Part shown: positions 1-64,000 of the stretch, in pieces
How the letters are laid out: every line of letters starts with the position of its first letter
Numbering within the stretch: position 1 is the first letter of the stretch
Origin: an uncultured Prolixibacteraceae bacterium
Lineage (GTDB): Bacteria; Bacteroidota; Bacteroidia; Bacteroidales; Prolixibacteraceae
DNA length: 64,000 nt
NCBI GenBank assembly: GCA_913063265.1
Contig: CAJXZG010000017.1
Location: forward strand, 1-64,000
Reading direction: 5' to 3'
The notes under the pieces: generated by a model
The model's database searches: none
What the model was told of the DNA's origin: nothing
Seen by the model: only the letters and a program-made list of their open reading frames with translations
Program-made: the position numbers and the translations under genes

Positions 1-17
1 GATGGTTTTTGTGCCAT
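1..17 (-). CDS. hisS: Possible first codons of histidyl-tRNA synthetase (partial)
   Basis: The complement of the first 17 bases begins ATG and reads Met-Ala-Gln-Lys-Pro, with TC (Ser) starting the next codon. MAQKPS is how I remember Bacteroidota HisS proteins beginning. A TACTTTTG box on the same strand at 47-40 would serve as its -7 element. Six codons are very little evidence, so this is only a pointer to what lies left of the window. Confidence 0.35.
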
Positions 18-107
18 TGTTCTATTTTTTCAGAGGGTGCAAAAGTAAGAATTTATATTAAGACATTTAGTTCTGAGTATTGCGTAATGAGATTTTTTAA
101 ATAGAGT

Positions 108-581
108 TTAAGACAAGTTTAATTGTGATAAAATATCATGTAAATATTCCCGGCAATTGTCATCTCCTTCTTTTGGTGCCCAGTCAGCAAAATTTTTGTC
201 ATCGGAAACTGAATATGGACCATCTTTAATTTCGTACACCACTGTGCCGGTTTCCAGCGCTATAATTGTGTGCCAAACCGAGGGCGAAATTTCAACACCA
301 TAGTTTTCTTTGTTTTCCAGTATTACATGCTCAACAGGCTTGCCCGCATTATTGAAAAAAACAACAGCCAGTTTTCCTTTTAATAATAAAAATATCTCCC
401 TTTTATCAGGATCTTCATGTTTATGAGGTTGAATGTATGATCCCGGTTCTATTGCATTTAGCATCCTGTTTATAGGATCACTAAAAGTTTTATGATAGTT
501 ATGGTTTTTTCTTTTTCTTACTGAGCTTTGCGCTTCAGAAATGATATTATTTAGCTGTGAATTATTAATTATTTCTATCAT
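108..581 (-). CDS. WbuC-type cupin-fold metalloprotein
   Basis: A 157-residue single-domain protein resembling the WbuC cupin family, which is often found near sugar or polysaccharide genes and has no settled reaction. The metal-site motif HKHEDPDKREIF lies at about residues 53-64, with a second conserved His in SVWHT further on. There is no signal peptide, so it should be cytoplasmic. The start at 581 has no obvious ribosome binding site. No surface-sugar cluster is visible here, so context does not help. The family call is good; the function is unknown. Confidence 0.75.
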   Translation of the reverse strand: MIEIINNSQLNNIISEAQSSVRKRKNHNYHKTFSDPINRMLNAIEPGSYIQPHKHEDPDKREIFLLLKGKLAVVFFNNAGKPVEHVILENKENYGVEISPSVWHTIIALETGTVVYEIKDGPYSVSDDKNFADWAPKEGDDNCREYLHDILSQLNLS

Positions 582-654
582 TTAATATTCAATTTTTTTG
601 ATGTCATTGTTCAACTAAACTAATGTTTTTTTGTTTATTCGCACAAGAAAAGAT

Positions 655-690
655 GGAAGTCCGAAGTCAGGAGTCCGAAGAAAAGAAAAA
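655..690 (+). repeat. GAAGTCCGAAGTC-type dispersed repeat
   Basis: Short imperfect repeats of gaagtccgaag occur here (gaagtccgaagtcaggagtccgaag). A related copy, agaagtcggaagaccgaagtcag, lies at 4832-4854. The copy here sits just in front of the preferred start of the next gene, so the upstream part of that reading frame is probably not translated. Confidence 0.5.
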
Positions 691-1152
691 ATGGAAGAAA
701 TAAAAAAAGAAGGTCGTTACGGAAGAATATACAAACAACTAAGTGAACTGGTTTTAAAAAGCAACAATGCTCAGGCCCGGATGTCAACAATTATTGCTGT
801 TTTACACCATAAAATGGATTACTTTTTCTGGACCGGATTTTATATGATTGAAGATGGCAAAATGACCGTAAATGCTTACCAGGGACCGGTTGCCTGTCAG
901 ATACTTGAAAAAGATAAAGGGGTTTGCTGGGCTGCGTTTAACAAAAATGAAACGGTTGTTGTAGAGGATGTGCATGCTTTTCCCGGACATATTGCCTGTG
1001 ATTCCAGATCTAATTCTGAAATTGTGGTTCCATTCAAAAACAAGATGGGAAAAACCATTGGTGTTTTGGATGTAGATAGTTCAACAAAAGGTTCCTTTTC
1101 AGAGACTGATGCAAAATGGCTGGAAAAAATTTTGGAACTCGTCTACCTTTAA
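691..1152 (+). CDS. Free methionine-R-sulfoxide reductase (GAF domain)
   Basis: A 153-residue GAF-domain protein of the fRMsr (YebR) family, which reduces free L-methionine-R-sulfoxide using thioredoxin-type electrons. The three family cysteines are present, in GPVACQ, KGVCW and HIACDS, with spacings of 10 and 24 residues as in the E. coli enzyme (Cys84/94/118). The signature DVHAFPGHIACDS is intact, as is the final SEIVVPF strand. The open frame extends to 631, but those 20 codons run through a repeat, so the ATG at 691 (MEEIKKEGRY) is preferred. Cytoplasmic. It converges on the UbiD gene across a repeat array. Confidence 0.88.
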   Translation: MEEIKKEGRYGRIYKQLSELVLKSNNAQARMSTIIAVLHHKMDYFFWTGFYMIEDGKMTVNAYQGPVACQILEKDKGVCWAAFNKNETVVVEDVHAFPGHIACDSRSNSEIVVPFKNKMGKTIGVLDVDSSTKGSFSETDAKWLEKILELVYL

Positions 1153-1318
1153 GATTGAATAAGATTGATGGGATTGAGTGAGATTGATGGGATTGTGTGA
1201 GATTGAATAGGATTGAATAAGATTGAAGAGATTGAATGAGATTGAAATATCAAGATCAATCTTTCTCAATCTTCCATCAATCTTTCTCAATCTTCCATCA
1301 ATCTTTCTCAATCTTCTC
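1152..1318. repeat. Inverted array of AGATTGA / CAATCTT short repeats
   Basis: The left half (about 1152-1240) holds about a dozen imperfect copies of (a/g)gattga spaced 7-14 bases apart. The right half (about 1254-1316) holds three near-exact 21-base units containing caatctttctcaatcttc, which are complementary to the left half. The whole can fold into one long imperfect hairpin. It lies exactly between two convergent genes. It also supplies the last two codons and the stop codon of the UbiD gene (gaa gat tga read on the minus strand). It may act as a bidirectional terminator. Confidence 0.85.
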
Positions 1319-3212
1319 TCCTTACCGCCCCATCGCCTATAATCAGTGATTTAAATTTTAACGAAGGACTTTCAATTAAATCTCCCAAATTAAGGCTTTC
1401 CCATTTTTCGTCTATTGCTTTTATGGTTTTATTATCCATTGTTACCACATTTGGCCAGTTGCGTTTAAAATTGTCATTCTTTAAGGTTTTAAAAGTCGAA
1501 TCCACGAAAATTATTTTTTCCCCGATTTTTACTTTTTTCACCTGAATATCCCGGTCTGGTTCAAGGTTCCCTCCTAAAAGCCACATTAAAGTAAACAAAT
1601 CATCCAAATCCGCACCTTCATTGAAAAACAGGATAAACTGAAAACCCGAAATTCCCTCAATATTTAATATTTGATCTATTACATTTTCTATATCAAATGC
1701 GTCATTCTTTTTTACGCTTAGCAAAAGTGCCGGCAGTTCAATTTCTTTAAATAAATTTTTGTAAGCCGTCACTTCTTCAATATGCAACAACTTGTTGAAT
1801 TCAATATCCGTTATTTTTTTACGTGTTTTTAAATCTTCCGGAACCTCCTCCGGCAGAGGTTGCGTTAAATCGATTCCCAGTTTTGAGCCAAAGGCAAATT
1901 TACTTGAAGAATGATCAAGTACATCCAAAGGACCTTTTGAAAAATGCAAGCTGTAATCCGCATCGAAATTTTCAATAAATGCTTTTGCCAGTTCAGCTGG
2001 ATTATGAATATCAACTTCGGACTCTGTCACAATCAGAATTTTATTAAACATCATCTGTCCGGCTCCCCATAAAGAGTTCATCACTTTAACAGCCTGCCCG
2101 GGAAAACTTTTATCGATTTTTACCACAGTAAAATTATGTGCTACTCCGGCAACAGGCAAAGTCATGTCTTTTAGTTCGGGAACCATTGACATTCTGATTG
2201 GAGTCAAAAAAATCCGTTCTGTAGCCAAACCTATGTATGCATCTTCCATAGGTGGAATACCGACAATTGTAGCCGGATACACAGGATTTTTCCGGTGTGT
2301 TATACAGGTTACATGAAACTTTGGATACCAATCTGCAAGCGAATAAAATCCTGTATGATCTCCAAACGGCCCTTCCCATATTAAATCCTCTTTTGGATCG
2401 ACATATCCCTCAATCACAAAATCGGAGTCCTCCGGAACATACAAATCGTTGGTGAGGCATTTGACCAGTTTTACCGGATTTTTCCTGAGAAATCCTGCCA
2501 GGATATACTCATCCATGTTTTCCGGCATTGGTGCAGTGGCAGCATAAGTGTATGTCAAATCTCCACCCAATGTGACAGTAACGGGCATTCGTTTACCAAG
2601 TTTTTTATATTTCTCAAAATGATTCGCACCTGTTTTATGTTTGTGCCAGTGCATACCAGTTAAAACTTTTTCAAAAACCTGCAAACGATACATTCCAACA
2701 TTGGGTTGTCCGGTTTCAGGATCGACGGTATGAACACCGGGTAAGGTTATAAATGGTCCACCATCCGCAGGCCAACAGGTTAAAACAGGTAGCTTTCTCA
2801 AATCCGGATTTTCCATTCTGATTTCCTGACATCTCCCCTTCCCTTTTACTTTTTGTGGCATCCATCGACTAACATCCTTTAAGGTTGGAAGGAGCTTTAA
2901 TTTATCCCACAAATTATCTTTAGGAGACATCAAAACTTTAAATAATCCTTCGATTTCTCTTTCAAGTTCATAAACAGAATTTCTGCCAAATGCCAGGGCT
3001 ATTCTTTTTTCTGAACCAAGGGCGTTTATTAAAAGTGGAAAATCTGTTCCGGTATTTTCAAATAAAATGGCTTTCCCACCATCTTGCTGTTTCGAGATTC
3101 GATCTGTAATTTCTGTTATCTCGAGTTGAGGATTAATAAAATCTTTCACCCGAATCAATTCCTTGTTTTTATCTAAAGTTTCAATAAAATCAGCCAATCC
3201 CGAAACCTTCAT
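1308..3212 (-). CDS. UbiD family decarboxylase (menaquinone-type)
   Basis: A 634-residue UbiD-family protein. These enzymes decarboxylate aromatic or unsaturated acids using prenylated FMN supplied by a UbiX partner, which is not in this window. Bacteroidota copies of this length are usually annotated as menaquinone-biosynthesis decarboxylases, and I keep that as the likely role. The conserved stretch WEGPFGDHTGFYSLADWYP and the following ATIVGIPPMEDAYIG match the family core. Start MKVSGLADFIETLDK is typical. The extreme C-terminus (RRED, stop) is encoded inside the adjacent repeat array, so the array edge defines the end of the protein. Substrate is inferred. Confidence 0.87.
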   Translation of the reverse strand: MKVSGLADFIETLDKNKELIRVKDFINPQLEITEITDRISKQQDGGKAILFENTGTDFPLLINALGSEKRIALAFGRNSVYELEREIEGLFKVLMSPKDNLWDKLKLLPTLKDVSRWMPQKVKGKGRCQEIRMENPDLRKLPVLTCWPADGGPFITLPGVHTVDPETGQPNVGMYRLQVFEKVLTGMHWHKHKTGANHFEKYKKLGKRMPVTVTLGGDLTYTYAATAPMPENMDEYILAGFLRKNPVKLVKCLTNDLYVPEDSDFVIEGYVDPKEDLIWEGPFGDHTGFYSLADWYPKFHVTCITHRKNPVYPATIVGIPPMEDAYIGLATERIFLTPIRMSMVPELKDMTLPVAGVAHNFTVVKIDKSFPGQAVKVMNSLWGAGQMMFNKILIVTESEVDIHNPAELAKAFIENFDADYSLHFSKGPLDVLDHSSSKFAFGSKLGIDLTQPLPEEVPEDLKTRKKITDIEFNKLLHIEEVTAYKNLFKEIELPALLLSVKKNDAFDIENVIDQILNIEGISGFQFILFFNEGADLDDLFTLMWLLGGNLEPDRDIQVKKVKIGEKIIFVDSTFKTLKNDNFKRNWPNVVTMDNKTIKAIDEKWESLNLGDLIESPSLKFKSLIIGDGAVRRED

Positions 3213-3286
3213 AAATTTTGTTTTTATTCAATACAAAAATAGAAAAACCCTTTTTATTTTGACCAAATCTAAATATAATCGACTTC

Positions 3287-3317
3287 CTTGATTTTCATTT
3301 CGTAAAATTTATCTTTG
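3287..3317 (+). promoter_or_regulatory. Candidate Bacteroidota promoter for the lyase gene
   Basis: CTTG at 3287-3290 (near the -33 TTTG) and TATCTTTG at 3310-3317 (exact TAnnTTTG, -7) are separated by 19 bases, the spacing used by the Bacteroidota primary sigma factor. Transcription would begin around 3323, leaving a leader of about 30 bases. Confidence 0.5.
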
Positions 3318-3353
3318 GATGATTTTTAATTTAATACTAAACTGAATCGAAAA

Positions 3354-4817
3354 ATGACAAATCAAAACAAAAACACGATTAAATTTTACAGCGGGGAAGA
3401 AATTCCTGTGGAATTACACAAGGTAAGAATTGTACAAAAACTTTTTTTAAAGCCAATTGAAGAAAGATTTGAAGCAATAGAGAAAGCAGGATATAACACT
3501 TTTCTATTAAATACAAAAGATATTTTTCTTGACCAACTAACTGATTCGGGAACCAATGCAATGAGTGATAACCAGGTATCATCTATGCTTCAGGCTGACG
3601 ATGCTTATGCCGGTTCACAAAGTTTTTACAGGATGGAAGAAGCAGCCCGTGAAGTTTTTGGTAAACATTATGTATTACCGGTTCACCAGGGTCGTGCAGC
3701 GGAAAATATTATTTCTCAGGTATTTATAAAAAAAGGACAGGTAATTCCGATGAACTACCACTTTACAACCACCAAAGAACATATGGAAATAAATGGTGGT
3801 AAGGTACTTGAAATTTATACAGATGAAGCATTAAAAATAAAAAGTGATGTCAAGTTTAAAGGAAACATCGACATTGATAAACTAAAAGCAGTTTTTGAAG
3901 AATATGGCCGTGAAGGTGTAGCTTTTGTTCGTATGGAGGCATCGACAAACCTTATTGGTGGACAACCTTTTTCAATGCAAAACATGAGAGATGTTCGTGC
4001 GCTATGCGACCAATACAATACCATGATGGTGCTGGATGCCAGTTTAATTGGGGAAAATGCATACATGATAAAAGAGCGTGAAGAGGAATTTAAAAATGCT
4101 GATATCAAAGATATTCTGAATGAAATGTGTGGTTATGCAGAACTTGTTTATTTTTCAAGCAGAAAAGTAAGTTCAACCCGTGGAGGAGGTATATTAACCA
4201 ACAGCGAAGATTTATATTTAAAAATGCGTGATCTTCTTGTACTTTTCGAAGGATTTTTAACCTACGGAGGTATGTCAGTTCGTGAAATTGAAGCCATGGC
4301 AGTTGGATTAAAAGAAACCTGCGACGATACAGTTATCAGCCAGTCTCCTTCATTTATAAAATATGCAGTTGATAATCTGGATGCACTGGGTGTTCCAGTA
4401 ATAACTCCGGCAGGTGCTTTAGGTTGCCATATTGATGCAAAAGGATTTTTACCACACGTTCCACAAAAAGAGTATCCGGCAGGAGCTTTGGCATCTGCAC
4501 TTTACCTTGTTTCCGGAATCCGGGGAATGGAAAGAGGTACAATCTCAAGTGTAAGAGATGAAAATGGTGATGATATTCTGGCTGATGTTGAGCTGTTAAG
4601 ACTTGCATTCCCACGCCGCGTATTTACGCTTTCGCAGACCATGTTTGCTGTTGATCGCGTAAAATGGTTATACGACAATCGCGATTTAGTTGGTGGACTG
4701 GAATGGATTCAGGAACCACCACTTTTACGTTTCTTTATGGGTACTCTAAAACCAATTGGCGACTGGCCTCAAAAATTGATTGCCAAGTTTAAAAAAGACT
4801 TTGGTGAGTCACTTTAA
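3354..4817 (+). CDS. Tryptophanase / tyrosine phenol-lyase family protein (divergent active site)
   Basis: A 487-residue PLP enzyme of the beta-eliminating lyase family; classical members split tryptophan or tyrosine into indole or phenol plus pyruvate and ammonia. DDAYAGS, HQGRAAEN, HFTTT, NLIGGQP and ELLRLAFPRR follow the family along its length. The PLP lysine is likely Lys271 in SSRK, and Asp228 is kept. Several usual positions differ by my manual comparison: the arginine of DxxR is Leu231, the SGKKD..xxGG segment is SSRKVSSTRGGG, the GGH before xxxxDA is GAL, and the HMD after PRRxYT is replaced. Overall it is nearer tyrosine phenol-lyase (RFF rather than RHF near the end). Substrate is uncertain. 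A strong terminator follows. Confidence 0.8.
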   Translation: MTNQNKNTIKFYSGEEIPVELHKVRIVQKLFLKPIEERFEAIEKAGYNTFLLNTKDIFLDQLTDSGTNAMSDNQVSSMLQADDAYAGSQSFYRMEEAAREVFGKHYVLPVHQGRAAENIISQVFIKKGQVIPMNYHFTTTKEHMEINGGKVLEIYTDEALKIKSDVKFKGNIDIDKLKAVFEEYGREGVAFVRMEASTNLIGGQPFSMQNMRDVRALCDQYNTMMVLDASLIGENAYMIKEREEEFKNADIKDILNEMCGYAELVYFSSRKVSSTRGGGILTNSEDLYLKMRDLLVLFEGFLTYGGMSVREIEAMAVGLKETCDDTVISQSPSFIKYAVDNLDALGVPVITPAGALGCHIDAKGFLPHVPQKEYPAGALASALYLVSGIRGMERGTISSVRDENGDDILADVELLRLAFPRRVFTLSQTMFAVDRVKWLYDNRDLVGGLEWIQEPPLLRFFMGTLKPIGDWPQKLIAKFKKDFGESL

Positions 4818-4831
4818 GAAAGTTAGCATAC

Positions 4832-4854
4832 AGAAGTCGGAAGACCGAAGTCAG
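4832..4854. repeat. GAAGTCGGAAGACCGAAGTC repeat copy
   Basis: Second copy of the dispersed gaagtccgaagtc motif also present at 655-690. It lies between the stop codon of the lyase gene and its terminator. Confidence 0.5.
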
Positions 4855-4863
4855 AAAATATGT

Positions 4864-4894
4864 AAAAAGGGAATCGAAATCGATTCCCTTTTTT
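4864..4894 (+). terminator. Rho-independent terminator after the lyase gene
   Basis: A perfect 13-bp stem (AAAAAGGGAATCG, loop AAAT, then its complement) ends in a run of T. It closes the lyase transcript 47 bases after the stop codon. The A-run on the other side means it may work in both directions. Confidence 0.85.
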
Positions 4895-4927
4895 AACTTT
4901 AAAATTTGAACATTTAACTTTAAACTT

Positions 4928-6040
4928 ATGGTCGATTGGAACAAAATACGTAAGGAATTTCCTGTTTGTGAAAAATATGTTTACCTGAATCCGGCAGGTG
5001 GTTCACCTGTGTCCAAAAGTGCTGCAATTGAAGGCAAAAGATTTTATGATGAAATGTTGGAATTTGGTGACACATACTGGGAAACCTGGTTGGAAAGGAC
5101 TGAAAACATAAGACAAAATCTGGCTCAATTTATTGGAGCTGACAAAGAAGAAATAGGATTTACAACCAATACTTCGCATGGTATGAATTTGGTAGCCCAA
5201 ATGCTTAAAAATAAAGGCGCAATGTTAACCATGCGGGATGAATTTCCTTCCACCACATTTCCATGGTTAAATCAAAATTCGGAGATAAAATTTGTTGAAC
5301 CGGTTCATCATGCATACCCCATCGGGGAAATTGAAAAAGAACTTACTTCAGATATAAAAATATTGGTAACAAGTTATGTGCAGTATAGTACCGGATTTAG
5401 ACAAGACCTAGAGAAACTGGGTAAATTATGCAATGAAAGAGGGATAATTTTTGTGGTAAATGCAACCCAGGCACTTGGTATTTTCCCGGTTGATGTAAAA
5501 AAGTGTAATATCGATTTTTTAATGTTTACCGGATTAAAATGGGCAACTGCAGGTTATGGAATCGGAGGATTGTATATCAACAAGAAATGGCTGAAACCCG
5601 ATAAATTTCCATTTGCAGGCTGGCGAAGTGTAAATGAACCCGGGAAAATGGATAATCTTGATTTGGATCTTAAAAATGAAGCATCGGTAATAGAATCCGG
5701 ATGCCCGCACTTTCCGAATATTTTTGCATTGGGAGGTGCTTTAAACATGTTCAAAACAATTGGTTCTGAAAATGTGGTTGACCGGGTGTTATTCTTAAAC
5801 CGATTAATCGAAAAAAGAATCCGAGCTTTGGGAATCGATGTAATTGTGCAGGAAAAAGACATCCATCGTTCGGGAATTCTAATTGCAAAAATTTCAAATC
5901 CAAAAGAAATTGTGGGCAAGTTAATGGACAGAAATATTATCGTATCTGCACGAGGTGAAGGACTACGAATTTCTGCAAGTATTTTTAATAACGAAGATGA
6001 TATTGAGAAACTAATTCATGCACTAAAGGAAATTTTGTAA
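4928..6040 (+). CDS. Class V aminotransferase / cysteine desulfurase-like protein
   Basis: A 370-residue fold-type I PLP protein. The N-terminus YVYLNPAGGSPVSKSA, the helix FTTNTSHGMN and the PLP-lysine motif FTGLKWATAGYGIGGLY (Lys about 202) place it in the class V / NifS-like superfamily. The motif is not the SGHK of housekeeping IscS or SufS, and no Fe-S genes are near, so a metabolic aminotransferase, desulfurase or isopenicillin-N-epimerase-like role is more likely. It begins 110 bases after the lyase, behind that gene's terminator, so it probably has its own promoter. The exact reaction cannot be read from the sequence. Confidence 0.8.
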   Translation: MVDWNKIRKEFPVCEKYVYLNPAGGSPVSKSAAIEGKRFYDEMLEFGDTYWETWLERTENIRQNLAQFIGADKEEIGFTTNTSHGMNLVAQMLKNKGAMLTMRDEFPSTTFPWLNQNSEIKFVEPVHHAYPIGEIEKELTSDIKILVTSYVQYSTGFRQDLEKLGKLCNERGIIFVVNATQALGIFPVDVKKCNIDFLMFTGLKWATAGYGIGGLYINKKWLKPDKFPFAGWRSVNEPGKMDNLDLDLKNEASVIESGCPHFPNIFALGGALNMFKTIGSENVVDRVLFLNRLIEKRIRALGIDVIVQEKDIHRSGILIAKISNPKEIVGKLMDRNIIVSARGEGLRISASIFNNEDDIEKLIHALKEIL

Positions 6041-6162
6041 TTGACACCATACTATCAATAAATCAACCATGAGAAAAACTTTCACACAAAGGCAAATGAT
6101 TTAAATCACAGGAGTTCTCTGTTAGCTGAGTAATTACCATAAATAATAAACAATTGTAAGCG

Positions 6163-6714
6163 ATGAAATATTTATTAAGCAATCAGGAAACCCAAAGAAT
6201 CCGGTTCAGGTTATTAAACCGTGATGATTTTGAAACCTGGCTAAAACTTTTTCAGGAAAAAGAGGTTGCCGGATTTTTGGGATTTGGAAAAATTCCGACT
6301 GCTGAATTACAATGTGAAGAATGGTTTAAACTTCAGGAGAAAAGGTATGCAAATGATCTGGGAGGTATGAATGTTTTGATTGAAAAAACTACTAATCGGT
6401 TTATTGGCCAATGTGGTTTATTGGTTCAGGAGGTGGATGAAAAAAAAGAGCTGGAAATTGGATATTCTGTTTTACCCTATTTTAGGAATTTGGGATATGC
6501 AAGCGAAGCCGCCCAAAAGTGCAGAGATTTTGCTTTTGAAAACAACTTTAGTAATTCTTTAATTTCAATTATACATGTCGAAAATAAACCTTCAGAGAAA
6601 GTAGCTGTTAAAAATGGCATGACTAAAACCATACAAACAGTTTATAAAGGAATGCCGGTCAATATATACAGAATCACTAAAAATGAATGGTTGAATTTGA
6701 AAAGAATTAATTAA
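6163..6714 (+). CDS. GNAT family N-acetyltransferase (RimJ/RimL-like)
   Basis: A 183-residue acetyl-CoA-dependent acetyltransferase. Family features are the opening RIRFRLLNRDDFETW, the GQCGLL strand, ELEIGYSVLPYFRNLGYASEA (acetyl-CoA loop region) and HVENKPSEKVAVKNGM near the end. This is the RimJ/RimL-type arrangement, whose members acetylate protein N-termini, antibiotics or small amines; the acceptor here is unknown. It lies 11 bases before the DUF2721 gene, so the two are probably cotranscribed. Confidence 0.82.
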   Translation: MKYLLSNQETQRIRFRLLNRDDFETWLKLFQEKEVAGFLGFGKIPTAELQCEEWFKLQEKRYANDLGGMNVLIEKTTNRFIGQCGLLVQEVDEKKELEIGYSVLPYFRNLGYASEAAQKCRDFAFENNFSNSLISIIHVENKPSEKVAVKNGMTKTIQTVYKGMPVNIYRITKNEWLNLKRIN

Positions 6715-6725
6715 TTTAAAAAATC

Positions 6726-7124
6726 ATGCACGAAGCATTTACACTCACCACACCTGCACTTCTGTTCTCGGCAATCTCGTTGATATTACTGGCTTATACC
6801 AACCGGTTTATTGCATATACACAAGTAGTTCGAAATTTGCACAAACAATATCTGGAAAGCCCAACAACGGTGCTCAAAGGTCAGATATTTAACCTGCGAA
6901 AGCGTCTGTATCTGATAAGAACAATGCAGATCCTGGGGGTTACAAGTTTATTCTTATGTGTAATTACAATGTTTCTGATTTTTATCGGTTCAACTTTAAT
7001 AGCGGCCTGGATTTTTGGAGCGGCATTAATTTTGTTATGTATTTCACTGGCTTTTTCAATTTGGGAAATTCAAATTTCTGTAAAAGCGTTGGAGTTACAT
7101 TTAAGTAATATGGAAAACGAATAG
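6726..7124 (+). CDS. DUF2721 membrane protein
   Basis: A 132-residue protein matching DUF2721. It has an N-terminal hydrophobic segment (ALLFSAISLILLAY), the family-typical NRFIAYTQVVRNL, then two strongly hydrophobic segments around residues 70-110 (LGVTSLFLCVITMFLIFIG and the AAWIFGAALILLCISLAF region). It is predicted to sit in the inner membrane with three segments. Function is unknown. It is tightly packed between the acetyltransferase gene (11 bases) and the lipoprotein gene (16 bases), suggesting one operon. Confidence 0.8.
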   Translation: MHEAFTLTTPALLFSAISLILLAYTNRFIAYTQVVRNLHKQYLESPTTVLKGQIFNLRKRLYLIRTMQILGVTSLFLCVITMFLIFIGSTLIAAWIFGAALILLCISLAFSIWEIQISVKALELHLSNMENE

Positions 7125-7140
7125 GGCTTAATTAACAAAC

Positions 7141-7923
7141 ATGCCACAATCTATAAAAATATCACCCGCATTTATACTTCTTATTTCTATTTTAATATTT
7201 GGAACTTCTTCCTGCAAGTCAAAACAAATAATAGCGGAGAATAAAGTGTCCATGCAGGATAACAGCAAAACATCATTGGATTGGGCTGGCACTTACCTGG
7301 GTATTTTACCCTGTGCCAATTGTGAAGGATTAAAAACAATGCTTACGCTTAAAAATGATTTGAGTTATACTTCGCAAACAATGTACCTTGGTAAAAGTGA
7401 TTCAATATTTCATGAGTCGGGTTCATTTGAATGGTCAAAGGATGGTGGTTCAGTCATACTAAAAAACACAAACCAACAACAATATAAAGTTGGCGAAAAT
7501 CTACTTTTTCATCTCGATAAAAATGGAAAACAAATAACCGGCAATCTGGCAGAAAAATATATTCTTAATAAGGAAAACAAAAGGTTAACAGGAAAATACT
7601 GGAAACTTGTTGAATTGAATGGGATAAAAATTACAGAAGTAAACCGTGCACCATTTATTCAGTTTAATACAGAAAAAGGAGTAAATGGTAATAACAGTTG
7701 TAACTCTTTTCAGGGAAGCTATGAATTGTCAGAAGAAAACAAAATCACCTTTTCTCCTTTAGCGACCACCCGTATGGCATGCATTGGTAATAATGTTGAG
7801 TCTGGTTTTATGAAAGTTCTTGAACAAACCAAAAAGATTACTTACACAGAAAATGAATTAGTATTTTTGGATGAGTCGGAGAATAAAATTGCGGTTTTTC
7901 TATTCGATTATTTTAAAAACTAA
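7141..7923 (+). CDS. NlpE-like / META domain lipoprotein
   Basis: A 260-residue predicted lipoprotein with lipobox FGTSSC (Cys about 25). Residues about 49-140 match the NlpE N-terminal domain (AGTYLGILPCANCEG with its CxxC, then repeated strands), which in E. coli senses surface and copper stress. Residues about 152-258 match a META/HslJ domain (GKYWKLVELNG, NNSCNSFQGSYEL, PLATTRMACIG). It is probably an outer-membrane-anchored periplasmic protein linked to envelope or metal stress, but no Cpx-type system is nearby. Last gene of the 6163-7923 run; it converges on the SGNH hydrolase gene 10 bases away. Confidence 0.85.
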   Translation: MPQSIKISPAFILLISILIFGTSSCKSKQIIAENKVSMQDNSKTSLDWAGTYLGILPCANCEGLKTMLTLKNDLSYTSQTMYLGKSDSIFHESGSFEWSKDGGSVILKNTNQQQYKVGENLLFHLDKNGKQITGNLAEKYILNKENKRLTGKYWKLVELNGIKITEVNRAPFIQFNTEKGVNGNNSCNSFQGSYELSEENKITFSPLATTRMACIGNNVESGFMKVLEQTKKITYTENELVFLDESENKIAVFLFDYFKN

Positions 7924-7933
7924 CCTATAATTT

Positions 7934-9130
7934 TCACTCACCCTCGTTAAAATAAAAATATCTTATCATACATCTATACCCTGTACTTTCCGGATTTTTT
8001 TTATCGCTGATTCTGATTTGCAAGGTATGTTTTCGATTTTTCAAACCAGATTCCAGAGTGTAATACCAGGGCAAATAAAGTGTTTTACTCCAGGGTGTAA
8101 ACAAATCGACTTTTTTCCAATCACTTTCATCAACACTGTATTCAATAATTCCGGCATCTGGTCCGGCTGCAACCGCAATGCCTACAGCGTTACCTTTAAA
8201 AGGAAATCTTAAAACTTTTGCAGGATATTTACCAATCAGCATGGGTACGTCAACATAATTCTGCCTTGTTTTTATTTCATTATAGGGATTCCAGTTTTTT
8301 TCGTATTTCCATCCTTTGATGGGTTTGGGTGGATTTACTTCTTTCAGAACCCCTTTTGAATATGGGTATTCATCGAGTGGTTCGGGCATTTTAAATACCT
8401 TATATTCTTCACTTTTGTTATGGTCTTTTTGTTCAAACTTCAGAAATTGTTTTATCGATTGATAATAAATATTTTGCCCAAATGGAGAAGGGTGTAAATC
8501 TTTAAAATCATTTTCCCACGTAAATTCACCTGCACCAATTCTTTCAGTAACTTCTTTTGCAAGATTAATTGTTGAAACAGAATAGTATTTGGCAATATTT
8601 TCATGCAACTCAATTACCGGAGGAATCTCTCCTTTTCTGTAAGCTTTTATTTTTTGGGGATCAGCAAAGTGCATCATCACAATATCGCAATCTTTATTTT
8701 CCCTTTTTGCATGCCTGATAATTCCTTCCATTGCACGGACGATTTCAGTTTCAGATCTGTTATTTGTTTCATCATTAACCGCTGCTTCAACAAATACTAA
8801 ATCCACATCACCATTTTTTAAAACATCTCTTTCAAACCGAAACGCTCCTGGTGTTGAGCCCATTGAAGGAATACCGGCATTTATAAAATCAAACTTTGTT
8901 TCGGGAAATTGCGTTTGCAAATAATTACAGACCGAATCGCACCACCCCGGATTAAAAGTAATTGATCCTCCGAGAAAAGCAACTCTGCCTGTTTTCAGAT
9001 TTTCGAATTTTGAAAATGATGATTTTAAATCATTGCGGTGATCATGAAATTTTTCAGAATTCAGTTTTTGTGCAAACAATCCTGAGTTGACAAAAATTAA
9101 AATAAAAAGAATTATAATCGATTTCTTCAT
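7934..9130 (-). CDS. Secreted SGNH/GDSL hydrolase
   Basis: A 398-residue protein with a signal peptide (KKSIIILFILIFVNSGLFAQ). The SGNH blocks are visible: FLGGSIT (Ser nucleophile, about residue 55), FINAGIPSMGST, FVEAAVNDE (Asn block) and DLHPSPFGQNIYY (Asp-His pair). Residues from about 260 form an extra beta-rich domain that may bind carbohydrate. Such enzymes commonly deacetylate polysaccharides or act as lipases; the substrate is not evident. It converges closely with the NlpE-META gene. Confidence 0.83.
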   Translation of the reverse strand: MKKSIIILFILIFVNSGLFAQKLNSEKFHDHRNDLKSSFSKFENLKTGRVAFLGGSITFNPGWCDSVCNYLQTQFPETKFDFINAGIPSMGSTPGAFRFERDVLKNGDVDLVFVEAAVNDETNNRSETEIVRAMEGIIRHAKRENKDCDIVMMHFADPQKIKAYRKGEIPPVIELHENIAKYYSVSTINLAKEVTERIGAGEFTWENDFKDLHPSPFGQNIYYQSIKQFLKFEQKDHNKSEEYKVFKMPEPLDEYPYSKGVLKEVNPPKPIKGWKYEKNWNPYNEIKTRQNYVDVPMLIGKYPAKVLRFPFKGNAVGIAVAAGPDAGIIEYSVDESDWKKVDLFTPWSKTLYLPWYYTLESGLKNRKHTLQIRISDKKNPESTGYRCMIRYFYFNEGE

Positions 9131-9145
9131 TTCAGTCTATTTAGA

Positions 9146-9718
9146 TTATTGATACCACTCCGTTTTAGTTTCCACTTCACCCCTGCCGGTTGATGGATAG
9201 TCAAGAGCAATTTCGCCAACATAAAAGAATCCTAACAATTTCTGAGTTGGCCCAATTTCAAAAATTTCGTTTAGCAGGGGGAAAAAATGCGGTGTTGCCC
9301 AAAACGCTCCCAGTCCCAGGGTTGTTGCTGTTAACCACATATTTTGAACTGCCATTGATACGGCAGCAATTTCTTCCCATTCCGGAATTCGCTGAGCAAT
9401 ATCGCGTTGAAAGACAATAACTATCAAAACCGGAACATTTTCTAATGCTGTTTTTAGTTTTTCAGCTTTTTGTGGATTTATAGCTTTGCCTTCAGCAATT
9501 TTCTTTTGGAGCAAATTAAAAACCTCGCTTGCCAGCTTATTTTTCGATTTACCCCGGTAAACTTTAAACCTCCAGGGTTCTGTGTTTTTATGAGTGGGCG
9601 CCCAGTTGGCATTTTCCAGAAGCTGATGAATTACTTCCTCCGGTAATTCTTTTTTTGAAAGAAATTTTGGTGGAGTTGCCCTGCGTTTTTTTATAATTTC
9701 ATTGATATTTAAATCCAT
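9146..9718 (-). CDS. Nitroreductase family protein
   Basis: A 190-residue FMN-dependent nitroreductase-like protein. Visible family features are KKRRATPPKF, LLENANWAPTHKNTEPWRF (FMN and dimer site), AAVSMAVQNMWLTATTLGLGAFW, and the end LLGFFYVGEIA. It likely reduces nitro or quinone compounds with NAD(P)H in the cytoplasm. The frame also has a GTG at 9730, but the ATG at 9718 (MDLNINEIIKKRR) fits the family start. It lies 15 bases upstream of the SGNH gene on the same strand, so the two may be cotranscribed. Confidence 0.85.
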   Translation of the reverse strand: MDLNINEIIKKRRATPPKFLSKKELPEEVIHQLLENANWAPTHKNTEPWRFKVYRGKSKNKLASEVFNLLQKKIAEGKAINPQKAEKLKTALENVPVLIVIVFQRDIAQRIPEWEEIAAVSMAVQNMWLTATTLGLGAFWATPHFFPLLNEIFEIGPTQKLLGFFYVGEIALDYPSTGRGEVETKTEWYQ

Positions 9719-9824
9719 TTTCTTATACACTTATTTGGTAAAAGTATTTGTTGATTTTTGTATTGATTTTACAAAAGATAAATATACAAAACTTTAAAAT
9801 CTTTAGATTCTGCATAAAAGACAC

Positions 9825-9852
9825 AAAAAACGGCAACTTAAAAAATTGCCGT
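9825..9852 (-). terminator. Terminator of the arginine decarboxylase gene
   Basis: Read on the minus strand, ACGGCAA and TTGCCGT form a stem followed by a T-run, 24 bases after the decarboxylase stop codon. Confidence 0.8.
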
Positions 9853-9875
9853 CTTTAATCGTGTATTTTGAAACG

Positions 9876-11282
9876 CTACTTCTCGTAGCCCAGAATTTTA
9901 AACATATCTGCTGCCGATTGTTCATTTCGGTATACATAATCGACAATGTTGCCTTTATCGTCGCGATCGATGATAACATGTTTTGGAGAAGGAATTAAGC
10001 AGTGTTTAATTCCACCATATCCACTAATTGAATCCTGGTAAGCTCCTGTATGAAAAAATCCCAGATACAAGGGTTCTTTATCATCTTCTTCATAAGCAGG
10101 CATTAAAACCTCCTGATTAAAATCTTCAGAGTTATAATAGTCGGAATGATCGCAGCTGATTCCACCAATATTCACTCTTTTATATTCATTGTTCCATTTA
10201 TTGATTGGTAACAAAATAAACTTTTCAAATATCGACCAGGCATCCGGGATGGTATTCATTAAACTGTTGTTAATGATATACCAGCTTTCTGTATCGTTTT
10301 GTTGTTTTTGCTCCAGTACCTCAAAAATAATAGCACCACTTTCACCCACTGTATATTTACCAAACTCAGTATAAATATTTGGTTCCGGAAGTTTTTCATT
10401 GGTGCATGTTTCCTTGATATTCGATATGATCTCATTGATCATGTACTCGTAATTATATTCAAATCCCAGGTGATTTCTAATGGGAAATCCACCCCCCAGA
10501 TTAAAAGAATCGAGTGATTCACATTGTTTTTTTAAATCGACATAAAGTTTTAATGCTCTTTGAAATTCGCCCCAATAATATAAACTGTCTTTTATTCCTG
10601 AGTCAACAAAAAAATGGAGCATTTTTAACTCAATATTCTCTTTGCCTTCAATACTGTCTTTGTAAAAATCAAGTATTTTTGTGTTTCTAATTCCTAAACG
10701 TGAAGTATAATAAGCCGATTGTGATTCCTCATTAATCGCCATTCTTATACCTATTTTTATTTTCATATCTCCCGACAGCTTTTCAATACGTTTTAATTCA
10801 TTAATACTATCAAGAACAATGATATTGTTTTTAAATCCTATTTGCTGAAGATTCAGGATTTTTTCGAGGTATTCATCAGTTTTGTAACCGTTATGTACGA
10901 TTACACGGTTTTTATCAATCTTTTTATCATGAAATAAATTCAGAATTAAATCGATATCATACGCAGAGGATGTTTCAAGGTTTACATTGTGTTTTAAGGC
11001 CTCGGTAATTACATGAGAAAAGTGGTTACATTTGGTACAATAACAATAAAAATACTTGCCTTTATAGTTATTCTTTTTTATGGCTTTGTTAAACAAGTTG
11101 CGTGCCTTTTTTATTTGATCCCCGATCTTTGGAAGATAAATAAAACGGAATGGTGTGCCGTACTTTTTAATCAGATGTTTTAAAGAGATGCCATGAAAAG
11201 TCAGAGAATCACCTCTTAAATCCAAACCTTCCTGCGGGAAATAATAGGTTTGTTCGATCAAATCAAAATAGGTGTTTTTCAT
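9876..11282 (-). CDS. speA: Arginine decarboxylase, short Bacteroidota form
   Basis: A 468-residue fold-type III PLP decarboxylase. It resembles the short (about 465-residue) arginine decarboxylases of Bacteroidota rather than the roughly 630-residue SpeA. YCYCTKCNHF carries the PLP lysine, NLETSSAYD and MLHFFVDSGI follow, SFNLGGGFP is the phosphate-binding glycine loop, and GGISCDHSDYY and LGFFHTGAYQ supply the C-terminal catalytic region. It would make agmatine from arginine, feeding putrescine and then the divergent carboxyspermidine genes 306 bases away. The gene symbol is by function; substrate choice is inferred from family and neighbours. Confidence 0.78.
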   Translation of the reverse strand: MKNTYFDLIEQTYYFPQEGLDLRGDSLTFHGISLKHLIKKYGTPFRFIYLPKIGDQIKKARNLFNKAIKKNNYKGKYFYCYCTKCNHFSHVITEALKHNVNLETSSAYDIDLILNLFHDKKIDKNRVIVHNGYKTDEYLEKILNLQQIGFKNNIIVLDSINELKRIEKLSGDMKIKIGIRMAINEESQSAYYTSRLGIRNTKILDFYKDSIEGKENIELKMLHFFVDSGIKDSLYYWGEFQRALKLYVDLKKQCESLDSFNLGGGFPIRNHLGFEYNYEYMINEIISNIKETCTNEKLPEPNIYTEFGKYTVGESGAIIFEVLEQKQQNDTESWYIINNSLMNTIPDAWSIFEKFILLPINKWNNEYKRVNIGGISCDHSDYYNSEDFNQEVLMPAYEEDDKEPLYLGFFHTGAYQDSISGYGGIKHCLIPSPKHVIIDRDDKGNIVDYVYRNEQSAADMFKILGYEK

Positions 11283-11588
11283 TTACGTATGCATAAAAAA
11301 TTGACAGTATTTTATTTTTGACAAATTAAACCATTTTTCTCAAATAATTACACATCAAATAATACAGAGCAAGAAAGCGATAGATAAATTTCCTGTTAGC
11401 CGGATTACAAGGTAGTATTTTTTCAAATTTTTAATAAAATTAAGTGGATGTCAAGTAAAAGGATTTTTTTGCCGAATTAATTCTGTCAAGATTTTTCAAC
11501 AAAAAATGTTTAATTTGCTTATTAAATTCAGTTTGCAGAAAATGTATTAATTTGAATTATCCAAATGTTATTTTAAAGCAAAAGTAAA
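11283..11588. other. Divergent intergenic region of the polyamine genes
   Basis: This 306-base AT-rich gap separates the divergently transcribed arginine decarboxylase and carboxynorspermidine dehydrogenase genes and must hold both promoters. TTTG-containing and TTAATTTG-like sequences are present near 11530-11555, but I see no clear pair with correct spacing, no riboswitch and no small gene. Confidence 0.5.
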
Positions 11589-12782
11589 ATGAGTAAAGTT
11601 CTTATTATTGGAGCCGGTGGAGTTGGTCGCGTGGTTGCCAGCAAATGTGCTGATAATCCTGAAGTTTTTTCAGAAATATTACTGGCCAGTCGAACAGTTT
11701 CGAAATGTGAGGTAATTGCACGTGAAGTTGGAAAAGGAAGAATCCAAACGGCCCATGTAAATGCCGATAATGTCCCTGAGGTTGTTGAATTGATTAACAA
11801 ATTTAAGCCTGAACTGGTAATCAATGTAGCTTTACCATACCAGGATTTGCCCATAATGGATGCCTGCCTTGAAACCGGAGTACATTATTTGGATACAGCT
11901 AATTACGAACCCAAAGATGAAGCTAAATTTGAATACAGCTGGCAATGGGCTTATCACGACAAGTTTAAAGAAAAAGGAATTATGGCCGTTTTAGGTTGTG
12001 GTTTTGATCCGGGAGTAACAAGCATTTATACAGCACATGCAGCAAAACACCATTTCGATGAAGTTCAATACCTCGATATTGTCGATTGTAATGGCGGAGA
12101 CCATGGAAAAGCGTTTGCTACCAATTTTAATCCCGAAATAAATATTCGTGAGATCACTCAAAATGGACGCTACTGGGAAAATGGAGAATGGGTTGAAACC
12201 AAACCTTTTGAAATAAAAAAATCACTTACATATCCGGGAATCGGACCACGCAACTCTTATGTTTTGTACCATGAAGAACTGGAATCCCTGGTAAAAAACT
12301 TCCCAACAATAAAACGTGCACGTTTTTGGATGACTTTTGGCGACGAATACCTAACCCATCTGAGGGTGATACAGAATATTGGCATGTCGAGAATCGACCC
12401 CGTAAAATATAAAGGAGTTGATGTTATTCCACTGGAATTTCTCAAGGCAGTTTTACCAAATCCCGGAGATTTGGGTGAGAATTATACAGGAGAAACCTCA
12501 ATTGGCTGCCGGATAAAAGGAATTAAAGATGGTAAGGAAAAAACATATTACGTCTGGAATAATTGTAGTCACCAGGTTGCATTTGATGAAACCGGAACAC
12601 AGGGAGTTTCATATACAACGGGAGTACCGGCAATGTTAGGTGCGATGATGGTACTAACAGGTAAATGGCAGGGCAAAGGAGTATTTAATGTTGAAGAATT
12701 TGACCCGGATCCGTTCATGGAACAAATTGGCAAACATGGCCTGCCCTGGAATGAAAAAATAAATATTGATTTAGAAGTTTAA
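11589..12782 (+). CDS. Carboxynorspermidine / carboxyspermidine dehydrogenase
   Basis: A 397-residue saccharopine-dehydrogenase-fold protein. The start KVLIIGAGGVGRVVASKCA is the NADPH Rossmann loop, ALPYQDLPIMDACLETGVHYLDTANYE is characteristic, and GCGFDPGVTSIYTAHAAKH matches the carboxynorspermidine synthase group. It condenses aspartate semialdehyde with putrescine (or diaminopropane) and reduces the imine to carboxyspermidine (or carboxynorspermidine). The decarboxylase that finishes the pathway follows 60 bases later, and arginine decarboxylase is divergent on the other side. Start ATG at 11589 is unambiguous. Confidence 0.88.
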   Translation: MSKVLIIGAGGVGRVVASKCADNPEVFSEILLASRTVSKCEVIAREVGKGRIQTAHVNADNVPEVVELINKFKPELVINVALPYQDLPIMDACLETGVHYLDTANYEPKDEAKFEYSWQWAYHDKFKEKGIMAVLGCGFDPGVTSIYTAHAAKHHFDEVQYLDIVDCNGGDHGKAFATNFNPEINIREITQNGRYWENGEWVETKPFEIKKSLTYPGIGPRNSYVLYHEELESLVKNFPTIKRARFWMTFGDEYLTHLRVIQNIGMSRIDPVKYKGVDVIPLEFLKAVLPNPGDLGENYTGETSIGCRIKGIKDGKEKTYYVWNNCSHQVAFDETGTQGVSYTTGVPAMLGAMMVLTGKWQGKGVFNVEEFDPDPFMEQIGKHGLPWNEKINIDLEV

Positions 12783-12790
12783 TATTTTTG

Positions 12791-12824
12791 AAAGCTTTGT
12801 AAAAGATAATTACAAAGCTTTTTA
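12791..12824 (+). terminator. Intercistronic hairpin (attenuator candidate)
   Basis: AAAGCTTTGTA and its perfect complement form an 11-bp stem with a 9-base loop and a short T-run, inside the 60-base gap between the polyamine dehydrogenase and decarboxylase genes. It may partly terminate transcription between the two cistrons. Confidence 0.65.
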
Positions 12825-12841
12825 GTTTAAAATTACATCCA

Positions 12842-13978
12842 TTGGACTATTTAAAAATTCCGTCACCTGCTTTTGTATTGGAAGAAAAACTGTTACGAAA
12901 AAACCTTGAGTTAATCCACAAAGTTCAAAAAGATGCAGGTATAGAAATAATTCTAGCTTTTAAAGGTTTTGCCATGTGGAGTGCCTTCCCCCTGGTTCGA
13001 AAATATTTAAGCGGAGCCACAGCAAGTTCGCTTTTTGAAGCCCGGCTTTGTTTCGAAGAAATGAAAACGCTTGCACATACTTATTCCCCGGTTTATTTTG
13101 AAAACGAATTTGAAGAGTTAATGAAATATAGTAGTCATATTGTGTTTAATTCTTTAAATCAGTTTGAGAAATTTTATAACAAAACGAAGAAAGCAAATCA
13201 TCGGATATCGTGCGGATTACGAGTAAATCCTGAATACTCTGATGTTGGGACAGATTTGTATAATCCAAGTTCTCCGGGCTCAAGGCTTGGTGTTGGGAGT
13301 GAAGAAATCCCAAAAAAATTGCCCGAAGGAATTGAAGGTATTCATTTTCATGTATTATGCGAATCAGATTCTTATAGCCTTGAAAAAGTGCTTCAAAACC
13401 TCGAAGCTAAATATGAAAAATATCTTCATCAGGTTAAATGGGTAAATATGGGAGGTGGCCATTTAATGACAAGAAAAGGTTACAATCACCAGCACTTAAT
13501 AAAGCTCTTAAAAGATTTTAAAAAGAAATATAATGTAAAAGTGATTCTGGAACCGGGAAGTGCCGTTGCCTGGGAAACCGGAGTTCTCGTTTCAACCGTT
13601 AAGGATATTGTGAATCACAATGGAGTTAAAACTGCAATACTGGATGTTTCATTTACTGCACACATGCCCGACACGCTAGAAATGCCTTATCGTCCAAAAA
13701 TTATCGGAGCAAATAATCCTAATGAAAAAAGTAAACATCTGTACCGACTCGGTGGAGTAAGTTGCCTTGCCGGGGATTTTATGGAAGCCTATGATTTTGG
13801 CAAAGAACTGAAGGTAGGTGAAAAGGTAATTTTTCTAGACATGATACATTACACTATGGTTAAAACCACTATGTTTAACGGTGTAAATCATCCGTATATC
13901 GCCATTTGGAAAGAAAACAATCACTTGCAGATTATTCGAAAGTTTAATTACGAAGATTTTAAAGGAAGACTTTCTTAA
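12842..13978 (+). CDS. nspC: Carboxynorspermidine decarboxylase
   Basis: A 378-residue fold-type III PLP decarboxylase. IPSPAFVLEEKLLRKNL is the usual opening, ILAFKGFA carries the PLP lysine, CGLRVNPEYSDVGTDLYNP and SPGSRLGV are typical of NspC, WVNMGGGHL is the glycine loop and LEPGSAVAWETG follows. The final catalytic Cys lies in GGVSCLAGD. It decarboxylates carboxyspermidine or carboxynorspermidine to the free polyamine. The start is a TTG at 12842, chosen because no ATG is available and the protein must begin before IPSP. It is probably cotranscribed with the dehydrogenase through the hairpin. Confidence 0.88.
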   Translation: MDYLKIPSPAFVLEEKLLRKNLELIHKVQKDAGIEIILAFKGFAMWSAFPLVRKYLSGATASSLFEARLCFEEMKTLAHTYSPVYFENEFEELMKYSSHIVFNSLNQFEKFYNKTKKANHRISCGLRVNPEYSDVGTDLYNPSSPGSRLGVGSEEIPKKLPEGIEGIHFHVLCESDSYSLEKVLQNLEAKYEKYLHQVKWVNMGGGHLMTRKGYNHQHLIKLLKDFKKKYNVKVILEPGSAVAWETGVLVSTVKDIVNHNGVKTAILDVSFTAHMPDTLEMPYRPKIIGANNPNEKSKHLYRLGGVSCLAGDFMEAYDFGKELKVGEKVIFLDMIHYTMVKTTMFNGVNHPYIAIWKENNHLQIIRKFNYEDFKGRLS

Positions 13979-14034
13979 CCAGTTGAATTATTTCTACCGG
14001 ATTTAATAAATCAAAACCTAATATGAATTAAACC

Positions 14035-15828
14035 ATGAAAAAACTATTTCTACTATTTCTGATTACCATAAGTTCAACCTCCATTTTCTCGCAATCGCAA
14101 ACTAACGAACGAGCCAGGTGGTTTACGGATTCCCGTTTTGGAATGTTTATTCACTGGGGCGTTTACAGCGGTGCTGAAGGGTATTGGAAAGGAGAAAAGT
14201 TAAGAAATGACAACGATTATGCTGAATGGATTTATTACCGAAATCGGATCGGTAAAGAAGAATACCTGGAATTGCTTGAACGTTTTAACTGGGATGACAT
14301 CAATCCGGAAGATTGGGTGCTTTTAGCCAAGAAATCGGGAATGAAATATGTTACTTTGACCGCAAAACATCATGACGGTTTTGGACTCTGGGACAGTAAC
14401 ATTGGAAATTATGATTTGGGTAATTACACCCAACCTAAAAGAGACATTGTTAAGGAACTGGCTGATGCCTGTAAAAAACACGGATTAAAACTGGGCCTGT
14501 ATTATTCACACTGGGTAGATTGGGAACATGAGTTCGGCTGGGATCATACCCGTGAGATTTACAAGATTACACCCGAACAATACGACCAATACTGGCAGGA
14601 AAAAGTAATTCCTCAGATGCGGGAACTTTTAACCAATTACGGCGAAATCGGAATGATTTGGTTCGATATGTGGATTCATCATTCAAAAACCATAGTTACC
14701 AAAAAACAACTGTTGCAATTAAAAAGTCTAATCCGGGAACTACAACCTAATTGTCTTGTAAATTCACGTCTTGGACTTTCAATTGAAGAAGATCCGGATA
14801 TTGATTTTAAAACGCTTGGCGATAACCAGTTGGGAAGTAAAAAAGAAGATTTTCCATGGCAATCTCCTGCAACTGTGGCTCACTCCTGGGGATTTCATTC
14901 AACAGATTCTGAATGGAAATCGACAACTACCCTACTAAAATCTTTAATTAACAATGTTAGCTTAAACGGGAATTTTATGTTGAACATTGGACCACGCGCT
15001 GATGGAACCGTTCCATATGAGATATCTGAAAGAATGATAGAAATGGGTAAATGGCTGCAAGTAAACGGAGAATCGATTTATGGTGCGGAAGCTTTTGATT
15101 TGGATAAAAACCAACACGACTGGGGCAGAATTACTTCAAAAAATGAAGATGGTGCATTCAAAGTTTTCCTTCATGTGTACAACTGGCCATTGAATAAAAA
15201 GTTGAATCTAACAGGAATCTCAGAGAAACCCCAAAAAGTTTATATTATATCTGACAAACAAAAAACAACATTAACTTTTAATCATTCCGGACCATTTACA
15301 GAAATTCAACTTCCTGCACTACAACCCGATCCGTATATCCCGGTTGTGGTTGCTGAATACAGCAAGAAACCCCAAATCATTGAAAATTTAGTTGCAAAAA
15401 CAGTTGACAAAGGCTATTCTTTAACCCCAAAAAATCTCCTTGGAAATAATGACCAACTTGAGGTAAAAAGAAAAAGCTATAAAGGAACCACTCCTGAACA
15501 TATAACTGTAAATAAAACAACAAATCTTAAATGGAAAATTTATGTTGATACCCCGGGAGAGAAAAGTCTTGATATCTCATACAGTTGTCAAAATAAAGAA
15601 AGTTTAGTAAACCTTAGGATTAAAACGGCTAATTCAGAATTAACACACAGTACCAAACCTACGGGAAAAACAATTGGTGAACCAAATCAGGATTGGGTAA
15701 TAGATAATTTCAAATCTTTCAATTTGGGTAACATTGAATTCACCCAAACTGGTGTTTATGTAATAGATTTGAATATTGAGATAGTTGAATCAGGAGAGGT
15801 TAAATTTCAATGGATTTGGATTGAATGA
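14035..15828 (+). CDS. Secreted alpha-L-fucosidase, GH29
   Basis: A 597-residue protein with a signal peptide (KKLFLLFLITISSTSIFSQ). The GH29 catalytic barrel spans about residues 25-340: RWFTDSRFGMFIHWGVYSG, YVTLTAKHHDGFGLWDS, and GMIWFDMW with the likely Asp nucleophile (about residue 211). SLNGNFMLNIGPRADGTVP closes the domain. The remaining about 250 residues form beta-sandwich-like accessory parts. It would release fucose from algal or host glycans outside the cytoplasm. No SusC/D partner is adjacent. The terminal acid/base residue cannot be assigned by eye. Confidence 0.88.
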   Translation: MKKLFLLFLITISSTSIFSQSQTNERARWFTDSRFGMFIHWGVYSGAEGYWKGEKLRNDNDYAEWIYYRNRIGKEEYLELLERFNWDDINPEDWVLLAKKSGMKYVTLTAKHHDGFGLWDSNIGNYDLGNYTQPKRDIVKELADACKKHGLKLGLYYSHWVDWEHEFGWDHTREIYKITPEQYDQYWQEKVIPQMRELLTNYGEIGMIWFDMWIHHSKTIVTKKQLLQLKSLIRELQPNCLVNSRLGLSIEEDPDIDFKTLGDNQLGSKKEDFPWQSPATVAHSWGFHSTDSEWKSTTTLLKSLINNVSLNGNFMLNIGPRADGTVPYEISERMIEMGKWLQVNGESIYGAEAFDLDKNQHDWGRITSKNEDGAFKVFLHVYNWPLNKKLNLTGISEKPQKVYIISDKQKTTLTFNHSGPFTEIQLPALQPDPYIPVVVAEYSKKPQIIENLVAKTVDKGYSLTPKNLLGNNDQLEVKRKSYKGTTPEHITVNKTTNLKWKIYVDTPGEKSLDISYSCQNKESLVNLRIKTANSELTHSTKPTGKTIGEPNQDWVIDNFKSFNLGNIEFTQTGVYVIDLNIEIVESGEVKFQWIWIE

Positions 15829-16065
15829 GAGTTTTTATAACAAATGTTCTGGTACATTGAAGTTAAATCCCTTTAATTCAAATGAATAAATTAACTCTGG
15901 GGGATGATGAAAAAATTGTGAATTAAAATTGTATCTATATAAAGATGCACATTCTTTGAATTTTCCAGGCTAATTTTTAGACACTTACTTTTTAACAATT
16001 GTTGATAACTCCGGTTGAAATGTTGTGCATTTAAATGGTTTTAAAAATTTGACAATTGGCAGTTT

Positions 16066-16591
16066 GTGTGACTATATTTGTTTCATCAGGTGAGCCATAA
16101 AAGGCTGCTCGGAAAGTGTAAGAAAGCGAAAAGTTACTTAGTTGAAACCGGAAACTTTCTTTCCAACCTTCGGGATGGTACACAGAAAGAGCCGAAGTTT
16201 GAATCAGGCCTTCTGGAGGGTCAAAGTTCAGGCAATCATCTGAAAGAAAATCCAGAAGTTCTTTCAAGATTGGGTCTCAGGCAGGAAGCAAATGGCATTG
16301 CCAAGCTGCAAACTGCACGGAATTTAAGGGAAACCTCAAAATACCGATAGAAACACATATTCAGCAATGAATATGCAAAGTATACTGAAGACACTTCGTT
16401 CAGGAAGGTAAGCGCGAATACCGAAAGGACTACCGGAAAGTTTAAACCGTAGAAAGTTTAAACCGAAAGGTAATGGGCAGAAAAATCCGAAAGGACAAGT
16501 AAGCCGGTCGTAATAACCGTAGCCTGGCGCCCGGGGTAACCTCGGTTGCTTCGAGTGAATGGGAACTAATTGTTAAAGATTAGTTCCCATT
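16066..16591 (+). mobile_element. Candidate group II intron 5' fragment (structured RNA)
   Basis: A roughly 520-base, structure-rich stretch sits in the gap between fucosidase and argS. It begins GTGTGAC, a group II intron 5' end. The seven bases just before it (GCAGTTT, 16059-16065) are exactly complementary to AAACTGC at 16310-16316, about intron position 245, as expected for IBS1-EBS1. CAATT at 16054-16058 can pair with GATTG at 16268-16272, one pair being G-U, as IBS2-EBS2. Other stems include CTTCTGGA with TCCAGAAG (16210-16257 region), CATATTC with GAATATG (about 16355-16375), several GAAA-closed hairpins and a UUCG-closed one. I find no reverse transcriptase and no domain V, so it would be inactive. 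A novel non-coding RNA is the alternative. Confidence 0.55.
16558..16591 (+). terminator. 13-bp perfect stem-loop ending the structured region
   Basis: AATGGGAACTAAT pairs perfectly with ATTAGTTCCCATT around an 8-base loop. Only a weak T-tract follows, so it may end a transcript or mark the boundary of the element. Confidence 0.6.
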
Positions 16592-16871
16592 TGTGTATTA
16601 TAGAAGCACATAATCAATCCTAATTCCATTCAAATTCCAATTTTCTCAAAAAGGAGTCTAGATAAGCCTGCTTATTTAGTTTCATTTTAAATGAGTAGAA
16701 AAATTAGAATTTCTTAGAATTTTAGGGTTACTTTTTGATTTTTATAAGAATATATAGGAAAGGAAGGACGCTTTTCCCTAATTATTAAATCAATTATTAC
16801 TTAGAAAGAAATTAAGGAGACTTTAGGTCTCCTTTTTCATTTCATAACTTTTTAGCTATTCTTTATTCTTT
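16592..16871. other. Intergenic AT-rich region downstream of argS
   Basis: No gene is recognised in these 280 bases. The only clear structure is the stem-loop AGGAGAC (16815-16821) with GTCTCCT (16827-16833), followed by TTTT on the plus strand. It lies 38 bases past the argS stop codon and probably ends argS, or both strands. Confidence 0.5.
16815..16838. terminator. Stem-loop terminator near the argS end
   Basis: A 7-bp stem AGGAGAC/GTCTCCT is followed by a T-run on the plus strand and a weaker T-rich tract on the minus strand. Its nearest gene end is argS. Confidence 0.6.
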
Positions 16872-18662
16872 TTACATTCTTTCCGGCATTTCAATTCCCA
16901 AAAGATTCATTCCCTTTTTAACGACCTCAGCAACTGTGGCTGATAACATCAACCTGAAATTTAGCTGGTCCTTATTTTGCTCACCAAGAATACTGTGTTC
17001 ATGATAAAACTGGTTAAACTCTTTTACCAAATCATAACAGAAATTTGCAATTACGGCAGGACTATAGTTTTCACCCGCCTCTTTTACTATTCCGGGAAAC
17101 AAAGCAATTCGTTTTAACAAATCCTTTTCTTTTACTGAAAGTGATTCTAATTTAGCATTTACATCAATTTCCAGATTATTTTCTCCGGCTTTTCTTAATA
17201 CCGATTTTATACGGGCATAAGTGTATTGGATAAAAGGCCCTGTATTTCCATTAAAATCAATAGATTCCTCAGGATTAAACATCATATTTTTACGAGGATC
17301 TACCTTCAGCATAAAATACTTCAGAGCTCCCAATGCAATCATTCTAAAAGTATCTTCTGCCTCATCATTTGTCAAAGAATCCAACTTGCCTAACTCTTCT
17401 GACATGTCACGTGCTACTTGAATCATCTCTTCAACCAAATCATCGGCATCAACAACTTTTCCTTCTCTTGATTTCATTTTTCCTGAGGGAAGTTCAACCA
17501 TCCCATAAGAAAAATGATACAAATCTTTTCCCCATTCAAAACCCAACTTATCAAGCAATATCGATAAAATCTGAAAATGATAATTTTGCTCATTTCCTAC
17601 AACATATACCATTTTATCGATATTGAAATCTTTATACCTAAGTTTTGCAGTTCCAATATCCTGAGTCATATAAACCGACGTACCATCGCTACGAAGTAAC
17701 AATTTCTCATCCAATCCTTCATTTGTTAGATCTGCCCAAACTGAATTGTCATCTCTTTGATAAAAGATTTTCTCATTTAAACCTCTCAAAACCTCTTCTT
17801 TTCCAACTAGGTAAGTGTCTGACTCATAATATATTTTATCGAAATCTACACCTAGTTTTTTATATGTTTCATCAAATCCTGTGTAAACCCATTGATTCAT
17901 TGTTTTCCAAAGATTTACAGTTTCATCATCATTGGCCTCCCATTTACGTAACAATTCACGAGCCGCCAATATCGAAGGAGCATTATTTTCGGCCTCTTCT
18001 TTTGAGTAATCCTTTGCAATTAATTCTTCAACTTCCGATTTATATTTTTTGTCAAATTCAACATAACACTCTCCTACCAAATGGTCACCTTTTATTCCTG
18101 AGTTTTGAGGAGTTTTGCCTTTTCCCCATTGCTGCCAGGCATACATTGATTTACAAATATGAATTCCCCTGTCGTTTACAATATTGGTCTTTAAAACTTT
18201 ATTTCCATTAGCTTTTAATATTTCAGAAATGGAAAATCCAAGCAAATTGTTTCGAATATGTCCTAAATGAAGAGGTTTATTTGTATTTGGTGAAGAATAT
18301 TCAACCATTACCGTTTTGGAGTTTTCATTAGTAGAAATAAATCCAAAATTGTCATCTGAATAGGATGAAATTAGATTTTTTAACCAATAATCATTTCCAA
18401 TTTTCAAATTCAGAAATCCTTTAACAACGTCAAAAGAATCTACCTGCTCTATTTTGTTTAAAATAAAGTTTCCTATTTCCTTTCCTGTTTCTTCGGGCGA
18501 TTTTTTTGAAAACCTTAAAAACGGAAATACTACAACTGTTATATCACCGTCCTGATCCTTACGGGTATTTTGTATTTGAATTTGTTTATCCTCAGGAATT
18601 AAATCATAAAGTTCCGCTAAAGCATTTTTTGTTGCCTGATGTATAATTTTGTCAATCTTCAT
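16872..18662 (-). CDS. argS: Arginyl-tRNA synthetase
   Basis: A 596-residue class I synthetase that charges tRNA-Arg. The N-terminal ArgS domain covers about residues 1-100. EYSSPNTNKPLHLGHIRNN contains the HIGH motif as HLGH (132-135). SDGTSVYMTQDIGTAKLRY is the ArgS-typical core and GKMKSREGKVVDADDL is the degenerate KMSKS region. The C-terminal DALR anticodon-binding domain ends LNLLGIEMPERM, the usual finish. A TATCTTTG box at 18692-18685 on the minus strand is a good -7 promoter element. Complete and ordinary. Confidence 0.96.
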   Translation of the reverse strand: MKIDKIIHQATKNALAELYDLIPEDKQIQIQNTRKDQDGDITVVVFPFLRFSKKSPEETGKEIGNFILNKIEQVDSFDVVKGFLNLKIGNDYWLKNLISSYSDDNFGFISTNENSKTVMVEYSSPNTNKPLHLGHIRNNLLGFSISEILKANGNKVLKTNIVNDRGIHICKSMYAWQQWGKGKTPQNSGIKGDHLVGECYVEFDKKYKSEVEELIAKDYSKEEAENNAPSILAARELLRKWEANDDETVNLWKTMNQWVYTGFDETYKKLGVDFDKIYYESDTYLVGKEEVLRGLNEKIFYQRDDNSVWADLTNEGLDEKLLLRSDGTSVYMTQDIGTAKLRYKDFNIDKMVYVVGNEQNYHFQILSILLDKLGFEWGKDLYHFSYGMVELPSGKMKSREGKVVDADDLVEEMIQVARDMSEELGKLDSLTNDEAEDTFRMIALGALKYFMLKVDPRKNMMFNPEESIDFNGNTGPFIQYTYARIKSVLRKAGENNLEIDVNAKLESLSVKEKDLLKRIALFPGIVKEAGENYSPAVIANFCYDLVKEFNQFYHEHSILGEQNKDQLNFRLMLSATVAEVVKKGMNLLGIEMPERM

Positions 18663-18684
18663 TTTCGCTGTTTTTAAGAAAACG

Positions 18685-18718
18685 CAAAGATAATATTTTC
18701 AGGTTTGCCAACATCAAG
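18685..18718 (-). promoter_or_regulatory. Candidate argS promoter
   Basis: On the minus strand TATCTTTG (18692-18685) matches the Bacteroidota -7 consensus. CTTG at 18718-18715 lies 22 bases upstream as a weak -33 element. The start codon at 18662 is a short leader away. Confidence 0.45.
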
Positions 18719-18724
18719 CACAAA

Positions 18725-18753
18725 AAAAAGCTCCACCAACGGCAGAGCTTTTT
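18725..18753 (-). terminator. Terminator of the first OmpA gene
   Basis: Read on the minus strand, AAGCTC and GAGCTT form a stem with an A-run before and a T-run after it, 20 bases after the OmpA stop codon. Confidence 0.75.
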
Positions 18754-18772
18754 AACTTATTTTTTTTCAATA

Positions 18773-20107
18773 TTACTTTTTAATCTTTGCTACTTCCCAT
18801 TCTACTCTTCGGTTCTTCTTCCTGTTATCCTCTGATGTATTTGGAACAGCAGGTTTTGTTTCGCCATAATTATGAGAACCGATGTAAGCATTATTTACTC
18901 CTTTTGAAAGCAAGTATTTAATTACAGACTGAGCTCGCCTTTCTGAAAGTTCCATATTATATTTCTCAGAACCTACATCACAGGCATGCCCACCTACTAC
19001 AATATTAAATTCCTTACTTGACATCAATTTATCAACCAGTTTATCCAACTCAGCTTCTCCTTCAGGTTTTAAATCTGCCTTATCAAAATCGAAATAAATG
19101 GTAGGCACAATAATATCCTGCCACTCAGGACAACCATTATTTGCAATAGTTCCTTTTTCATTCGGGCACTTATCCTCACAATCGATAACACCATCACCGT
19201 CCGAATCCAGTGGACAGCCATCTGCATCAACAGGACAACCTTTTGGTGTATCCGGACATTTATCTTTTGTATCAGGCACACCATCGTTATCGGAATCAGG
19301 ACATCCATTAAACTTAGCTAATCCAGCTATATTTGGACAATCATCATCTTTGTCAGGAATTCCATCACCATCAGTATCAGGGCATCCATTATAATTTGCG
19401 TCTCCTGCCTGATCGGGACAATCGTCCTTATAGTCCGGGATACCATCACCATCACGGTCAAGCGGACAGCCCTCTTCATCAACAGCCACGCCCGGAGGTG
19501 TGTTTGGACATTTGTCTTTTTTATCAGGTACTCCATCCGCATCAGTATCTTTGGCTTTACCAAATGAGAATTCAACAATGGCAGTTAATTTAATCATATC
19601 ATCGGTCACTGTAACCATTGATGGATATGTTTCTCCTGCAATGTATCCTCTTCGGGTTCCTTCTATTCCATTGGTATAACCACCTTCAATAAATAATGAA
19701 GTATTCTCACTGATAGGGAATTTGAATCCAATACCTGCATTCCAGGCAAATCCATCTGACTGGTTATCCCATAACATTCCGCCACCTCCGTAAATATAAG
19801 GTTGAACGGCAGCATCTTCCTTAAAAATATATCCATTATACAGCTTATACCTCAGATTAAGGTAAACATTTTGAAAATCCACACCGCCTGATTCGTAACC
19901 ACCATTAGAGTTTATTCTAATATCAAATGACGGATTTAAGTATCTGCTAACATAAAATTCGTGAGCTAATCCTCCAACCTTTCCCTTATTCAGGTTAAAG
20001 TAGGATCCGGGGCCTAATCCTATTCCCCATTTACTATCTGCATTTTGGGAATGCGCCAACCCGTATACAGCAAACAGCATCATTAAAATGATTGTAATTT
20101 TTCTCAT
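18773..20107 (-). CDS. OmpA-family protein with thrombospondin type-3 repeats (paralogue 1)
   Basis: A 444-residue outer-membrane protein. It has a signal peptide (about 1-20, ending AHSQ), an N-terminal eight-stranded beta-barrel (about 22-190), and a linker of calcium-binding thrombospondin type-3 repeats (about 190-320; repeated DxDxDGxPDxxDxCP). The C-terminal OmpA peptidoglycan-binding domain (about 330-444) carries VGGHACDVGSEKYNMELSERRA and ENRKKNRRVE. It probably ties the outer membrane to the cell wall. First of three tandem paralogues on this strand, and the most diverged: its repeats begin DTDADGVPDKKDKCP where the other two have DEDGDGVPDKKDECP. Confidence 0.9.
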   Translation of the reverse strand: MRKITIILMMLFAVYGLAHSQNADSKWGIGLGPGSYFNLNKGKVGGLAHEFYVSRYLNPSFDIRINSNGGYESGGVDFQNVYLNLRYKLYNGYIFKEDAAVQPYIYGGGGMLWDNQSDGFAWNAGIGFKFPISENTSLFIEGGYTNGIEGTRRGYIAGETYPSMVTVTDDMIKLTAIVEFSFGKAKDTDADGVPDKKDKCPNTPPGVAVDEEGCPLDRDGDGIPDYKDDCPDQAGDANYNGCPDTDGDGIPDKDDDCPNIAGLAKFNGCPDSDNDGVPDTKDKCPDTPKGCPVDADGCPLDSDGDGVIDCEDKCPNEKGTIANNGCPEWQDIIVPTIYFDFDKADLKPEGEAELDKLVDKLMSSKEFNIVVGGHACDVGSEKYNMELSERRAQSVIKYLLSKGVNNAYIGSHNYGETKPAVPNTSEDNRKKNRRVEWEVAKIKK

Positions 20108-20683
20108 AATTTAAAGGTTTTACTTTCTATAAATAAGTTTAACATATTCATCCGGTTATCATAACTATTCCAGTTAATTCAAAAATAATCCTATTATATT
20201 AACCATCTTTTGTTAATTACTATTTTTTAAGAGTAAAATCATACGATTTATCAACTATTTGGAACCTTAAAGAAGTCTTTCAGGTATCAGTTTAATAATT
20301 TTTGTTGATAACTTTTTCTAATATTCTTATCAAACATAAAGCAGTTTTATTTTTCATTTTCCTATCCAAAACTTCACAATAACCTATAAGACAGGAATTT
20401 AGAGCAAATTCCCATGCTATTTAAGGTATAGATTCAAATATTGTGTTTTTAAAATACTAATCATAAAAATCTAAAATGATATAAAACTACAGCATTTAAC
20501 GGTTTTCAATTAATTTAGATATTTCTATATATAGGATTAAACTGGCGTATTTAATAAATAATAACAGAACAAATTATTGTACAAATATCAGTTAGAAATT
20601 AAGGTTACCGGACAAATTTAAATCCACGAAAAAAGCCCTGCTTTCGCAGAGCTTTTTTTCGTAACATTATTATTTAGTACTTT
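20108..20683. other. Intergenic region between OmpA paralogues 1 and 2
   Basis: A 576-base AT-rich gap with no gene. It holds the leader of paralogue 1, whose first 40 bases closely match those of paralogue 2 (aatttaaaggtttta..tttctataaataagttta), and the terminator of paralogue 2 near its right end. Nothing else is recognisable. Confidence 0.6.
20629..20659 (-). terminator. Terminator of OmpA paralogue 2
   Basis: On the minus strand GCTCTGC and GCAGGGC form a stem closed by a GAAA loop (one G-T pair) and followed by a T-run. An almost identical copy ends paralogue 3. Confidence 0.85.
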
Positions 20684-21502
20684 CTATTTTTTTACTTTAG
20701 AAACTTCCCATTCTACCCTACGGTTCTTCTTCCTGTTCTCCTCTGAAGTATTCGGAACTGCTGGTTTTGTTTCTCCATAATTATGTGAACCAATATACGC
20801 ATTATTCACACCTTTCGATAATAAGTATTTCACAACAGCCTGTGCACGTTTTTCTGACAATTCCATATTGTATTTTTCTGTTCCCAGACTACATGCATGA
20901 CCTCCAACTACAATATTAAATTCTTTACTTGCACTTAAAGTTTGTACCAGTTTATCCAACTCAGTTTTAGTTTCTGGTCTTAGCTCAGCTTTATCCAAGT
21001 CAAAATACAAGGTTGGAATTACAACATCTACCCAATCAGGACATCCGTCATTTTCTTTTGAACCGGCTTCATTTGGACACTTGTCTTCGCAATCAATTAC
21101 ACCATCACCATCTGAATCCAGTGGGCATCCATCTGCATCAACAGGGCATCCTTTTGGTGTGTCAGGACATTTATCTTTGTGATCAGGAACTCCGTCACCA
21201 TCAGTGTCAGGACAACCATTAAATTTAGCTAAACCTGCAACATTCGGACACTCATCATCTTTATCCGGAATTCCATCACCATCAGTGTCAGGACATCCAT
21301 TGAATTTAGCATCTCCCGGCTCATCAGGACAATCATCTTTATAATCCGGCACTCCGTCGCCATCTCTATCAAGCGGACAACCTTTCTCATCAACTGCAAC
21401 TCCCGGAGGTGTTCCCGGACACTCATCTTTTTTATCCGGTACGCCGTCACCATCTTCATCTTTTGCTTTACCAAAGGCAAATTCAATGATGGTAGTTAAT
21501 TT
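20629..21502 (-). repeat. 874-bp near-identical duplicate, copy A
   Basis: This block matches 22519-23392 at a constant offset of 1890 bases with three differences (20656, 21419, 21467). It runs from just before the terminator to the start of the calcium-repeat linker, then identity collapses within a few bases into the barrel-coding part. Confidence 0.92.
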
Positions 21503-22006
21503 CATTAATTCATCAGTTACAGTAACTTCTCCATACGGAGGTAATGTACCTGCTCTTTTTCCTTCAATTCCCGGATTATATCCCCACTCAACAAACAATG
21601 AAGTGTTTTCACCCACCGGAAATTTTAATCCCGCTCCTGCATTCCAGGTGAAACCTTCTGCCTGATTATCCCACAACATTCCTCCACCAGCTACAATATA
21701 GGGTTGAATAGCGGCATCTTCCTTAAAAATATAACCATTATAAAGCTTGTAACGGACATTCAAATAAGCATTTTGAAAATCCACTCCACCTTCTTCATAT
21801 CCACCATTGGAGTTTAATCTTAGGTCAAATGATGGATTCAGATAACGGCTAATGTAAAATTCGTGAGCAAATCCTAACTCACCTTTATTGTTATTGTGAT
21901 AAACTCCGGGGCCTAATCCTATTCCCCATTTGCTATCAGCATTTTGTGCAAATGTCATCCCATATGCACCAAGCAATACAACTAAAATAAAAGTAATTTT
22001 TCTCAT
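20684..22006 (-). CDS. OmpA-family protein with thrombospondin type-3 repeats (paralogue 2)
   Basis: A 440-residue protein with the same order as its neighbour: signal peptide (GMTFAQ end), beta-barrel, thrombospondin type-3 repeats, OmpA domain (VGGHACSLGTEKYNMELSEKRA). From the start of the calcium repeats to the stop codon its protein is identical to paralogue 3, and the DNA differs at only two coding positions (21419, 21467), both silent. The barrels are clearly different. It has its own terminator and a 567-base gap upstream, so it is probably a separate transcription unit. Gene conversion from or to paralogue 3 is the simplest reading. Confidence 0.92.
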   Translation of the reverse strand: MRKITFILVVLLGAYGMTFAQNADSKWGIGLGPGVYHNNNKGELGFAHEFYISRYLNPSFDLRLNSNGGYEEGGVDFQNAYLNVRYKLYNGYIFKEDAAIQPYIVAGGGMLWDNQAEGFTWNAGAGLKFPVGENTSLFVEWGYNPGIEGKRAGTLPPYGEVTVTDELMKLTTIIEFAFGKAKDEDGDGVPDKKDECPGTPPGVAVDEKGCPLDRDGDGVPDYKDDCPDEPGDAKFNGCPDTDGDGIPDKDDECPNVAGLAKFNGCPDTDGDGVPDHKDKCPDTPKGCPVDADGCPLDSDGDGVIDCEDKCPNEAGSKENDGCPDWVDVVIPTLYFDLDKAELRPETKTELDKLVQTLSASKEFNIVVGGHACSLGTEKYNMELSEKRAQAVVKYLLSKGVNNAYIGSHNYGETKPAVPNTSEENRKKNRRVEWEVSKVKK

Positions 22007-22573
22007 AATTTAAAGGTTTTATTTCTATAAATAAGTTTAGAATATATTTTTAATTTTCATAAATCTTCAACAGTAATAAAGTTCACTTTCTAAAACTGAA
22101 ATTTCTAATTTACAGTTTTTTTGTCATATTCCTCCAATTTATCAAATCTGCTTACCTCACGTTACATTAGTTGCCACATACCATTAAAATATTCATCATG
22201 TTCTTTAAAGAAAATGTCCGGCATATTAGTCATTCACAAACAAAAAGGTGACGTAAACAGATTCCTGGTTTACATATACGTCTAATGTACAAATATAAGA
22301 ATTAGTTTTAAGAAGAGTTTATCTATACCATTTAACTATAAAAAAAATTGAAATGAAGGTAAAAAATTTATAAAGCCTTATTACTGTTTAAAATTGATTG
22401 ATTACTTGCATACTGAAACAAACTATATTGTACTGACCGGAAGTTGCACAATCACTTGAAACGATTTATCAAATTCATCCATAATTTTACCAATAAAATA
22501 GCTAAGTTTTGTCCAATAAAAAAAGCCCTGCTTTCGCAGAGCTTTCTTTCGTAACATTATTATTTAGTACTTT
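22007..22573. other. Intergenic region between OmpA paralogues 2 and 3
   Basis: A 567-base AT-rich gap without a recognisable gene. The first 40 bases are the paralogue 2 leader shared with paralogue 1, and the right end holds the paralogue 3 terminator. I see no further repeats or structured RNA. Confidence 0.55.
22519..22549 (-). terminator. Terminator of OmpA paralogue 3
   Basis: The same GAAA-closed stem as at 20629-20659, with one base change in the T-run side (22546). Confidence 0.85.
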
Positions 22574-23392
22574 CTATTTTTTTACTTTAGAAACTTCCCA
22601 TTCTACCCTACGGTTCTTCTTCCTGTTCTCCTCTGAAGTATTCGGAACTGCTGGTTTTGTTTCTCCATAATTATGTGAACCAATATACGCATTATTCACA
22701 CCTTTCGATAATAAGTATTTCACAACAGCCTGTGCACGTTTTTCTGACAATTCCATATTGTATTTTTCTGTTCCCAGACTACATGCATGACCTCCAACTA
22801 CAATATTAAATTCTTTACTTGCACTTAAAGTTTGTACCAGTTTATCCAACTCAGTTTTAGTTTCTGGTCTTAGCTCAGCTTTATCCAAGTCAAAATACAA
22901 GGTTGGAATTACAACATCTACCCAATCAGGACATCCGTCATTTTCTTTTGAACCGGCTTCATTTGGACACTTGTCTTCGCAATCAATTACACCATCACCA
23001 TCTGAATCCAGTGGGCATCCATCTGCATCAACAGGGCATCCTTTTGGTGTGTCAGGACATTTATCTTTGTGATCAGGAACTCCGTCACCATCAGTGTCAG
23101 GACAACCATTAAATTTAGCTAAACCTGCAACATTCGGACACTCATCATCTTTATCCGGAATTCCATCACCATCAGTGTCAGGACATCCATTGAATTTAGC
23201 ATCTCCCGGCTCATCAGGACAATCATCTTTATAATCCGGCACTCCGTCGCCATCTCTATCAAGCGGACAACCTTTCTCATCAACTGCAACTCCCGGAGGT
23301 GTTCCCGGGCACTCATCTTTTTTATCCGGTACGCCGTCACCATCTTCATCTTTTGCCTTACCAAAGGCAAATTCAATGATGGTAGTTAATTT
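22519..23392 (-). repeat. 874-bp near-identical duplicate, copy B
   Basis: Partner of 20629-21502. It includes the terminator, the OmpA domain and all thrombospondin type-3 repeats of paralogue 3. Confidence 0.92.
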
Positions 23393-23914
23393 AATCATAT
23401 CATCTGTGGTTGTAACCTGAAATGGAGGTGAAGTAGCACTTCCATTTGCCCAACCTGATCTTGTACCTTCAATACCACTGGTATATGCACCTTCAACAAA
23501 CAAAGAAGTATTTTCGCCAATAGGGAATTTAAAACCTAAACCCGCATCCCAGGCAAATCCTTCAGCATTATTATCCCACATCATACCACCACCACCTAAG
23601 ATATATGGTTGTACAGCAGCATCTTCCTTAAAGATGTAACCATTGTACAATTTGTACCTTATATTCAGGTTAATATTTTGAAAATCTACACCGCCTTCTT
23701 CGTAACCTCCATTTGAATTTAATCTTAAATCGAATGATGGACTTAAATAGCGACTGATGTAGAATTCATGCATAATACCTCCTACTCCGCCTTTATTAAG
23801 ATTATAGGAAACACCGGGCCCCAATCCAATTCCCCATTTGCTGTCAGCGTTCTGGGCAAATGAAGTTCCCAACACCATAGCAAACGATAGTAACAATAAT
23901 GTAAATTTTTTCAT
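22574..23914 (-). CDS. OmpA-family protein with thrombospondin type-3 repeats (paralogue 3)
   Basis: A 446-residue outer-membrane protein: signal peptide (VLGTSFAQ end), beta-barrel (about 22-195), thrombospondin type-3 repeats, and OmpA peptidoglycan-binding domain with VGGHACSLGTEKYN. The C-terminal half equals that of paralogue 2. The barrel is closer in detail to paralogue 1 (EGTRSGW, TTDDMIKLT) than the shared C-terminus suggests, which supports recombination between the copies. On its minus-strand leader, TATATTGC near 23960 preceded by TTTTG about 22 bases upstream is a plausible promoter. Confidence 0.92.
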   Translation of the reverse strand: MKKFTLLLLSFAMVLGTSFAQNADSKWGIGLGPGVSYNLNKGGVGGIMHEFYISRYLSPSFDLRLNSNGGYEEGGVDFQNINLNIRYKLYNGYIFKEDAAVQPYILGGGGMMWDNNAEGFAWDAGLGFKFPIGENTSLFVEGAYTSGIEGTRSGWANGSATSPPFQVTTTDDMIKLTTIIEFAFGKAKDEDGDGVPDKKDECPGTPPGVAVDEKGCPLDRDGDGVPDYKDDCPDEPGDAKFNGCPDTDGDGIPDKDDECPNVAGLAKFNGCPDTDGDGVPDHKDKCPDTPKGCPVDADGCPLDSDGDGVIDCEDKCPNEAGSKENDGCPDWVDVVIPTLYFDLDKAELRPETKTELDKLVQTLSASKEFNIVVGGHACSLGTEKYNMELSEKRAQAVVKYLLSKGVNNAYIGSHNYGETKPAVPNTSEENRKKNRRVEWEVSKVKK

Positions 23915-24077
23915 AATTTGATGTTTTATTTTTGTTTTAATTTAAAGAGGCAATATAAGCTAGAACTTGCAATTTATATCAAAATAAATCAATTTCTGCA
24001 AAAATTCTTATAATTAATCTCATTATTTTTTAACAAATTTATACAATTATATTAAATGTGTTTATCAAAAAAGAAAA

Positions 24078-24617
24078 TTGTTTTCAATAATTGACATAGA
24101 AACTACCGGAAATAACACAAAATACGGAAAAATTACGGAATTTGCGCTATATCAGTTCGATGGACAGAAAATTACCAAAGAGTTTTCAACATTGTTAAAT
24201 CCGGAAATGGACATACCTTTTTATATTACCAAATTAACCGGTATTAATAATGAAATGGTAAAAGATGCGCCCAGGTTTCATGAAGTTGCGAGAACCATAG
24301 TAGAACTTACAGCGGGAAGAACTTTTGTCGCCCATAATGTCAGTTTTGATTACAATTTTGTAAAAAAAGAGTTTGAACGTTTAGGATATAACTTTAACAG
24401 AAAAACTATTTGCACAGTTAAACTTGCAAGAAAGCTTATACCCGGACATTCTTCTTATTCATTGGGAAAATTATGTTCCGATTTAGGGATTGAAATTAAA
24501 GAAAGGCATCGCGCTGCCGGTGATGCCTTTGCTACAGTAAAACTGTTTAAAATATTATTACAGAAGAACGAATTAATACAGAACACCTACGATTCGAATA
24601 ATATTAAACTGTTCTGA
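24078..24617 (+). CDS. DnaQ-like 3'-5' exonuclease
   Basis: A 179-residue DEDDh exonuclease. The motifs are IDIETTG (Asp and Glu, about residues 6-8), FVAHNVSFDYNF (second Asp) and HRAAGDA (His and final Asp). It resembles the epsilon proofreading subunit and the stand-alone DnaQ-like nucleases of Bacteroidota, and the lack of a C-terminal extension makes it the latter. The start is a TTG at 24078; motif I follows within five residues, so the start cannot be much further in. It converges with DUF5606 with a 2-base gap. Confidence 0.87.
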   Translation: MFSIIDIETTGNNTKYGKITEFALYQFDGQKITKEFSTLLNPEMDIPFYITKLTGINNEMVKDAPRFHEVARTIVELTAGRTFVAHNVSFDYNFVKKEFERLGYNFNRKTICTVKLARKLIPGHSSYSLGKLCSDLGIEIKERHRAAGDAFATVKLFKILLQKNELIQNTYDSNNIKLF

Positions 24618-24619
24618 CT

Positions 24620-25048
24620 TTAATTCTGTTCTTTTGTCTCGTTTTTCTCATCTTTATCTTCTTCCTTTGAAAAATCAAGTAATCCTTTTTCCTGCAAAAC
24701 ATTGTACCACATGATTACTTTTTTAATATCAGAGACATAAACCCGGTCCTTGTCATACTCCGGAACAACCTCTTCAAAAAATGCTTTTAGCTCATTTGCT
24801 GAACTTTTATGCGAAAGGGCGGGACCGCCATCTTTGTTTTCTGATATAGCTTTAAAGATATCCTTCAACGGAACATCTCCTTCATCTGTATAGATGGCAA
24901 TATCTTCCAAAGCAGATACCTTAGAAGTTGAATGCACCGGGAGTCTTTTTTTTGTTTCCAAAGATTCAACAATGATGCTGTTTTTAGACTCAGCAACTAA
25001 TTTAAACAGGCCTGACTGACCTGAAACTGCTAATATTCCTTTTAACAT
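24620..25048 (-). CDS. DUF5606 family protein
   Basis: A 142-residue cytoplasmic protein. The N-terminus LKGILAVSGQSGLFKLVAESKNSIIVES, the patch KVSALEDIAIYTDEGDVPL and the helical remainder match DUF5606, a family I know only from Bacteroidota. The C-terminal tail is a charged Glu/Lys/Asp stretch. Function is unknown. It lies 61 bases upstream of the TonB receptor gene on the same strand, so they may share a transcript. Confidence 0.85.
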   Translation of the reverse strand: MLKGILAVSGQSGLFKLVAESKNSIIVESLETKKRLPVHSTSKVSALEDIAIYTDEGDVPLKDIFKAISENKDGGPALSHKSSANELKAFFEEVVPEYDKDRVYVSDIKKVIMWYNVLQEKGLLDFSKEEDKDEKNETKEQN

Positions 25049-25109
25049 ATTTTCTAAAATTTTGGACGAATATACAATTTTTGATTATCCTGAAAAAGGT
25101 TCAATCTTG

Positions 25110-27071
25110 TCAATTAATATTTAACTGATACGAGATACCAAGTTTTACCCACCTCCCGGGTTGTGGAACGTTACCGATGTCAAAATAACTTTTATCAAAA
25201 ATATTAGTAACTGACACAAACAGATTCAAACTCTTCCAACTATAATTTGCTTTTCCATCTATATTCCAGAAAGGTAAATATTCGACCTGATTACCCCAGT
25301 CTCCATTTATAAATTGGGTATATGTACCTGCCCTGTCTTGATATGATACTTTAAAATCAACAGTAAAATTGGCAAGAATGGTTTGATTTATACTACCTAC
25401 AAACTTATGCTGAAGGTGGTCGAGCACATAATTCGAAATAAAATCCTGTTCATCCTTAGTTACGTCATTAAACAAATAATTAACAGATAAATAATTCGGA
25501 GCAAATTTCCCGTATTTCCTTTTTAAATTAAACTTAATAAGAATTTCTGTTCCAAAATTGTTTAACTCAGTGAGGTTCTGAGCCTGCCATTTTTCTTCTT
25601 CCGATTGCTTCACCCAATCAATAATATTTTCCCCTTTTTTGTAAAATCCAACTAAATGTCCCTGAATAAATCCTGAATTCCATTTAAATCCTCCTTCCAG
25701 GCTAGCAGATTTTTCAGGTTCCAAATCAGGATTGCCTATGTTCGTTGGCCCCTGATAATACAAATCAGTAAAAGTAGGCAGTCGTAATGAGGTATTGTAA
25801 GAACTGAATATTTTTAAATCCTCGGAAAGATTAAAACTAACATCAACTCCCGGAAATACATTTATTCCAGAATTCATTTCAGGAATATGATTCAATAATA
25901 AACCGGCACTAATTGACCATCGTGATGAATAATAAACATGTTCCACAAATCCTGAATAAATATTTCTGTTTTTCGATTTGGTGAATTCCGCATTTTCGCC
26001 TGGAACTTTTACCGGTTTAGACATTTCTTCACCTAAAACATTGCTCAAAATATTTTCTGAACGAAAATCCAACCCAAAAGCAGTTTTCCCAAGAACAGAC
26101 TGAATCCATGAGTTTAAATTTCCACCGTAAACATTTGTTGAGTGGTAATTATGATTTTTGTACCATTCCGGTGGATTATTCCTGAACAATTCAAACCTAT
26201 CCTGATTTCTTCTGTAATAAAAAACAGGGGTCAGATGAAGTTTGGAACTTGATTCCCATTTAACTGAAGTAACCAGTGTTTTAAGTTCTTCAAACTGATT
26301 TGGATATTTGGGAGTATAAAAACTATTTGCACCAAAACCTTTTTCAGAGTATCCAATTTGAAAACTCATTTTTCCCTTTTTTGTAATCAGTTCGTTATTA
26401 TAGAACACATTCGAAAAATTAAAATCGGTGTTTTCGACATAACCGTCTGATAATTTTTTGTTAAGAGAAATTGAATGGGCTAATTTTCCCGTTTTAAAGG
26501 ATCCGTTTAAATCAGCATCAATAAACTTGAAACTTCCGCCGGTTATACTTGCTTTTAATGAATTTGAAACGGAACTGCGAGTAACAATGTTTATGGCTCC
26601 TGAAAAAGCATTTGGACCGTAAATGCGTGCAGCCGGCCCTTCGAGAATTTCAATACGCTCAATCTGATTTAAACTAAGGGGGATATTTAGATTATGATGT
26701 CCGGTTTGTGGGTCGGTAATGTTGATGCCATTTAAAAGTATAAGTGTCTGGTCAAATGTTCCACCTCTGATGCTGACATCGGCTTGTGCTCCTTCCGGGC
26801 CTCGTTGCCGAATGTCAACTCCGGCCACATATTCAAGCAGGTTTTGGATACTCTGAGCCGGTGAGGACTCAATTTCAGCTCTCTCCATCACGGCTACAAT
26901 CCGTGCAACCTGCGAATATAATGCAGGTGATCTCTGCGCACTAATCTCAATCTCATCAAGATCATATTCCATCTTTATTTCAGTAGTATCAATTTCATTT
27001 GCAAAAGAAATTACCGGTGCAGAAATTAAATATGTTATTACAAGAACTGAAATAACAATTACCTTATTCAT
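25110..27071 (-). CDS. TonB-dependent receptor (BtuB-like)
   Basis: A 653-residue outer-membrane receptor. Signal peptide NKVIVISVLVITYLISAPV.. ends near ANE. The plug domain (about residues 30-160) includes VDIRQRGPEGAQADVSIRGG, QTLILLNGINITDP and RIEILEGPAARIYGPNAFSG; the barrel follows, ending with the usual aromatic-rich strand (VKLGISYQLNIN). The substrate is unknown. I see no cobalamin riboswitch in the leader and no carboxypeptidase-like domain, so it is not a SusC. The frame is open to 27236, but the ATG at 27071 is directly followed by the signal peptide and is preferred. Confidence 0.88.
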   Translation of the reverse strand: MNKVIVISVLVITYLISAPVISFANEIDTTEIKMEYDLDEIEISAQRSPALYSQVARIVAVMERAEIESSPAQSIQNLLEYVAGVDIRQRGPEGAQADVSIRGGTFDQTLILLNGINITDPQTGHHNLNIPLSLNQIERIEILEGPAARIYGPNAFSGAINIVTRSSVSNSLKASITGGSFKFIDADLNGSFKTGKLAHSISLNKKLSDGYVENTDFNFSNVFYNNELITKKGKMSFQIGYSEKGFGANSFYTPKYPNQFEELKTLVTSVKWESSSKLHLTPVFYYRRNQDRFELFRNNPPEWYKNHNYHSTNVYGGNLNSWIQSVLGKTAFGLDFRSENILSNVLGEEMSKPVKVPGENAEFTKSKNRNIYSGFVEHVYYSSRWSISAGLLLNHIPEMNSGINVFPGVDVSFNLSEDLKIFSSYNTSLRLPTFTDLYYQGPTNIGNPDLEPEKSASLEGGFKWNSGFIQGHLVGFYKKGENIIDWVKQSEEEKWQAQNLTELNNFGTEILIKFNLKRKYGKFAPNYLSVNYLFNDVTKDEQDFISNYVLDHLQHKFVGSINQTILANFTVDFKVSYQDRAGTYTQFINGDWGNQVEYLPFWNIDGKANYSWKSLNLFVSVTNIFDKSYFDIGNVPQPGRWVKLGISYQLNIN

Positions 27072-27355
27072 TGTTTGAAATAATGAATAATTTTTCCTTT
27101 TCCATTTACTAAAAAATAAAACAGAATTTGTGCGTGACTTAACTATTTTACCATTCATAATTAAAAAATCGAGCGGCGAAGATACAATTTGGAAACGAAA
27201 AAGTGAAACCAAATATTTTGTTTTACGTTTAAGCAACTACGTTAAACACCAGTAAAAACGAAGGAAGCAAACAATCTTTCTATTTTTTTGTTCATTCGGC
27301 TATAAAGATTCTTTATACAGGATAGAAAAAATCAAATGATAAATGTCTTTAAAAG

Positions 27356-27388
27356 TTTGCTTTTAGGGTATACATAGGCTTATATTTG
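27356..27388 (+). promoter_or_regulatory. Bacteroidota-type promoter of the sigma factor gene
   Basis: TTTG (27356-27359) and TATATTTG (27381-27388) are separated by 21 bases, matching the primary sigma consensus TTTG / TAnnTTTG. The start codon is 27 bases further on. This is the clearest promoter in the window. Confidence 0.75.
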
Positions 27389-27414
27389 TTTAGACAAATT
27401 AAAAATAAGACACC

Positions 27415-27924
27415 ATGACTCAAGTTCAATTTAACAACGCATTGCTTAGCTTAAGCAGTAAATTACACTACTATGCTTTAAGTTTAACCTCGGATTCAGA
27501 GAAAGCTGATGACCTGCTTCAGGAAACCATGCTTAAAGCTCTAACGTATCGTGATAAATTCGCTCAAAACACAAATTTTAAAGCCTGGATTTACACCATA
27601 ATGAAAAATACTTTCATTAATGATTATCGAAGAAACGTCAAAACTAAAAATACGTTTGACGGTTCAAACAATGATTTTCACTTATTGTTTTCGAAAGATA
27701 AAGTTTATCCCGGACCAGATTCTTTTTACAGTTCGAAAGAAATCAACAAAACGATTGATGCTTTGGAAGATGAATACAAAATTCCCTTTACGATGTTCCT
27801 CGACGGATACAAGTACAAAGAAATAGCGGAAGAATTAGACTTACCGCTGGGAACTGTTAAAAGTCGTATCTTCTTTACCCGTAAAAAACTTGAAAAAGCT
27901 TTAAAGGATTACGCAAATAATTAA
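27415..27924 (+). CDS. RNA polymerase sigma factor, ECF family
   Basis: A 169-residue sigma-70 family protein with regions 2 and 4 only. LLSLSSKLHYYALSLTSDSE and ADDLLQETMLKALTYRDKF are region 2.1-2.2. FKAWIYTIMKNTFINDYRR is the 2.3-2.4 part that reads the -10 element. YKYKEIAEELDLPLGTVKSRIFFTRKKLEKAL is the region 4 helix-turn-helix. No anti-sigma factor gene is adjacent: the next gene is DJ-1, behind a terminator. It is probably expressed alone from a housekeeping promoter. Target genes cannot be told from this window. Confidence 0.9.
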   Translation: MTQVQFNNALLSLSSKLHYYALSLTSDSEKADDLLQETMLKALTYRDKFAQNTNFKAWIYTIMKNTFINDYRRNVKTKNTFDGSNNDFHLLFSKDKVYPGPDSFYSSKEINKTIDALEDEYKIPFTMFLDGYKYKEIAEELDLPLGTVKSRIFFTRKKLEKALKDYANN

Positions 27925-27955
27925 TACTTTAGTTTGGTTAATATACATACATTCA

Positions 27956-27987
27956 AGATTCTCAAAATTTGAGAATCTTTTTTTTTG
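27956..27987 (+). terminator. Terminator of the sigma factor gene
   Basis: AGATTCTC and GAGAATCT, extended by AAA/TTT, form a stem followed by nine or more T. It separates the sigma gene from the DJ-1 gene. Confidence 0.85.
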
Positions 27988-28005
27988 TAAAAATTCTAAA
28001 AAGTT

Positions 28006-28554
28006 ATGAAAAAAGTGGCTGTTCATCTTGCCGAAGGTTTCGAGGAAATTGAAGCGATTAGTATTATTGATGTGTTGCGGAGAGCCGAATTTGAGGTTAC
28101 CGTTGTTTCGGTTACAGGGAAGTATGAAGTTGCCGGTTCACATGACATTAAAATTATAGCTGACAAACTTTTTGAATCAGTAAATTATGATTTGGTTGAT
28201 ATAATAGTTTTACCCGGCGGGATGCCCGGTTCAAAAAATCTAAATGAACATTCAGGTCTCAGAGAACAAATATTAAATTTTAATGAATCAGGAAAATTGT
28301 TGGGAGCAATTTGTGCCGCACCACTTGTGTTAGGAAATCTTGGCGTGTTAAATTCAAAAAAAGCAACATGTTACCCCGGTTTCGAAGAGGAGTTACATGG
28401 AGCAATTATTACAGCTGAAGATGTTACTGAAACGGAAAATGTAATTACCGGGAAAGGTGCAGGAGTTGCAATAAAATTTGCACTGGCTATTGTTCAGAAA
28501 TACAGGGGAAAAGAATTTGCTGATGAATTAGCTCAAAAAATGATACTCAACTAA
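28006..28554 (+). CDS. DJ-1/PfpI family protein
   Basis: A 182-residue protein of the DJ-1 branch (YajL/DJ-1-like). AVHLAEGFEEIEAISIIDVLRRA is the conserved opening with the catalytic-site Glu, and LLGAICAAPLVLG holds the nucleophile-elbow Cys (about residue 105). GKGAGVAIKFALAIV is the closing signature. These proteins protect against oxidative or glyoxal damage, and some act as chaperones or deglycases; the activity is debated. The last 8 bases overlap the end of the convergent oxidoreductase gene. Confidence 0.9.
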   Translation: MKKVAVHLAEGFEEIEAISIIDVLRRAEFEVTVVSVTGKYEVAGSHDIKIIADKLFESVNYDLVDIIVLPGGMPGSKNLNEHSGLREQILNFNESGKLLGAICAAPLVLGNLGVLNSKKATCYPGFEEELHGAIITAEDVTETENVITGKGAGVAIKFALAIVQKYRGKEFADELAQKMILN

Positions 28555-29221
28555 TGCCTGACTTTTCGAGAAATGGAGCATCAAACCTTTTATTAAAAGC
28601 ACCGTGTTTTTTCAAATTAGAATTCCAGTACAAATTTGTTAATCCTATACTTTTCATTGCCTTAAAAAGAATTATTCTGGATTTTGAAAATGTATAAGGT
28701 TCAGCTAATTTTTCCAAAGACTTCTTATTCAATTCTCTTCCCAAAGCAATTTCTTCTCCAAATGATTTCATTTGATGAATCAGTTTTTTTCTCATCCATT
28801 CCGGCATTAACCGAATCCCTTCACCACTGGGTTTTACTATTACTCCAAGGTTTTGCATGTTCCATCTTTTTGCTAAAAGTTCCAAATATTTTTTCACTCC
28901 TTCAGATTGGATTCCTTCAGGAAAACCGGATTGTACCAAAAAGAATATTTTTTTCTCTTTACTATCAAAATTTCCTATTTTCTCAATAAACAATTTTACT
29001 ATTCCCGGCATCGAATCGGCATATAAAGGAAACGCAATAAACACTACTTCAGCAGCATGAAAGTTTTTCACAAATTCATCTGTTTTGTTTTGCATAATAA
29101 GAAGGTCGTTAGAAAGTAATTCTCCGTTTTTAGACAAGAAACCTTCTAAAAAATTGTCAATTAAAACTTTTGTATTTGAATTTTTCCCTCGCGGAGATCC
29201 GTTAAATATGGCTAATTTCAT
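28547..29221 (-). CDS. Flavodoxin-like NAD(P)H-dependent oxidoreductase
   Basis: A 224-residue flavodoxin-fold protein beginning KLAIFNGSPRGKNSNTKVL, the FMN-phosphate loop of NADPH-dependent FMN reductases. VFIAFPLYADSMPGIVKLFIEK is the second flavin-contacting segment and FFLVQSGFPEG the third. The C-terminal about 50 residues are helical and of unknown role. Its start overlaps the end of the next upstream gene by 20 bases, so the two are translationally coupled and may work as a pair. Confidence 0.8.
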   Translation of the reverse strand: MKLAIFNGSPRGKNSNTKVLIDNFLEGFLSKNGELLSNDLLIMQNKTDEFVKNFHAAEVVFIAFPLYADSMPGIVKLFIEKIGNFDSKEKKIFFLVQSGFPEGIQSEGVKKYLELLAKRWNMQNLGVIVKPSGEGIRLMPEWMRKKLIHQMKSFGEEIALGRELNKKSLEKLAEPYTFSKSRIILFKAMKSIGLTNLYWNSNLKKHGAFNKRFDAPFLEKSGIS

Positions 29222-29759
29222 GGCTGGCTGATTTTGGATTAATCTGTTCTATCGAATGGAAATACTCGATATTTGAATGAAAGTTTAATGAAAGTCTGTC
29301 GAGGATGTATTTGACATTATTTATTTCTTCATCCGTTGCATCTCTATTTTCAAAAATAAAAGCAAGTTTTGGGTATTTCGGATATCTTTTTCTGTGATGA
29401 CTCTCATTATTTCGAATTTCGATATATGGATGTAAAAGAGGAATTAATCTTTCGTGAAAGATTTTCAATTTTGCTGAATACATTCCCATAATCAAAGGCG
29501 ACAAGAAAACAGTAATATCAGCGTTAATAATGTCTTTCAAAATTTCTGAGGCATCATCTTTTTGTCTGCAAACACCGGGTGTTTTCCACCAACAGTCCCA
29601 ACATCCAATACAGGATTTGATTTGCTTTTCAGACAGAATATGGTGCTTTGTTGTGATTCCATTTTTTTTGAGTTCCTTATTTAATTCTGCCGAAAAAAGA
29701 TTTAAACTGTTCTCCCCCGACTCAGGATTTCCATTTACAAGAACTACTTTTTTGGTCAT
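29202..29759 (-). CDS. Flavodoxin family protein with cysteine motif
   Basis: A 185-residue flavodoxin-fold protein (KKVVLVNGNPESGENSLNLF at the start). A cysteine-rich insert, IKSCIGCWDCWWKTPGVCRQ (about residues 47-66), has the CxxCxxC..C spacing of iron-sulfur flavoproteins and of FMN reductases that use this loop. DITVFLSPLIMGMYSAKLK is the second flavin segment. It overlaps the following flavoprotein gene by 20 bases. A redox couple of the two products is plausible, but the electron donor and acceptor are unknown. Confidence 0.8.
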   Translation of the reverse strand: MTKKVVLVNGNPESGENSLNLFSAELNKELKKNGITTKHHILSEKQIKSCIGCWDCWWKTPGVCRQKDDASEILKDIINADITVFLSPLIMGMYSAKLKIFHERLIPLLHPYIEIRNNESHHRKRYPKYPKLAFIFENRDATDEEINNVKYILDRLSLNFHSNIEYFHSIEQINPKSASHEISHI

Positions 29760-29873
29760 GATTTAGTTTTTGGATTTCGAAACGATAAATCAAAAGTAAA
29801 CACTGGCAGTTTGTTTTACCATCAAAAATCGGTAAACGGTCAAAATTCCTCCACTATCCAAAGAAAAACCACA

Positions 29874-29902
29874 ATAAAAAACCGGACATTTGTCCGGTTC
29901 TG
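29874..29902 (-). terminator. Terminator of purL
   Basis: On the minus strand AACCGGAC, loop AAAT, GTCCGGTT and a T-run form a classical terminator shortly after the purL stop codon. Confidence 0.9.
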
Positions 29903-29914
29903 TAAATCTTGATA

Positions 29915-32900
29915 TTATTTTGTTTTTTCTGCTATCCAGTTTTTAGCATTTACAAATGCCTGTATCCAGGGTGCAATTTCATCCATTTTTCTTTCTGAGG
30001 GATAATAGGCCCAATGCCATGGTTTAAATGCTCTTTCAAGGTGAGGCATCATAACCAAATGACGTCCGTCATCGGAACATAGAGAAGCTGCTGCATAATG
30101 TGAACCATTGGGATTTGCAGGATAAGCATCGTTGCTGTATTTCATCGGAATATTATATTGCTGCTCATTAAATGGCAGGTAAAATTTACCTTCGCCATGT
30201 GCGACCCAGATACCAAGTTTCATACCCGACATATTTCTTAACATCACCGAATTGTTTTCCAGAATATCAACATTTAAAAATGCTGATTCAAATTTACCCG
30301 ATTCGTTATGTAACATTTTGGGTTGAATACTATGCTCCGGAACAACCAGCCCAAGCTCAACCATTACCTGGCATCCATTACAAACTCCAAGGCTTAATGT
30401 ATCTTCTCGTTGATAAAATTTTTCTAAGGCAATCCGGGCTTTTTCGTTGTATTTAAAAGCGCCGGCCCATCCTTTTGCTGAACCCAGAACATCTGAATTT
30501 GAAAATCCACCCACAAAAACAATCATATTCAAATCTTCCAAGCTTTCCCTACCGGAAATTAAATCCGTCATATGAACGTCTTTTACATCCATTCCGGCCA
30601 GGTACATTGCGTAAGCCATTTCGCGATCGCCATTAACACCTTTTTCTCTGATTATGGCAGCCTTTATTCCAGAAGGTGTTCTTCTTTTCAAGTCAATTCC
30701 CAAATCTGCAGCAACTCCTGTAAATTCCCTGAAATCATATTCAAGTTCAAATTTCTTGTAGTTATTAAAACGCTCCAGTGCAAGTTGATTGCCACTTTGT
30801 TTTCTATCCAGCAGATAAGAAGTTTTAAACCACAAATCGCGTAAAGAATCAATATCAAAGTCTATTTCCTGATCAAAATTGACAACCCTTACTTTTCGGT
30901 AAGGAACCGGTTTTCCTAAAGTAATATAATCTACTCCGGCATCTTTTAACTGTTTTTTAACCGCATTGTTATCAGCGCATTGAATAATGACTCCGGGATT
31001 TTCGCTAAACAAAACTTTAACCAGATCTTTTTCATTCAAATCCGTAAAGTCAACTTTCATCCCTCCTTTATTGCTGCTAAAGCACATTTCCAATAAGGTG
31101 GTAAGTAATCCGCCGGAGGCTATATCGTGTCCTGCAACAATAAGTTGCTGTTCAATTAATTTTTGTATGGTGTTAAATGCATTGACAAATTTTTCAGAAT
31201 CCGCAACCGTAGGTGCAATTTTTCCCAGTTTATTTACCGATTGAGCAAAAGCACTTCCTCCCAAAGCACGGTCACAAAAAGAGAAATCAACCAATAAAAT
31301 TTCTTTGCTTTCATCATTCACCAAAACCGGTTCAACTACTTTTCTGCAATCCGAAACTTCACCCGATGCAGAAATAATTACCGTACCCGGAGCATACACC
31401 ACATCGTCTTTGTATTTTTGAGTCATCGACATGGAATCCTTACCTGTTGGAATATTAATTCCCAGTTCACAGGCAAAATTACTGGCAGCTTGCACAGCAT
31501 CATAAATACGGGCATTTTCTCCTTCATTTTTTGCAGGCCACATCCAGTTTGCACTTAAGGAAACGCTTTTTATATAATCTGTCAGCGGTGCCCAAATTAT
31601 ATTGGTCAAGGACTCGGCAATGGATAAAACTGATCCTTTTGGTGCATCTACCAATCCGGCTACAGGAGCATGACCAATTGTTGTTGCAAAACCTGCAATT
31701 CCCAGATAATCCAAAGTAATTACCCCTACATTGTTTAATGGAAGATGTAATTTCCCTGCGCCCTGTTGTTTGGCTATTCTGCCGGTAACAGAACGGTCGA
31801 CTTTATTGGTTAACCAGTCTTTACAGGCAACAGATTCCAGTTGAATTACATTTTCAATTAATGTATTTATTTCTTCAATGTTATATTCCAGTTCAGCAAA
31901 ATCAGGATTAACAGTATTGTCTTCCAGAATTGTTTTTGGCGGATTTCCAAACATATAACCCAGTTGCCAGTCGATGGCTTTTTCACCTGATTTCGAATTT
32001 TCAAATGTAAATTGCATATCGCCGGTTGTTTCACCAATATTATAAATAGGTGCTCTTTCTCTTTCAGCAATTTTTGTGAGTAACTCAACATTTTTCTGTT
32101 TCATTACCAAACCCATTCTTTCCTGAGATTCGTTTCCAATAATTTCTTTTTGTGAAAGTGTTGGGTCTCCCACCGGAAGTTTAGAAGTATCAATCTTTCC
32201 CCCTGTTGATTCAACCAGTTCAGAAAGACAATTTAAATGCCCTCCGGCACCGTGGTCGTGAATCGAAACAATAGGATTATCATCTGCCTCACTAAAAGCA
32301 CGAATTGCATTGTACACTCTTTTTTGCATTTCAGGATTGGCACGTTGTACTGCATTTAATTCAATTGAATTTTCAAACTCACCTGTTGCCACAGAAGAAA
32401 CAGCACCACCGCCCATTCCAATGCGATAATTGTCTCCCCCCAGTAAAACAACCCTGTCACCTTTTTCCGGGTCATCCTTAAGGCTGTCTTTCTTATTTCC
32501 AAAACCAATACCCCCGGCAAGCATAATTACCTTATCGTAACCATATTTTTTGAAATTTTCGAAATGTTCAAAGGTTAATACCGAGCCGGTAATTAATGGT
32601 TGTCCGAATTTATTACCAAAATCGCTGGCACCATTTGAAGCTTTTATTAAAATTTCTTCTGGTGTCTGATAAAGCCAGTCTCTTTCCTCAGTAGTTTGTT
32701 CCCACGAACGCTCAGCTTCAGTTCTTGGATAGGAGGTCATATAAACAGCAGTTCCTGCAATTGGTAAACTTCCTTTTCCTCCTGCAATACGATCGCGAAT
32801 TTCACCTCCTGTTCCTGTTGCTGCACCATTAAATGGTTCAACTGTGGTTGGAAAGTTATGTGTTTCTGCCTTCAGTGAAAGAACGGTATCAATATCTTTA

Positions 32901-33604
32901 ACTTCAAAGAAATCAGGTTTATCCTGGGTTTTAGGCGCGAATTGCTCAACAACAGGTCCCTGCACAAATGAGCAGTTATCTTTATAAGCTGATACAATTT
33001 TATTTGGATTGGTTTGTGAGGTTTTTTTAATCATTTGGAAAAGTGATGATTCCATTTCCTTTCCATCGATAATGAAAGTGCCGTTAAATATTTTGTGGCG
33101 ACAATGTTCTGAATTAACCTGTGCAAATCCGTAAACCTCTCCATCCGTCAGAGGACGCCCCATTTCTCTTGATACACCTTCAAGATATTTAATTTCATCA
33201 TCACTTAGTGCCAGGCCTTCCTGCTCATTATATTCCTTTATATTGGTAATATTCAGAATAGGTTCAGGTTGTTTATTTATTGTAAAAATATCCTGATTCA
33301 GATTCTGATATAATCTTTGTAACATTGGATCGTAATCCGCTTTTTCATTTTCCACCTGAAAAAATTCTTCCATTCTCATAATCCCTTCAATCCCCATGTT
33401 TTGGGTGATTTCAACAGCATTTGTACTCCAGGGTGTTATCATTTCTTTTCTGGGCCCTACGAACCATCCTTCCAAAACATTTTGGTCGATATACTCCGAA
33501 TCGGAGAAGAGCCAGTTTAACTTTTGGATTGTTTCTGTTTCCAGCGATCGGGAAACATGAACTGCAATAATACTTTTACTTTGAGTTCTGAAAAATTGAA
33601 TCAT
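29915..33604 (-). CDS. purL: Phosphoribosylformylglycinamidine synthase
   Basis: A 1229-residue large-type PurL (FGAM synthase), the fourth step of de novo purine synthesis. It uses glutamine and ATP to convert FGAR to FGAM. Visible parts are the linker and first AIRS-like domain (QVNSEHCRHKIF, AETHNFPTTVEPFNGAATGTG), the second synthetase half (HDIASGGLLTTLLEM) and a C-terminal glutaminase with Cys in LGVCNGCQVM and later His-Gly-Glu (VAHGEGKF). The frame is open to 33649, but the -7 promoter box at 33654-33647 lies across that start, so the ATG at 33604 (MIQFFRTQ) is right. Complete. Confidence 0.95.
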   Translation of the reverse strand: MIQFFRTQSKSIIAVHVSRSLETETIQKLNWLFSDSEYIDQNVLEGWFVGPRKEMITPWSTNAVEITQNMGIEGIMRMEEFFQVENEKADYDPMLQRLYQNLNQDIFTINKQPEPILNITNIKEYNEQEGLALSDDEIKYLEGVSREMGRPLTDGEVYGFAQVNSEHCRHKIFNGTFIIDGKEMESSLFQMIKKTSQTNPNKIVSAYKDNCSFVQGPVVEQFAPKTQDKPDFFEVKDIDTVLSLKAETHNFPTTVEPFNGAATGTGGEIRDRIAGGKGSLPIAGTAVYMTSYPRTEAERSWEQTTEERDWLYQTPEEILIKASNGASDFGNKFGQPLITGSVLTFEHFENFKKYGYDKVIMLAGGIGFGNKKDSLKDDPEKGDRVVLLGGDNYRIGMGGGAVSSVATGEFENSIELNAVQRANPEMQKRVYNAIRAFSEADDNPIVSIHDHGAGGHLNCLSELVESTGGKIDTSKLPVGDPTLSQKEIIGNESQERMGLVMKQKNVELLTKIAERERAPIYNIGETTGDMQFTFENSKSGEKAIDWQLGYMFGNPPKTILEDNTVNPDFAELEYNIEEINTLIENVIQLESVACKDWLTNKVDRSVTGRIAKQQGAGKLHLPLNNVGVITLDYLGIAGFATTIGHAPVAGLVDAPKGSVLSIAESLTNIIWAPLTDYIKSVSLSANWMWPAKNEGENARIYDAVQAASNFACELGINIPTGKDSMSMTQKYKDDVVYAPGTVIISASGEVSDCRKVVEPVLVNDESKEILLVDFSFCDRALGGSAFAQSVNKLGKIAPTVADSEKFVNAFNTIQKLIEQQLIVAGHDIASGGLLTTLLEMCFSSNKGGMKVDFTDLNEKDLVKVLFSENPGVIIQCADNNAVKKQLKDAGVDYITLGKPVPYRKVRVVNFDQEIDFDIDSLRDLWFKTSYLLDRKQSGNQLALERFNNYKKFELEYDFREFTGVAADLGIDLKRRTPSGIKAAIIREKGVNGDREMAYAMYLAGMDVKDVHMTDLISGRESLEDLNMIVFVGGFSNSDVLGSAKGWAGAFKYNEKARIALEKFYQREDTLSLGVCNGCQVMVELGLVVPEHSIQPKMLHNESGKFESAFLNVDILENNSVMLRNMSGMKLGIWVAHGEGKFYLPFNEQQYNIPMKYSNDAYPANPNGSHYAAASLCSDDGRHLVMMPHLERAFKPWHWAYYPSERKMDEIAPWIQAFVNAKNWIAEKTK

Positions 33605-33646
33605 CTTGAAGTGAATTTTTAATGGAAAATGTTTTAAAACACGCCG

Positions 33647-33654
33647 CAAAGATA
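33647..33654 (-). promoter_or_regulatory. purL -7 promoter element
   Basis: TATCTTTG on the minus strand matches TAnnTTTG. Transcription would start near 33640, which rules out the longer purL reading frame beginning at 33649. Confidence 0.5.
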
Positions 33655-33790
33655 AGAAATATTCGAGCTATGATAACTTGAAGTTTTCAGCATTTGAGGG
33701 TTTGTTTTCAACATCAGAAAAAGTTAATTTGATTTAATTTTTGCAAATGCATTATTTTTTATTTTTACTTTGGGCAAAATATAAAACTAA

Positions 33791-34114
33791 ATGCAAAGAA
33801 TATTTATAATATTATTTTTCGCAATGCTGATTTCGTGCAGCGCACAAAGGGGTTTACAGAGAGCATATGTTGGGAAACCTGCATCGATTTTAAAAGAAAA
33901 AATGGGAAATCCAAGAACAATTTTAGAGCGTGAAAACGATAAAGTTTATGTTTATGAAATTGTTAAAGAATTGGAAAGTACCGAAATACAACAGGCAAAA
34001 TTAACTTTGGATCCGATTGTTTCTCCCGGAGTTGAAAAAATAGAGCGATATTATTTTACAATTGTTAACGACAAAATTGTAGATGTGAGACTTGAGGAAG
34101 AATACAAACGATAA
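33791..34114 (+). CDS. Small lipoprotein of unknown function
   Basis: A 107-residue protein with a lipoprotein signal (IFIILFFAMLISCSA, Cys about 16). The mature part is a short alpha/beta domain including YVGKPASILKEKMGNPRTI and KVYVYEIV, reminiscent of small SmpA/BamE-like lipoproteins that begin with G-x-s-x-x-x-l...G-x-P. I cannot assign it firmly. It stands alone between divergent purL and the tRNA gene. A TTTTTG / TACTTTG pair at 33738-33772 may be its promoter. Confidence 0.65.
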   Translation: MQRIFIILFFAMLISCSAQRGLQRAYVGKPASILKEKMGNPRTILERENDKVYVYEIVKELESTEIQQAKLTLDPIVSPGVEKIERYYFTIVNDKIVDVRLEEEYKR

Positions 34115-34159
34115 AAAGAATAACAAATCGAAAAACGATATGGGTTAAAATAAATTTTA

Positions 34160-34167
34160 TAGTTTTG
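34160..34167 (+). promoter_or_regulatory. -7 element for the tRNA-Leu transcript
   Basis: TAGTTTTG matches TAnnTTTG and is followed at once by GCAC. A transcript starting about 34173 would include the partial tRNA copy before the real tRNA. No clear -33 TTTG is seen. Confidence 0.4.
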
Positions 34168-34197
34168 CACTCACGATTTTTGAAATAAGAAATCTGA

Positions 34198-34256
34198 CCA
34201 GATGGTGATCCCGATATCCCGATAGCTATCAGGAGGGGGGGTAGACACGCAAGTCG
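34198..34256 (+). pseudogene. Interrupted copy of the 5' part of tRNA-Leu
   Basis: CCAGATGGTGA (34198-34208) and GGTAGACACGC (34240-34250), followed by aAGtcG, reproduce the acceptor and D-arm part of the downstream tRNA-Leu (CCAGGTGGTGA and GGTAGACACGC at 34272-34297). About 27 extra bases are inserted between them. The insert contains CCCGATAgctATCagg, a short imperfect palindrome. Confidence 0.55.
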
Positions 34257-34269
34257 CCACATATTTATT

Positions 34270-34358
34270 GCCCAGGTGGTGAAATTGGTAGACACGCCAG
34301 GTTGAGGGCCTGGTGATCGTAATAGGTCGTGCTGGTTCGAGTCCAGTCCTGGGCACCA
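34270..34358 (+). tRNA. tRNA-Leu (GAG anticodon)
   Basis: A complete class II tRNA. The acceptor GCCCAGG pairs with CCTGGGC. The anticodon stem CCAGG/CCTGG encloses loop TTGAGGG with anticodon GAG. A long variable arm (about tgatcgtaataggtcg) and the T arm with GGTTCGAGTCC follow. The discriminator is A, and CCA is encoded (34356-34358). Confidence 0.97.
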
Positions 34359-34364
34359 CAAAAA

Positions 34365-34406
34365 AAATAGCAATTGCTTTAAAAATAAGTAGTTGCTATT
34401 TTTCTA
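34365..34406 (+). terminator. Terminator after tRNA-Leu
   Basis: AAATAGCAA and TTGCTATTT form a 9-bp stem followed by a T-run, starting 7 bases after the tRNA end. Confidence 0.75.
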
Positions 34407-34959
34407 TAAAGTAGCAAAAAATCTATTCTTCAAGTAGAATTTTGGATTTCATCTGTTAAGTTTCCATTTTAGTTTTATAACCCACCAGCATTGATAAAGC
34501 AGATGGAACTCCATGATTTAACAATATTCAAAATTGATACATCAAATTCTATGTTTGCCTCTAAATAAATAAAAAGACTTATTTATATTTAATTATTCCT
34601 GATTTATTCATTTTGTAATTGACTATTACCTCAATTATTCGTAATTTGTATATCGAAGGTTTATAAACCCAAGTAATACCGATATCAAAAAGGGATTTAA
34701 CTTTTTATCCCTCCAGAGTTTAATATTTGTGAAATCCAATTAGTCGTGGATTATGACCACGCTGTATAAACTGAGTGTTTATACTGAATTTAATTTTTTT
34801 GTTCTGCCTATTTGGCTTGAATGAAAATGGAAACTCGCCAGTAATTTCAATTGGGCGGCTCTCAAATTACCGAAACGAAGTGGGTTGATACTTTTTATAA
34901 ATCCAAAGTTTCGGAGTATTTACAGGATACGAAATAAAATTCAATCAAAAAATCTAAAA
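34407..34959. other. Gene-free region upstream of the C1 protease
   Basis: About 550 AT-rich bases. TTTTG near 34610 and TAATTTG near 34650 look like promoter parts, but their spacing is not right. The stretch tatccctcc...aatatttgtg near 34705-34735 is another possible promoter. I see no small gene or convincing structured RNA. Confidence 0.4.
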
Positions 34960-36861
34960 ATGAAAAAGAATTGGGGAAATCTAAAAGACAAAGAGATTAA
35001 GCTCTTTCAAAATCAACTTAGAAAATTATCAAAAAATGAAATTGATGATCGATTTATTAAAACCAAGGATGAAGTACAGTTTAAAATATTTACCAAATCT
35101 GACAGGGCTATTGCCGGTGGTTTAGATATCGATTTAGGAGAAGATGTTGACATTGAAGAACAAAGCAGAGAGGTCACATTTAGCAGAAGTCCGCAAGACG
35201 CCGAAGAAATAGACATTGAAATGTCTAAAATTCAGGAAATTGAGGAGATAGAGGAAAATGTAGTTACATTGATATCGCCGGAAGATTTCGATTATGAACC
35301 TGAATTATCGCCGGAAGATTTGGCAGCTGCAAAAGATATTGATAAAGAGATGGTTAAACTAAGCGACTATTTTGATTCCAATACGGCAGTTTCAACCACA
35401 AGGTCGGGAGAAATGACCGAAATGGCAGCTTCTTTGCCAAACTCAATAGATCATCGAATATCGCAATCGAATGTAAAAAGCCAGGGTAGTCGGGGTACAT
35501 GTGTAGCCCATGCAAGTTGCGGAGTTCTGGAAGCTTATAATCACATTCCTGATGACCTTTCAGAACAGTATCTTCATTATAAGTTTAATGAGTTTATGAA
35601 CAGGCCGCAAAATGCCAATCAGGGTTTAAAAACTACTAATGCAGCGATTTACCTGTCTCGGTCTGATGGTCGAATTTGTGAAGAACAAGACTGGGTTTAT
35701 ATGTCGCAGGGAGCGATAAACAGTGCGGTGGCAGCAGGAACTTATGCGCCTCCATCGAGTGCCACCAATAATCAGGATTTTGGTATCTCGAGTTATAAAA
35801 TTATTACCGACAAAGGTTTAACCGGCGACAGTATTAAAAACACACGTTATCTTGAAGCACTTTTATACCAGGGGTACAATGTAGTGATTGGTACCTGGGT
35901 AAGCTGGGACGACAAGGATAATAATGGTATTTTGGATCCTGTACTTGACAACAGCGGCAATCCGGTCGGACAAGGTGGACATGCCATGTTGGTGGTTGGA
36001 TATAATCGTTCAAACCAATATTTTATTGTGAAAAATTCCTGGGGTGCAGGATGGGGGCACAGCGGGTATGCTTATTTCCATTATAATTTGATAAAAACCT
36101 GTTTCAAATATGGTTTTGTAGTGAAAGAACCTGTTCCAAGAGTACCCAAAAAAGTACCATTATACTTACTTAGGGCACCATTTTCAACTGCAAAAATTAG
36201 TCGCTCAAGACTTCGGGGAGCCATCGTTGGATTTAAAAGCTCAAGAGGAAAATATGCAATTGCAGAAGTTTATGCCGGAACCAATCTTTTATTAAAGAAC
36301 ATAAAAGTATTCAATCCTGATGGTACAGTTTATTTAACCAAACCAAGTTTGATTATCAGGGGAACGTATTTATGCGATATTGATACTGCCCGCGAAACCA
36401 GGTATGGTGCCGACTTCTGGTGGCAAGCCGTTCGACCGGGAGTAAATTATCTGGTTCCCAGAGGAGGTGCTTCAGCTTGTGTTTTGTACGATTTTGCCAA
36501 TTTAAGTGCATCAAGTATCAGCCGGTACAATTTATACACCAATCCACTTTCAAATAAGTACCTTGATTATGGAGTAATAATCGGACGTACCACGGCAAAC
36601 AGAAGGTTTAAAATGGTAGTTGACGGACAAAATCCGGATAACAGCTTAAAAATAAGCTACCTGGTTATTTATAATTCTGACGGTTCGAGATACAAATATG
36701 CGACTAACCTGAAAGTACCCTCATCGTGGACTTACAACCTGGATACGCTGCGATTAAGCGGTTCTTATGCCGACATCTGGAATCATGTTATTTCTGATGG
36801 AGTTAGTTTCCTTGAAGTTCTTCGAAATTCAAAAATGAGAATATTGTGGTATTTAAGGTAA
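34960..36861 (+). CDS. Papain-like cysteine protease (C1 family), no export signal
   Basis: A 633-residue C1 peptidase. Residues about 1-160 are a highly acidic region with DIDLGEDVDIEEQ and two SPED(F/L) segments, probably an inhibitory propeptide. The catalytic domain (about 160-400) has Gln175 and Cys181 in KSQGSRGTCVAHA, the His in GGHAMLVVGY and the Asn in FIVKNSWGAGWGHSGYAYF. The last about 230 residues are beta-rich with two similar halves (ISRSRLRGAIVGFKSSRG..; KYLDYGVIIGRTTANRRFK..). The ATG at 34960 (MKKNWGNLKDKE) is preferred over an upstream one at 34885. No signal peptide or T9SS tail is seen. A small gene overlaps its 3' end. Confidence 0.85.
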   Translation: MKKNWGNLKDKEIKLFQNQLRKLSKNEIDDRFIKTKDEVQFKIFTKSDRAIAGGLDIDLGEDVDIEEQSREVTFSRSPQDAEEIDIEMSKIQEIEEIEENVVTLISPEDFDYEPELSPEDLAAAKDIDKEMVKLSDYFDSNTAVSTTRSGEMTEMAASLPNSIDHRISQSNVKSQGSRGTCVAHASCGVLEAYNHIPDDLSEQYLHYKFNEFMNRPQNANQGLKTTNAAIYLSRSDGRICEEQDWVYMSQGAINSAVAAGTYAPPSSATNNQDFGISSYKIITDKGLTGDSIKNTRYLEALLYQGYNVVIGTWVSWDDKDNNGILDPVLDNSGNPVGQGGHAMLVVGYNRSNQYFIVKNSWGAGWGHSGYAYFHYNLIKTCFKYGFVVKEPVPRVPKKVPLYLLRAPFSTAKISRSRLRGAIVGFKSSRGKYAIAEVYAGTNLLLKNIKVFNPDGTVYLTKPSLIIRGTYLCDIDTARETRYGADFWWQAVRPGVNYLVPRGGASACVLYDFANLSASSISRYNLYTNPLSNKYLDYGVIIGRTTANRRFKMVVDGQNPDNSLKISYLVIYNSDGSRYKYATNLKVPSSWTYNLDTLRLSGSYADIWNHVISDGVSFLEVLRNSKMRILWYLR

Positions 36862-37256
36862 ATTCTATAATTTTAGTGCACCTTTTATGGTGCACTATTA
36901 TTTTGGGAACTTTTAGCTTTATTCAAATCCAGAATAATACTGAAATAAAAAGTATGAAAATTAAAATTAACGCAGAAAAAACACAACAATTTGAAGCATC
37001 TGTAAACGATACTATTGTGTTGGAATCTCTTAGGGAATCTGTTGTTCCGCCTTATTTGATGCTTATGCCTTTTTGCGATCTACCGCCTTCCCTTCAACTC
37101 ATTGAAACACAATCGTTAAATGAAGAAGGTGTACACGGTGTAAATTTTGTAATTAAAGTTATAGAAAATATGGATGGGAAAATAACTACAGGTTTTAAAG
37201 ATATACAAAGCGGAAAAATTACCCATCAGAAAGTTATTGATTTTAATATAGATTAA
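36846..37256 (+). CDS. Small protein overlapping the C1 protease gene; possible inhibitor
   Basis: A 136-residue frame from a GTG at 36846 overlapping the protease stop by 16 bases; it then has an N-terminal hydrophobic segment (IILVHLLWCTIILGTF). A second start, the ATG at 36954, gives a 100-residue soluble protein beginning MKIKINAEKTQQFEAS. The longer form reads through a perfect hairpin, so the shorter may be right. The body, with FEASVNDTIVLESLRES, NEEGVHGVNFVIKV and ITTGFKDIQSGKITHQK, has the length and strand rhythm of chagasin-type inhibitors of papain-like proteases. The diagnostic NPTTG, GxGG and RPW loops are not present, so this is only a hypothesis. Confidence 0.55.
   Translation: MVFKVNSIILVHLLWCTIILGTFSFIQIQNNTEIKSMKIKINAEKTQQFEASVNDTIVLESLRESVVPPYLMLMPFCDLPPSLQLIETQSLNEEGVHGVNFVIKVIENMDGKITTGFKDIQSGKITHQKVIDFNID
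36875..36896 (+). terminator. Perfect stem-loop just after the protease stop codon
   Basis: AGTGCACC and GGTGCACT form an 8-bp perfect stem with loop TTTTAT, 13 bases past the protease stop, followed by ATTATTTT. It could attenuate transcription between protease and downstream gene. Confidence 0.6.
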
Positions 37257-39268
37257 TAATCTAAGGGTAACCATACACTCATATCAGCAACTCCTCTATT
37301 TGCCCATGTGTAATAAGGAATCAGTTTTATTTTAAAGTTTTTTAATTCAGGTTTTTTCAAGTCCTGGTACATGGTATTATCCCAGTTTTGTCTTTCGAAA
37401 TACTTTGCTTCTCCTTCTAAAGTTGTTACGCCGTTCAATAATTCTCCTTCGTATTTTGGTTTTAGTTTAACATCAACGGGCAGTACAACCTCATCAACCT
37501 CAACTCCTTCAGGTAAATCAATTTCTTCCAGAGTATAAAGAATTGGTCCTCGTTTTACTGCAGCCTGGTTAAAAGTTTCTTCAATCTTTGGATTTCCAGC
37601 AACAAGACGGGCATCCATCGGAAAGTTGATTTCGATTTTATTTTTATACTTTTTCAGATTAGTAACTGTGGCATAAGTTCCAGCTTCAACATCTTCAACC
37701 TTCTTTCCGTTAACAGAAATAGTTGCACCTTCTGCCCATTCCGGAATACGGATTTTAAATTTTTGATTCGCCGGTAGTTTTTCAATTTCTATTACAACAT
37801 TCCCTTCCCATGGATATCTTGTTTTTTGCTCAAAAACTATATCTCCATCATCATATCGGTTCGCACCATAGTGATGCACCCAAAGCGTATTCTCCGATTT
37901 TGAATACAACATTCCCTGCAATTCAACTAAGGAACGGGAATAGTTTGTGGGACAACAAGTACCGATATTTTCCGAGCCCGGTACTCCCCTTTCAAGCGCT
38001 GAATTTCCTAGTAAAAACTGATCGTGACCATGCCAGCGCAACGGATTTACATAGAAAAAACTTTTACCATCCTGTCCCATACTTCCCAGGAAACCATTGT
38101 ACATTTCATTCTCCATTACTTCTGCATATTTCGGGTTACCTGTAACACATAACATTCTGTAATTCCACATAAAAACACCAACCTGCCCGCAGGTTTCATT
38201 ATATCCCAAAGCATTTGGCTGTTGAAACGGAAGTCCCACTGCTTCATGTACATCGTCAGCAACGAAAACCCTTCCATCTTTTCTAATTCCAATACCGCGA
38301 TAAAGAGCACAGGCTCCTCCATGTATATATAATTTATGCTCCATTAAATCCCTCCACATTCGGTCTAATGCATCAAAAAGTTTTTTATCTCCTGACTCCA
38401 AATATACATCGGTTGCTCCTGCAAAAAGGTAAGTGTACCATACAGCATGCCCAACAACCTCATTGTCATCTTTTAACGGAACTCTATCCTGGTATAGATC
38501 TGTACCTCCTTTGAATTTCCCTCTTTGGTCAACTACCAATTTTGCCAACTCCAGATGTTTTGGATCATTTGTTTCACGATACATTTCAACAGCACCCATG
38601 ATCATAGATGGATTTAGTGGGAAGTGAGCCATTTCTTCGTTATGATTTTTAAACATATCATAAGCATAATCACAAACTTTTTTGGCTACACCGAAATATT
38701 CTGTTTTTCCTGTTATTCGGTTGTGTAAAGCAGCAGCAGTCATTAAATGTCCCATATTATACCATTCATGACGATGAGGATTTTGAAATCGTTTTTCACC
38801 TCTTACAATTATGTTTGTTGAGATGTATCCGTCTGTTTGCTGTGCTTTCGCAATAAGGTCAATAATGTAGTCCATATGTTTATCCAGCGCTTTATCGCCC
38901 GTTACAGCATAAGAAATGGCGGCCATTTCAATCCACTTATGTAACCAGGCATCCTGCCAGTCATTGCCTTTGTACTTCCCTTCCTTTAATCCGGCTGCAA
39001 TTTCCAGATTATGAACAGATTTTCCCTGGTCTTCGATATTCATAACCTCGTATAAATGTGGAATGGTAATTTCATGAACCATGTCAACACGGTCTTTCCA
39101 AAAACCATCTATATAGGTTACATCGGTAAGATTAATGCTTTTTAATTTGGCGTAGGGACTGTTTTCAGTATTTACTACATGGGAGCAAATTGATTTGTGA
39201 CTATCCTGAGCTTTAACAAGCAAATTCTCAGTCAAAATCAAAATTATCAATATTAAAACTGGTCTCAT
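37253..39268 (-). CDS. Secreted GH127 (DUF1680) beta-L-arabinofuranosidase family
   Basis: A 671-residue protein with a signal peptide (LILIILILTENLLVKAQ). It matches GH127: LTDVTYIDGFWKDRVDMV at the start of the alpha/alpha barrel, the metal-site and catalytic pieces NETCGQVGVFMWNYRM (Glu and Cys) and IGTCCPTNYSRSL (Cys pair), then C-terminal beta-sandwiches. The characterised family member removes beta-L-arabinofuranosyl units with a zinc-bound cysteine nucleophile. The exact sugar here is not proven. Last gene of a tight minus-strand operon, 17 bases after the DUF4832 gene. Confidence 0.88.
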   Translation of the reverse strand: MRPVLILIILILTENLLVKAQDSHKSICSHVVNTENSPYAKLKSINLTDVTYIDGFWKDRVDMVHEITIPHLYEVMNIEDQGKSVHNLEIAAGLKEGKYKGNDWQDAWLHKWIEMAAISYAVTGDKALDKHMDYIIDLIAKAQQTDGYISTNIIVRGEKRFQNPHRHEWYNMGHLMTAAALHNRITGKTEYFGVAKKVCDYAYDMFKNHNEEMAHFPLNPSMIMGAVEMYRETNDPKHLELAKLVVDQRGKFKGGTDLYQDRVPLKDDNEVVGHAVWYTYLFAGATDVYLESGDKKLFDALDRMWRDLMEHKLYIHGGACALYRGIGIRKDGRVFVADDVHEAVGLPFQQPNALGYNETCGQVGVFMWNYRMLCVTGNPKYAEVMENEMYNGFLGSMGQDGKSFFYVNPLRWHGHDQFLLGNSALERGVPGSENIGTCCPTNYSRSLVELQGMLYSKSENTLWVHHYGANRYDDGDIVFEQKTRYPWEGNVVIEIEKLPANQKFKIRIPEWAEGATISVNGKKVEDVEAGTYATVTNLKKYKNKIEINFPMDARLVAGNPKIEETFNQAAVKRGPILYTLEEIDLPEGVEVDEVVLPVDVKLKPKYEGELLNGVTTLEGEAKYFERQNWDNTMYQDLKKPELKNFKIKLIPYYTWANRGVADMSVWLPLDY

Positions 39269-39285
39269 ACTACTAATTTTAGATT

Positions 39286-40758
39286 TTAGTAAATGAATTC
39301 GGTTAGAGTAAAATAACCATCTTTATTTTTCAAATCTTCTGTTAATCCTATCTCAACAGGGCGATTCGATTTTACATCGAAAAGTTGAATATTAAAGTTA
39401 TATTTCCCTTTCAATTTTTCTGAAAGTTGAGCTTCATAGTTTTGTTTATAAACTTCTCCGGGCATCCAGTCTTTATTTCCTGAATCCTTGATTTCGAAAT
39501 CAATGGTTTGGTTCTTTCCAATCAATTTTCCCTTTAAAACATAGGCTGAATATGCAGGTGCAACTCCTTTATTAAACCATTCTATATTAAATATAATTTC
39601 TGAACCTGAAAGTTCAGTTATTTCAATTGACCTTGGGAAATACCAGTAACCACACATGTTAAGCAATTCATTGGTTAAGTCAGGATTTTCGCTGTGCCAC
39701 TCTCCAATATATCCGTGAAAACCAATGTAAGTAGGTTTTATAAGTTTAATTGCTTCGCGAAAAACCTGAGCCCCTGTTACCTCTGCTTTTTCCAATTTTT
39801 CCTGCCCGTTTTTCCCATTCCAATTCCCATTTCGTTTAACCGCAGCGTAATGTTCCAGTTCAAATACTGTTGGATATTTTTTATAAACCGCTTCAAAAAA
39901 ATGAGGATGTGTTACTGTCCATGTATCCAGATTATTTTCAACATACCAGTTTACCAAGGGGCTGTCATCGCGAAACGTAATATTTTTTGATTTTACATAT
40001 TCAAACAGTTCATTAACCTCTGCATCGGATTTATTCCAGTACAACAAATCATCGGTAACAACAATTTGGGTCTTTTTATAATGTTTTAAATGTAAATCGA
40101 TATGAGTTATTACATCCTCAACCATTGGAGGAATTCGTGTTGATTGATGTGTATGTCCTTCGCCCCACTCGCCAATACTGCCAACATCAACATATCGAAC
40201 GTATGGTTTACCGTCATATTTTTCTGCAAATGCTTTATGGAAATTATTTAATTTTTTCAGGAATACAGGATCGAGCCAATCAGGAGTCCATGAGCAATTA
40301 CCAAATTCCGGACAATCTATTCCTTTTGCACCTGCTAGTTTTACCCAGTAAGGTGTGGCATATTTTACTCCATTAATTTCTTGTGGCACACTTCCGGGTG
40401 CTCCACCTGTTTCTTTGCACGAAATACGGAAAGAAATCTTGTACCCCATTGGCACATATTTTTCCACAATTTCATCAATATAACTCCAGTCGTATTTTCC
40501 TTCTTCCGGTTCCAAAAACGCCCAACACAAACGTAGGTACAAATGATCCATTCCAGGAAAATCTGTTAATTCTTTTTCATCTTGAATCAGGTATTTGTGT
40601 ACACCATTATCAAGCATATGGTGGTACCATCCTTTATCGGGATTTGCAAGCGGTCTTTTTATATCCCATTTATCTTCAAGGTTAACTTTTACAGATTTAA
40701 AATTTGAACAGGAATTCAGCCCGATTACAATTAATATAAAAGCAGTTATTTTATTCAT
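39286..40758 (-). CDS. DUF4832-type lipoprotein, predicted glycan-active
   Basis: A 490-residue protein with a lipoprotein signal (AFILIVIGLNSCSN, Cys about 17). ANPDKGWYHHM, LYLRLCWAFLEPEEGKYDWSYID and ISFRISCKETGG outline a TIM-barrel start like beta-galactosidase-type hydrolases. YVDVGSIGEWGEGHTH carries a Glu in the position of an acid/base residue. The end (SIEITELSGSEIIFNIEWFNKGVAPAY region) is the DUF4832 beta domain. It is likely surface-bound and acts on plant or algal glycans with GH27 and GH127 on either side (30- and 17-base gaps). Activity is inferred. Confidence 0.75.
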   Translation of the reverse strand: MNKITAFILIVIGLNSCSNFKSVKVNLEDKWDIKRPLANPDKGWYHHMLDNGVHKYLIQDEKELTDFPGMDHLYLRLCWAFLEPEEGKYDWSYIDEIVEKYVPMGYKISFRISCKETGGAPGSVPQEINGVKYATPYWVKLAGAKGIDCPEFGNCSWTPDWLDPVFLKKLNNFHKAFAEKYDGKPYVRYVDVGSIGEWGEGHTHQSTRIPPMVEDVITHIDLHLKHYKKTQIVVTDDLLYWNKSDAEVNELFEYVKSKNITFRDDSPLVNWYVENNLDTWTVTHPHFFEAVYKKYPTVFELEHYAAVKRNGNWNGKNGQEKLEKAEVTGAQVFREAIKLIKPTYIGFHGYIGEWHSENPDLTNELLNMCGYWYFPRSIEITELSGSEIIFNIEWFNKGVAPAYSAYVLKGKLIGKNQTIDFEIKDSGNKDWMPGEVYKQNYEAQLSEKLKGKYNFNIQLFDVKSNRPVEIGLTEDLKNKDGYFTLTEFIY

Positions 40759-40788
40759 TACAATTTGTTTTAGGTTTTGATTATAATT

Positions 40789-42192
40789 CTATTGAATCGA
40801 ATACAAAGCAGAGCAATGTGGTTGAAGAGAAAGTTCAATATGTGATGCTGATTTTACGACTTCACTTTTGTGCCATAAGTCACGAACATCAGCATTACCG
40901 GAAACTCCAAAAGTTTTTAAATCGATATTTATACTTCTAACATCTTCCGAAGTATTGATTATCGCAGCATATTTAATCTTCTCACTTTCATGATCAGCAA
41001 TCCAAATGCTAAGTCCATTATCAAACGATATCTCTCTATTATTTTTTGAATGTTGGTTTACTGTTAAAACTTCTTTGTTGCTTAGCAACGAAAGTGTATA
41101 ATCATCGTTCTCCGGCATGTTCCCTCCAAACATTAGCGGAGAACGGAAGATTGCCCAAAGCGTCATTACAGTTTTTTGTTCCTCTTTCGTAAAACGGGTG
41201 AATTGGTTGGCAATATTTTCATATTTATCTTCAAGCAAACCGGCTACCCATTCATCGGCACCTGTAACCCTAAGTTTTCCAAAAGGCAGCATATCCAAAT
41301 CAGGCCAGGCACCATTTTGTATATGAGGATACCATTCCTGCGCATATCCTAACTGACGTAAAACAAATTTCCAGTGATCCCAGAAATCATTTGAGATTCT
41401 CCAAAGTTGGGCATGTTCAGATACATGATCCGCAGCTGTTAATGGTGTAGCTCCCGGCGACAAGCTCAAAACAATATCACGGCCACAATTATCGATAGCT
41501 TTGCGTACCATTTCAATCTCTTGTTGACGATATGGGCGCGAAATATCATCAACTTTAACATAATCGATTTCCCATTCAGCATACAATTTAAAAATAGAAT
41601 TATAATAATCCTGCCCCCCTTTTTCTTGGTCAATACCTTTCATACTTTTATTCCACTCGCATAAATTTTCGCTAATGGCAAAATCTTTTGGTTTAACCTC
41701 GGACCCGAAAACAGGCATATTCTTTTCCACAGCATCCCATGGAACACCGCGCATAATATGAATTCCAAATTTTAATCCTTTGCTATGTACATAATCTGCC
41801 AGAGGTTTAAATCCCTTACCCCCCTTCGCCGATGGGTATTTTTCCAAATCCGGTATCAATCTTCCAAATTCATCAATTGAATGTGGAGGATTTTCACGGT
41901 GACCATCATTGGTGGACATATCAAAGGGATAATACCAGCCCATATCAACAACAATATATTCCCATCCAAAATCCTTAAGGTGCTCTGCCATGTAATCGGC
42001 ATTGGCTTTAACAACTTCCTCATTGGTTTCAAAACCAAAACAGTTCCAGCTATTCCAACCCATTGGAGGTGTTTTGGCAAGCATAGCTGAATGTTTCTCC
42101 AGATTAACCTGAGATTTATTTTTTTGATTACAGGAATTTGTAAAAATTGTGAAAGACAAGATTACAAGTAATGAAAGAACAGATTTATTCAT
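40789..42192 (-). CDS. GH27 alpha-galactosidase, lipoprotein
   Basis: A 467-residue protein with lipobox TNSC (Cys about 21). GH27 features are KTPPMGWNSWNCFG, WEYIVVDMGWYYP, IDYVKVDDISRP (the Asp of KxD is the expected nucleophile), LSLSPGATP and AQLWRISNDFWDHW with the expected acid/base Asp. ALWAIFRSPLMFGGNMPEND and the C-terminal beta-sandwich complete the fold. It would remove terminal alpha-galactose, or beta-L-arabinopyranose in some GH27 members, at the cell surface. First gene of the GH27-DUF4832-GH127 operon. Confidence 0.9.
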   Translation of the reverse strand: MNKSVLSLLVILSFTIFTNSCNQKNKSQVNLEKHSAMLAKTPPMGWNSWNCFGFETNEEVVKANADYMAEHLKDFGWEYIVVDMGWYYPFDMSTNDGHRENPPHSIDEFGRLIPDLEKYPSAKGGKGFKPLADYVHSKGLKFGIHIMRGVPWDAVEKNMPVFGSEVKPKDFAISENLCEWNKSMKGIDQEKGGQDYYNSIFKLYAEWEIDYVKVDDISRPYRQQEIEMVRKAIDNCGRDIVLSLSPGATPLTAADHVSEHAQLWRISNDFWDHWKFVLRQLGYAQEWYPHIQNGAWPDLDMLPFGKLRVTGADEWVAGLLEDKYENIANQFTRFTKEEQKTVMTLWAIFRSPLMFGGNMPENDDYTLSLLSNKEVLTVNQHSKNNREISFDNGLSIWIADHESEKIKYAAIINTSEDVRSINIDLKTFGVSGNADVRDLWHKSEVVKSASHIELSLQPHCSALYSIQ

Positions 42193-42842
42193 AGTTTTAG
42201 ATTTAGTTTCAGGCTAAATTAATTGAATCTCTGAAAAAACTATTACAACTTTTTTTTGAGCCATAAAAAATGCATTGTTTGAACAATTAATGGGCACAAT
42301 TGGACAATTCTTTACTACTCATAATTTTATCCTATTCAAATTAAATTGTATCACAATAACTTATCCTCCAATTTATTCACTAATTAAGTTTTCTTTCAAA
42401 CTAAAAATGGAATTTTTCCTTTAGCAATTGCGAAAAAATTGAGATAAGTAAAAAAGTATTTGGGATTAATTATTTTTTAATGTCAAACTTTTTTGCAATA
42501 TATACGTTATGATAAAAATAAGCGGTATACTATTCCGGATGCTATGAAAAGTGACGCTTTTTATACTTGAAGACCGGAAGGTACACCGCTTTCTTATTTT
42601 TTTGAATTCTCGTCCAACAGAAAAAGGTTCAATACAAGGGGTAAGTAATTGAATTTCTTTTCGCCGCACGAATATATAAAATTATGATTAAAAAAGCTTT
42701 TATTGATCATAAAAAAATTACTGGTTTGATTTATAAAAAAGACATGCTTTCGAAGATTTATTATCAATTCCTTTTTTGAATTTATTGTTTATCTTCCCCA
42801 ACAATTTAGTCCACTGTACTTCTTCAAAACAGAATTATTTAA
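42193..42842. other. Divergent gap between GH27 and the PqqD-HprK gene
   Basis: 650 AT-rich bases that must hold promoters in both directions. The only strong structure is the long imperfect palindrome at 42520-42607. A short frame on the minus strand (42466-42669) runs across that palindrome and looks spurious. ACAATT/GGACAATT repeats occur near 42277-42312. Confidence 0.5.
42520..42607. ncRNA. Long hairpin element with T-tracts on both strands
   Basis: AAGCGGTATAC (42520-42530) pairs with GTACACCGCTT (42581-42591) with one mismatch. Inside it TTCCGG (42533-42538) pairs with CCGGAA (42574-42579), and AAAAG with CTTTT closes an inner loop. The plus strand then has TTCTTATTTTTTT; the minus strand has TTATTTTTATC. 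No gene transcribes into it from either side. It may be a small RNA ending in its own terminator or a miniature palindromic repeat. Confidence 0.45.
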
Positions 42843-43997
42843 ATGGGAAAAAAATTTACAATAGAAGACAAAATCATAAGTCTAAAAGTAGACGATGCCT
42901 ATGCTGTTTGGTTTAAAGCTTCAAAAAAGTTTTTATTACTTGAAAAACCGGCATTTTTTGTACTTGATTTAATACTCAAGGATTTTCAAGTAAATGACAT
43001 TATTAAAAAATTTTCATCCCTTTATAAATATCCGCTTGTAGAAGTTGAAAGTTTTATTACTGAAATAGCTGTAAAATTTAATCAATTTTTAGAATCTCAA
43101 ACTGAACAAAATAATACTTTGGAAAGCAAGATGGTACCGGATATAAGTGAGTCCATTTTTTTTTCAAAAAGGGCATATAAAATTGGTGAAAAACAATTAA
43201 ATCTTTTCTATGGTGATAAAGAACTGGAATTTGTAATCCACCCCTTGATTTCACATTTTGAACTTTACAAATCTGAGATTAAAGCAAAGAAGTATTTTAT
43301 TTACCGACAATCAGGAAATATAATATTTCAAATTGACAATGAAATTACAGAGCAGTTTGAACATCATGAAACAGGATTTCTTAAAGCTGCTTTCCTTCTT
43401 AGAATGTTAAGTTTCGTGCACCATGTCGACTATGAAGACTGGATGATAACTTTGCATGCTTCGGCAGTTAGTTTTGAGAAAAATGCCATATTATTTTCGG
43501 CAGCAGCAGGAAAAGGAAAAAGCACATTATCTGCATTGCTTCATGCCAATGGATTTCATCTGTTGTCTGATGACTTTCTTGCCATGAATGTTATGAACCG
43601 AAAAATTTACCAGGTACCGGTGGCTACAACGATAAAAAAAGGTTCCTATGAGGTTTTGCTTCCCCATTATCCCGAGTTGGAAAACCTTTTGCTTGAGAAA
43701 GCCTATACAGGAAAAGAAGTGCGGTATTTACCGATAAATACCAATCTAAATGTTGGGAATGGTTATCCGGTAAGAAAACTGGTTTTTGTGGAATACTCAA
43801 AAAAGAAAGAGTTCTCTTTTTTGAAAATGGATAAGAAATCTGCAATAAAAATCCTGCTGGAAGAAACCTGGATAAAACCAAACCTGCAATGTGTAACAGA
43901 ATTTTTTAACTGGTTTGACGAAACACAATTTTTTAGTTTGATTTATTCAGAAACAACACAGGCCGTAAAAATTACAAAAGAGTTGTTTTCTAAATAA
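42843..43997 (+). CDS. PqqD-like domain fused to HPr kinase-like ATPase
   Basis: A 384-residue protein of two parts. Residues about 5-90 resemble PqqD (RiPP recognition element): DDAYAVWFKASKKFLLLEKPAFFVLD, then a helical IIKKFSSLYKYPLVEVESFITEI. Residues about 200-384 resemble HPr kinase/phosphorylase C-terminal domains: LHASAV (His205), a Walker A-like SAAAGKGKSTLS (about 219-230, first Gly replaced), and LLSDDFLAM with Asp243-Asp244. PqqD domains bind leader peptides, and HprK-like proteins phosphorylate some lasso peptides, so a leader-guided peptide kinase is a reasonable inference. The small peptide gene just downstream on the other strand (24-base stem between) is the natural candidate substrate. 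No radical SAM or lasso cyclase gene is seen. Confidence 0.72.
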   Translation: MGKKFTIEDKIISLKVDDAYAVWFKASKKFLLLEKPAFFVLDLILKDFQVNDIIKKFSSLYKYPLVEVESFITEIAVKFNQFLESQTEQNNTLESKMVPDISESIFFSKRAYKIGEKQLNLFYGDKELEFVIHPLISHFELYKSEIKAKKYFIYRQSGNIIFQIDNEITEQFEHHETGFLKAAFLLRMLSFVHHVDYEDWMITLHASAVSFEKNAILFSAAAGKGKSTLSALLHANGFHLLSDDFLAMNVMNRKIYQVPVATTIKKGSYEVLLPHYPELENLLLEKAYTGKEVRYLPINTNLNVGNGYPVRKLVFVEYSKKKEFSFLKMDKKSAIKILLEETWIKPNLQCVTEFFNWFDETQFFSLIYSETTQAVKITKELFSK

Positions 43998-44033
43998 AAA
44001 CACCGTGCCAAACTAAATTAACACGGTGTTTTT
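43996..44033. terminator. Bidirectional terminator between kinase-like gene and peptide gene
   Basis: AAAAACACCGTG and CACGGTGTTTTT form a perfect 12-bp stem with a 14-base loop. T-runs on both strands let it serve both convergent genes. Confidence 0.9.
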
Positions 44034-44044
44034 AAATCTTGTTT

Positions 44045-44221
44045 TTACCAGGCCGGTGGCGGAGCAGGAGTAGAACCCTGTGCTTTTGCAGGTGTTTTCA
44101 TCAGCAGCATCATTGATGCTGTAGTTAATGAAAGCAGACCTGCTTTTTTTAAAGCCTGTTTCCTGGTCATTACTTTCTTTTCAGATTTATTCTCCTGGTT
44201 TTTATTGATATCTTTTTTCAT
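44045..44221 (-). CDS. Small precursor-like peptide with PAPPPAW tail
   Basis: A 58-residue peptide from the ATG at 44221 (66 if the ATG at 44245 is used). It has a basic N-terminal half (KKDINKNQENKSEKK), a twin-arginine-like MTRKQALKKAG, a hydrophobic stretch LLSLTTASMMLLM, a signal-peptidase-like site (PAKAQ) and the short tail GSTPAPPPAW. I do not recognise a named family. It follows the T9SS protein gene by about 37 bases on the same strand, so it is probably cotranscribed, and it ends at the shared terminator facing the PqqD-HprK gene. A secreted or modified peptide (RiPP-like) is my inference; a tiny membrane-anchored protein is the plain alternative. Confidence 0.62.
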   Translation of the reverse strand: MKKDINKNQENKSEKKVMTRKQALKKAGLLSLTTASMMLLMKTPAKAQGSTPAPPPAW

Positions 44222-44257
44222 ACTTCTATATTTTGATTTTATCATTTTAAAATTATG

Positions 44258-46219
44258 CTATTGCTCAACAACAAATTTAACAGGTTTATATTTATTCGCA
44301 TCCATAACTTTAACAAAATATACACCAGGAGTAAAGTTTGAAATACTTACACGGTTTAGACTTTCTGAACTTACATCAAATTGGTTCATTAATCGTCCAT
44401 CAATTGCATAAACCATAATTTGTGCATCTCTGCTAACTTTACCTTTTATGTATAGGTTTCTATCAATGGTGTAAACTGAGATACCAGTATTATTTAAATC
44501 CTCATCTACACTTGTTTGAAGAGCCGCTCCAACATGGAGATAGAATCTTCCGGTTCCGTTGTTTCCTGATTCTACATCAGCAACATAAATTTCTCCATTC
44601 GAAATATCACTGAAGTTACCAGCAAGTCTGTCTTCCAGTACAACCTCATATCCGAATGGCAGGTCAAATGATTGAGCAGAAAAAACAACTTCGCCTCCAT
44701 TTGTAGCATCCAGTCCAATTGGAATTTCATAACTGTCGTTTGCCTTTCCCGGTAACCATTGAATATCAAAATCAACACCATTGTCTTCTACTAATCGAGT
44801 ATAAAGGTCAAAACCTTTTCCACTTTTAAGTATACCTGCATCGTAAAAGCGATCAAGACCTAAAGTCATATCTTCGTTAAAATTAACTTCAGTAGAACTA
44901 TAAATCTCTCCGGATTTTACTTTTAAGGTTAAACCTGATGGTCCTATATCAGCAGATTTTAGTGCTTCACCCGTGTCATGAACCTGCATAGATTGATTAA
45001 AGTTAACACTTCCGCCGCTAGCTGCCTTTACAAAGAATCCCTGACCCGATGCTACGTTTACATTTCCTGATCCCATATTAACAGCGGTGTATTCGTCTGC
45101 ACCTCCATCCCACATGTAAATTGCTTCAAAGCTTGGTGCAAATACTGATTCGTTTTCTTTTAAAAATCCAATAGCTTCCTGAGTAACTAACATGGCTGAA
45201 GGAAACGGATTACCAACCAAATTCCAACCATTTCCAGATGTAGCAACTCCTGTTGAAGAATTACCAATTGATAACGATCCTGAAAAAGTTACAACTCCAC
45301 TGGCATCAATTCTTGCTCCAAATCCAACACCTGGAGTTAAACTATTTGCCGAAATATTATAATCCCACGTATCGCTTGACTCAACATACTGAATTAATCC
45401 GTCATTCGTTCCGTTATTTGATATACTTGCATTTGCAGCGAGAAAAGTTGCAAAAGTTTGTCCGGTTACAGGTGAAGATAACATGTGCCATAAAGTTGAA
45501 GGCAAATATCTTTGAGCAGTAACAGTAGTAGAACCGCTTACTCCGTTGGCAACAACCAATGATCCCGTACCACTACCATCTGATTGAATCGTTAAAGTGG
45601 ATGCACCTGAGAATGATAAACTTCCACAATACATTTCATCTGTTGGATAAATTATTGGTTGATTTGTAGGTCCTAAAACAGGAAGTACTACATCATTATT
45701 TGGTTCAGGAACTCCACTCGGTGTCCAATTAGAAGGCCAATTCCATACTCCAAAAAATGCTCCATTAAATGTTTTTGTTGTATTTCCTGTACTTAATTGC
45801 ACAAAAGCAGTTCCATTAGCTGAAAAAACATTTGGAATTGGACTATTCCCTGCATCTTCTACAACCGGAATAATATTGGTATGTTCAATACCAGCACTAC
45901 TATCCCAAAATCGGAAGTACATCGTATTACCAGAATTAAAACCATTTAAAGCTCCTACTGAAGATTCTGCTGAAGCATTAATTGATGGTAGAGGAATGGC
46001 AATTGGGCCGGTAAGTTCTAATACACCGCAACATAAGTTTCCATCAAAAACAGCTATTTCGTCTCCAGCCTCAAGAGGAACACCATCTATTTCAGCGCTT
46101 TCTACAACAATATTCATAGGACTATAAGGATTCACACTAACATATCCTTTTTTAAAATGCTGAGAATGCACAGTTGTTGTATAAACCAATATGGCTAACA
46201 GTAAAATTAATTTTTTCAT
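44258..46219 (-). CDS. Large secreted T9SS protein
   Basis: A 653-residue protein with a signal peptide (KLILLLAILVYTTTVHS). The N-terminal domain includes EAGDEIAVFDGNLCCGVLEL, a module found again in the next two proteins. The middle holds a beta-rich, Gly/Ser/Thr-rich region with LWHMLSSPVTGQTF and GNGWNLVGNPFPSAM, common in Bacteroidota adhesins. The C-terminal type A sorting domain (about 570-653) ends INQF..FTPGVYFVKVMDANKYKPVKFVVEQ-like. It should be exported through type IX secretion. A TATTTTTG box at 46255-46248 is a likely promoter. The small precursor-like peptide follows in the same direction. Confidence 0.82.
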   Translation of the reverse strand: MKKLILLLAILVYTTTVHSQHFKKGYVSVNPYSPMNIVVESAEIDGVPLEAGDEIAVFDGNLCCGVLELTGPIAIPLPSINASAESSVGALNGFNSGNTMYFRFWDSSAGIEHTNIIPVVEDAGNSPIPNVFSANGTAFVQLSTGNTTKTFNGAFFGVWNWPSNWTPSGVPEPNNDVVLPVLGPTNQPIIYPTDEMYCGSLSFSGASTLTIQSDGSGTGSLVVANGVSGSTTVTAQRYLPSTLWHMLSSPVTGQTFATFLAANASISNNGTNDGLIQYVESSDTWDYNISANSLTPGVGFGARIDASGVVTFSGSLSIGNSSTGVATSGNGWNLVGNPFPSAMLVTQEAIGFLKENESVFAPSFEAIYMWDGGADEYTAVNMGSGNVNVASGQGFFVKAASGGSVNFNQSMQVHDTGEALKSADIGPSGLTLKVKSGEIYSSTEVNFNEDMTLGLDRFYDAGILKSGKGFDLYTRLVEDNGVDFDIQWLPGKANDSYEIPIGLDATNGGEVVFSAQSFDLPFGYEVVLEDRLAGNFSDISNGEIYVADVESGNNGTGRFYLHVGAALQTSVDEDLNNTGISVYTIDRNLYIKGKVSRDAQIMVYAIDGRLMNQFDVSSESLNRVSISNFTPGVYFVKVMDANKYKPVKFVVEQ

Positions 46220-46247
46220 AATTTATTTGGATTATTTGATTTCTGAT

Positions 46248-46255
46248 CAAAAATA
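46248..46255 (-). promoter_or_regulatory. Candidate -7 element for the T9SS protein / peptide operon
   Basis: TATTTTTG on the minus strand fits TAnnTTTG, and ATTG lies 21 bases upstream (46280-46277) in place of TTTG. It would drive the T9SS gene and probably the peptide. Confidence 0.4.
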
Positions 46256-46275
46256 CATTTTTTTAATTCATTTTA

Positions 46276-48909
46276 TCAATTCAATATAATTTTTTTAAAT
46301 GTATCATTAACTCTGCACAAATAAATTCCCGGGGCTACCTTATTTCCATTCATATCAGCACCATCCCATTGTACATTAATATTTCCTTGTGTTTTACCCT
46401 TATACAACTGAATCACCTTTCTTGATGACAAATCATAAATTTCCACAACAATAATCTCATTCTTAACCGATTTTACTGAGATATTTAAAACTTCGGTAAA
46501 TGGATTAGGATAAAAACTTAATTGATAATCATTGTTATTAATTTCAGAGTTTGAAGTGACAGTAGATTTCAATTCAAGAAATACAGTACCATTTTTTTCA
46601 AATGTTAAGGAATTTCCATCTACAGGAATTACATATAAATCAGACTCAACACCATTTCTAAAAAGTTTCAGACTGATATCATTACCCTGAACAAAACCAT
46701 CCTTGAATTGAGTGAGATAATCATCAGCTGAAGCAGCTAAACTTATTACAGGAGTATCTTCATTATTTAACTTAAATGAACCAACACACTGCTCTCCATC
46801 AAATACACCAATTTCATCATCAATTTGAATTTCAGTGCCAGAAAGGTTAACTATACTTACATTCATATGATTAACACCTTTTCCTTTAAAAACCGGATTA
46901 AAATAGCTTGTTTCTGCTAATATTTTATCAAACTGCGCTGACTTGGCAACATCTTCTGTTATTGTTAAGGTACTTGCTTCTGTAACATTTACTTTATACC
47001 CTTTCCCCGGTTTTAAATTGCCGATAAAATTTTGCCAACCACCATTATCAACACCATAATCCTCTATAACATTTCCTTCTTCATCAATCACTTTTTTAAG
47101 TACACCATCATTTATTAAGTCCTGGAAAACATCCAGACCATCTTGTTCATTCATTGAGGGCCATGAAATTATATTCCAACCAATACTTAGATTTATATCA
47201 AATGGCAACTGGGACTTAGTCCCCTGAACCTGGAGGTTAGCATCTGCCAATACATTTATTTGATATCCTTCGGTGTCTACTATATCTCCAATGTTATTTT
47301 GCCAACCACCATTATCAACACCATAATCTTCAATAACCTGACCACTTTGATTGATAACTTTTACTAGTTTACCTTCATCAATTAAGGGTTGTAAAATATT
47401 TTTTAGGTTTATATCATCAGGCATAACCGGCAATGAAAATAAATTCCATCCAGTAGTAAAACTTAAATCAATACTACCACTAAGAATTAGTTCTATTTCT
47501 CTACTTGATAAAGTTAAACCTGACACCAACGAATTAGTTACTTCGCAGTGATAAATGCCTTCGTCCTCCTGAGCAATAACCGGGATGTCAAGTGTTGCTG
47601 TAGTTTGAGTTCCCAGAATTGAACCGTCTTTATACCATTGATAACTGTTTTGAGTGCCACCTGTGTTCAAAGTGTAACTATAAGAATCTCCAATTGCCTT
47701 TATTACATTTTGCTTATCACCAATGCTATCCTGAGGATTATAAAATAGGCTAATTGCAGGTTTTAAATCCATATTAGGCTCTAAGTCTGCAAAAGTTAAT
47801 TTATTATTGTCAACCCGCAGTTCCAACAAACTGTTGGGTACAGTTAAATCAGGAATTGATGTCAATTGGTTAGAGTTCAGATACAACCATCTCAAACTTG
47901 TCATTACAGATAAATCAGCAGGGATTGTACCGGAGAATTGATTTTGGTTTAAATAGAGTAACTGAAGATTTGATAAATTCCAGATTTCGACCGGAATATC
48001 TCCTTCGAATAAATTATCGCTCAAATTCAACCATGAAAGTCCTGTTAGTAATCCTAATTCAGTTGGAACTAAATTAAGTTCGTTTCCATCCAGATAAAGC
48101 AATTCCAAACTTAACAAGCTCCCCAATTCAGAAGGAATTGCACCGGTTAACTGGTTTTGCCCCAGGTTTAACCAGCGAAGGGTGGTCAATAGTCCTAATT
48201 CAGTTGGAATTGTATTTACCAACTGGTTCCCGTTTAAGTATAACTGTTCAAGCTCAGAAAGGCCTCCCAATTGCGTTGGAATATTTCCGTCCAAAAGGTT
48301 CTCTCCTAAATTTAACCATTTAAGATTTGATAAACTTCCTAATTCTGTTGGTATATTTCCGCTTAATTGATTTTTAGATAATTGTAAATATTCAAGTTGG
48401 GACAATAAACCCAGTTCTGTTGGAATTGCTCCACTTAATTGATTATCTCTTAAGTTTAGCCATCTGAGATTTGACAGTAATCCCAATGAACTTGGAATAT
48501 TTCCTGTTAACTGATTTCCTGATAAATATAATTGTTGTAAAACTGCCAGATTCCCTAATTCAACGGGAATACTTCCTGAAATATTATTGGTATCCAATTT
48601 TAAAAATTCAAGAAATGTTAACTGTCCAAGACTGGAAGGAATTGTACCATCAAGATTGTTTTTATCCAACTCAATCTCAATTATCTCGTCTCCCAAAACA
48701 GTAATTCCATACCAGGTACTTACAGGCTCAGCGCTTCCCCAATTAGTATTGTTGGTCCAACTATCTCCATTTGTTGAAGTATATAGATCCAGCAATATTG
48801 CTTTGTCATCCTCAGATACCTGCGCAAACAATTGATTGCTTGCAAAAAGAAAAAGTACATTCACTAATAAAAGTGAAATCATTTTTGAAAAAGATACACG
48901 TGTTTTCAT
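46276..48909 (-). CDS. Leucine-rich repeat protein with Ig-like and T9SS domains
   Basis: An 877-residue secreted protein. The signal peptide ends near LFAQ. About residues 30-370 are plant-type leucine-rich repeats (LxxLxxLxLxxNxLSGxIPxELGxL, over a dozen), followed by an Ig-like segment (NSYQWYKDGSI.. YHCEVTN) at about 400-470. Two copies of a module containing IEDYGVDNGGWQN and then a DEIGVFDGEQCVGSF module come next. The T9SS sorting domain at the end has LSFYPNPFTEVLNISV and WDGADMNGNKVAPGIYLCRV. Probably a surface adhesin. It lies 56 bases from the next T9SS gene. Confidence 0.87.
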   Translation of the reverse strand: MKTRVSFSKMISLLLVNVLFLFASNQLFAQVSEDDKAILLDLYTSTNGDSWTNNTNWGSAEPVSTWYGITVLGDEIIEIELDKNNLDGTIPSSLGQLTFLEFLKLDTNNISGSIPVELGNLAVLQQLYLSGNQLTGNIPSSLGLLSNLRWLNLRDNQLSGAIPTELGLLSQLEYLQLSKNQLSGNIPTELGSLSNLKWLNLGENLLDGNIPTQLGGLSELEQLYLNGNQLVNTIPTELGLLTTLRWLNLGQNQLTGAIPSELGSLLSLELLYLDGNELNLVPTELGLLTGLSWLNLSDNLFEGDIPVEIWNLSNLQLLYLNQNQFSGTIPADLSVMTSLRWLYLNSNQLTSIPDLTVPNSLLELRVDNNKLTFADLEPNMDLKPAISLFYNPQDSIGDKQNVIKAIGDSYSYTLNTGGTQNSYQWYKDGSILGTQTTATLDIPVIAQEDEGIYHCEVTNSLVSGLTLSSREIELILSGSIDLSFTTGWNLFSLPVMPDDINLKNILQPLIDEGKLVKVINQSGQVIEDYGVDNGGWQNNIGDIVDTEGYQINVLADANLQVQGTKSQLPFDINLSIGWNIISWPSMNEQDGLDVFQDLINDGVLKKVIDEEGNVIEDYGVDNGGWQNFIGNLKPGKGYKVNVTEASTLTITEDVAKSAQFDKILAETSYFNPVFKGKGVNHMNVSIVNLSGTEIQIDDEIGVFDGEQCVGSFKLNNEDTPVISLAASADDYLTQFKDGFVQGNDISLKLFRNGVESDLYVIPVDGNSLTFEKNGTVFLELKSTVTSNSEINNNDYQLSFYPNPFTEVLNISVKSVKNEIIVVEIYDLSSRKVIQLYKGKTQGNINVQWDGADMNGNKVAPGIYLCRVNDTFKKIILN

Positions 48910-49221
48910 ATTGTCAGATTTAATTTATAATCATTAAAACTTTCAGATATAATTATCATGAAATTATTTTGCAGGCTTGAAAGAAAATGTAAATCAATAA
49001 TCCTAAAAAATCATCTTTTACAAGCTTAACAGGCAATACATAATGAACAAAAATTTTCAGAAATTTAAAAACCTTCCGTATTCATGTTAATCATTTCTAA
49101 AAAAGCGTATAAAAAATTAACAATTAACATGCCACACCCCCTAAAAACCTAACATACAGAATATTACACGCTGCAGCAAGTTTTATTCGCAGTACTATTT
49201 TGGGACAAATACTCTCATTTT
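48910..49221. other. Gap between two T9SS protein genes
   Basis: 312 AT-rich bases, presumably the LRR gene promoter region and the end of the beta-helix transcript. I see no gene or clear terminator. Confidence 0.4.
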
Positions 49222-52215
49222 CTATCTAATATCAATTATTTTGCGATGATATAGTGAACCGTTTATATTTATCCGAACATAGAAAATATCAAATGAATCA
49301 GTCCCATTTTCAACATTACCATCCCATTTAAAAAAATGTTGACCCGATGCGAGGTTGGCATTATCTGTAATAACTTCAACCAGTTGCCCCAGTTGATTAA
49401 GAATATCAATTTGTACATTGGATGCTGTTCGAACTCCAATTACAATATTTATTTCATCTCTAAAAGGATTTGGGTAACAATTCAAAGTTACATTTTCCAT
49501 TGTTTGTAAGTCGTCCGCTTTTGTAGCAAAATCAATTTTTGCAAACAAAGAACTACCTTTTTCAAATATTAATTTACTATTATTCAAAGGAGAAATCAAA
49601 GCCTTGTATTCTTTACTATTTTTATAGACCCTGATTTCAATATTATTGCCATTGGAGAATCCATTATCTATTTCAACTCCATCAGCAGCAGAAACAGGAA
49701 TACTTATATTAGAAAATTGATTATTAACCAATAAAACTTGATTTAAAATTCGAGTTGAACCTACACAAATATTACCATCAAAAACTCCTATTTCATCACC
49801 TGCTTCAATTCCGGAACCTTTTATATCTATTAAATTAATGGACATATGATCTGTCCCATTCCCTTTATATGCAGGCACGAAATATTTTGATTCAGCCCAT
49901 CCCTGAACAATTACATCGGATTTCGCATAACTTTCAGACAAAGTTAGAACACATTCAGAGGTTACATTAATTTTATAGCCCTCTCCCGGTTTAAAATTCC
50001 CAATATAATTTAGCCAACCACCATTTTCTATTCCATAATCCTCTATAACTTGACCAGATTCATTCAACACTTTTATTAATTTTCCTTCATCAATAAGTGG
50101 TTGCACCACGTCTATTCCATTTTGTTCTTCGCTGGTTGGCCATGAAATTATATTCCAACCTGTACTCAAAGGAACTGAAAATGGCATGTTTACTGTATAA
50201 CCTTCAATTTCAAGAATACTTTCTCCGATTACATTGATATTATACCCCTCTTCTTTTTTCAAATTTCCAATATTATTTTGCCATCCCCCATTTTCACTTC
50301 CGTAATCTTCGATAACCTTGCCGGCTTCATCAATTACTTTGTTTAATAACCCAGCATCAATAAGTGGTTGCATAATATTTAACATATTTGAATCATTTGG
50401 CAACACTCTTGATGAAATTATATTCCACCCCTCTGTTAAACCAATCGTTTGATTTTGCCAATCCGGATCAACAAATTCGTGAATTCCCATATCAAACTCG
50501 GGTCCATGCTTTATCGAATTACCAAAATAATCTTGCGAACCCGGATTTATCCCGAATTCACCGTTTAAATCTAATCCTGAATTGATTAGCGGAGAACTTT
50601 CTGTAAGTTCATAATCATCAACAGAACTTAAAATTGTTGGATCTGTTAATGTCGAACTTCCTGGATTTTTCAGCAAAGGATTTGCATACATTCCAACTAT
50701 TTCTCCATTCAACATTTCGTTGTTATTATCCTGCGCCCATGTTTCAAAATCATAAGTAACCGCACCAATCTGAAACAGTCCGTTTAATGAGAACCAACAA
50801 TTGGCCTGAAAAGTCTCTCCGCTTATTCCGTTGTAAACACTTTTATCTTTTGAAACAAAAATGTTATTTCGAAAATTAAAATTTGAATTATTATTGTCTA
50901 AAAATGATAGCGCGGGACCACTTGTGTTATATATAACATTATTATAAAACTCAAACCCCTCAAAGTTACTACCAATAGATGTACCATTCCATACAATTAC
51001 GCTTCCGGTTCCGGTAACATTTCCATCATTTTCACTAATACAATATCTAATGGTATTATTACCCCAATCTGTAGCATTGGAATATTGGAAAATTCCAAAA
51101 CCCGCACCATGATTATTATATGATAAACAATATTGAATAGTTGAGTTGGTAGTACCGCCATCCAAATCAAAACCCAAACCATCATATTTACCTGCTGGTG
51201 TTTTATTGTCATGTGAGATACAATACTGAATTAACACATTATCAACCTCCGCTACCCAAATACCTCCAGGTCCGTTATTATTAATGTTTTGCATATCCCA
51301 GCCATTATTGGAGGCTTTGCAATATTCAATAATCACATCGCTGGCATTATAGGCTAAGATTCCACTTCCGCTATGACTTGTTGTTACTGTTGGATCTCCG
51401 GGATTATTATCTGCAACACAATATCCAAAATATGCATTTGTAACTGAAGTTTTATTCTCTCCAATAATACATATCCCATAATAACCGTTTTCGTAGGCAT
51501 AAATGTTGGTAAACCTGAAATTACTACCAGAGATTGAGACTACCAGTCCAGAATGTTGAAAACCATAAATATCAACACTATCAACGCTGACATCAGTGCA
51601 GGATTCTATCAAAACACCATCTCCTTCATTTCCATCATTACGTCCATTTCCCCTAAAATTGAGATTTTTAATTTGTATAAAACTTGACCCATTTGCTTCA
51701 AATCCAGTTCCATTCTGCGCATCAATGATTGCTCTTTCCGAACCATATGAATCAAGATAAATGCTATCGGTTAAGGTTCCTGAGTCATTTAAATCAAAAA
51801 GTATATTCCCCTGAAAAGTTTCTCCTCCCTGAAAATAAATCCTATCTCCCGGTTCAAAATCAATGCTGTTTATTTTGTCAATAGTCTGCCATGCTTGGTC
51901 AGGAGATGTTCCAGCATTACTATCATCACCCAAAGGACTTAAATAATATGTACCCAAACCACCTGATTTAACAATTGTACCTTCTTTCAATAATAAAGAC
52001 TTTGCCCTTTTTTTTATTAGGGGTTTAACACCTTTTCGATAAGTCAAATTTGCATTTTCTAAATGAATAGATTCATCCTTAAAAATTTTCTTATCTGTTT
52101 CATTTTGCGCAGATGAAGGCAAGAATAAAAAAATCTGAAACAGTAGACTTAATAAAGCAAATCTCAGTATAAATCTTTGAAGCTTTAAAAACTTTTTGAA
52201 ATTACAAGTGTCCAT
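49222..52215 (-). CDS. Right-handed parallel beta-helix protein with T9SS domain
   Basis: A 997-residue secreted protein with an N-terminal signal (FALLSLLFQIFLFLPSSAQ). YYLSPLGDDSNAGTSPDQAWQTI opens a DUF1565-like/parallel beta-helix region (about 85-590) typical of polysaccharide lyases and adhesins, with repeated NxxIxYCxSxxN turns. Two copies of the IEDYGxENGGW module and one EAGDEIGVFDGNICVGS module follow. A type A sorting domain ends it (LNCYPNPFRDEINIVIG; FFKWDGNVENG). Catalytic residues for a lyase are not identifiable by eye. It shares both modules with the LRR protein next to it. Confidence 0.85.
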   Translation of the reverse strand: MDTCNFKKFLKLQRFILRFALLSLLFQIFLFLPSSAQNETDKKIFKDESIHLENANLTYRKGVKPLIKKRAKSLLLKEGTIVKSGGLGTYYLSPLGDDSNAGTSPDQAWQTIDKINSIDFEPGDRIYFQGGETFQGNILFDLNDSGTLTDSIYLDSYGSERAIIDAQNGTGFEANGSSFIQIKNLNFRGNGRNDGNEGDGVLIESCTDVSVDSVDIYGFQHSGLVVSISGSNFRFTNIYAYENGYYGICIIGENKTSVTNAYFGYCVADNNPGDPTVTTSHSGSGILAYNASDVIIEYCKASNNGWDMQNINNNGPGGIWVAEVDNVLIQYCISHDNKTPAGKYDGLGFDLDGGTTNSTIQYCLSYNNHGAGFGIFQYSNATDWGNNTIRYCISENDGNVTGTGSVIVWNGTSIGSNFEGFEFYNNVIYNTSGPALSFLDNNNSNFNFRNNIFVSKDKSVYNGISGETFQANCWFSLNGLFQIGAVTYDFETWAQDNNNEMLNGEIVGMYANPLLKNPGSSTLTDPTILSSVDDYELTESSPLINSGLDLNGEFGINPGSQDYFGNSIKHGPEFDMGIHEFVDPDWQNQTIGLTEGWNIISSRVLPNDSNMLNIMQPLIDAGLLNKVIDEAGKVIEDYGSENGGWQNNIGNLKKEEGYNINVIGESILEIEGYTVNMPFSVPLSTGWNIISWPTSEEQNGIDVVQPLIDEGKLIKVLNESGQVIEDYGIENGGWLNYIGNFKPGEGYKINVTSECVLTLSESYAKSDVIVQGWAESKYFVPAYKGNGTDHMSINLIDIKGSGIEAGDEIGVFDGNICVGSTRILNQVLLVNNQFSNISIPVSAADGVEIDNGFSNGNNIEIRVYKNSKEYKALISPLNNSKLIFEKGSSLFAKIDFATKADDLQTMENVTLNCYPNPFRDEINIVIGVRTASNVQIDILNQLGQLVEVITDNANLASGQHFFKWDGNVENGTDSFDIFYVRININGSLYHRKIIDIR

Positions 52216-52417
52216 TAATCTGTAAAAATAGGGTAATAAAAAAGTAAAAATAACTTAAATAATTAAAAATCAAACAAATCAAATTTCATATAACGTGATT
52301 AAATAACAACTTTATTTGAAACAAAGTTCTAAAATCTTCAGAATAACCTAACTTTTTTCTGTATTACTTAAACCTTCAATCTTTTAAATTATTAGAATCA
52401 AACCAACCATATAACAA

Positions 52418-53815
52418 CTATTTGTAATTTACAATTTCCCCATCCTTTAATTCCAAATAATTACTGAAACATTCCGGTATCTCCTCAGGAACATGTGTAA
52501 CAAAAATCATTGCGCAATTTGAATTGGACGCTATTTCGTTTAACAGATTTTTTAACATTCTTATATGTGAATTATCCAATCCCTGAAAAGGTTCATCAAG
52601 AATTAACAGTGGAGGATTTTTCACCAAAGTTCTTAAAATTAACACCACTCGCTGTGCCGAAGTAGAAAGTTCGTCAAAATTTTTATCTGAAATTTTACCG
52701 TAACCAAGTTTTTTCAACCACCGTAATGCGACATCGCGTTGATAACCTGTTGATTTTTTATATACACGTTCAATTTCATTAAATCCTGAACAGATCAGAT
52801 TCACAACATTTTGTTTCCCGGAGACATATTGGTGAAATTCCGGAGAAATAAAACCTATCTTTTTTTTAATATCCCAAATAGATTCGCCACTACCTTTTTG
52901 TTTTCCAAACAATCTTATATCGCATCCATATGCTTTTGGATTATCTCCAAAAATCATATTTAGCAAACTTGTTTTACCAGAACCATTTGGTCCCAGAAGC
53001 ACCCACCTTTCCCCTGCATTGACCTGCCAACTGATTTTATCAAGAATCACTTTATTCCCATATTTAAGCGAAACATTATTCAAATTTATTAATTCGTTAA
53101 ATTGCGAATCTGCCCATACAAAATTTTCACTACCGAGATTCAATTTTTCTGCAGTTTTTTCTCTAAACTCAGATATGAAACCGGAATGTACCATAATTCC
53201 TTCTTTTAAGAAGATAATCTTTTTTACTTCAGCAGGGAAATCATCTAAAGTTAGTCCGGTCATTACGATTGTATGTCCTTCTGATATTAAAGCATTCAGC
53301 ATTTTTGCCAAAAGCTGACGGGCATTTTTATCGAGACCTGTAAACGCATTGTCAAGCACCATTAAATCAGGATTTGAAGAAAGTGCCTTAAGCAACTCAA
53401 GTTTTCTTTGTTCACCATTCGATAAATTTACAATATGATTATTTACAAAATTTTCAAGTCCGAATGTGTTAAGAAGATGTTCTACCAGATCCTGATTTTC
53501 AATTTTCCTGATTTCATCCATTACCTTAGGTAATAGGTCTGTGTCAATTTTATTCCATCTTTGCTGTCGATAAACTTCATGCCCGTTAGATAAGGATAAA
53601 TGAGAATGAAATGGTACAAATATTTTACTCTTAAATTCATCATTACTTATATCTCCTCCAACATTTACAATCCCCAAAATTGCTTTTGCTAAAATTGTTT
53701 TACCACTTCCGTTTGGACCGATTATTCCTAATCCATCTCCCTTTTGTATTTGAAGATTAATATCTTTTAAAATCAACGACATCCTGATTCTAACATATGC
53801 ATTTTTCCATATCAT
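52418..53815 (-). CDS. Tandem ABC ATPase (ModF-like)
   Basis: A 465-residue protein with two ABC ATPase domains and no membrane segments. Domain 1 (about 1-225) has IIGPNGSGKTIL, the signature LSNGEQRKLELLKAL and LMVLDNAFTGLD. Domain 2 (about 238-465) has LLGPNGSGKTSLL, a degenerate signature LSTSAQRVVLILRTL and LLILDEPFQGLD. The layout matches ModF (PhrA), whose role is unclear despite its position near molybdate genes in E. coli. No transport partner is adjacent. The first aspartate after Walker B is followed by Asn, not Glu, in domain 1 (LDNAF), so only the second site is expected to hydrolyse ATP well. Confidence 0.85.
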   Translation of the reverse strand: MIWKNAYVRIRMSLILKDINLQIQKGDGLGIIGPNGSGKTILAKAILGIVNVGGDISNDEFKSKIFVPFHSHLSLSNGHEVYRQQRWNKIDTDLLPKVMDEIRKIENQDLVEHLLNTFGLENFVNNHIVNLSNGEQRKLELLKALSSNPDLMVLDNAFTGLDKNARQLLAKMLNALISEGHTIVMTGLTLDDFPAEVKKIIFLKEGIMVHSGFISEFREKTAEKLNLGSENFVWADSQFNELINLNNVSLKYGNKVILDKISWQVNAGERWVLLGPNGSGKTSLLNMIFGDNPKAYGCDIRLFGKQKGSGESIWDIKKKIGFISPEFHQYVSGKQNVVNLICSGFNEIERVYKKSTGYQRDVALRWLKKLGYGKISDKNFDELSTSAQRVVLILRTLVKNPPLLILDEPFQGLDNSHIRMLKNLLNEIASNSNCAMIFVTHVPEEIPECFSNYLELKDGEIVNYK

Positions 53816-53960
53816 TACTCAAAGATAAAATACTGTAAATTTTTTAATAAATGATATTTTTAATTTATGTGCTTTTCAAAGATAATTTCAGCTTAGTATT
53901 TTAAATCATGTAATGAATCAATTCCAAAATCATTATTTTAGGCGATTAAATTTTACAAAT

Positions 53961-55865
53961 ATGATAAATAGATTCCTGCTTTCTGTATTTGCGATTTTAA
54001 TTTCTTTCAATATTTTTTCAAACAACAAAGTCGATTCTCTTTATATGAGTCAAAATTTTGACAAAAGCGAATATTTTATTGAAATGCGGGATGGAATTCA
54101 ATTATACACGCTGGTATATACTCCAACAGACAATTCCATGAAATACCCAATTCTCCTAAACCGAACTTGTTATAATGCCTCAAAATTCGACAATTTTAAA
54201 ATTCACGGCTATCCTTCAGATTATTTGGTTAGGGACAAATATATCCTGGTTTATCAGGATGTTCGGGGAAGGTATATGAGTGAAGGTACATTTGATAACA
54301 TGCGCCCAAATATTCCCGGGAATGATATAAATAACAAAAAAGATATTGATGAAAGTTCTGATACATGGGACACAATAGAGTGGCTTGTGAAAAACATTAA
54401 AAACAACAATGGGAAAGTTGGAATGTATGGAATTTCCTACCCCGGATTTTATGCAGCAGCAGCAATTCCTGATGCCCACCCTGCATTAAAAGCTTCTTCG
54501 CCACAGGCCCCAATTGCCGACTTCTTTTTCGATGATTTTCATCATATGGGAGCATTTTTGCAAAGTTATACCGGGGCTATGCCAATTTTTGGGCATCAAA
54601 AAAATAAGCAAACAAAAAAGGCATGGTATCGCGATAAATTTATGAGAATATATAGCGAAGATATTTCAGATGGATATAATTGGCATTTACAAAAAGGTCC
54701 GTTAAAAAACATCACAAAGGATTATTTGCACGATAATTTTTTCTGGCAACAAATTGTTGAACATCCAAACTATGATGAATTTTGGCAAAAAAGAAATTTA
54801 CTTCCTCATCTGAAAGATGTAAAACATGCTGTTTTAACTGTTGGCGGCTGGTTTGATGCTGAAGATCTATATGGTCCTTTAAATATCTATAAAACCATTG
54901 AAGCAAACAGTACAAAGGCAAACAATACAATCGTTATGGGTCCCTGGTCTCATGGGGCATGGGCCCGTGAAAGGGGAAAAACCACGCACAATCATGTTTA
55001 TTTTGGTGATAGTATATCCAGTTTCTTTCAACGAGAAATTGAGCGTAATTTCTTCGCACATTATTTAAAAGATAAAGAAATTGAAGAAATTCCGGAAGCT
55101 TATATGTACGACACCGGGGCAAAAAAATGGAAAATTTTTGATACCTGGCCACCCAAAGATATTCCGCCGGTAAAACTATATTTTGGTGAAAACGAAAAAC
55201 TTTCCATAGATAAACCAACTCCAAAAAACCAGAAATTTGAATACAATAGCGATCCGGCAAAACCTGTTCCTTACCGTTCTGAAATAGAAAGAGTAACTTT
55301 TACTCCACGGCTTTTTATGACCGATGATCAAAGACACGCTTCCCGCAGGCCTGATGTAATAACATTTAAAACCGAACCTTTAAAAAAAGATATTGTATTG
55401 GCAGGTGAAATTATGGCTAAACTTAAAGTGTCAATGACTGGAACAGATGCCGATTTTATTGTAAAACTCATTGATGTTTATCCCGATGATCATAAAAACT
55501 ATGACCATAATCCGAAACATATTGTTATGTCTGGCTACCAGCAACTGGTGCGTTCCGAGGTTTTCAGAGGTAGGTTTAGAAACAGTTTTGAAAAACCCGA
55601 ACCTTTTGTTCCCAATGAAATTTCAGATGTTGAGTTTCCGCTTCAGGATATTCTACACACCTTCAAAAAAGGTCATCGAATTATGATTCAGATTCACAGT
55701 ACCTGGTTTCCCTATATCGATAGAAATCCTCAGAAATATGTCGATAATATTTATAAGGCAGATGAACAGGATTTTATCAAATCGAAAATTAGTATATACG
55801 GGTCTTCAGTTGTTGAAGTTGGAAAAAAAGTTACATTCGATATTATTTCAAACTATAATCGCTGA
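53961..55865 (+). CDS. Secreted CocE/NonD family hydrolase
   Basis: A 634-residue alpha/beta hydrolase of the X-Pro dipeptidyl-peptidase S15/CocE type. A signal peptide (INRFLLSVFAILISFNIFS) follows the ATG at 53961, which is preferred to an upstream start at 53913. The nucleophile Ser is in GMYGISYPGFYAA, the Asp in LTVGGWFDAEDLYG and the His in MGPWSHGAW. The C-terminal jelly-roll begins around EIMAKLKVSMTGTDADF. It probably cleaves an acyl or glutaryl/peptide bond in the periplasm; the substrate is unknown. Confidence 0.88.
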   Translation: MINRFLLSVFAILISFNIFSNNKVDSLYMSQNFDKSEYFIEMRDGIQLYTLVYTPTDNSMKYPILLNRTCYNASKFDNFKIHGYPSDYLVRDKYILVYQDVRGRYMSEGTFDNMRPNIPGNDINNKKDIDESSDTWDTIEWLVKNIKNNNGKVGMYGISYPGFYAAAAIPDAHPALKASSPQAPIADFFFDDFHHMGAFLQSYTGAMPIFGHQKNKQTKKAWYRDKFMRIYSEDISDGYNWHLQKGPLKNITKDYLHDNFFWQQIVEHPNYDEFWQKRNLLPHLKDVKHAVLTVGGWFDAEDLYGPLNIYKTIEANSTKANNTIVMGPWSHGAWARERGKTTHNHVYFGDSISSFFQREIERNFFAHYLKDKEIEEIPEAYMYDTGAKKWKIFDTWPPKDIPPVKLYFGENEKLSIDKPTPKNQKFEYNSDPAKPVPYRSEIERVTFTPRLFMTDDQRHASRRPDVITFKTEPLKKDIVLAGEIMAKLKVSMTGTDADFIVKLIDVYPDDHKNYDHNPKHIVMSGYQQLVRSEVFRGRFRNSFEKPEPFVPNEISDVEFPLQDILHTFKKGHRIMIQIHSTWFPYIDRNPQKYVDNIYKADEQDFIKSKISIYGSSVVEVGKKVTFDIISNYNR

Positions 55866-55949
55866 ATTCGAAATACAGACATAAAATTCTGAAACTTATT
55901 TTAAGTTGATTTTGTTAACTTAGAAATTTTGAAAACTAAATTACCAATT

Positions 55950-58900
55950 ATGAAATCCATCTTTCTTGCCTTAATTGTGGCCATTTTGATCCTTCCTGCT
56001 TCAGCACAAAAAAACAAAAATGAAAATTCTGCAGAGGTAGATTCAGTCTATTTAAAAAGTTTAACATGGAGAAACATTGGACCTTTTCGTGGGGGAAGAA
56101 GCTGTGCGGTTACCGGCGTTGAGAATAAACCAAATCTTTATTATTTTGGTTCAACAGGAGGTGGAATTTGGAAAACTACCGACGCGGGAAATACCTGGGA
56201 GAATATTTCTGATAAATATTTTGGAGGGAGTATAGGTGCAATTTCGGTCAGCAAAAGTGATAATAATGTAATTTATGTTGGCCAGGGCGAAAAAACTATT
56301 CGTGGTAATGTAAGTAGCGGTTTTGGTGTATGGAAAACAGTTGACGGGGGAAGAACATGGGAACATGCCGGATTGGAAAACACGCGCCTGATTAGCAGAA
56401 TAAGAATTCATCCTAAAAATTCGGATATTGTTTTTGTGGCTGCAATGGGCGATTTGTTCAAAGACAGTGAAGATCGTGGAGTTTATAAATCGACAGACGG
56501 AGGTAAAAGCTGGAAAAAAGTATTATTTGCTAATGCCGGAAGCGGAGCAAGCGATTTAATTTTTGATCCTGCCAATCCAAGGATCATGTATGCCAGTACC
56601 TGGACTTTTAGACGTACACCTTATTCTTTAAGCAGTGGTGGCGAAGGAAGTAAACTTTGGAAAAGTACGGATAACGGCGAAACATGGGAAGAAATAAGCA
56701 AAAATCCGGGATTCCCCAAAGGATTATTGGGTGTTATTGGGGTAACCGTTTCACCTGCAAACCCTGACCGCGTTTGGGCAATCGTTGAAAATGAACCGGA
56801 TGGAGGAGTGTACAGAAGTGATGATGCGGGTGCCACCTGGAAAAAAATGAACAATGACCGAAATCTTCGTCAACGTGCATGGTACTATTCAAGAATTTAT
56901 GCCGATACAAAAGATGCAAAAAAAGTTTACGTTTTGAACGTCGCCTATCATACAAGTATAGATGGAGGAAAGAATTTTGACAGAAGAGTTGCACCTCATG
57001 GAGATCACCATGATCTATGGATTGCACCTGAAGATCCGGACCGAATGATTATTGGTGATGATGGAGGTGCACAAATTACATTTGACGGGGGTAAAAACTG
57101 GACCACTTATTATAACCAGCCAACCGCTCAATTCTACAGGGTCACAACAGATGATCATTTCCCTTTCAGAATTTACGGAGCGCAGCAAGATAATTCTTCA
57201 GTGAGAATTAAACACAGAAGCGATGACAGATACATCACAGAAAAAGACTGGGAAGTTACTGCCGGTGGAGAAGCCGGGCATCATGCCATTTACCCAAAAG
57301 ACAATGATATTATTTTAGGAGGCGAGTACGGTGGTTTTATGAGCCGGATTAATCATCACACAGAACAACAACAAGTCACCAATGTTTGGCCAAATAATCC
57401 GCTCGGGCACGGTGTTGAAGATATGAAATATCGTTTTCAGTGGAATTACCCGCTGTTTTTTAGCAAGCACAATCCTGAAAAACTTTATGCATTTAGCAAC
57501 CATGTTCACGTAAGCACTGATTTGGGTGTTACATGGGAAACCATTAGTCCGGATTTAACAACAAACGATACGACTAAACAAGGCCCCAGTGGCGGACCTA
57601 TAACAAAAGATAATACAGCAGTTGAATACTATTGTACCATTTTTGCGGCAGCTGAAGCCACAGAAAACGGGAATATTTTATGGGTTGGCAGCGATGATGG
57701 CCTACTTCATATAACAAAAGATGGTGGAGATAACTGGGAAAATATTACCCCAAAATCAATCCCTGAATTTACCCAGATTAATTGTATTGAAGCTGATCCA
57801 TTTAACGAAGGTGGTCTTTTCGTAGCGGCTACCCGGTACAAATGGGGAGACTATGAACCCTACATGTACTACACCTCCGATTATGGAAAAAGCTGGTCGA
57901 GGATAGATTCAGGTATTGACAGACTTCATTTTACACGTGCAATCAGAGCTGTTACTGAGAAAGAAGGATTACTCTTTGCAGGAACTGAATATGGTTTGTA
58001 TATGTCGTTAAATAATGGTAAAAGCTGGCAACTTTTCCAAAATAATTTACCCGAAGTGCCAATTACAGATCTTGCCGTAAAAGAACATTCTTTAATTGCA
58101 GCAACACAAGGCCGTTCATTCTGGATTCTTGATGATATAACTCCCCTTTACGAAATGGAAAATGTAAAAGATCAGGAACTTTATTTGTTTACTCCAAAAC
58201 CAACTTACAATTTAGGAGCGGGTTATGGAGGAAAAAACAAAACACAGGGTGAGAATCACCCAAATGGAGCTATCCTTAATTATTACATAGAAAAAGTTGA
58301 TACTGCTCTTGATTATACCTTACAATTTAAAAATGAAGCGGGTGATGTATTAAAGACTTTCAGCAATAAAGCAAAAGAAAAGGAAAATAATTGGGAGCCA
58401 AAAGAGGGTTCAAACCGCTTTATCTGGAACCTGAGAACGGAAGGAGTAGATAAAATTGATGGAATGATTTTGTGGTTCTCAATTTCGAACGGGCCTTATG
58501 TATTACCGGGCAATTACACAGTAAGCTTACAAAGTGGAGAAATTAAACAGGAAGTACCTTTAACAATTCTTCAGGATCCAAGAAATAATGCCACCATTGA
58601 AGACCTGCAAGCTCAATATGATTTTGTCCAAAATGGAATTGACAAAATGAATTCAATGAATAAAACCATTCGCGAAATAAGAAAAGTCAATGGTCAGCTT
58701 ACAGATTTAAAATCAAAAACGGATAACAAAGAAATTATTTCAGAGATTGACAGTTTGATGAAAAAAGGTAACGAAATTGAAAAGGCACTGTATCAGACTA
58801 AAAATAAAAGTCCTCAAGATCCATTAAACTACCCCATCCGACTGAATAATAAATACGGACATGTTATAGCTCTTGCAAGCATTGGATTTAACCGACCAAC

Positions 58901-59039
58901 AGTTTCTATGTATGAAGTTGAAAAAGAATTGGGAGAATTGATTGATAAAGAACTAGAGCATTGGGAAGAAACAAAAACCAATTTAACTTCACTTGACAAA
59001 AAAATAAGAGATGCCAATGTTCCATTTATAAAATGGTAA
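55950..59039 (+). CDS. BNR-repeat / VPS10-like beta-propeller protein, secreted
   Basis: A 1029-residue protein with a signal peptide (KSIFLALIVAILILPASAQ). The first about 720 residues form a propeller with many Asp-box motifs (STGGGIWKTTDAGNTWENIS, STDGGKSWKKV, STDNGETWEEIS, SDDAGATWKKM, TYDFG-like later) as in VPS10/sortilin proteins. The rest has an immunoglobulin-like part and a helical C-terminal region. These proteins are often called glycosyl hydrolases, but no catalytic residues are seen; binding is more likely. A TTG at 55929 opens the frame; the ATG at 55950 is used. It follows the CocE gene by 84 bases. Confidence 0.85.
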   Translation: MKSIFLALIVAILILPASAQKNKNENSAEVDSVYLKSLTWRNIGPFRGGRSCAVTGVENKPNLYYFGSTGGGIWKTTDAGNTWENISDKYFGGSIGAISVSKSDNNVIYVGQGEKTIRGNVSSGFGVWKTVDGGRTWEHAGLENTRLISRIRIHPKNSDIVFVAAMGDLFKDSEDRGVYKSTDGGKSWKKVLFANAGSGASDLIFDPANPRIMYASTWTFRRTPYSLSSGGEGSKLWKSTDNGETWEEISKNPGFPKGLLGVIGVTVSPANPDRVWAIVENEPDGGVYRSDDAGATWKKMNNDRNLRQRAWYYSRIYADTKDAKKVYVLNVAYHTSIDGGKNFDRRVAPHGDHHDLWIAPEDPDRMIIGDDGGAQITFDGGKNWTTYYNQPTAQFYRVTTDDHFPFRIYGAQQDNSSVRIKHRSDDRYITEKDWEVTAGGEAGHHAIYPKDNDIILGGEYGGFMSRINHHTEQQQVTNVWPNNPLGHGVEDMKYRFQWNYPLFFSKHNPEKLYAFSNHVHVSTDLGVTWETISPDLTTNDTTKQGPSGGPITKDNTAVEYYCTIFAAAEATENGNILWVGSDDGLLHITKDGGDNWENITPKSIPEFTQINCIEADPFNEGGLFVAATRYKWGDYEPYMYYTSDYGKSWSRIDSGIDRLHFTRAIRAVTEKEGLLFAGTEYGLYMSLNNGKSWQLFQNNLPEVPITDLAVKEHSLIAATQGRSFWILDDITPLYEMENVKDQELYLFTPKPTYNLGAGYGGKNKTQGENHPNGAILNYYIEKVDTALDYTLQFKNEAGDVLKTFSNKAKEKENNWEPKEGSNRFIWNLRTEGVDKIDGMILWFSISNGPYVLPGNYTVSLQSGEIKQEVPLTILQDPRNNATIEDLQAQYDFVQNGIDKMNSMNKTIREIRKVNGQLTDLKSKTDNKEIISEIDSLMKKGNEIEKALYQTKNKSPQDPLNYPIRLNNKYGHVIALASIGFNRPTVSMYEVEKELGELIDKELEHWEETKTNLTSLDKKIRDANVPFIKW

Positions 59040-59096
59040 TTACCAGCTTAAAATATAAACATCCAGATTCTGTTTAATCATTAAAAATCTTGCGAT

Positions 59097-60029
59097 ATGA
59101 CTAAAAAAATCAATAAAATAGAAAGACGAGAGTTTATAAAAACCAGTTCAAAATATTTTGCCGCAACCATGTTTTTCGGTGCTGCTGGATCAAATGTATT
59201 TGGAGGAAATAGTTCAGTAAAATCAATTCCTTCAGTTACATTAAATAATGGGATTGAAATGCCCATGCTTGGCTTTGGGACACTTTACCTAACTGATGAA
59301 CTTGGTGTGCGATGTGTTTCTGATGCAATTTCATTAGGTTATCGATTAATAGATACTGCAACAATTTATGGCAATGAAGAATCGGTTGGAAAAGGAATTA
59401 AACAAAGTGGAATTGACAGAAAAGAACTTTTTGTTACTTCAAAACTTTGGGTCGATGATTCTGGATACGAGGGCACAAAAAAAGCTTTTCAAACTTCTTT
59501 GAATAAATTGGGACTCGATTACCTTGATCTTTATTTAATCCACAGGCCAAGAGGCGATGTAAAAGGTACATGGAAAGCCATGGAAGAATTGTATAAGGAA
59601 GGTAAAATCAAAGCGATTGGCGTAAGTAATTTCGAGGATGAGCATCTGGAAGATTTAACTTCCGGTTTTAAAACAGTACCTGCTGTTAATCAAATTGAAA
59701 CGCACTCCTTTTTTCAACAGGAAAAAGCTAGAAAATCTTTGATCAATTACGGAATTCAAATGGAGGCCTGGTCGCCTTTTGCGCAAGGAAGAAACGAACA
59801 TTTTACAAACAAAGTTCTTGCTGAAATTGGTAAAAAGTATAATAAAACCAATGCACAGGTGAGTTTAAGGTGGCATTTTCAAAGAGGCATTGTTGCCATC
59901 CCAAGATCATCACAAAAAGCTCACATGAAAGAAAACCTTGAAATTTTTGATTTTGAATTGAATAAATCTGAAATGCTTACCATCGCGAATTTGGATTTAA
60001 ATAAAACGCAATTCCCTGAGTGGAGCTAA
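59097..60029 (+). CDS. Aldo/keto reductase with Tat-type signal
   Basis: A 310-residue AKR-superfamily enzyme. After an N-terminal extension IERREFIKTSSKYFAATMFFGAA, a twin-arginine signal, the barrel shows MPMLGFGTLYL, GYRLIDTATIYGNEESVG with the Asp and Tyr, LFVTSKLWV with the Lys, and YLDLYLIHRP with the His, so the catalytic tetrad is intact. The cofactor-binding end is GIVAIPRSSQKAHMKENL. Most AKRs of this type (2,5-diketo-D-gluconate reductase-like) are cytoplasmic and need NADPH, so an exported form is unusual. Folding with cofactor before export would fit Tat. Confidence 0.87.
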   Translation: MTKKINKIERREFIKTSSKYFAATMFFGAAGSNVFGGNSSVKSIPSVTLNNGIEMPMLGFGTLYLTDELGVRCVSDAISLGYRLIDTATIYGNEESVGKGIKQSGIDRKELFVTSKLWVDDSGYEGTKKAFQTSLNKLGLDYLDLYLIHRPRGDVKGTWKAMEELYKEGKIKAIGVSNFEDEHLEDLTSGFKTVPAVNQIETHSFFQQEKARKSLINYGIQMEAWSPFAQGRNEHFTNKVLAEIGKKYNKTNAQVSLRWHFQRGIVAIPRSSQKAHMKENLEIFDFELNKSEMLTIANLDLNKTQFPEWS

Positions 60030-60084
60030 ACAATTTGTGTCGACATTGTTTTTATATTCTAACAAAACATAAGCTTCACAAAGG

Positions 60085-61296
60085 ATGCCTTTAAAAATTA
60101 TCATCTACAATATTATTGTACTTATTGTATTGATAGTTAATTCATGTACTGTAAGCTGGAACAAAGCAATTCGGTACGGTGACATAAAACAGGAAGAATT
60201 TTACGAAACCCTGGACATCGAAATCAAAAATAATTTGGTTTTTGTCCCTGTTCAAATCAATGGTATTACATACCGCTTTTTATTCGATACGGGAGCTATG
60301 TTTAGTATTTCCAAAGAAATTCAGGAAGAGCTGAAATTCAAAGTTGTGAGTAAAGGGAATTTGGTTGATTCGGATAAAAACAGGTCTAAGGTAAGTTATG
60401 TTCGGGTAGATGATTTACAAATCGGAAAAATCAACTTTGAAAATCAAACAGCCTTTGTAGCCAACTTTAAAGCGAATCCCATTTTAGAATGCATGGAAAT
60501 TGATGGAATTGTTGGCTCAAATCTAATGCGACATTGCATTTGGACTGTCGACCAGCAAAACCAAAAACTATCTTTTGGCACCTATTTAAAACCGGAGTAT
60601 ATAAAGGATGCTGAACAAGTTCCATTCAAAACTGACAATCAATACGATATTCTTTTGAACATTGAAATTGGAAAAGCTACGCTTAAAAACATAAAATTAG
60701 ATTACGGTTCGAACGGGCCACTAAGCATATCGAAAAGTAATTGGGATGTTCTGAAGGAAAATGATATTATTCAGAATTCGATAGTAGAAAGAGGAATTAA
60801 AAACTCAGGAATATTTGGGAAACCAGTTAAAATAAGTAGAGAAACTACTTTTACCGATTCACTAAAAATGAATGATTTTTATATCGAGAATGTTCAAATC
60901 AGAACAGGCACTTCCAGGTTGTTTGGCAATAAAATTTTATCAAAATATACGGTTTCTATCGATTATAAAAACAAAAAATTGTTCTTTCAAAAAAACGATT
61001 CTATTTCTACTACGAATTGGACTTACGGTTTTAAAGTAGGATATAATTCATCGAAAGGTATAGTTATAAATTCTGTAACAGAGAATTCAAAAGCTTTTGA
61101 AGAAGGTATTCTGACCAACATGAAAGTTGCAAAAATTGACTCTCTGAATTTCGAACTTGGCAATGATTTTTGCGATTATGTTGATTTTATGCAAGATCCT
61201 CCGGAAGTTCTTTATATCCAATTAATCGACTCTGTTGGAGAGAAAGTAGATTTTAATATTCAACGAACAGACTTAAAAAAGATTTTCCTGAATTAA
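60085..61296 (+). CDS. Aspartyl protease-like lipoprotein with PDZ-like end
   Basis: A 403-residue lipoprotein (VLIVLIVNSCTV, Cys about 21). YRFLFDTGAMFSISK is the first catalytic-type DTG loop of retropepsin-like aspartyl proteases and IDGIVGSNLMRH is a conserved follower. The second loop is degenerate (IKLDYGSNGPLSIS, DYGS in place of DTGS). The C-terminus GIVINSVTENSKAFEEGI resembles a PDZ loop. Bacteroidota carry many such proteins; whether it is active is uncertain because of the second loop. It is the second gene after the aldo/keto reductase, 55 bases apart. Confidence 0.78.
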   Translation: MPLKIIIYNIIVLIVLIVNSCTVSWNKAIRYGDIKQEEFYETLDIEIKNNLVFVPVQINGITYRFLFDTGAMFSISKEIQEELKFKVVSKGNLVDSDKNRSKVSYVRVDDLQIGKINFENQTAFVANFKANPILECMEIDGIVGSNLMRHCIWTVDQQNQKLSFGTYLKPEYIKDAEQVPFKTDNQYDILLNIEIGKATLKNIKLDYGSNGPLSISKSNWDVLKENDIIQNSIVERGIKNSGIFGKPVKISRETTFTDSLKMNDFYIENVQIRTGTSRLFGNKILSKYTVSIDYKNKKLFFQKNDSISTTNWTYGFKVGYNSSKGIVINSVTENSKAFEEGILTNMKVAKIDSLNFELGNDFCDYVDFMQDPPEVLYIQLIDSVGEKVDFNIQRTDLKKIFLN

Positions 61297-61455
61297 AATA
61301 CACAGGCACGAATGCTATTACTTCTGAAAAAGATACAGGCAGTTCCCTAACACAATCCGGGGTAAAAGATTAAGTAACACCAGACGAAAATTAGCGGATA
61401 AACAAAACAAATCAAAAAGTTGTTGTTCTGGATATCAAATCTAATTAACAATAAA

Positions 61456-61914
61456 ATGAAGACAATTTTTCTGATTCTTTTTTCTCTGGTTCTTGGTTTC
61501 ACCGCTCACACCCAAACCAAAAATCCAAATTATGACGAAGCCTTGGCTAAAAAACTGAATGCCGATGATTACGGCATGAAACAGTATGTTTTGGTAATTC
61601 TTAAAACCGGTGAAAACACATCCGCTACCGAAGAAGAAACCGCTAAACTTTTCAGAGGACATATGGAAAACATTGGCCAGCTGGTAGAGGAAGGCAAGCT
61701 GATTGTTGCAGGTCCAACAGGAAAAAATGAAAGGACGTACCGGGGTATTTTTATATTCGATGTACCAACCATTGAAGAAGCAAAAGAATTGGTTATTACA
61801 GATCCTGCAATAAAAGAAAAATTACTGGATGTGGAATATTACGAATGGTATGGTTCAGCTGCACTTTCGGAATATTTGGCTGCATCCGATAAAATCTGGA
61901 AAATTCAGCCCTGA
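61456..61914 (+). CDS. Secreted YciI-like protein
   Basis: A 152-residue protein with a signal peptide (KTIFLILFSLVLGFTAHTQ) before a YciI-type dimeric alpha/beta-barrel domain: MKQYVLVILKTGEN, HMENIGQLVEEGKLIVAGPTG, RGIFIFDVPTIEEAKELV, and a closing EYYEWYGSAAL. YciI proteins normally lack signals and are of uncertain activity (a His-Asp pair suggested as catalytic). The frame is open from a TTG at 61420; the ATG at 61456 directly precedes the signal peptide and is used. Confidence 0.8.
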   Translation: MKTIFLILFSLVLGFTAHTQTKNPNYDEALAKKLNADDYGMKQYVLVILKTGENTSATEEETAKLFRGHMENIGQLVEEGKLIVAGPTGKNERTYRGIFIFDVPTIEEAKELVITDPAIKEKLLDVEYYEWYGSAALSEYLAASDKIWKIQP

Positions 61915-62016
61915 ATAAACTATCAATATCCCTAAGCAATTTGTTAACAGAACATTCCACTTAAACTTTTCCGGGAAGCAAACCGTTCTATGCTTATACA
62001 ACTATGAATATTATCA

Positions 62017-62379
62017 ATGAAAAAATTTAGATTGGGATTAGTTTTTACATCCATGTTACTCTTAACAATTTCATGTAAAAACGATGTTGAAGATATTATC
62101 GACTGTTTGTTTGAACCTGCTTATATTAGTGTATCCACTTCGGTTGATGAACAAAATGAAAAAATGGTCACTTTCACTGTTGATTATTCAGGTGATTATA
62201 CCTTAGATACAAATATCACCTGGGATTTTGGTGACGGAAACGTAAAAACACACAACGGTACAAGCATTACACATACTTATTCAGCTTCAGGCGGTTATAA
62301 GGTGATCTCAAAAATAACGCTCAGAAACGGAGATGCGTATTGTACTTTTGATCATAGCACAAATGTGTCAGTTAAGTAA
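62017..62379 (+). CDS. PKD-domain lipoprotein
   Basis: A 120-residue protein with a lipoprotein signal (SMLLLTISCKND, Cys about 20). Most of the mature part is one PKD domain: ITWDFGDGNVKTHNG, then SITHTYSASGGYKVISKITL, the classic WDFGDG..HTY signature. It likely sits at the cell surface or periplasm as a binding or scaffold protein. A strong terminator follows. The partner is unknown. Confidence 0.83.
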   Translation: MKKFRLGLVFTSMLLLTISCKNDVEDIIDCLFEPAYISVSTSVDEQNEKMVTFTVDYSGDYTLDTNITWDFGDGNVKTHNGTSITHTYSASGGYKVISKITLRNGDAYCTFDHSTNVSVK

Positions 62380-62405
62380 AACCCGTAAACAAAATTATTT
62401 TTAAG

Positions 62406-62433
62406 TACCGGAAACAGTTTCCGGTATTTTTTT
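62406..62433 (+). terminator. Terminator of the PKD lipoprotein gene
   Basis: TACCGGAAAC and GTTTCCGGTA form a perfect 10-bp stem with a 2-base gap, followed by seven T. Confidence 0.9.
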
Positions 62434-62580
62434 GGAAATATTAATTCTTTAAAAAAACTAAATACCTGTAATCACAATTAAAGATTGCTATTGTTGTGCA
62501 GGAGTTAACATGAAAATAAAAATTCTTAAAAACAAAAATTCAAACCCTATTTTGTATATTTAGTTATTAAATCAAACATT

Positions 62581-64000
62581 ATGAACACAGTCAGGAATGT
62601 TGTATTTTTAATTTTTCTTTTTCTGTATGGTACTACAATACACGCTCAAACAGACAGTCTTTCCACTGAAACAGATTCAATATCAAAGAACGATTCAATA
62701 CAAGAAGCAATTCTAAACAGTTTTAATCAAAAAATTTTAGAAAACGAAAAACAACGTATTGCAGACTCCACCAAGAAAGCTGATTTGGAAGCTCAACTTA
62801 AGTCATTAAAAACAACTGATAATCTGCAAAAAGAAGAGCTGCTCAGACAATTAAGTGATATTGAAGAAAAAGAACAAAAAAGAATTGCAGAACAAAAAGC
62901 CAGAATTGAAATACTAAGGTCTGCCGCAAAAGGATTTCCGGTTATCGGGGTTCTGGAAGACACTCTTTTTCTTGTAGGAACCAGAATTGGAGCATCTACC
63001 CCAAAAGAACGTGCTGAAAGAATAACTTCAAAAATTGAAGAATTGTATGAGAATGAAAATTTCAATCCTGATTCACTTATTGTAACAAAATCAGATATAA
63101 CATTTGATATAATCTATGGTGAAACCATAGTGATGGGAATTTCTGAAATAGATGCTTTATGGTATGACAAAAGTATGGAAGAAGTTGCCGTTGAGTTCAG
63201 GAAAACCATTGCCGATTCAGTAGTAAAAGCACAAAAAGATAACAGTTTTATTAAATGGCTGATTCGTATCGGACTGGTAATTCTGGTTCTTGTTGTGGCA
63301 AGATTGATCGTTTGGCTGATTGCAAAAGGATATACCCGGGCTTTAAAATTTGTACATACTAATAAAGAAAAATGGCTAAGAGATTTTTCATACCGCGATT
63401 ATACTTTTATAACAAAAGTGCAGGAGTTACAAATCGTACTGTTCCTGTTAAAAGTTTTTAAATGGTTTATTTATGCTGTTCTGCTTTATGTAATACTTCC
63501 AATATTATTCAGCATTTTTCCATTTTCACGTGATTGGGCAAGTAGCCTGTTTCATTTGGTTTGGTCACCATTGAAAAATGTTTTTATAAGTATCTGGGAT
63601 TTTCTTCCCAATATGTTTAGTATACTGGTAATCATTTTTGTAATGAGATATGTAGTAAGATTTGTACGTTACATATTTGCCGAAATAAAAGCAGAAAAAC
63701 TGGTATTGTCAGGCTTTCACAAAGACTGGGCCATGCCCACTTTTAGTATTGTTCGCTTTTTGTTATATGCGTTTATGATAGTACTGATATTTCCATTACT
63801 TCCTGGTTCCGACTCCCCGATTTTTAAAGGAGTGTCTGTTTTTATTGGAATATTATTTTCATTAGGTTCATCAACTGCTATTGCCAATATGGTTGCTGGA
63901 TTAGTTATTACCTATATGCGGCCATTCCAAATTGGTGATAGAATTAAGATTGCGGATGTAACCGGTGATGTAATTGAAAAATCACTTTTGGTTACCCGAA
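62581..64000 (+). CDS. MscS-type mechanosensitive channel (cut by window end)
   Basis: An open frame of 473 codons with no stop before 64000. It begins with a signal peptide (RNVVFLIFLFLYGTTIHAQ), followed by a Glu/Lys-rich helical periplasmic region (about 30-120). Several membrane segments follow (WLIRIGLVILVLVVARLIVW; VFKWFIYAVLLYVILPILFS; MFSILVIIFVMRYVVRF; FLLYAFMIVLIFPLLP). FSLGSSTAIANMVAGLVITY is the pore-lining MscS TM3 and MRPFQIGDRIKI starts the beta domain. It should release solutes on osmotic downshock. Nothing is known of the C-terminus. Confidence 0.88.
   Translation, partial: MNTVRNVVFLIFLFLYGTTIHAQTDSLSTETDSISKNDSIQEAILNSFNQKILENEKQRIADSTKKADLEAQLKSLKTTDNLQKEELLRQLSDIEEKEQKRIAEQKARIEILRSAAKGFPVIGVLEDTLFLVGTRIGASTPKERAERITSKIEELYENENFNPDSLIVTKSDITFDIIYGETIVMGISEIDALWYDKSMEEVAVEFRKTIADSVVKAQKDNSFIKWLIRIGLVILVLVVARLIVWLIAKGYTRALKFVHTNKEKWLRDFSYRDYTFITKVQELQIVLFLLKVFKWFIYAVLLYVILPILFSIFPFSRDWASSLFHLVWSPLKNVFISIWDFLPNMFSILVIIFVMRYVVRFVRYIFAEIKAEKLVLSGFHKDWAMPTFSIVRFLLYAFMIVLIFPLLPGSDSPIFKGVSVFIGILFSLGSSTAIANMVAGLVITYMRPFQIGDRIKIADVTGDVIEKSLLVTR

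Follow-up and report, generated by a model that had tools for sequence, protein, structure and literature searches.

The combination of an RRE-HprK fusion protein, a small peptide and a cargo protein of the type IX secretion system (T9SS) described here is real, conserved and, as far as we have searched, undescribed: among the literature matches listed, with most subscription journals and bioRxiv lying outside the search, there was no paper that combines peptide tailoring with T9SS. In a marine bacterium and its relatives, a tiny peptide gene is found directly 3' of a gene that encodes a large secreted protein of the cell surface, and the locus suggests an undescribed link of peptide chemistry to the display of proteins at the cell surface. 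We regard it as fairly probable that these genes form a module for the leader-guided tailoring of a peptide, linked to type IX secretion, and we infer that the peptide itself is modified. In the window (the whole stretch of 64,000 nucleotides that was analysed) the following features were assigned:

42843-43997, plus strand: gene of the RRE-HprK fusion (ORF of 384 aa)
42843-43118, plus strand: N-terminal RRE/PqqD-like domain, predicted to bind a leader, residues 1-92 (AF2 model, PDB matches)
43104-43997, plus strand: predicted HprK/PEPCK-fold kinase domain, residues 88-384 (AF2 model, PDB and TIGR04352 matches)
43996-44033, no strand: perfect inverted repeat of 12 bp, resembling a bidirectional terminator (sequence)
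44045-44245, minus strand: small peptide gene (66 aa; 58 aa if the ATG at 44221 is the start)
44048-44080, minus strand: predicted mature tail QGSTPAPPPAW (sequence and rule-based cut after AxA)
44258-46219, minus strand: T9SS cargo gene, 653 aa (TIGR04183 and block profile)

Both ORFs and the inverted repeat lie where the earlier note on this DNA had placed them. The span that it gave for the candidate locus (42843-44245) proved too narrow: the conserved unit also takes in the T9SS gene (44258-46219), as well as a nucleotidyltransferase gene, which is part of the unit at most relative loci and in this genome is located elsewhere. The T9SS gene precedes the peptide gene on the same strand, with a gap of 12 bp, or of 36 bp when the second ATG is taken as the start; since relatives begin at about the same point as the ATG at 44221, the peptide probably starts there and comprises 58 residues. 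The arms of the repeat, AAAAACACCGTG (43996-44007) and CACGGTGTTTTT (44022-44033), enclose a 14-nt loop; given the perfect match over 12 bp and the T5 end on either strand, it is plausible that the kinase and peptide genes share a bidirectional terminator.

The Pfam search of the fusion protein returned nothing usable and missed both of its domains, so folds and relatives were needed for their assignment. The AF2 model of the whole protein, calculated from 27 sequences, has a mean pLDDT of 89.6. Residues 1-92, modelled alone (pLDDT 82.7), show the element order E-E-E-H-H-H, i.e. the three-stranded sheet followed by three helices that characterizes the RRE fold in PqqD and lasso B1 proteins, and the best PDB matches of this model are lasso B1 RREs with a bound leader (6jx3: Z 10.8, rmsd 3.0, 82 aligned residues; 5v1v: Z 10.5, rmsd 2.7, 81 aligned), after which ranks PqqD (5sxy: Z 7.4, rmsd 2.5, 77 aligned). 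Residues 88-384 match PEPCK (1ayl: Z 14.3, rmsd 5.5, 283 aligned) and HprK/P (1ko7: Z 11.7, rmsd 2.8, 125 aligned), and thus join a predicted HprK/PEPCK fold to the P-loop and DD motif of an HprK-type kinase. The P-loop SAAAGKGKST and the DD motif pointed out in the earlier note are indeed present, and the key residues G225, K226, T228, D243 and D244 are invariant in 27/27 aligned sequences (in this 27-row alignment the L160 row starts at an internal ATG, is short and lacks the RRE; in a second alignment of 22 rows the L160 row is wrong). The predicted-fold matches (lasso B1, PqqD, PEPCK, HprK/P) and the invariant residues support the assignment of a putative leader-binding domain and a putative kinase domain, as the note had proposed. 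Of the profile check that it had suggested, the HprK half gave matches of all 27 aligned sequences to TIGR04352 (HprK_rel_A) at E<=0.1 (best 3e-25), and the PqqD half weak matches of 3/27 relatives to PF05402 (best 0.0023). HprK_rel_A is the best named NCBIfam family for the kinase part (residues 201-380, 9.2e-15, below the model cut-off); with 54.5 bits against an equivalog cut-off of 200, the window protein falls outside that equivalog family. The "HPr-rel-A system" has a PqqD partner.

The peptide, judged by its pattern of substitutions, is a real gene under purifying selection. In the comparison of the window peptide with that of G017, dN is 0.17 and dS 1.47; dN/dS is about 0.03 to 0.4 in 6/9 pairs, while dS could not be estimated in the other 3/9, and these low values among relatives argue against a chance ORF. 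The concern that the peptide might be the N-terminus of a longer or non-conserved frame was not realized, as a short ORF is conserved across relatives. Among 50 loci chosen for kinase or peptide matches, 40 peptides from 26 genomes, that of the window included, match the family profile at E<1e-3. They follow a common plan: a basic start and, in nearly all, the motif [ST]R[KR]xA[IL]xK precede a hydrophobic stretch, after which come an AxA-like site and the tail; in the window peptide these are a basic N-terminus, the Tat-like MTRKQALKKAG, a hydrophobic stretch, the cleavage-like site AKA and the tail. The motif that the earlier note called twin-arginine-like is thus conserved, but a true Arg-Arg pair, the mark of a Tat substrate, is replaced by Arg-Lys in the window peptide and in 32 of the 34 distinct peptides that match the motif pattern, with Arg-Arg found in two (3/40 peptides lie outside the search pattern for the motif and were left out of the 34 distinct sequences). 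Because of this prevalence of Arg-Lys, export by Tat is uncertain. The known leader motif of lasso and LPP RREs, [YW]xxPx[LVIAFY], occurs in 0/40 leaders, so it is the fold and the pairing of the two genes that point to leader binding.

The tail boundary of the window peptide is the one predicted by a simple AxA rule; in other peptides the rule probably cuts too late (L185, L064) or finds no site (L160). Most tails predicted in this way are 9-13 residues long (28/39), 37/39 contain at least two Pro residues, and 13/39, including that of the window, have no Asp or Glu for a ring. Ser or Thr, considered in the earlier note as possible acceptors, are suitably positioned in 37/40 peptides, i.e. 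within the first four tail residues, with the first of them mostly at position 2 (24 peptides), and 39/40 peptides have Ser or Thr and then Pro within four residues, near the C-terminus. The terminal residue is Trp or Phe in 20/34 distinct sequences, and one of these two is found among the last three residues in 26/34; the Pro-Trp ending seen in the window does not hold as a general feature, as relatives end with Gly-Phe, Gly-Trp, Gly-Arg and others. The tails are nearly invariant inside G148 and inside G372, and one pattern extends across families. The slight variation of the tails within a genome makes a hypervariable antibiotic core unlikely. Two peptides (L056:9478-9792 and L057:9373-9687) have far longer tails, for which 53 residues are predicted; Asn, Gln and Ser abound in them, and a Cys is located at the presumed cleavage site.

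The family peptide could instead be an ordinary protein secreted by Tat or Sec, with the kinase and the nucleotidyltransferase acting on e.g. surface polysaccharide and the co-occurrence of the genes reflecting a common surface-assembly pathway. In the order sample the peptide profile matches 30 genomes at E<=0.01, 18 of them at 2e-6 or weaker, and among the 20 background loci inspected (18 from the order sample, 2 from the relatives set) 16 show an Arg-Arg Tat-type signal and 4 no motif; these weak matches were rejected as family members, and they lend some support to the idea of a plain secreted protein, as do the NTP_transf_5 genes of the window's own genome, which by eye lie among glycosyltransferase- or polysaccharide-like genes. 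Nonetheless we consider this explanation quite unlikely, since an RRE domain without a leader has no obvious role, the Ser/Thr just past the predicted cut is conserved, and kinase and peptide co-occur nearly one to one.

This co-occurrence was counted in three overlapping sets of genomes. Of 61 genomes (the window's own and 60 relatives), 16 have the kinase, 13 the peptide (E<=0.001) and 12 both. In an order sample of 344 genomes, 14 have the kinase (E<=1e-20), 12 the peptide (E<=1e-11) and 11 both, and in a phylum sample of 395 genomes a full-length kinase (E<=1e-70) and the peptide (E<=1e-5) occur in the same 5. With kinship ignored and with limits set post hoc (1e-11 and 1e-70 were chosen after the gap in the match lists was visible), Fisher's test gives p of 2.5e-17 for the order and 1.3e-11 for the phylum, or 3.5e-13 and 1.0e-9 when the genomes used to build the profiles are left out. 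In another 16 genomes of the phylum, matches to the kinase profile at E<=1e-8 were rejected as relatives (best 6.5e-13, partial, around the P-loop only). The conserved pairing across genomes that the earlier note would have taken as support is therefore borne out (in the order sample 11/12 peptide genomes carry the kinase), and so is physical proximity: for 13/40 peptides the kinase gene lies <=300 bp downstream, on the same strand in 12 and convergently in one, the window. The kinase was found without the peptide in G043 (broken gene), G468, G528, G019, G026 and G028, and the peptide without the kinase in G670 and G036, while G148 and G372 have six peptides and one kinase match each. The family is patchy, since 22 of 37 genomes of the window's genus (its own counted in the 37) have neither gene. 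The relatives that carry names are Draconibacterium, Prolixibacteraceae and Bacteroidota MAGs (7/8 loci); the eighth is a weak match in Clostridia.

The earlier note envisaged a minimal system of kinase and peptide. Rather, an NTP_transf_5 protein is the usual third member, as it adjoins 21/32 kinase loci (PF14907 in the two that were scanned; the 32 loci derive from 34 rows, two of which are one broken gene and one a lasso-type HprK, and some loci end at contig edges). In the window's own genome this enzyme is not adjacent to the locus, and copies are found on contigs 34 and 43. We take PsmN, discussed below, to be a member of PF14907 as well. The companion nucleotidyltransferase and the conserved kinase residues point to chemistry, which argues against a purely regulatory module. 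In such a module the kinase would sense or titrate the peptide and thereby control how the T9SS cargo is expressed or secreted, and no modified product would arise; G148 and G372, each with a single kinase match and several peptide-cargo pairs, would suit this reading, which we nevertheless consider highly improbable.

The third gene of the window locus encodes a T9SS protein with a Type A sorting signal: it matches TIGR04183 at 9.6e-08 (31.9 bits against a cut-off of 23), and PorU is present in the genome. Residues ~200-653 form a block that is common to other peptide-linked cargos; a first estimate of 235 aa for its length was rejected, and its extent is about 450-550 residues. In 35/40 cases the peptide gene lies directly downstream of the gene for a block-bearing cargo, on the same strand and at a distance of 4-269 bp (the adjacency counts for peptide, cargo, kinase and transferase all cover the 50 loci). 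The earlier note envisaged that the peptide rides on the transcript of the T9SS gene; given this linkage, the gene looks like a part of the system and not like an accidental carrier. As to the remaining 5/40, L047 and L058 have the cargo elsewhere in the cluster, L177 is the second of tandem peptides, and L056 and L057 have no block-bearing cargo; among the peptides with none beside them are those of G031 and G011. Upstream of the block the cargos differ, with 19/300 pairs matching beyond the last 550 residues (25/35 cargos were long enough for this comparison); passenger domains (fn3, GLUG, laminin-G, lamin-tail) were recognised in 5 of the 10 cargos that were scanned, and in the other 5 the sorting signal alone. 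G018 has two peptides identical in protein, and the 1.5 kb ending with the peptide are 82% identical, with short matching stretches only upstream, as if block and peptide had spread together. The window's own genome has 130 TIGR04183 matches but only 2 block matches at E<=1e-10; each of these has a peptide in its cluster and had been part of the block profile. Seven of the 130 Type A matches, on contigs 4, 17, 19, 23, 34 and 137, start at profile position >=8 and so are without the first part of the signal; they include the two peptide-linked cargos, which match only from positions 10 and 12.

The idea that the block is confined to peptide-bearing genomes was rejected. G286 has 14 block matches at E<=1e-10 and one peptide, further block-bearing genes are found in G148, G372 and G493, and among peptide-less genomes G002, G010, G014 and G501 have one strong block match each, besides which G020, G023 and G089 have a weaker one. 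Since the block also occurs without peptides, the link between peptide and cargo is strong from the side of the peptide and partial from the side of the cargo. TatC was found in 12/12 and PorU above cut-off in 12/12 peptide-bearing genomes tested. A cargo C-terminal signal that is genetically paired with a partner setting its fate is also known from the T9SS Type B CTD with its cognate PorP/SprF shuttle, according to the part of the source available to us (PMC12618676); here, by contrast, a peptide accompanied by putative tailoring enzymes takes the place of the partner, and the CTD of the window cargo matches Type A (TIGR04183).

The closest known system is that of the linear polyphosphorylated peptides (LPP) reported by Popov et al. 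2026, which that paper (PMC13381572) calls restricted to Bacillota; the string "bacteroid" has no match in its text. As described there, LppK phosphorylates Ser3 of the core and a signal-peptidase-like enzyme cuts off the leader. Both systems combine an RRE, an HprK-like kinase and an NTP transferase with a linear precursor that has a conserved N-terminal leader, both have an acceptor Ser near the start of the core (here putative) and a leader cut (here predicted) by a signal-peptidase-type enzyme, and in both cases lasso clusters and loci for capsular polysaccharide are frequent neighbours (PMC13381572). HprK, RRE and NTP transferase in one cluster, the set that marks LPP loci, are found together at 21/32 kinase loci and not at the window. 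The present system differs in the fusion of RRE and kinase, in a Tat-like leader without the YxxP motif (neither YxxPxVLxHQxIxFETxxS nor [YW]xxP was found), in a short tail whose pattern is conserved, and in the T9SS cargo that accompanies most of the peptides. LPP clusters are further marked by an archaeal-type signal peptidase and an MsbA-like transporter; at the present loci we recognised no signal peptidase that would belong to the system, and the ABC proteins noted are one in the window (52418-53815) that lacks a membrane domain and an MsbA-like one in G020.

Given the similarity of the enzyme sets, the product might be a free linear phosphopeptide, i.e. an LPP-like RiPP released as a signal or antagonist, for which the T9SS gene would provide a promoter, a receptor or a carrier. 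The second copy of the locus in the same genome adjoins a lasso cluster, as LPP clusters often do, and G020 encodes an MsbA-like ABC transporter about 1 kb from the cargo gene, which both fit a released product. LPP C-termini are highly variable, however, whereas the tails in question are near-invariant in G148 and G372 and of one pattern across families, and the tight linkage to the T9SS cargo block (35/40) is not what a free product would lead one to expect; we therefore hold this explanation to be possible but unlikely. Lasso peptides of the paeninodin/pseudomycoidin type likewise come with an HprK-type kinase, an annotated nucleotidyltransferase and an RRE, and in pseudomycoidin PsmK phosphorylates the peptide and PsmN leads to addition of a hexose, according to the available part of PMC9266682. 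Their macrolactam synthetase and B2 peptidase have no counterpart near the window peptide (Pfam found neither in the 10 larger window proteins of 34960-55865), and its leader has no lasso motif; a lasso peptide was accordingly rejected, as there is no cyclase, peptidase or leader motif.

Our preferred reading, the leader-guided tailoring module tied to type IX secretion, would operate as follows. The RRE domain would bind the leader in the cytoplasm, and the kinase would phosphorylate Ser or Thr one to four residues past the future signal-peptidase site. The NTP_transf_5 enzyme might then add a sugar or a nucleotide to that phosphate, as reported for PsmN. Next, the Tat-like (or Sec) signal would take the peptide across the inner membrane, and cleavage behind AxA would yield a periplasmic product of ~10 residues, a linear phospho- or phosphoglyco-peptide. 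This order of phosphorylation, extension, export and cutting is suggested by the likeness to the LPP and pseudomycoidin enzyme sets; the transferase step is weak by analogy, since deletion of lppN, the NTP transferase gene, led to no change in the products seen (PMC13381572, in the part available). The periplasmic peptide would work with the co-encoded cargo at the cell surface, for which the gene linkage speaks, together with one kinase match beside six peptides in a genome (G148, G372) and a constant block and peptide with changing passengers; a single kinase locus can go with several peptide-cargo pairs in one genome. Its role would most likely be in anchoring, sorting or decorating the cargo, because the passenger varies while the C-terminal block and the peptide are constant.

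The sugars that link T9SS proteins to the surface carry an amino acid (Ser, Gly or Ala) and vary among species, with further pathways expected (PMC11969387, as far as the text was available). From these linking sugars and the presence of PorU one may guess that the N-terminal amine of the peptide, set free by signal peptidase, is the nucleophile for the PorU sortase and that a phosphosugar on Ser/Thr ties the cargo to surface polysaccharide, which we would call a long shot. In that guess the peptide amine would replace the aminoacyl sugar of other species and a RiPP-like peptide would anchor T9SS proteins, a proposal that we rate just as improbable. If the preferred reading of a tailoring module is true, it joins leader-guided peptide tailoring with type IX protein secretion, extends the linear phosphopeptide chemistry of Bacillota to Bacteroidota and, through the partner cargo, gives this chemistry a testable role; it also bears on the anchoring of T9SS cargo in species whose linking group is not known.

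The second copy mentioned above (L047:6533-18166; L242, contig 34, 16000-45000) consists of peptide, cargo and RRE-HprK genes, with the kinase frame broken. The lasso cluster that it adjoins is an ordinary one, with Asn synthase, Transglut_core3, PqqD, an ABC transporter, an HprK-like protein and a precursor-like ORF with WVKPEVQ (L047:16259-16387); polysaccharide-type genes are also near. In G501 (contig 10, L246:6611-19901) a block-bearing cargo lies beside a lasso-like cluster in which HprK, NTP_transf_5 and an ORF resembling a precursor (11381-11548, WVKPEVQ...DTFSG) are found, at a locus that has neither the fusion kinase nor the Tat-like peptide. A link to block-bearing cargos of this type may thus exist for lasso peptides as well. 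In the window itself, 46276-52215, upstream of the peptide-linked cargo and on the same strand, encodes two further large proteins of T9SS type, one of 877 aa that has leucine-rich repeats and one of 997 aa that has a beta-helix, and the 877-aa protein has a counterpart at the same position in G017 (L064). Elsewhere in the window we found genes for a papain-family protease (34960-36861) and for the sugar-cleaving enzymes GH127 (37253-39268) and an alpha-galactosidase-like protein (40789-42192). Further upstream of the T9SS genes, on the same strand, 52418-53815 encodes an ABC protein that has two ATPase domains but lacks a membrane domain.
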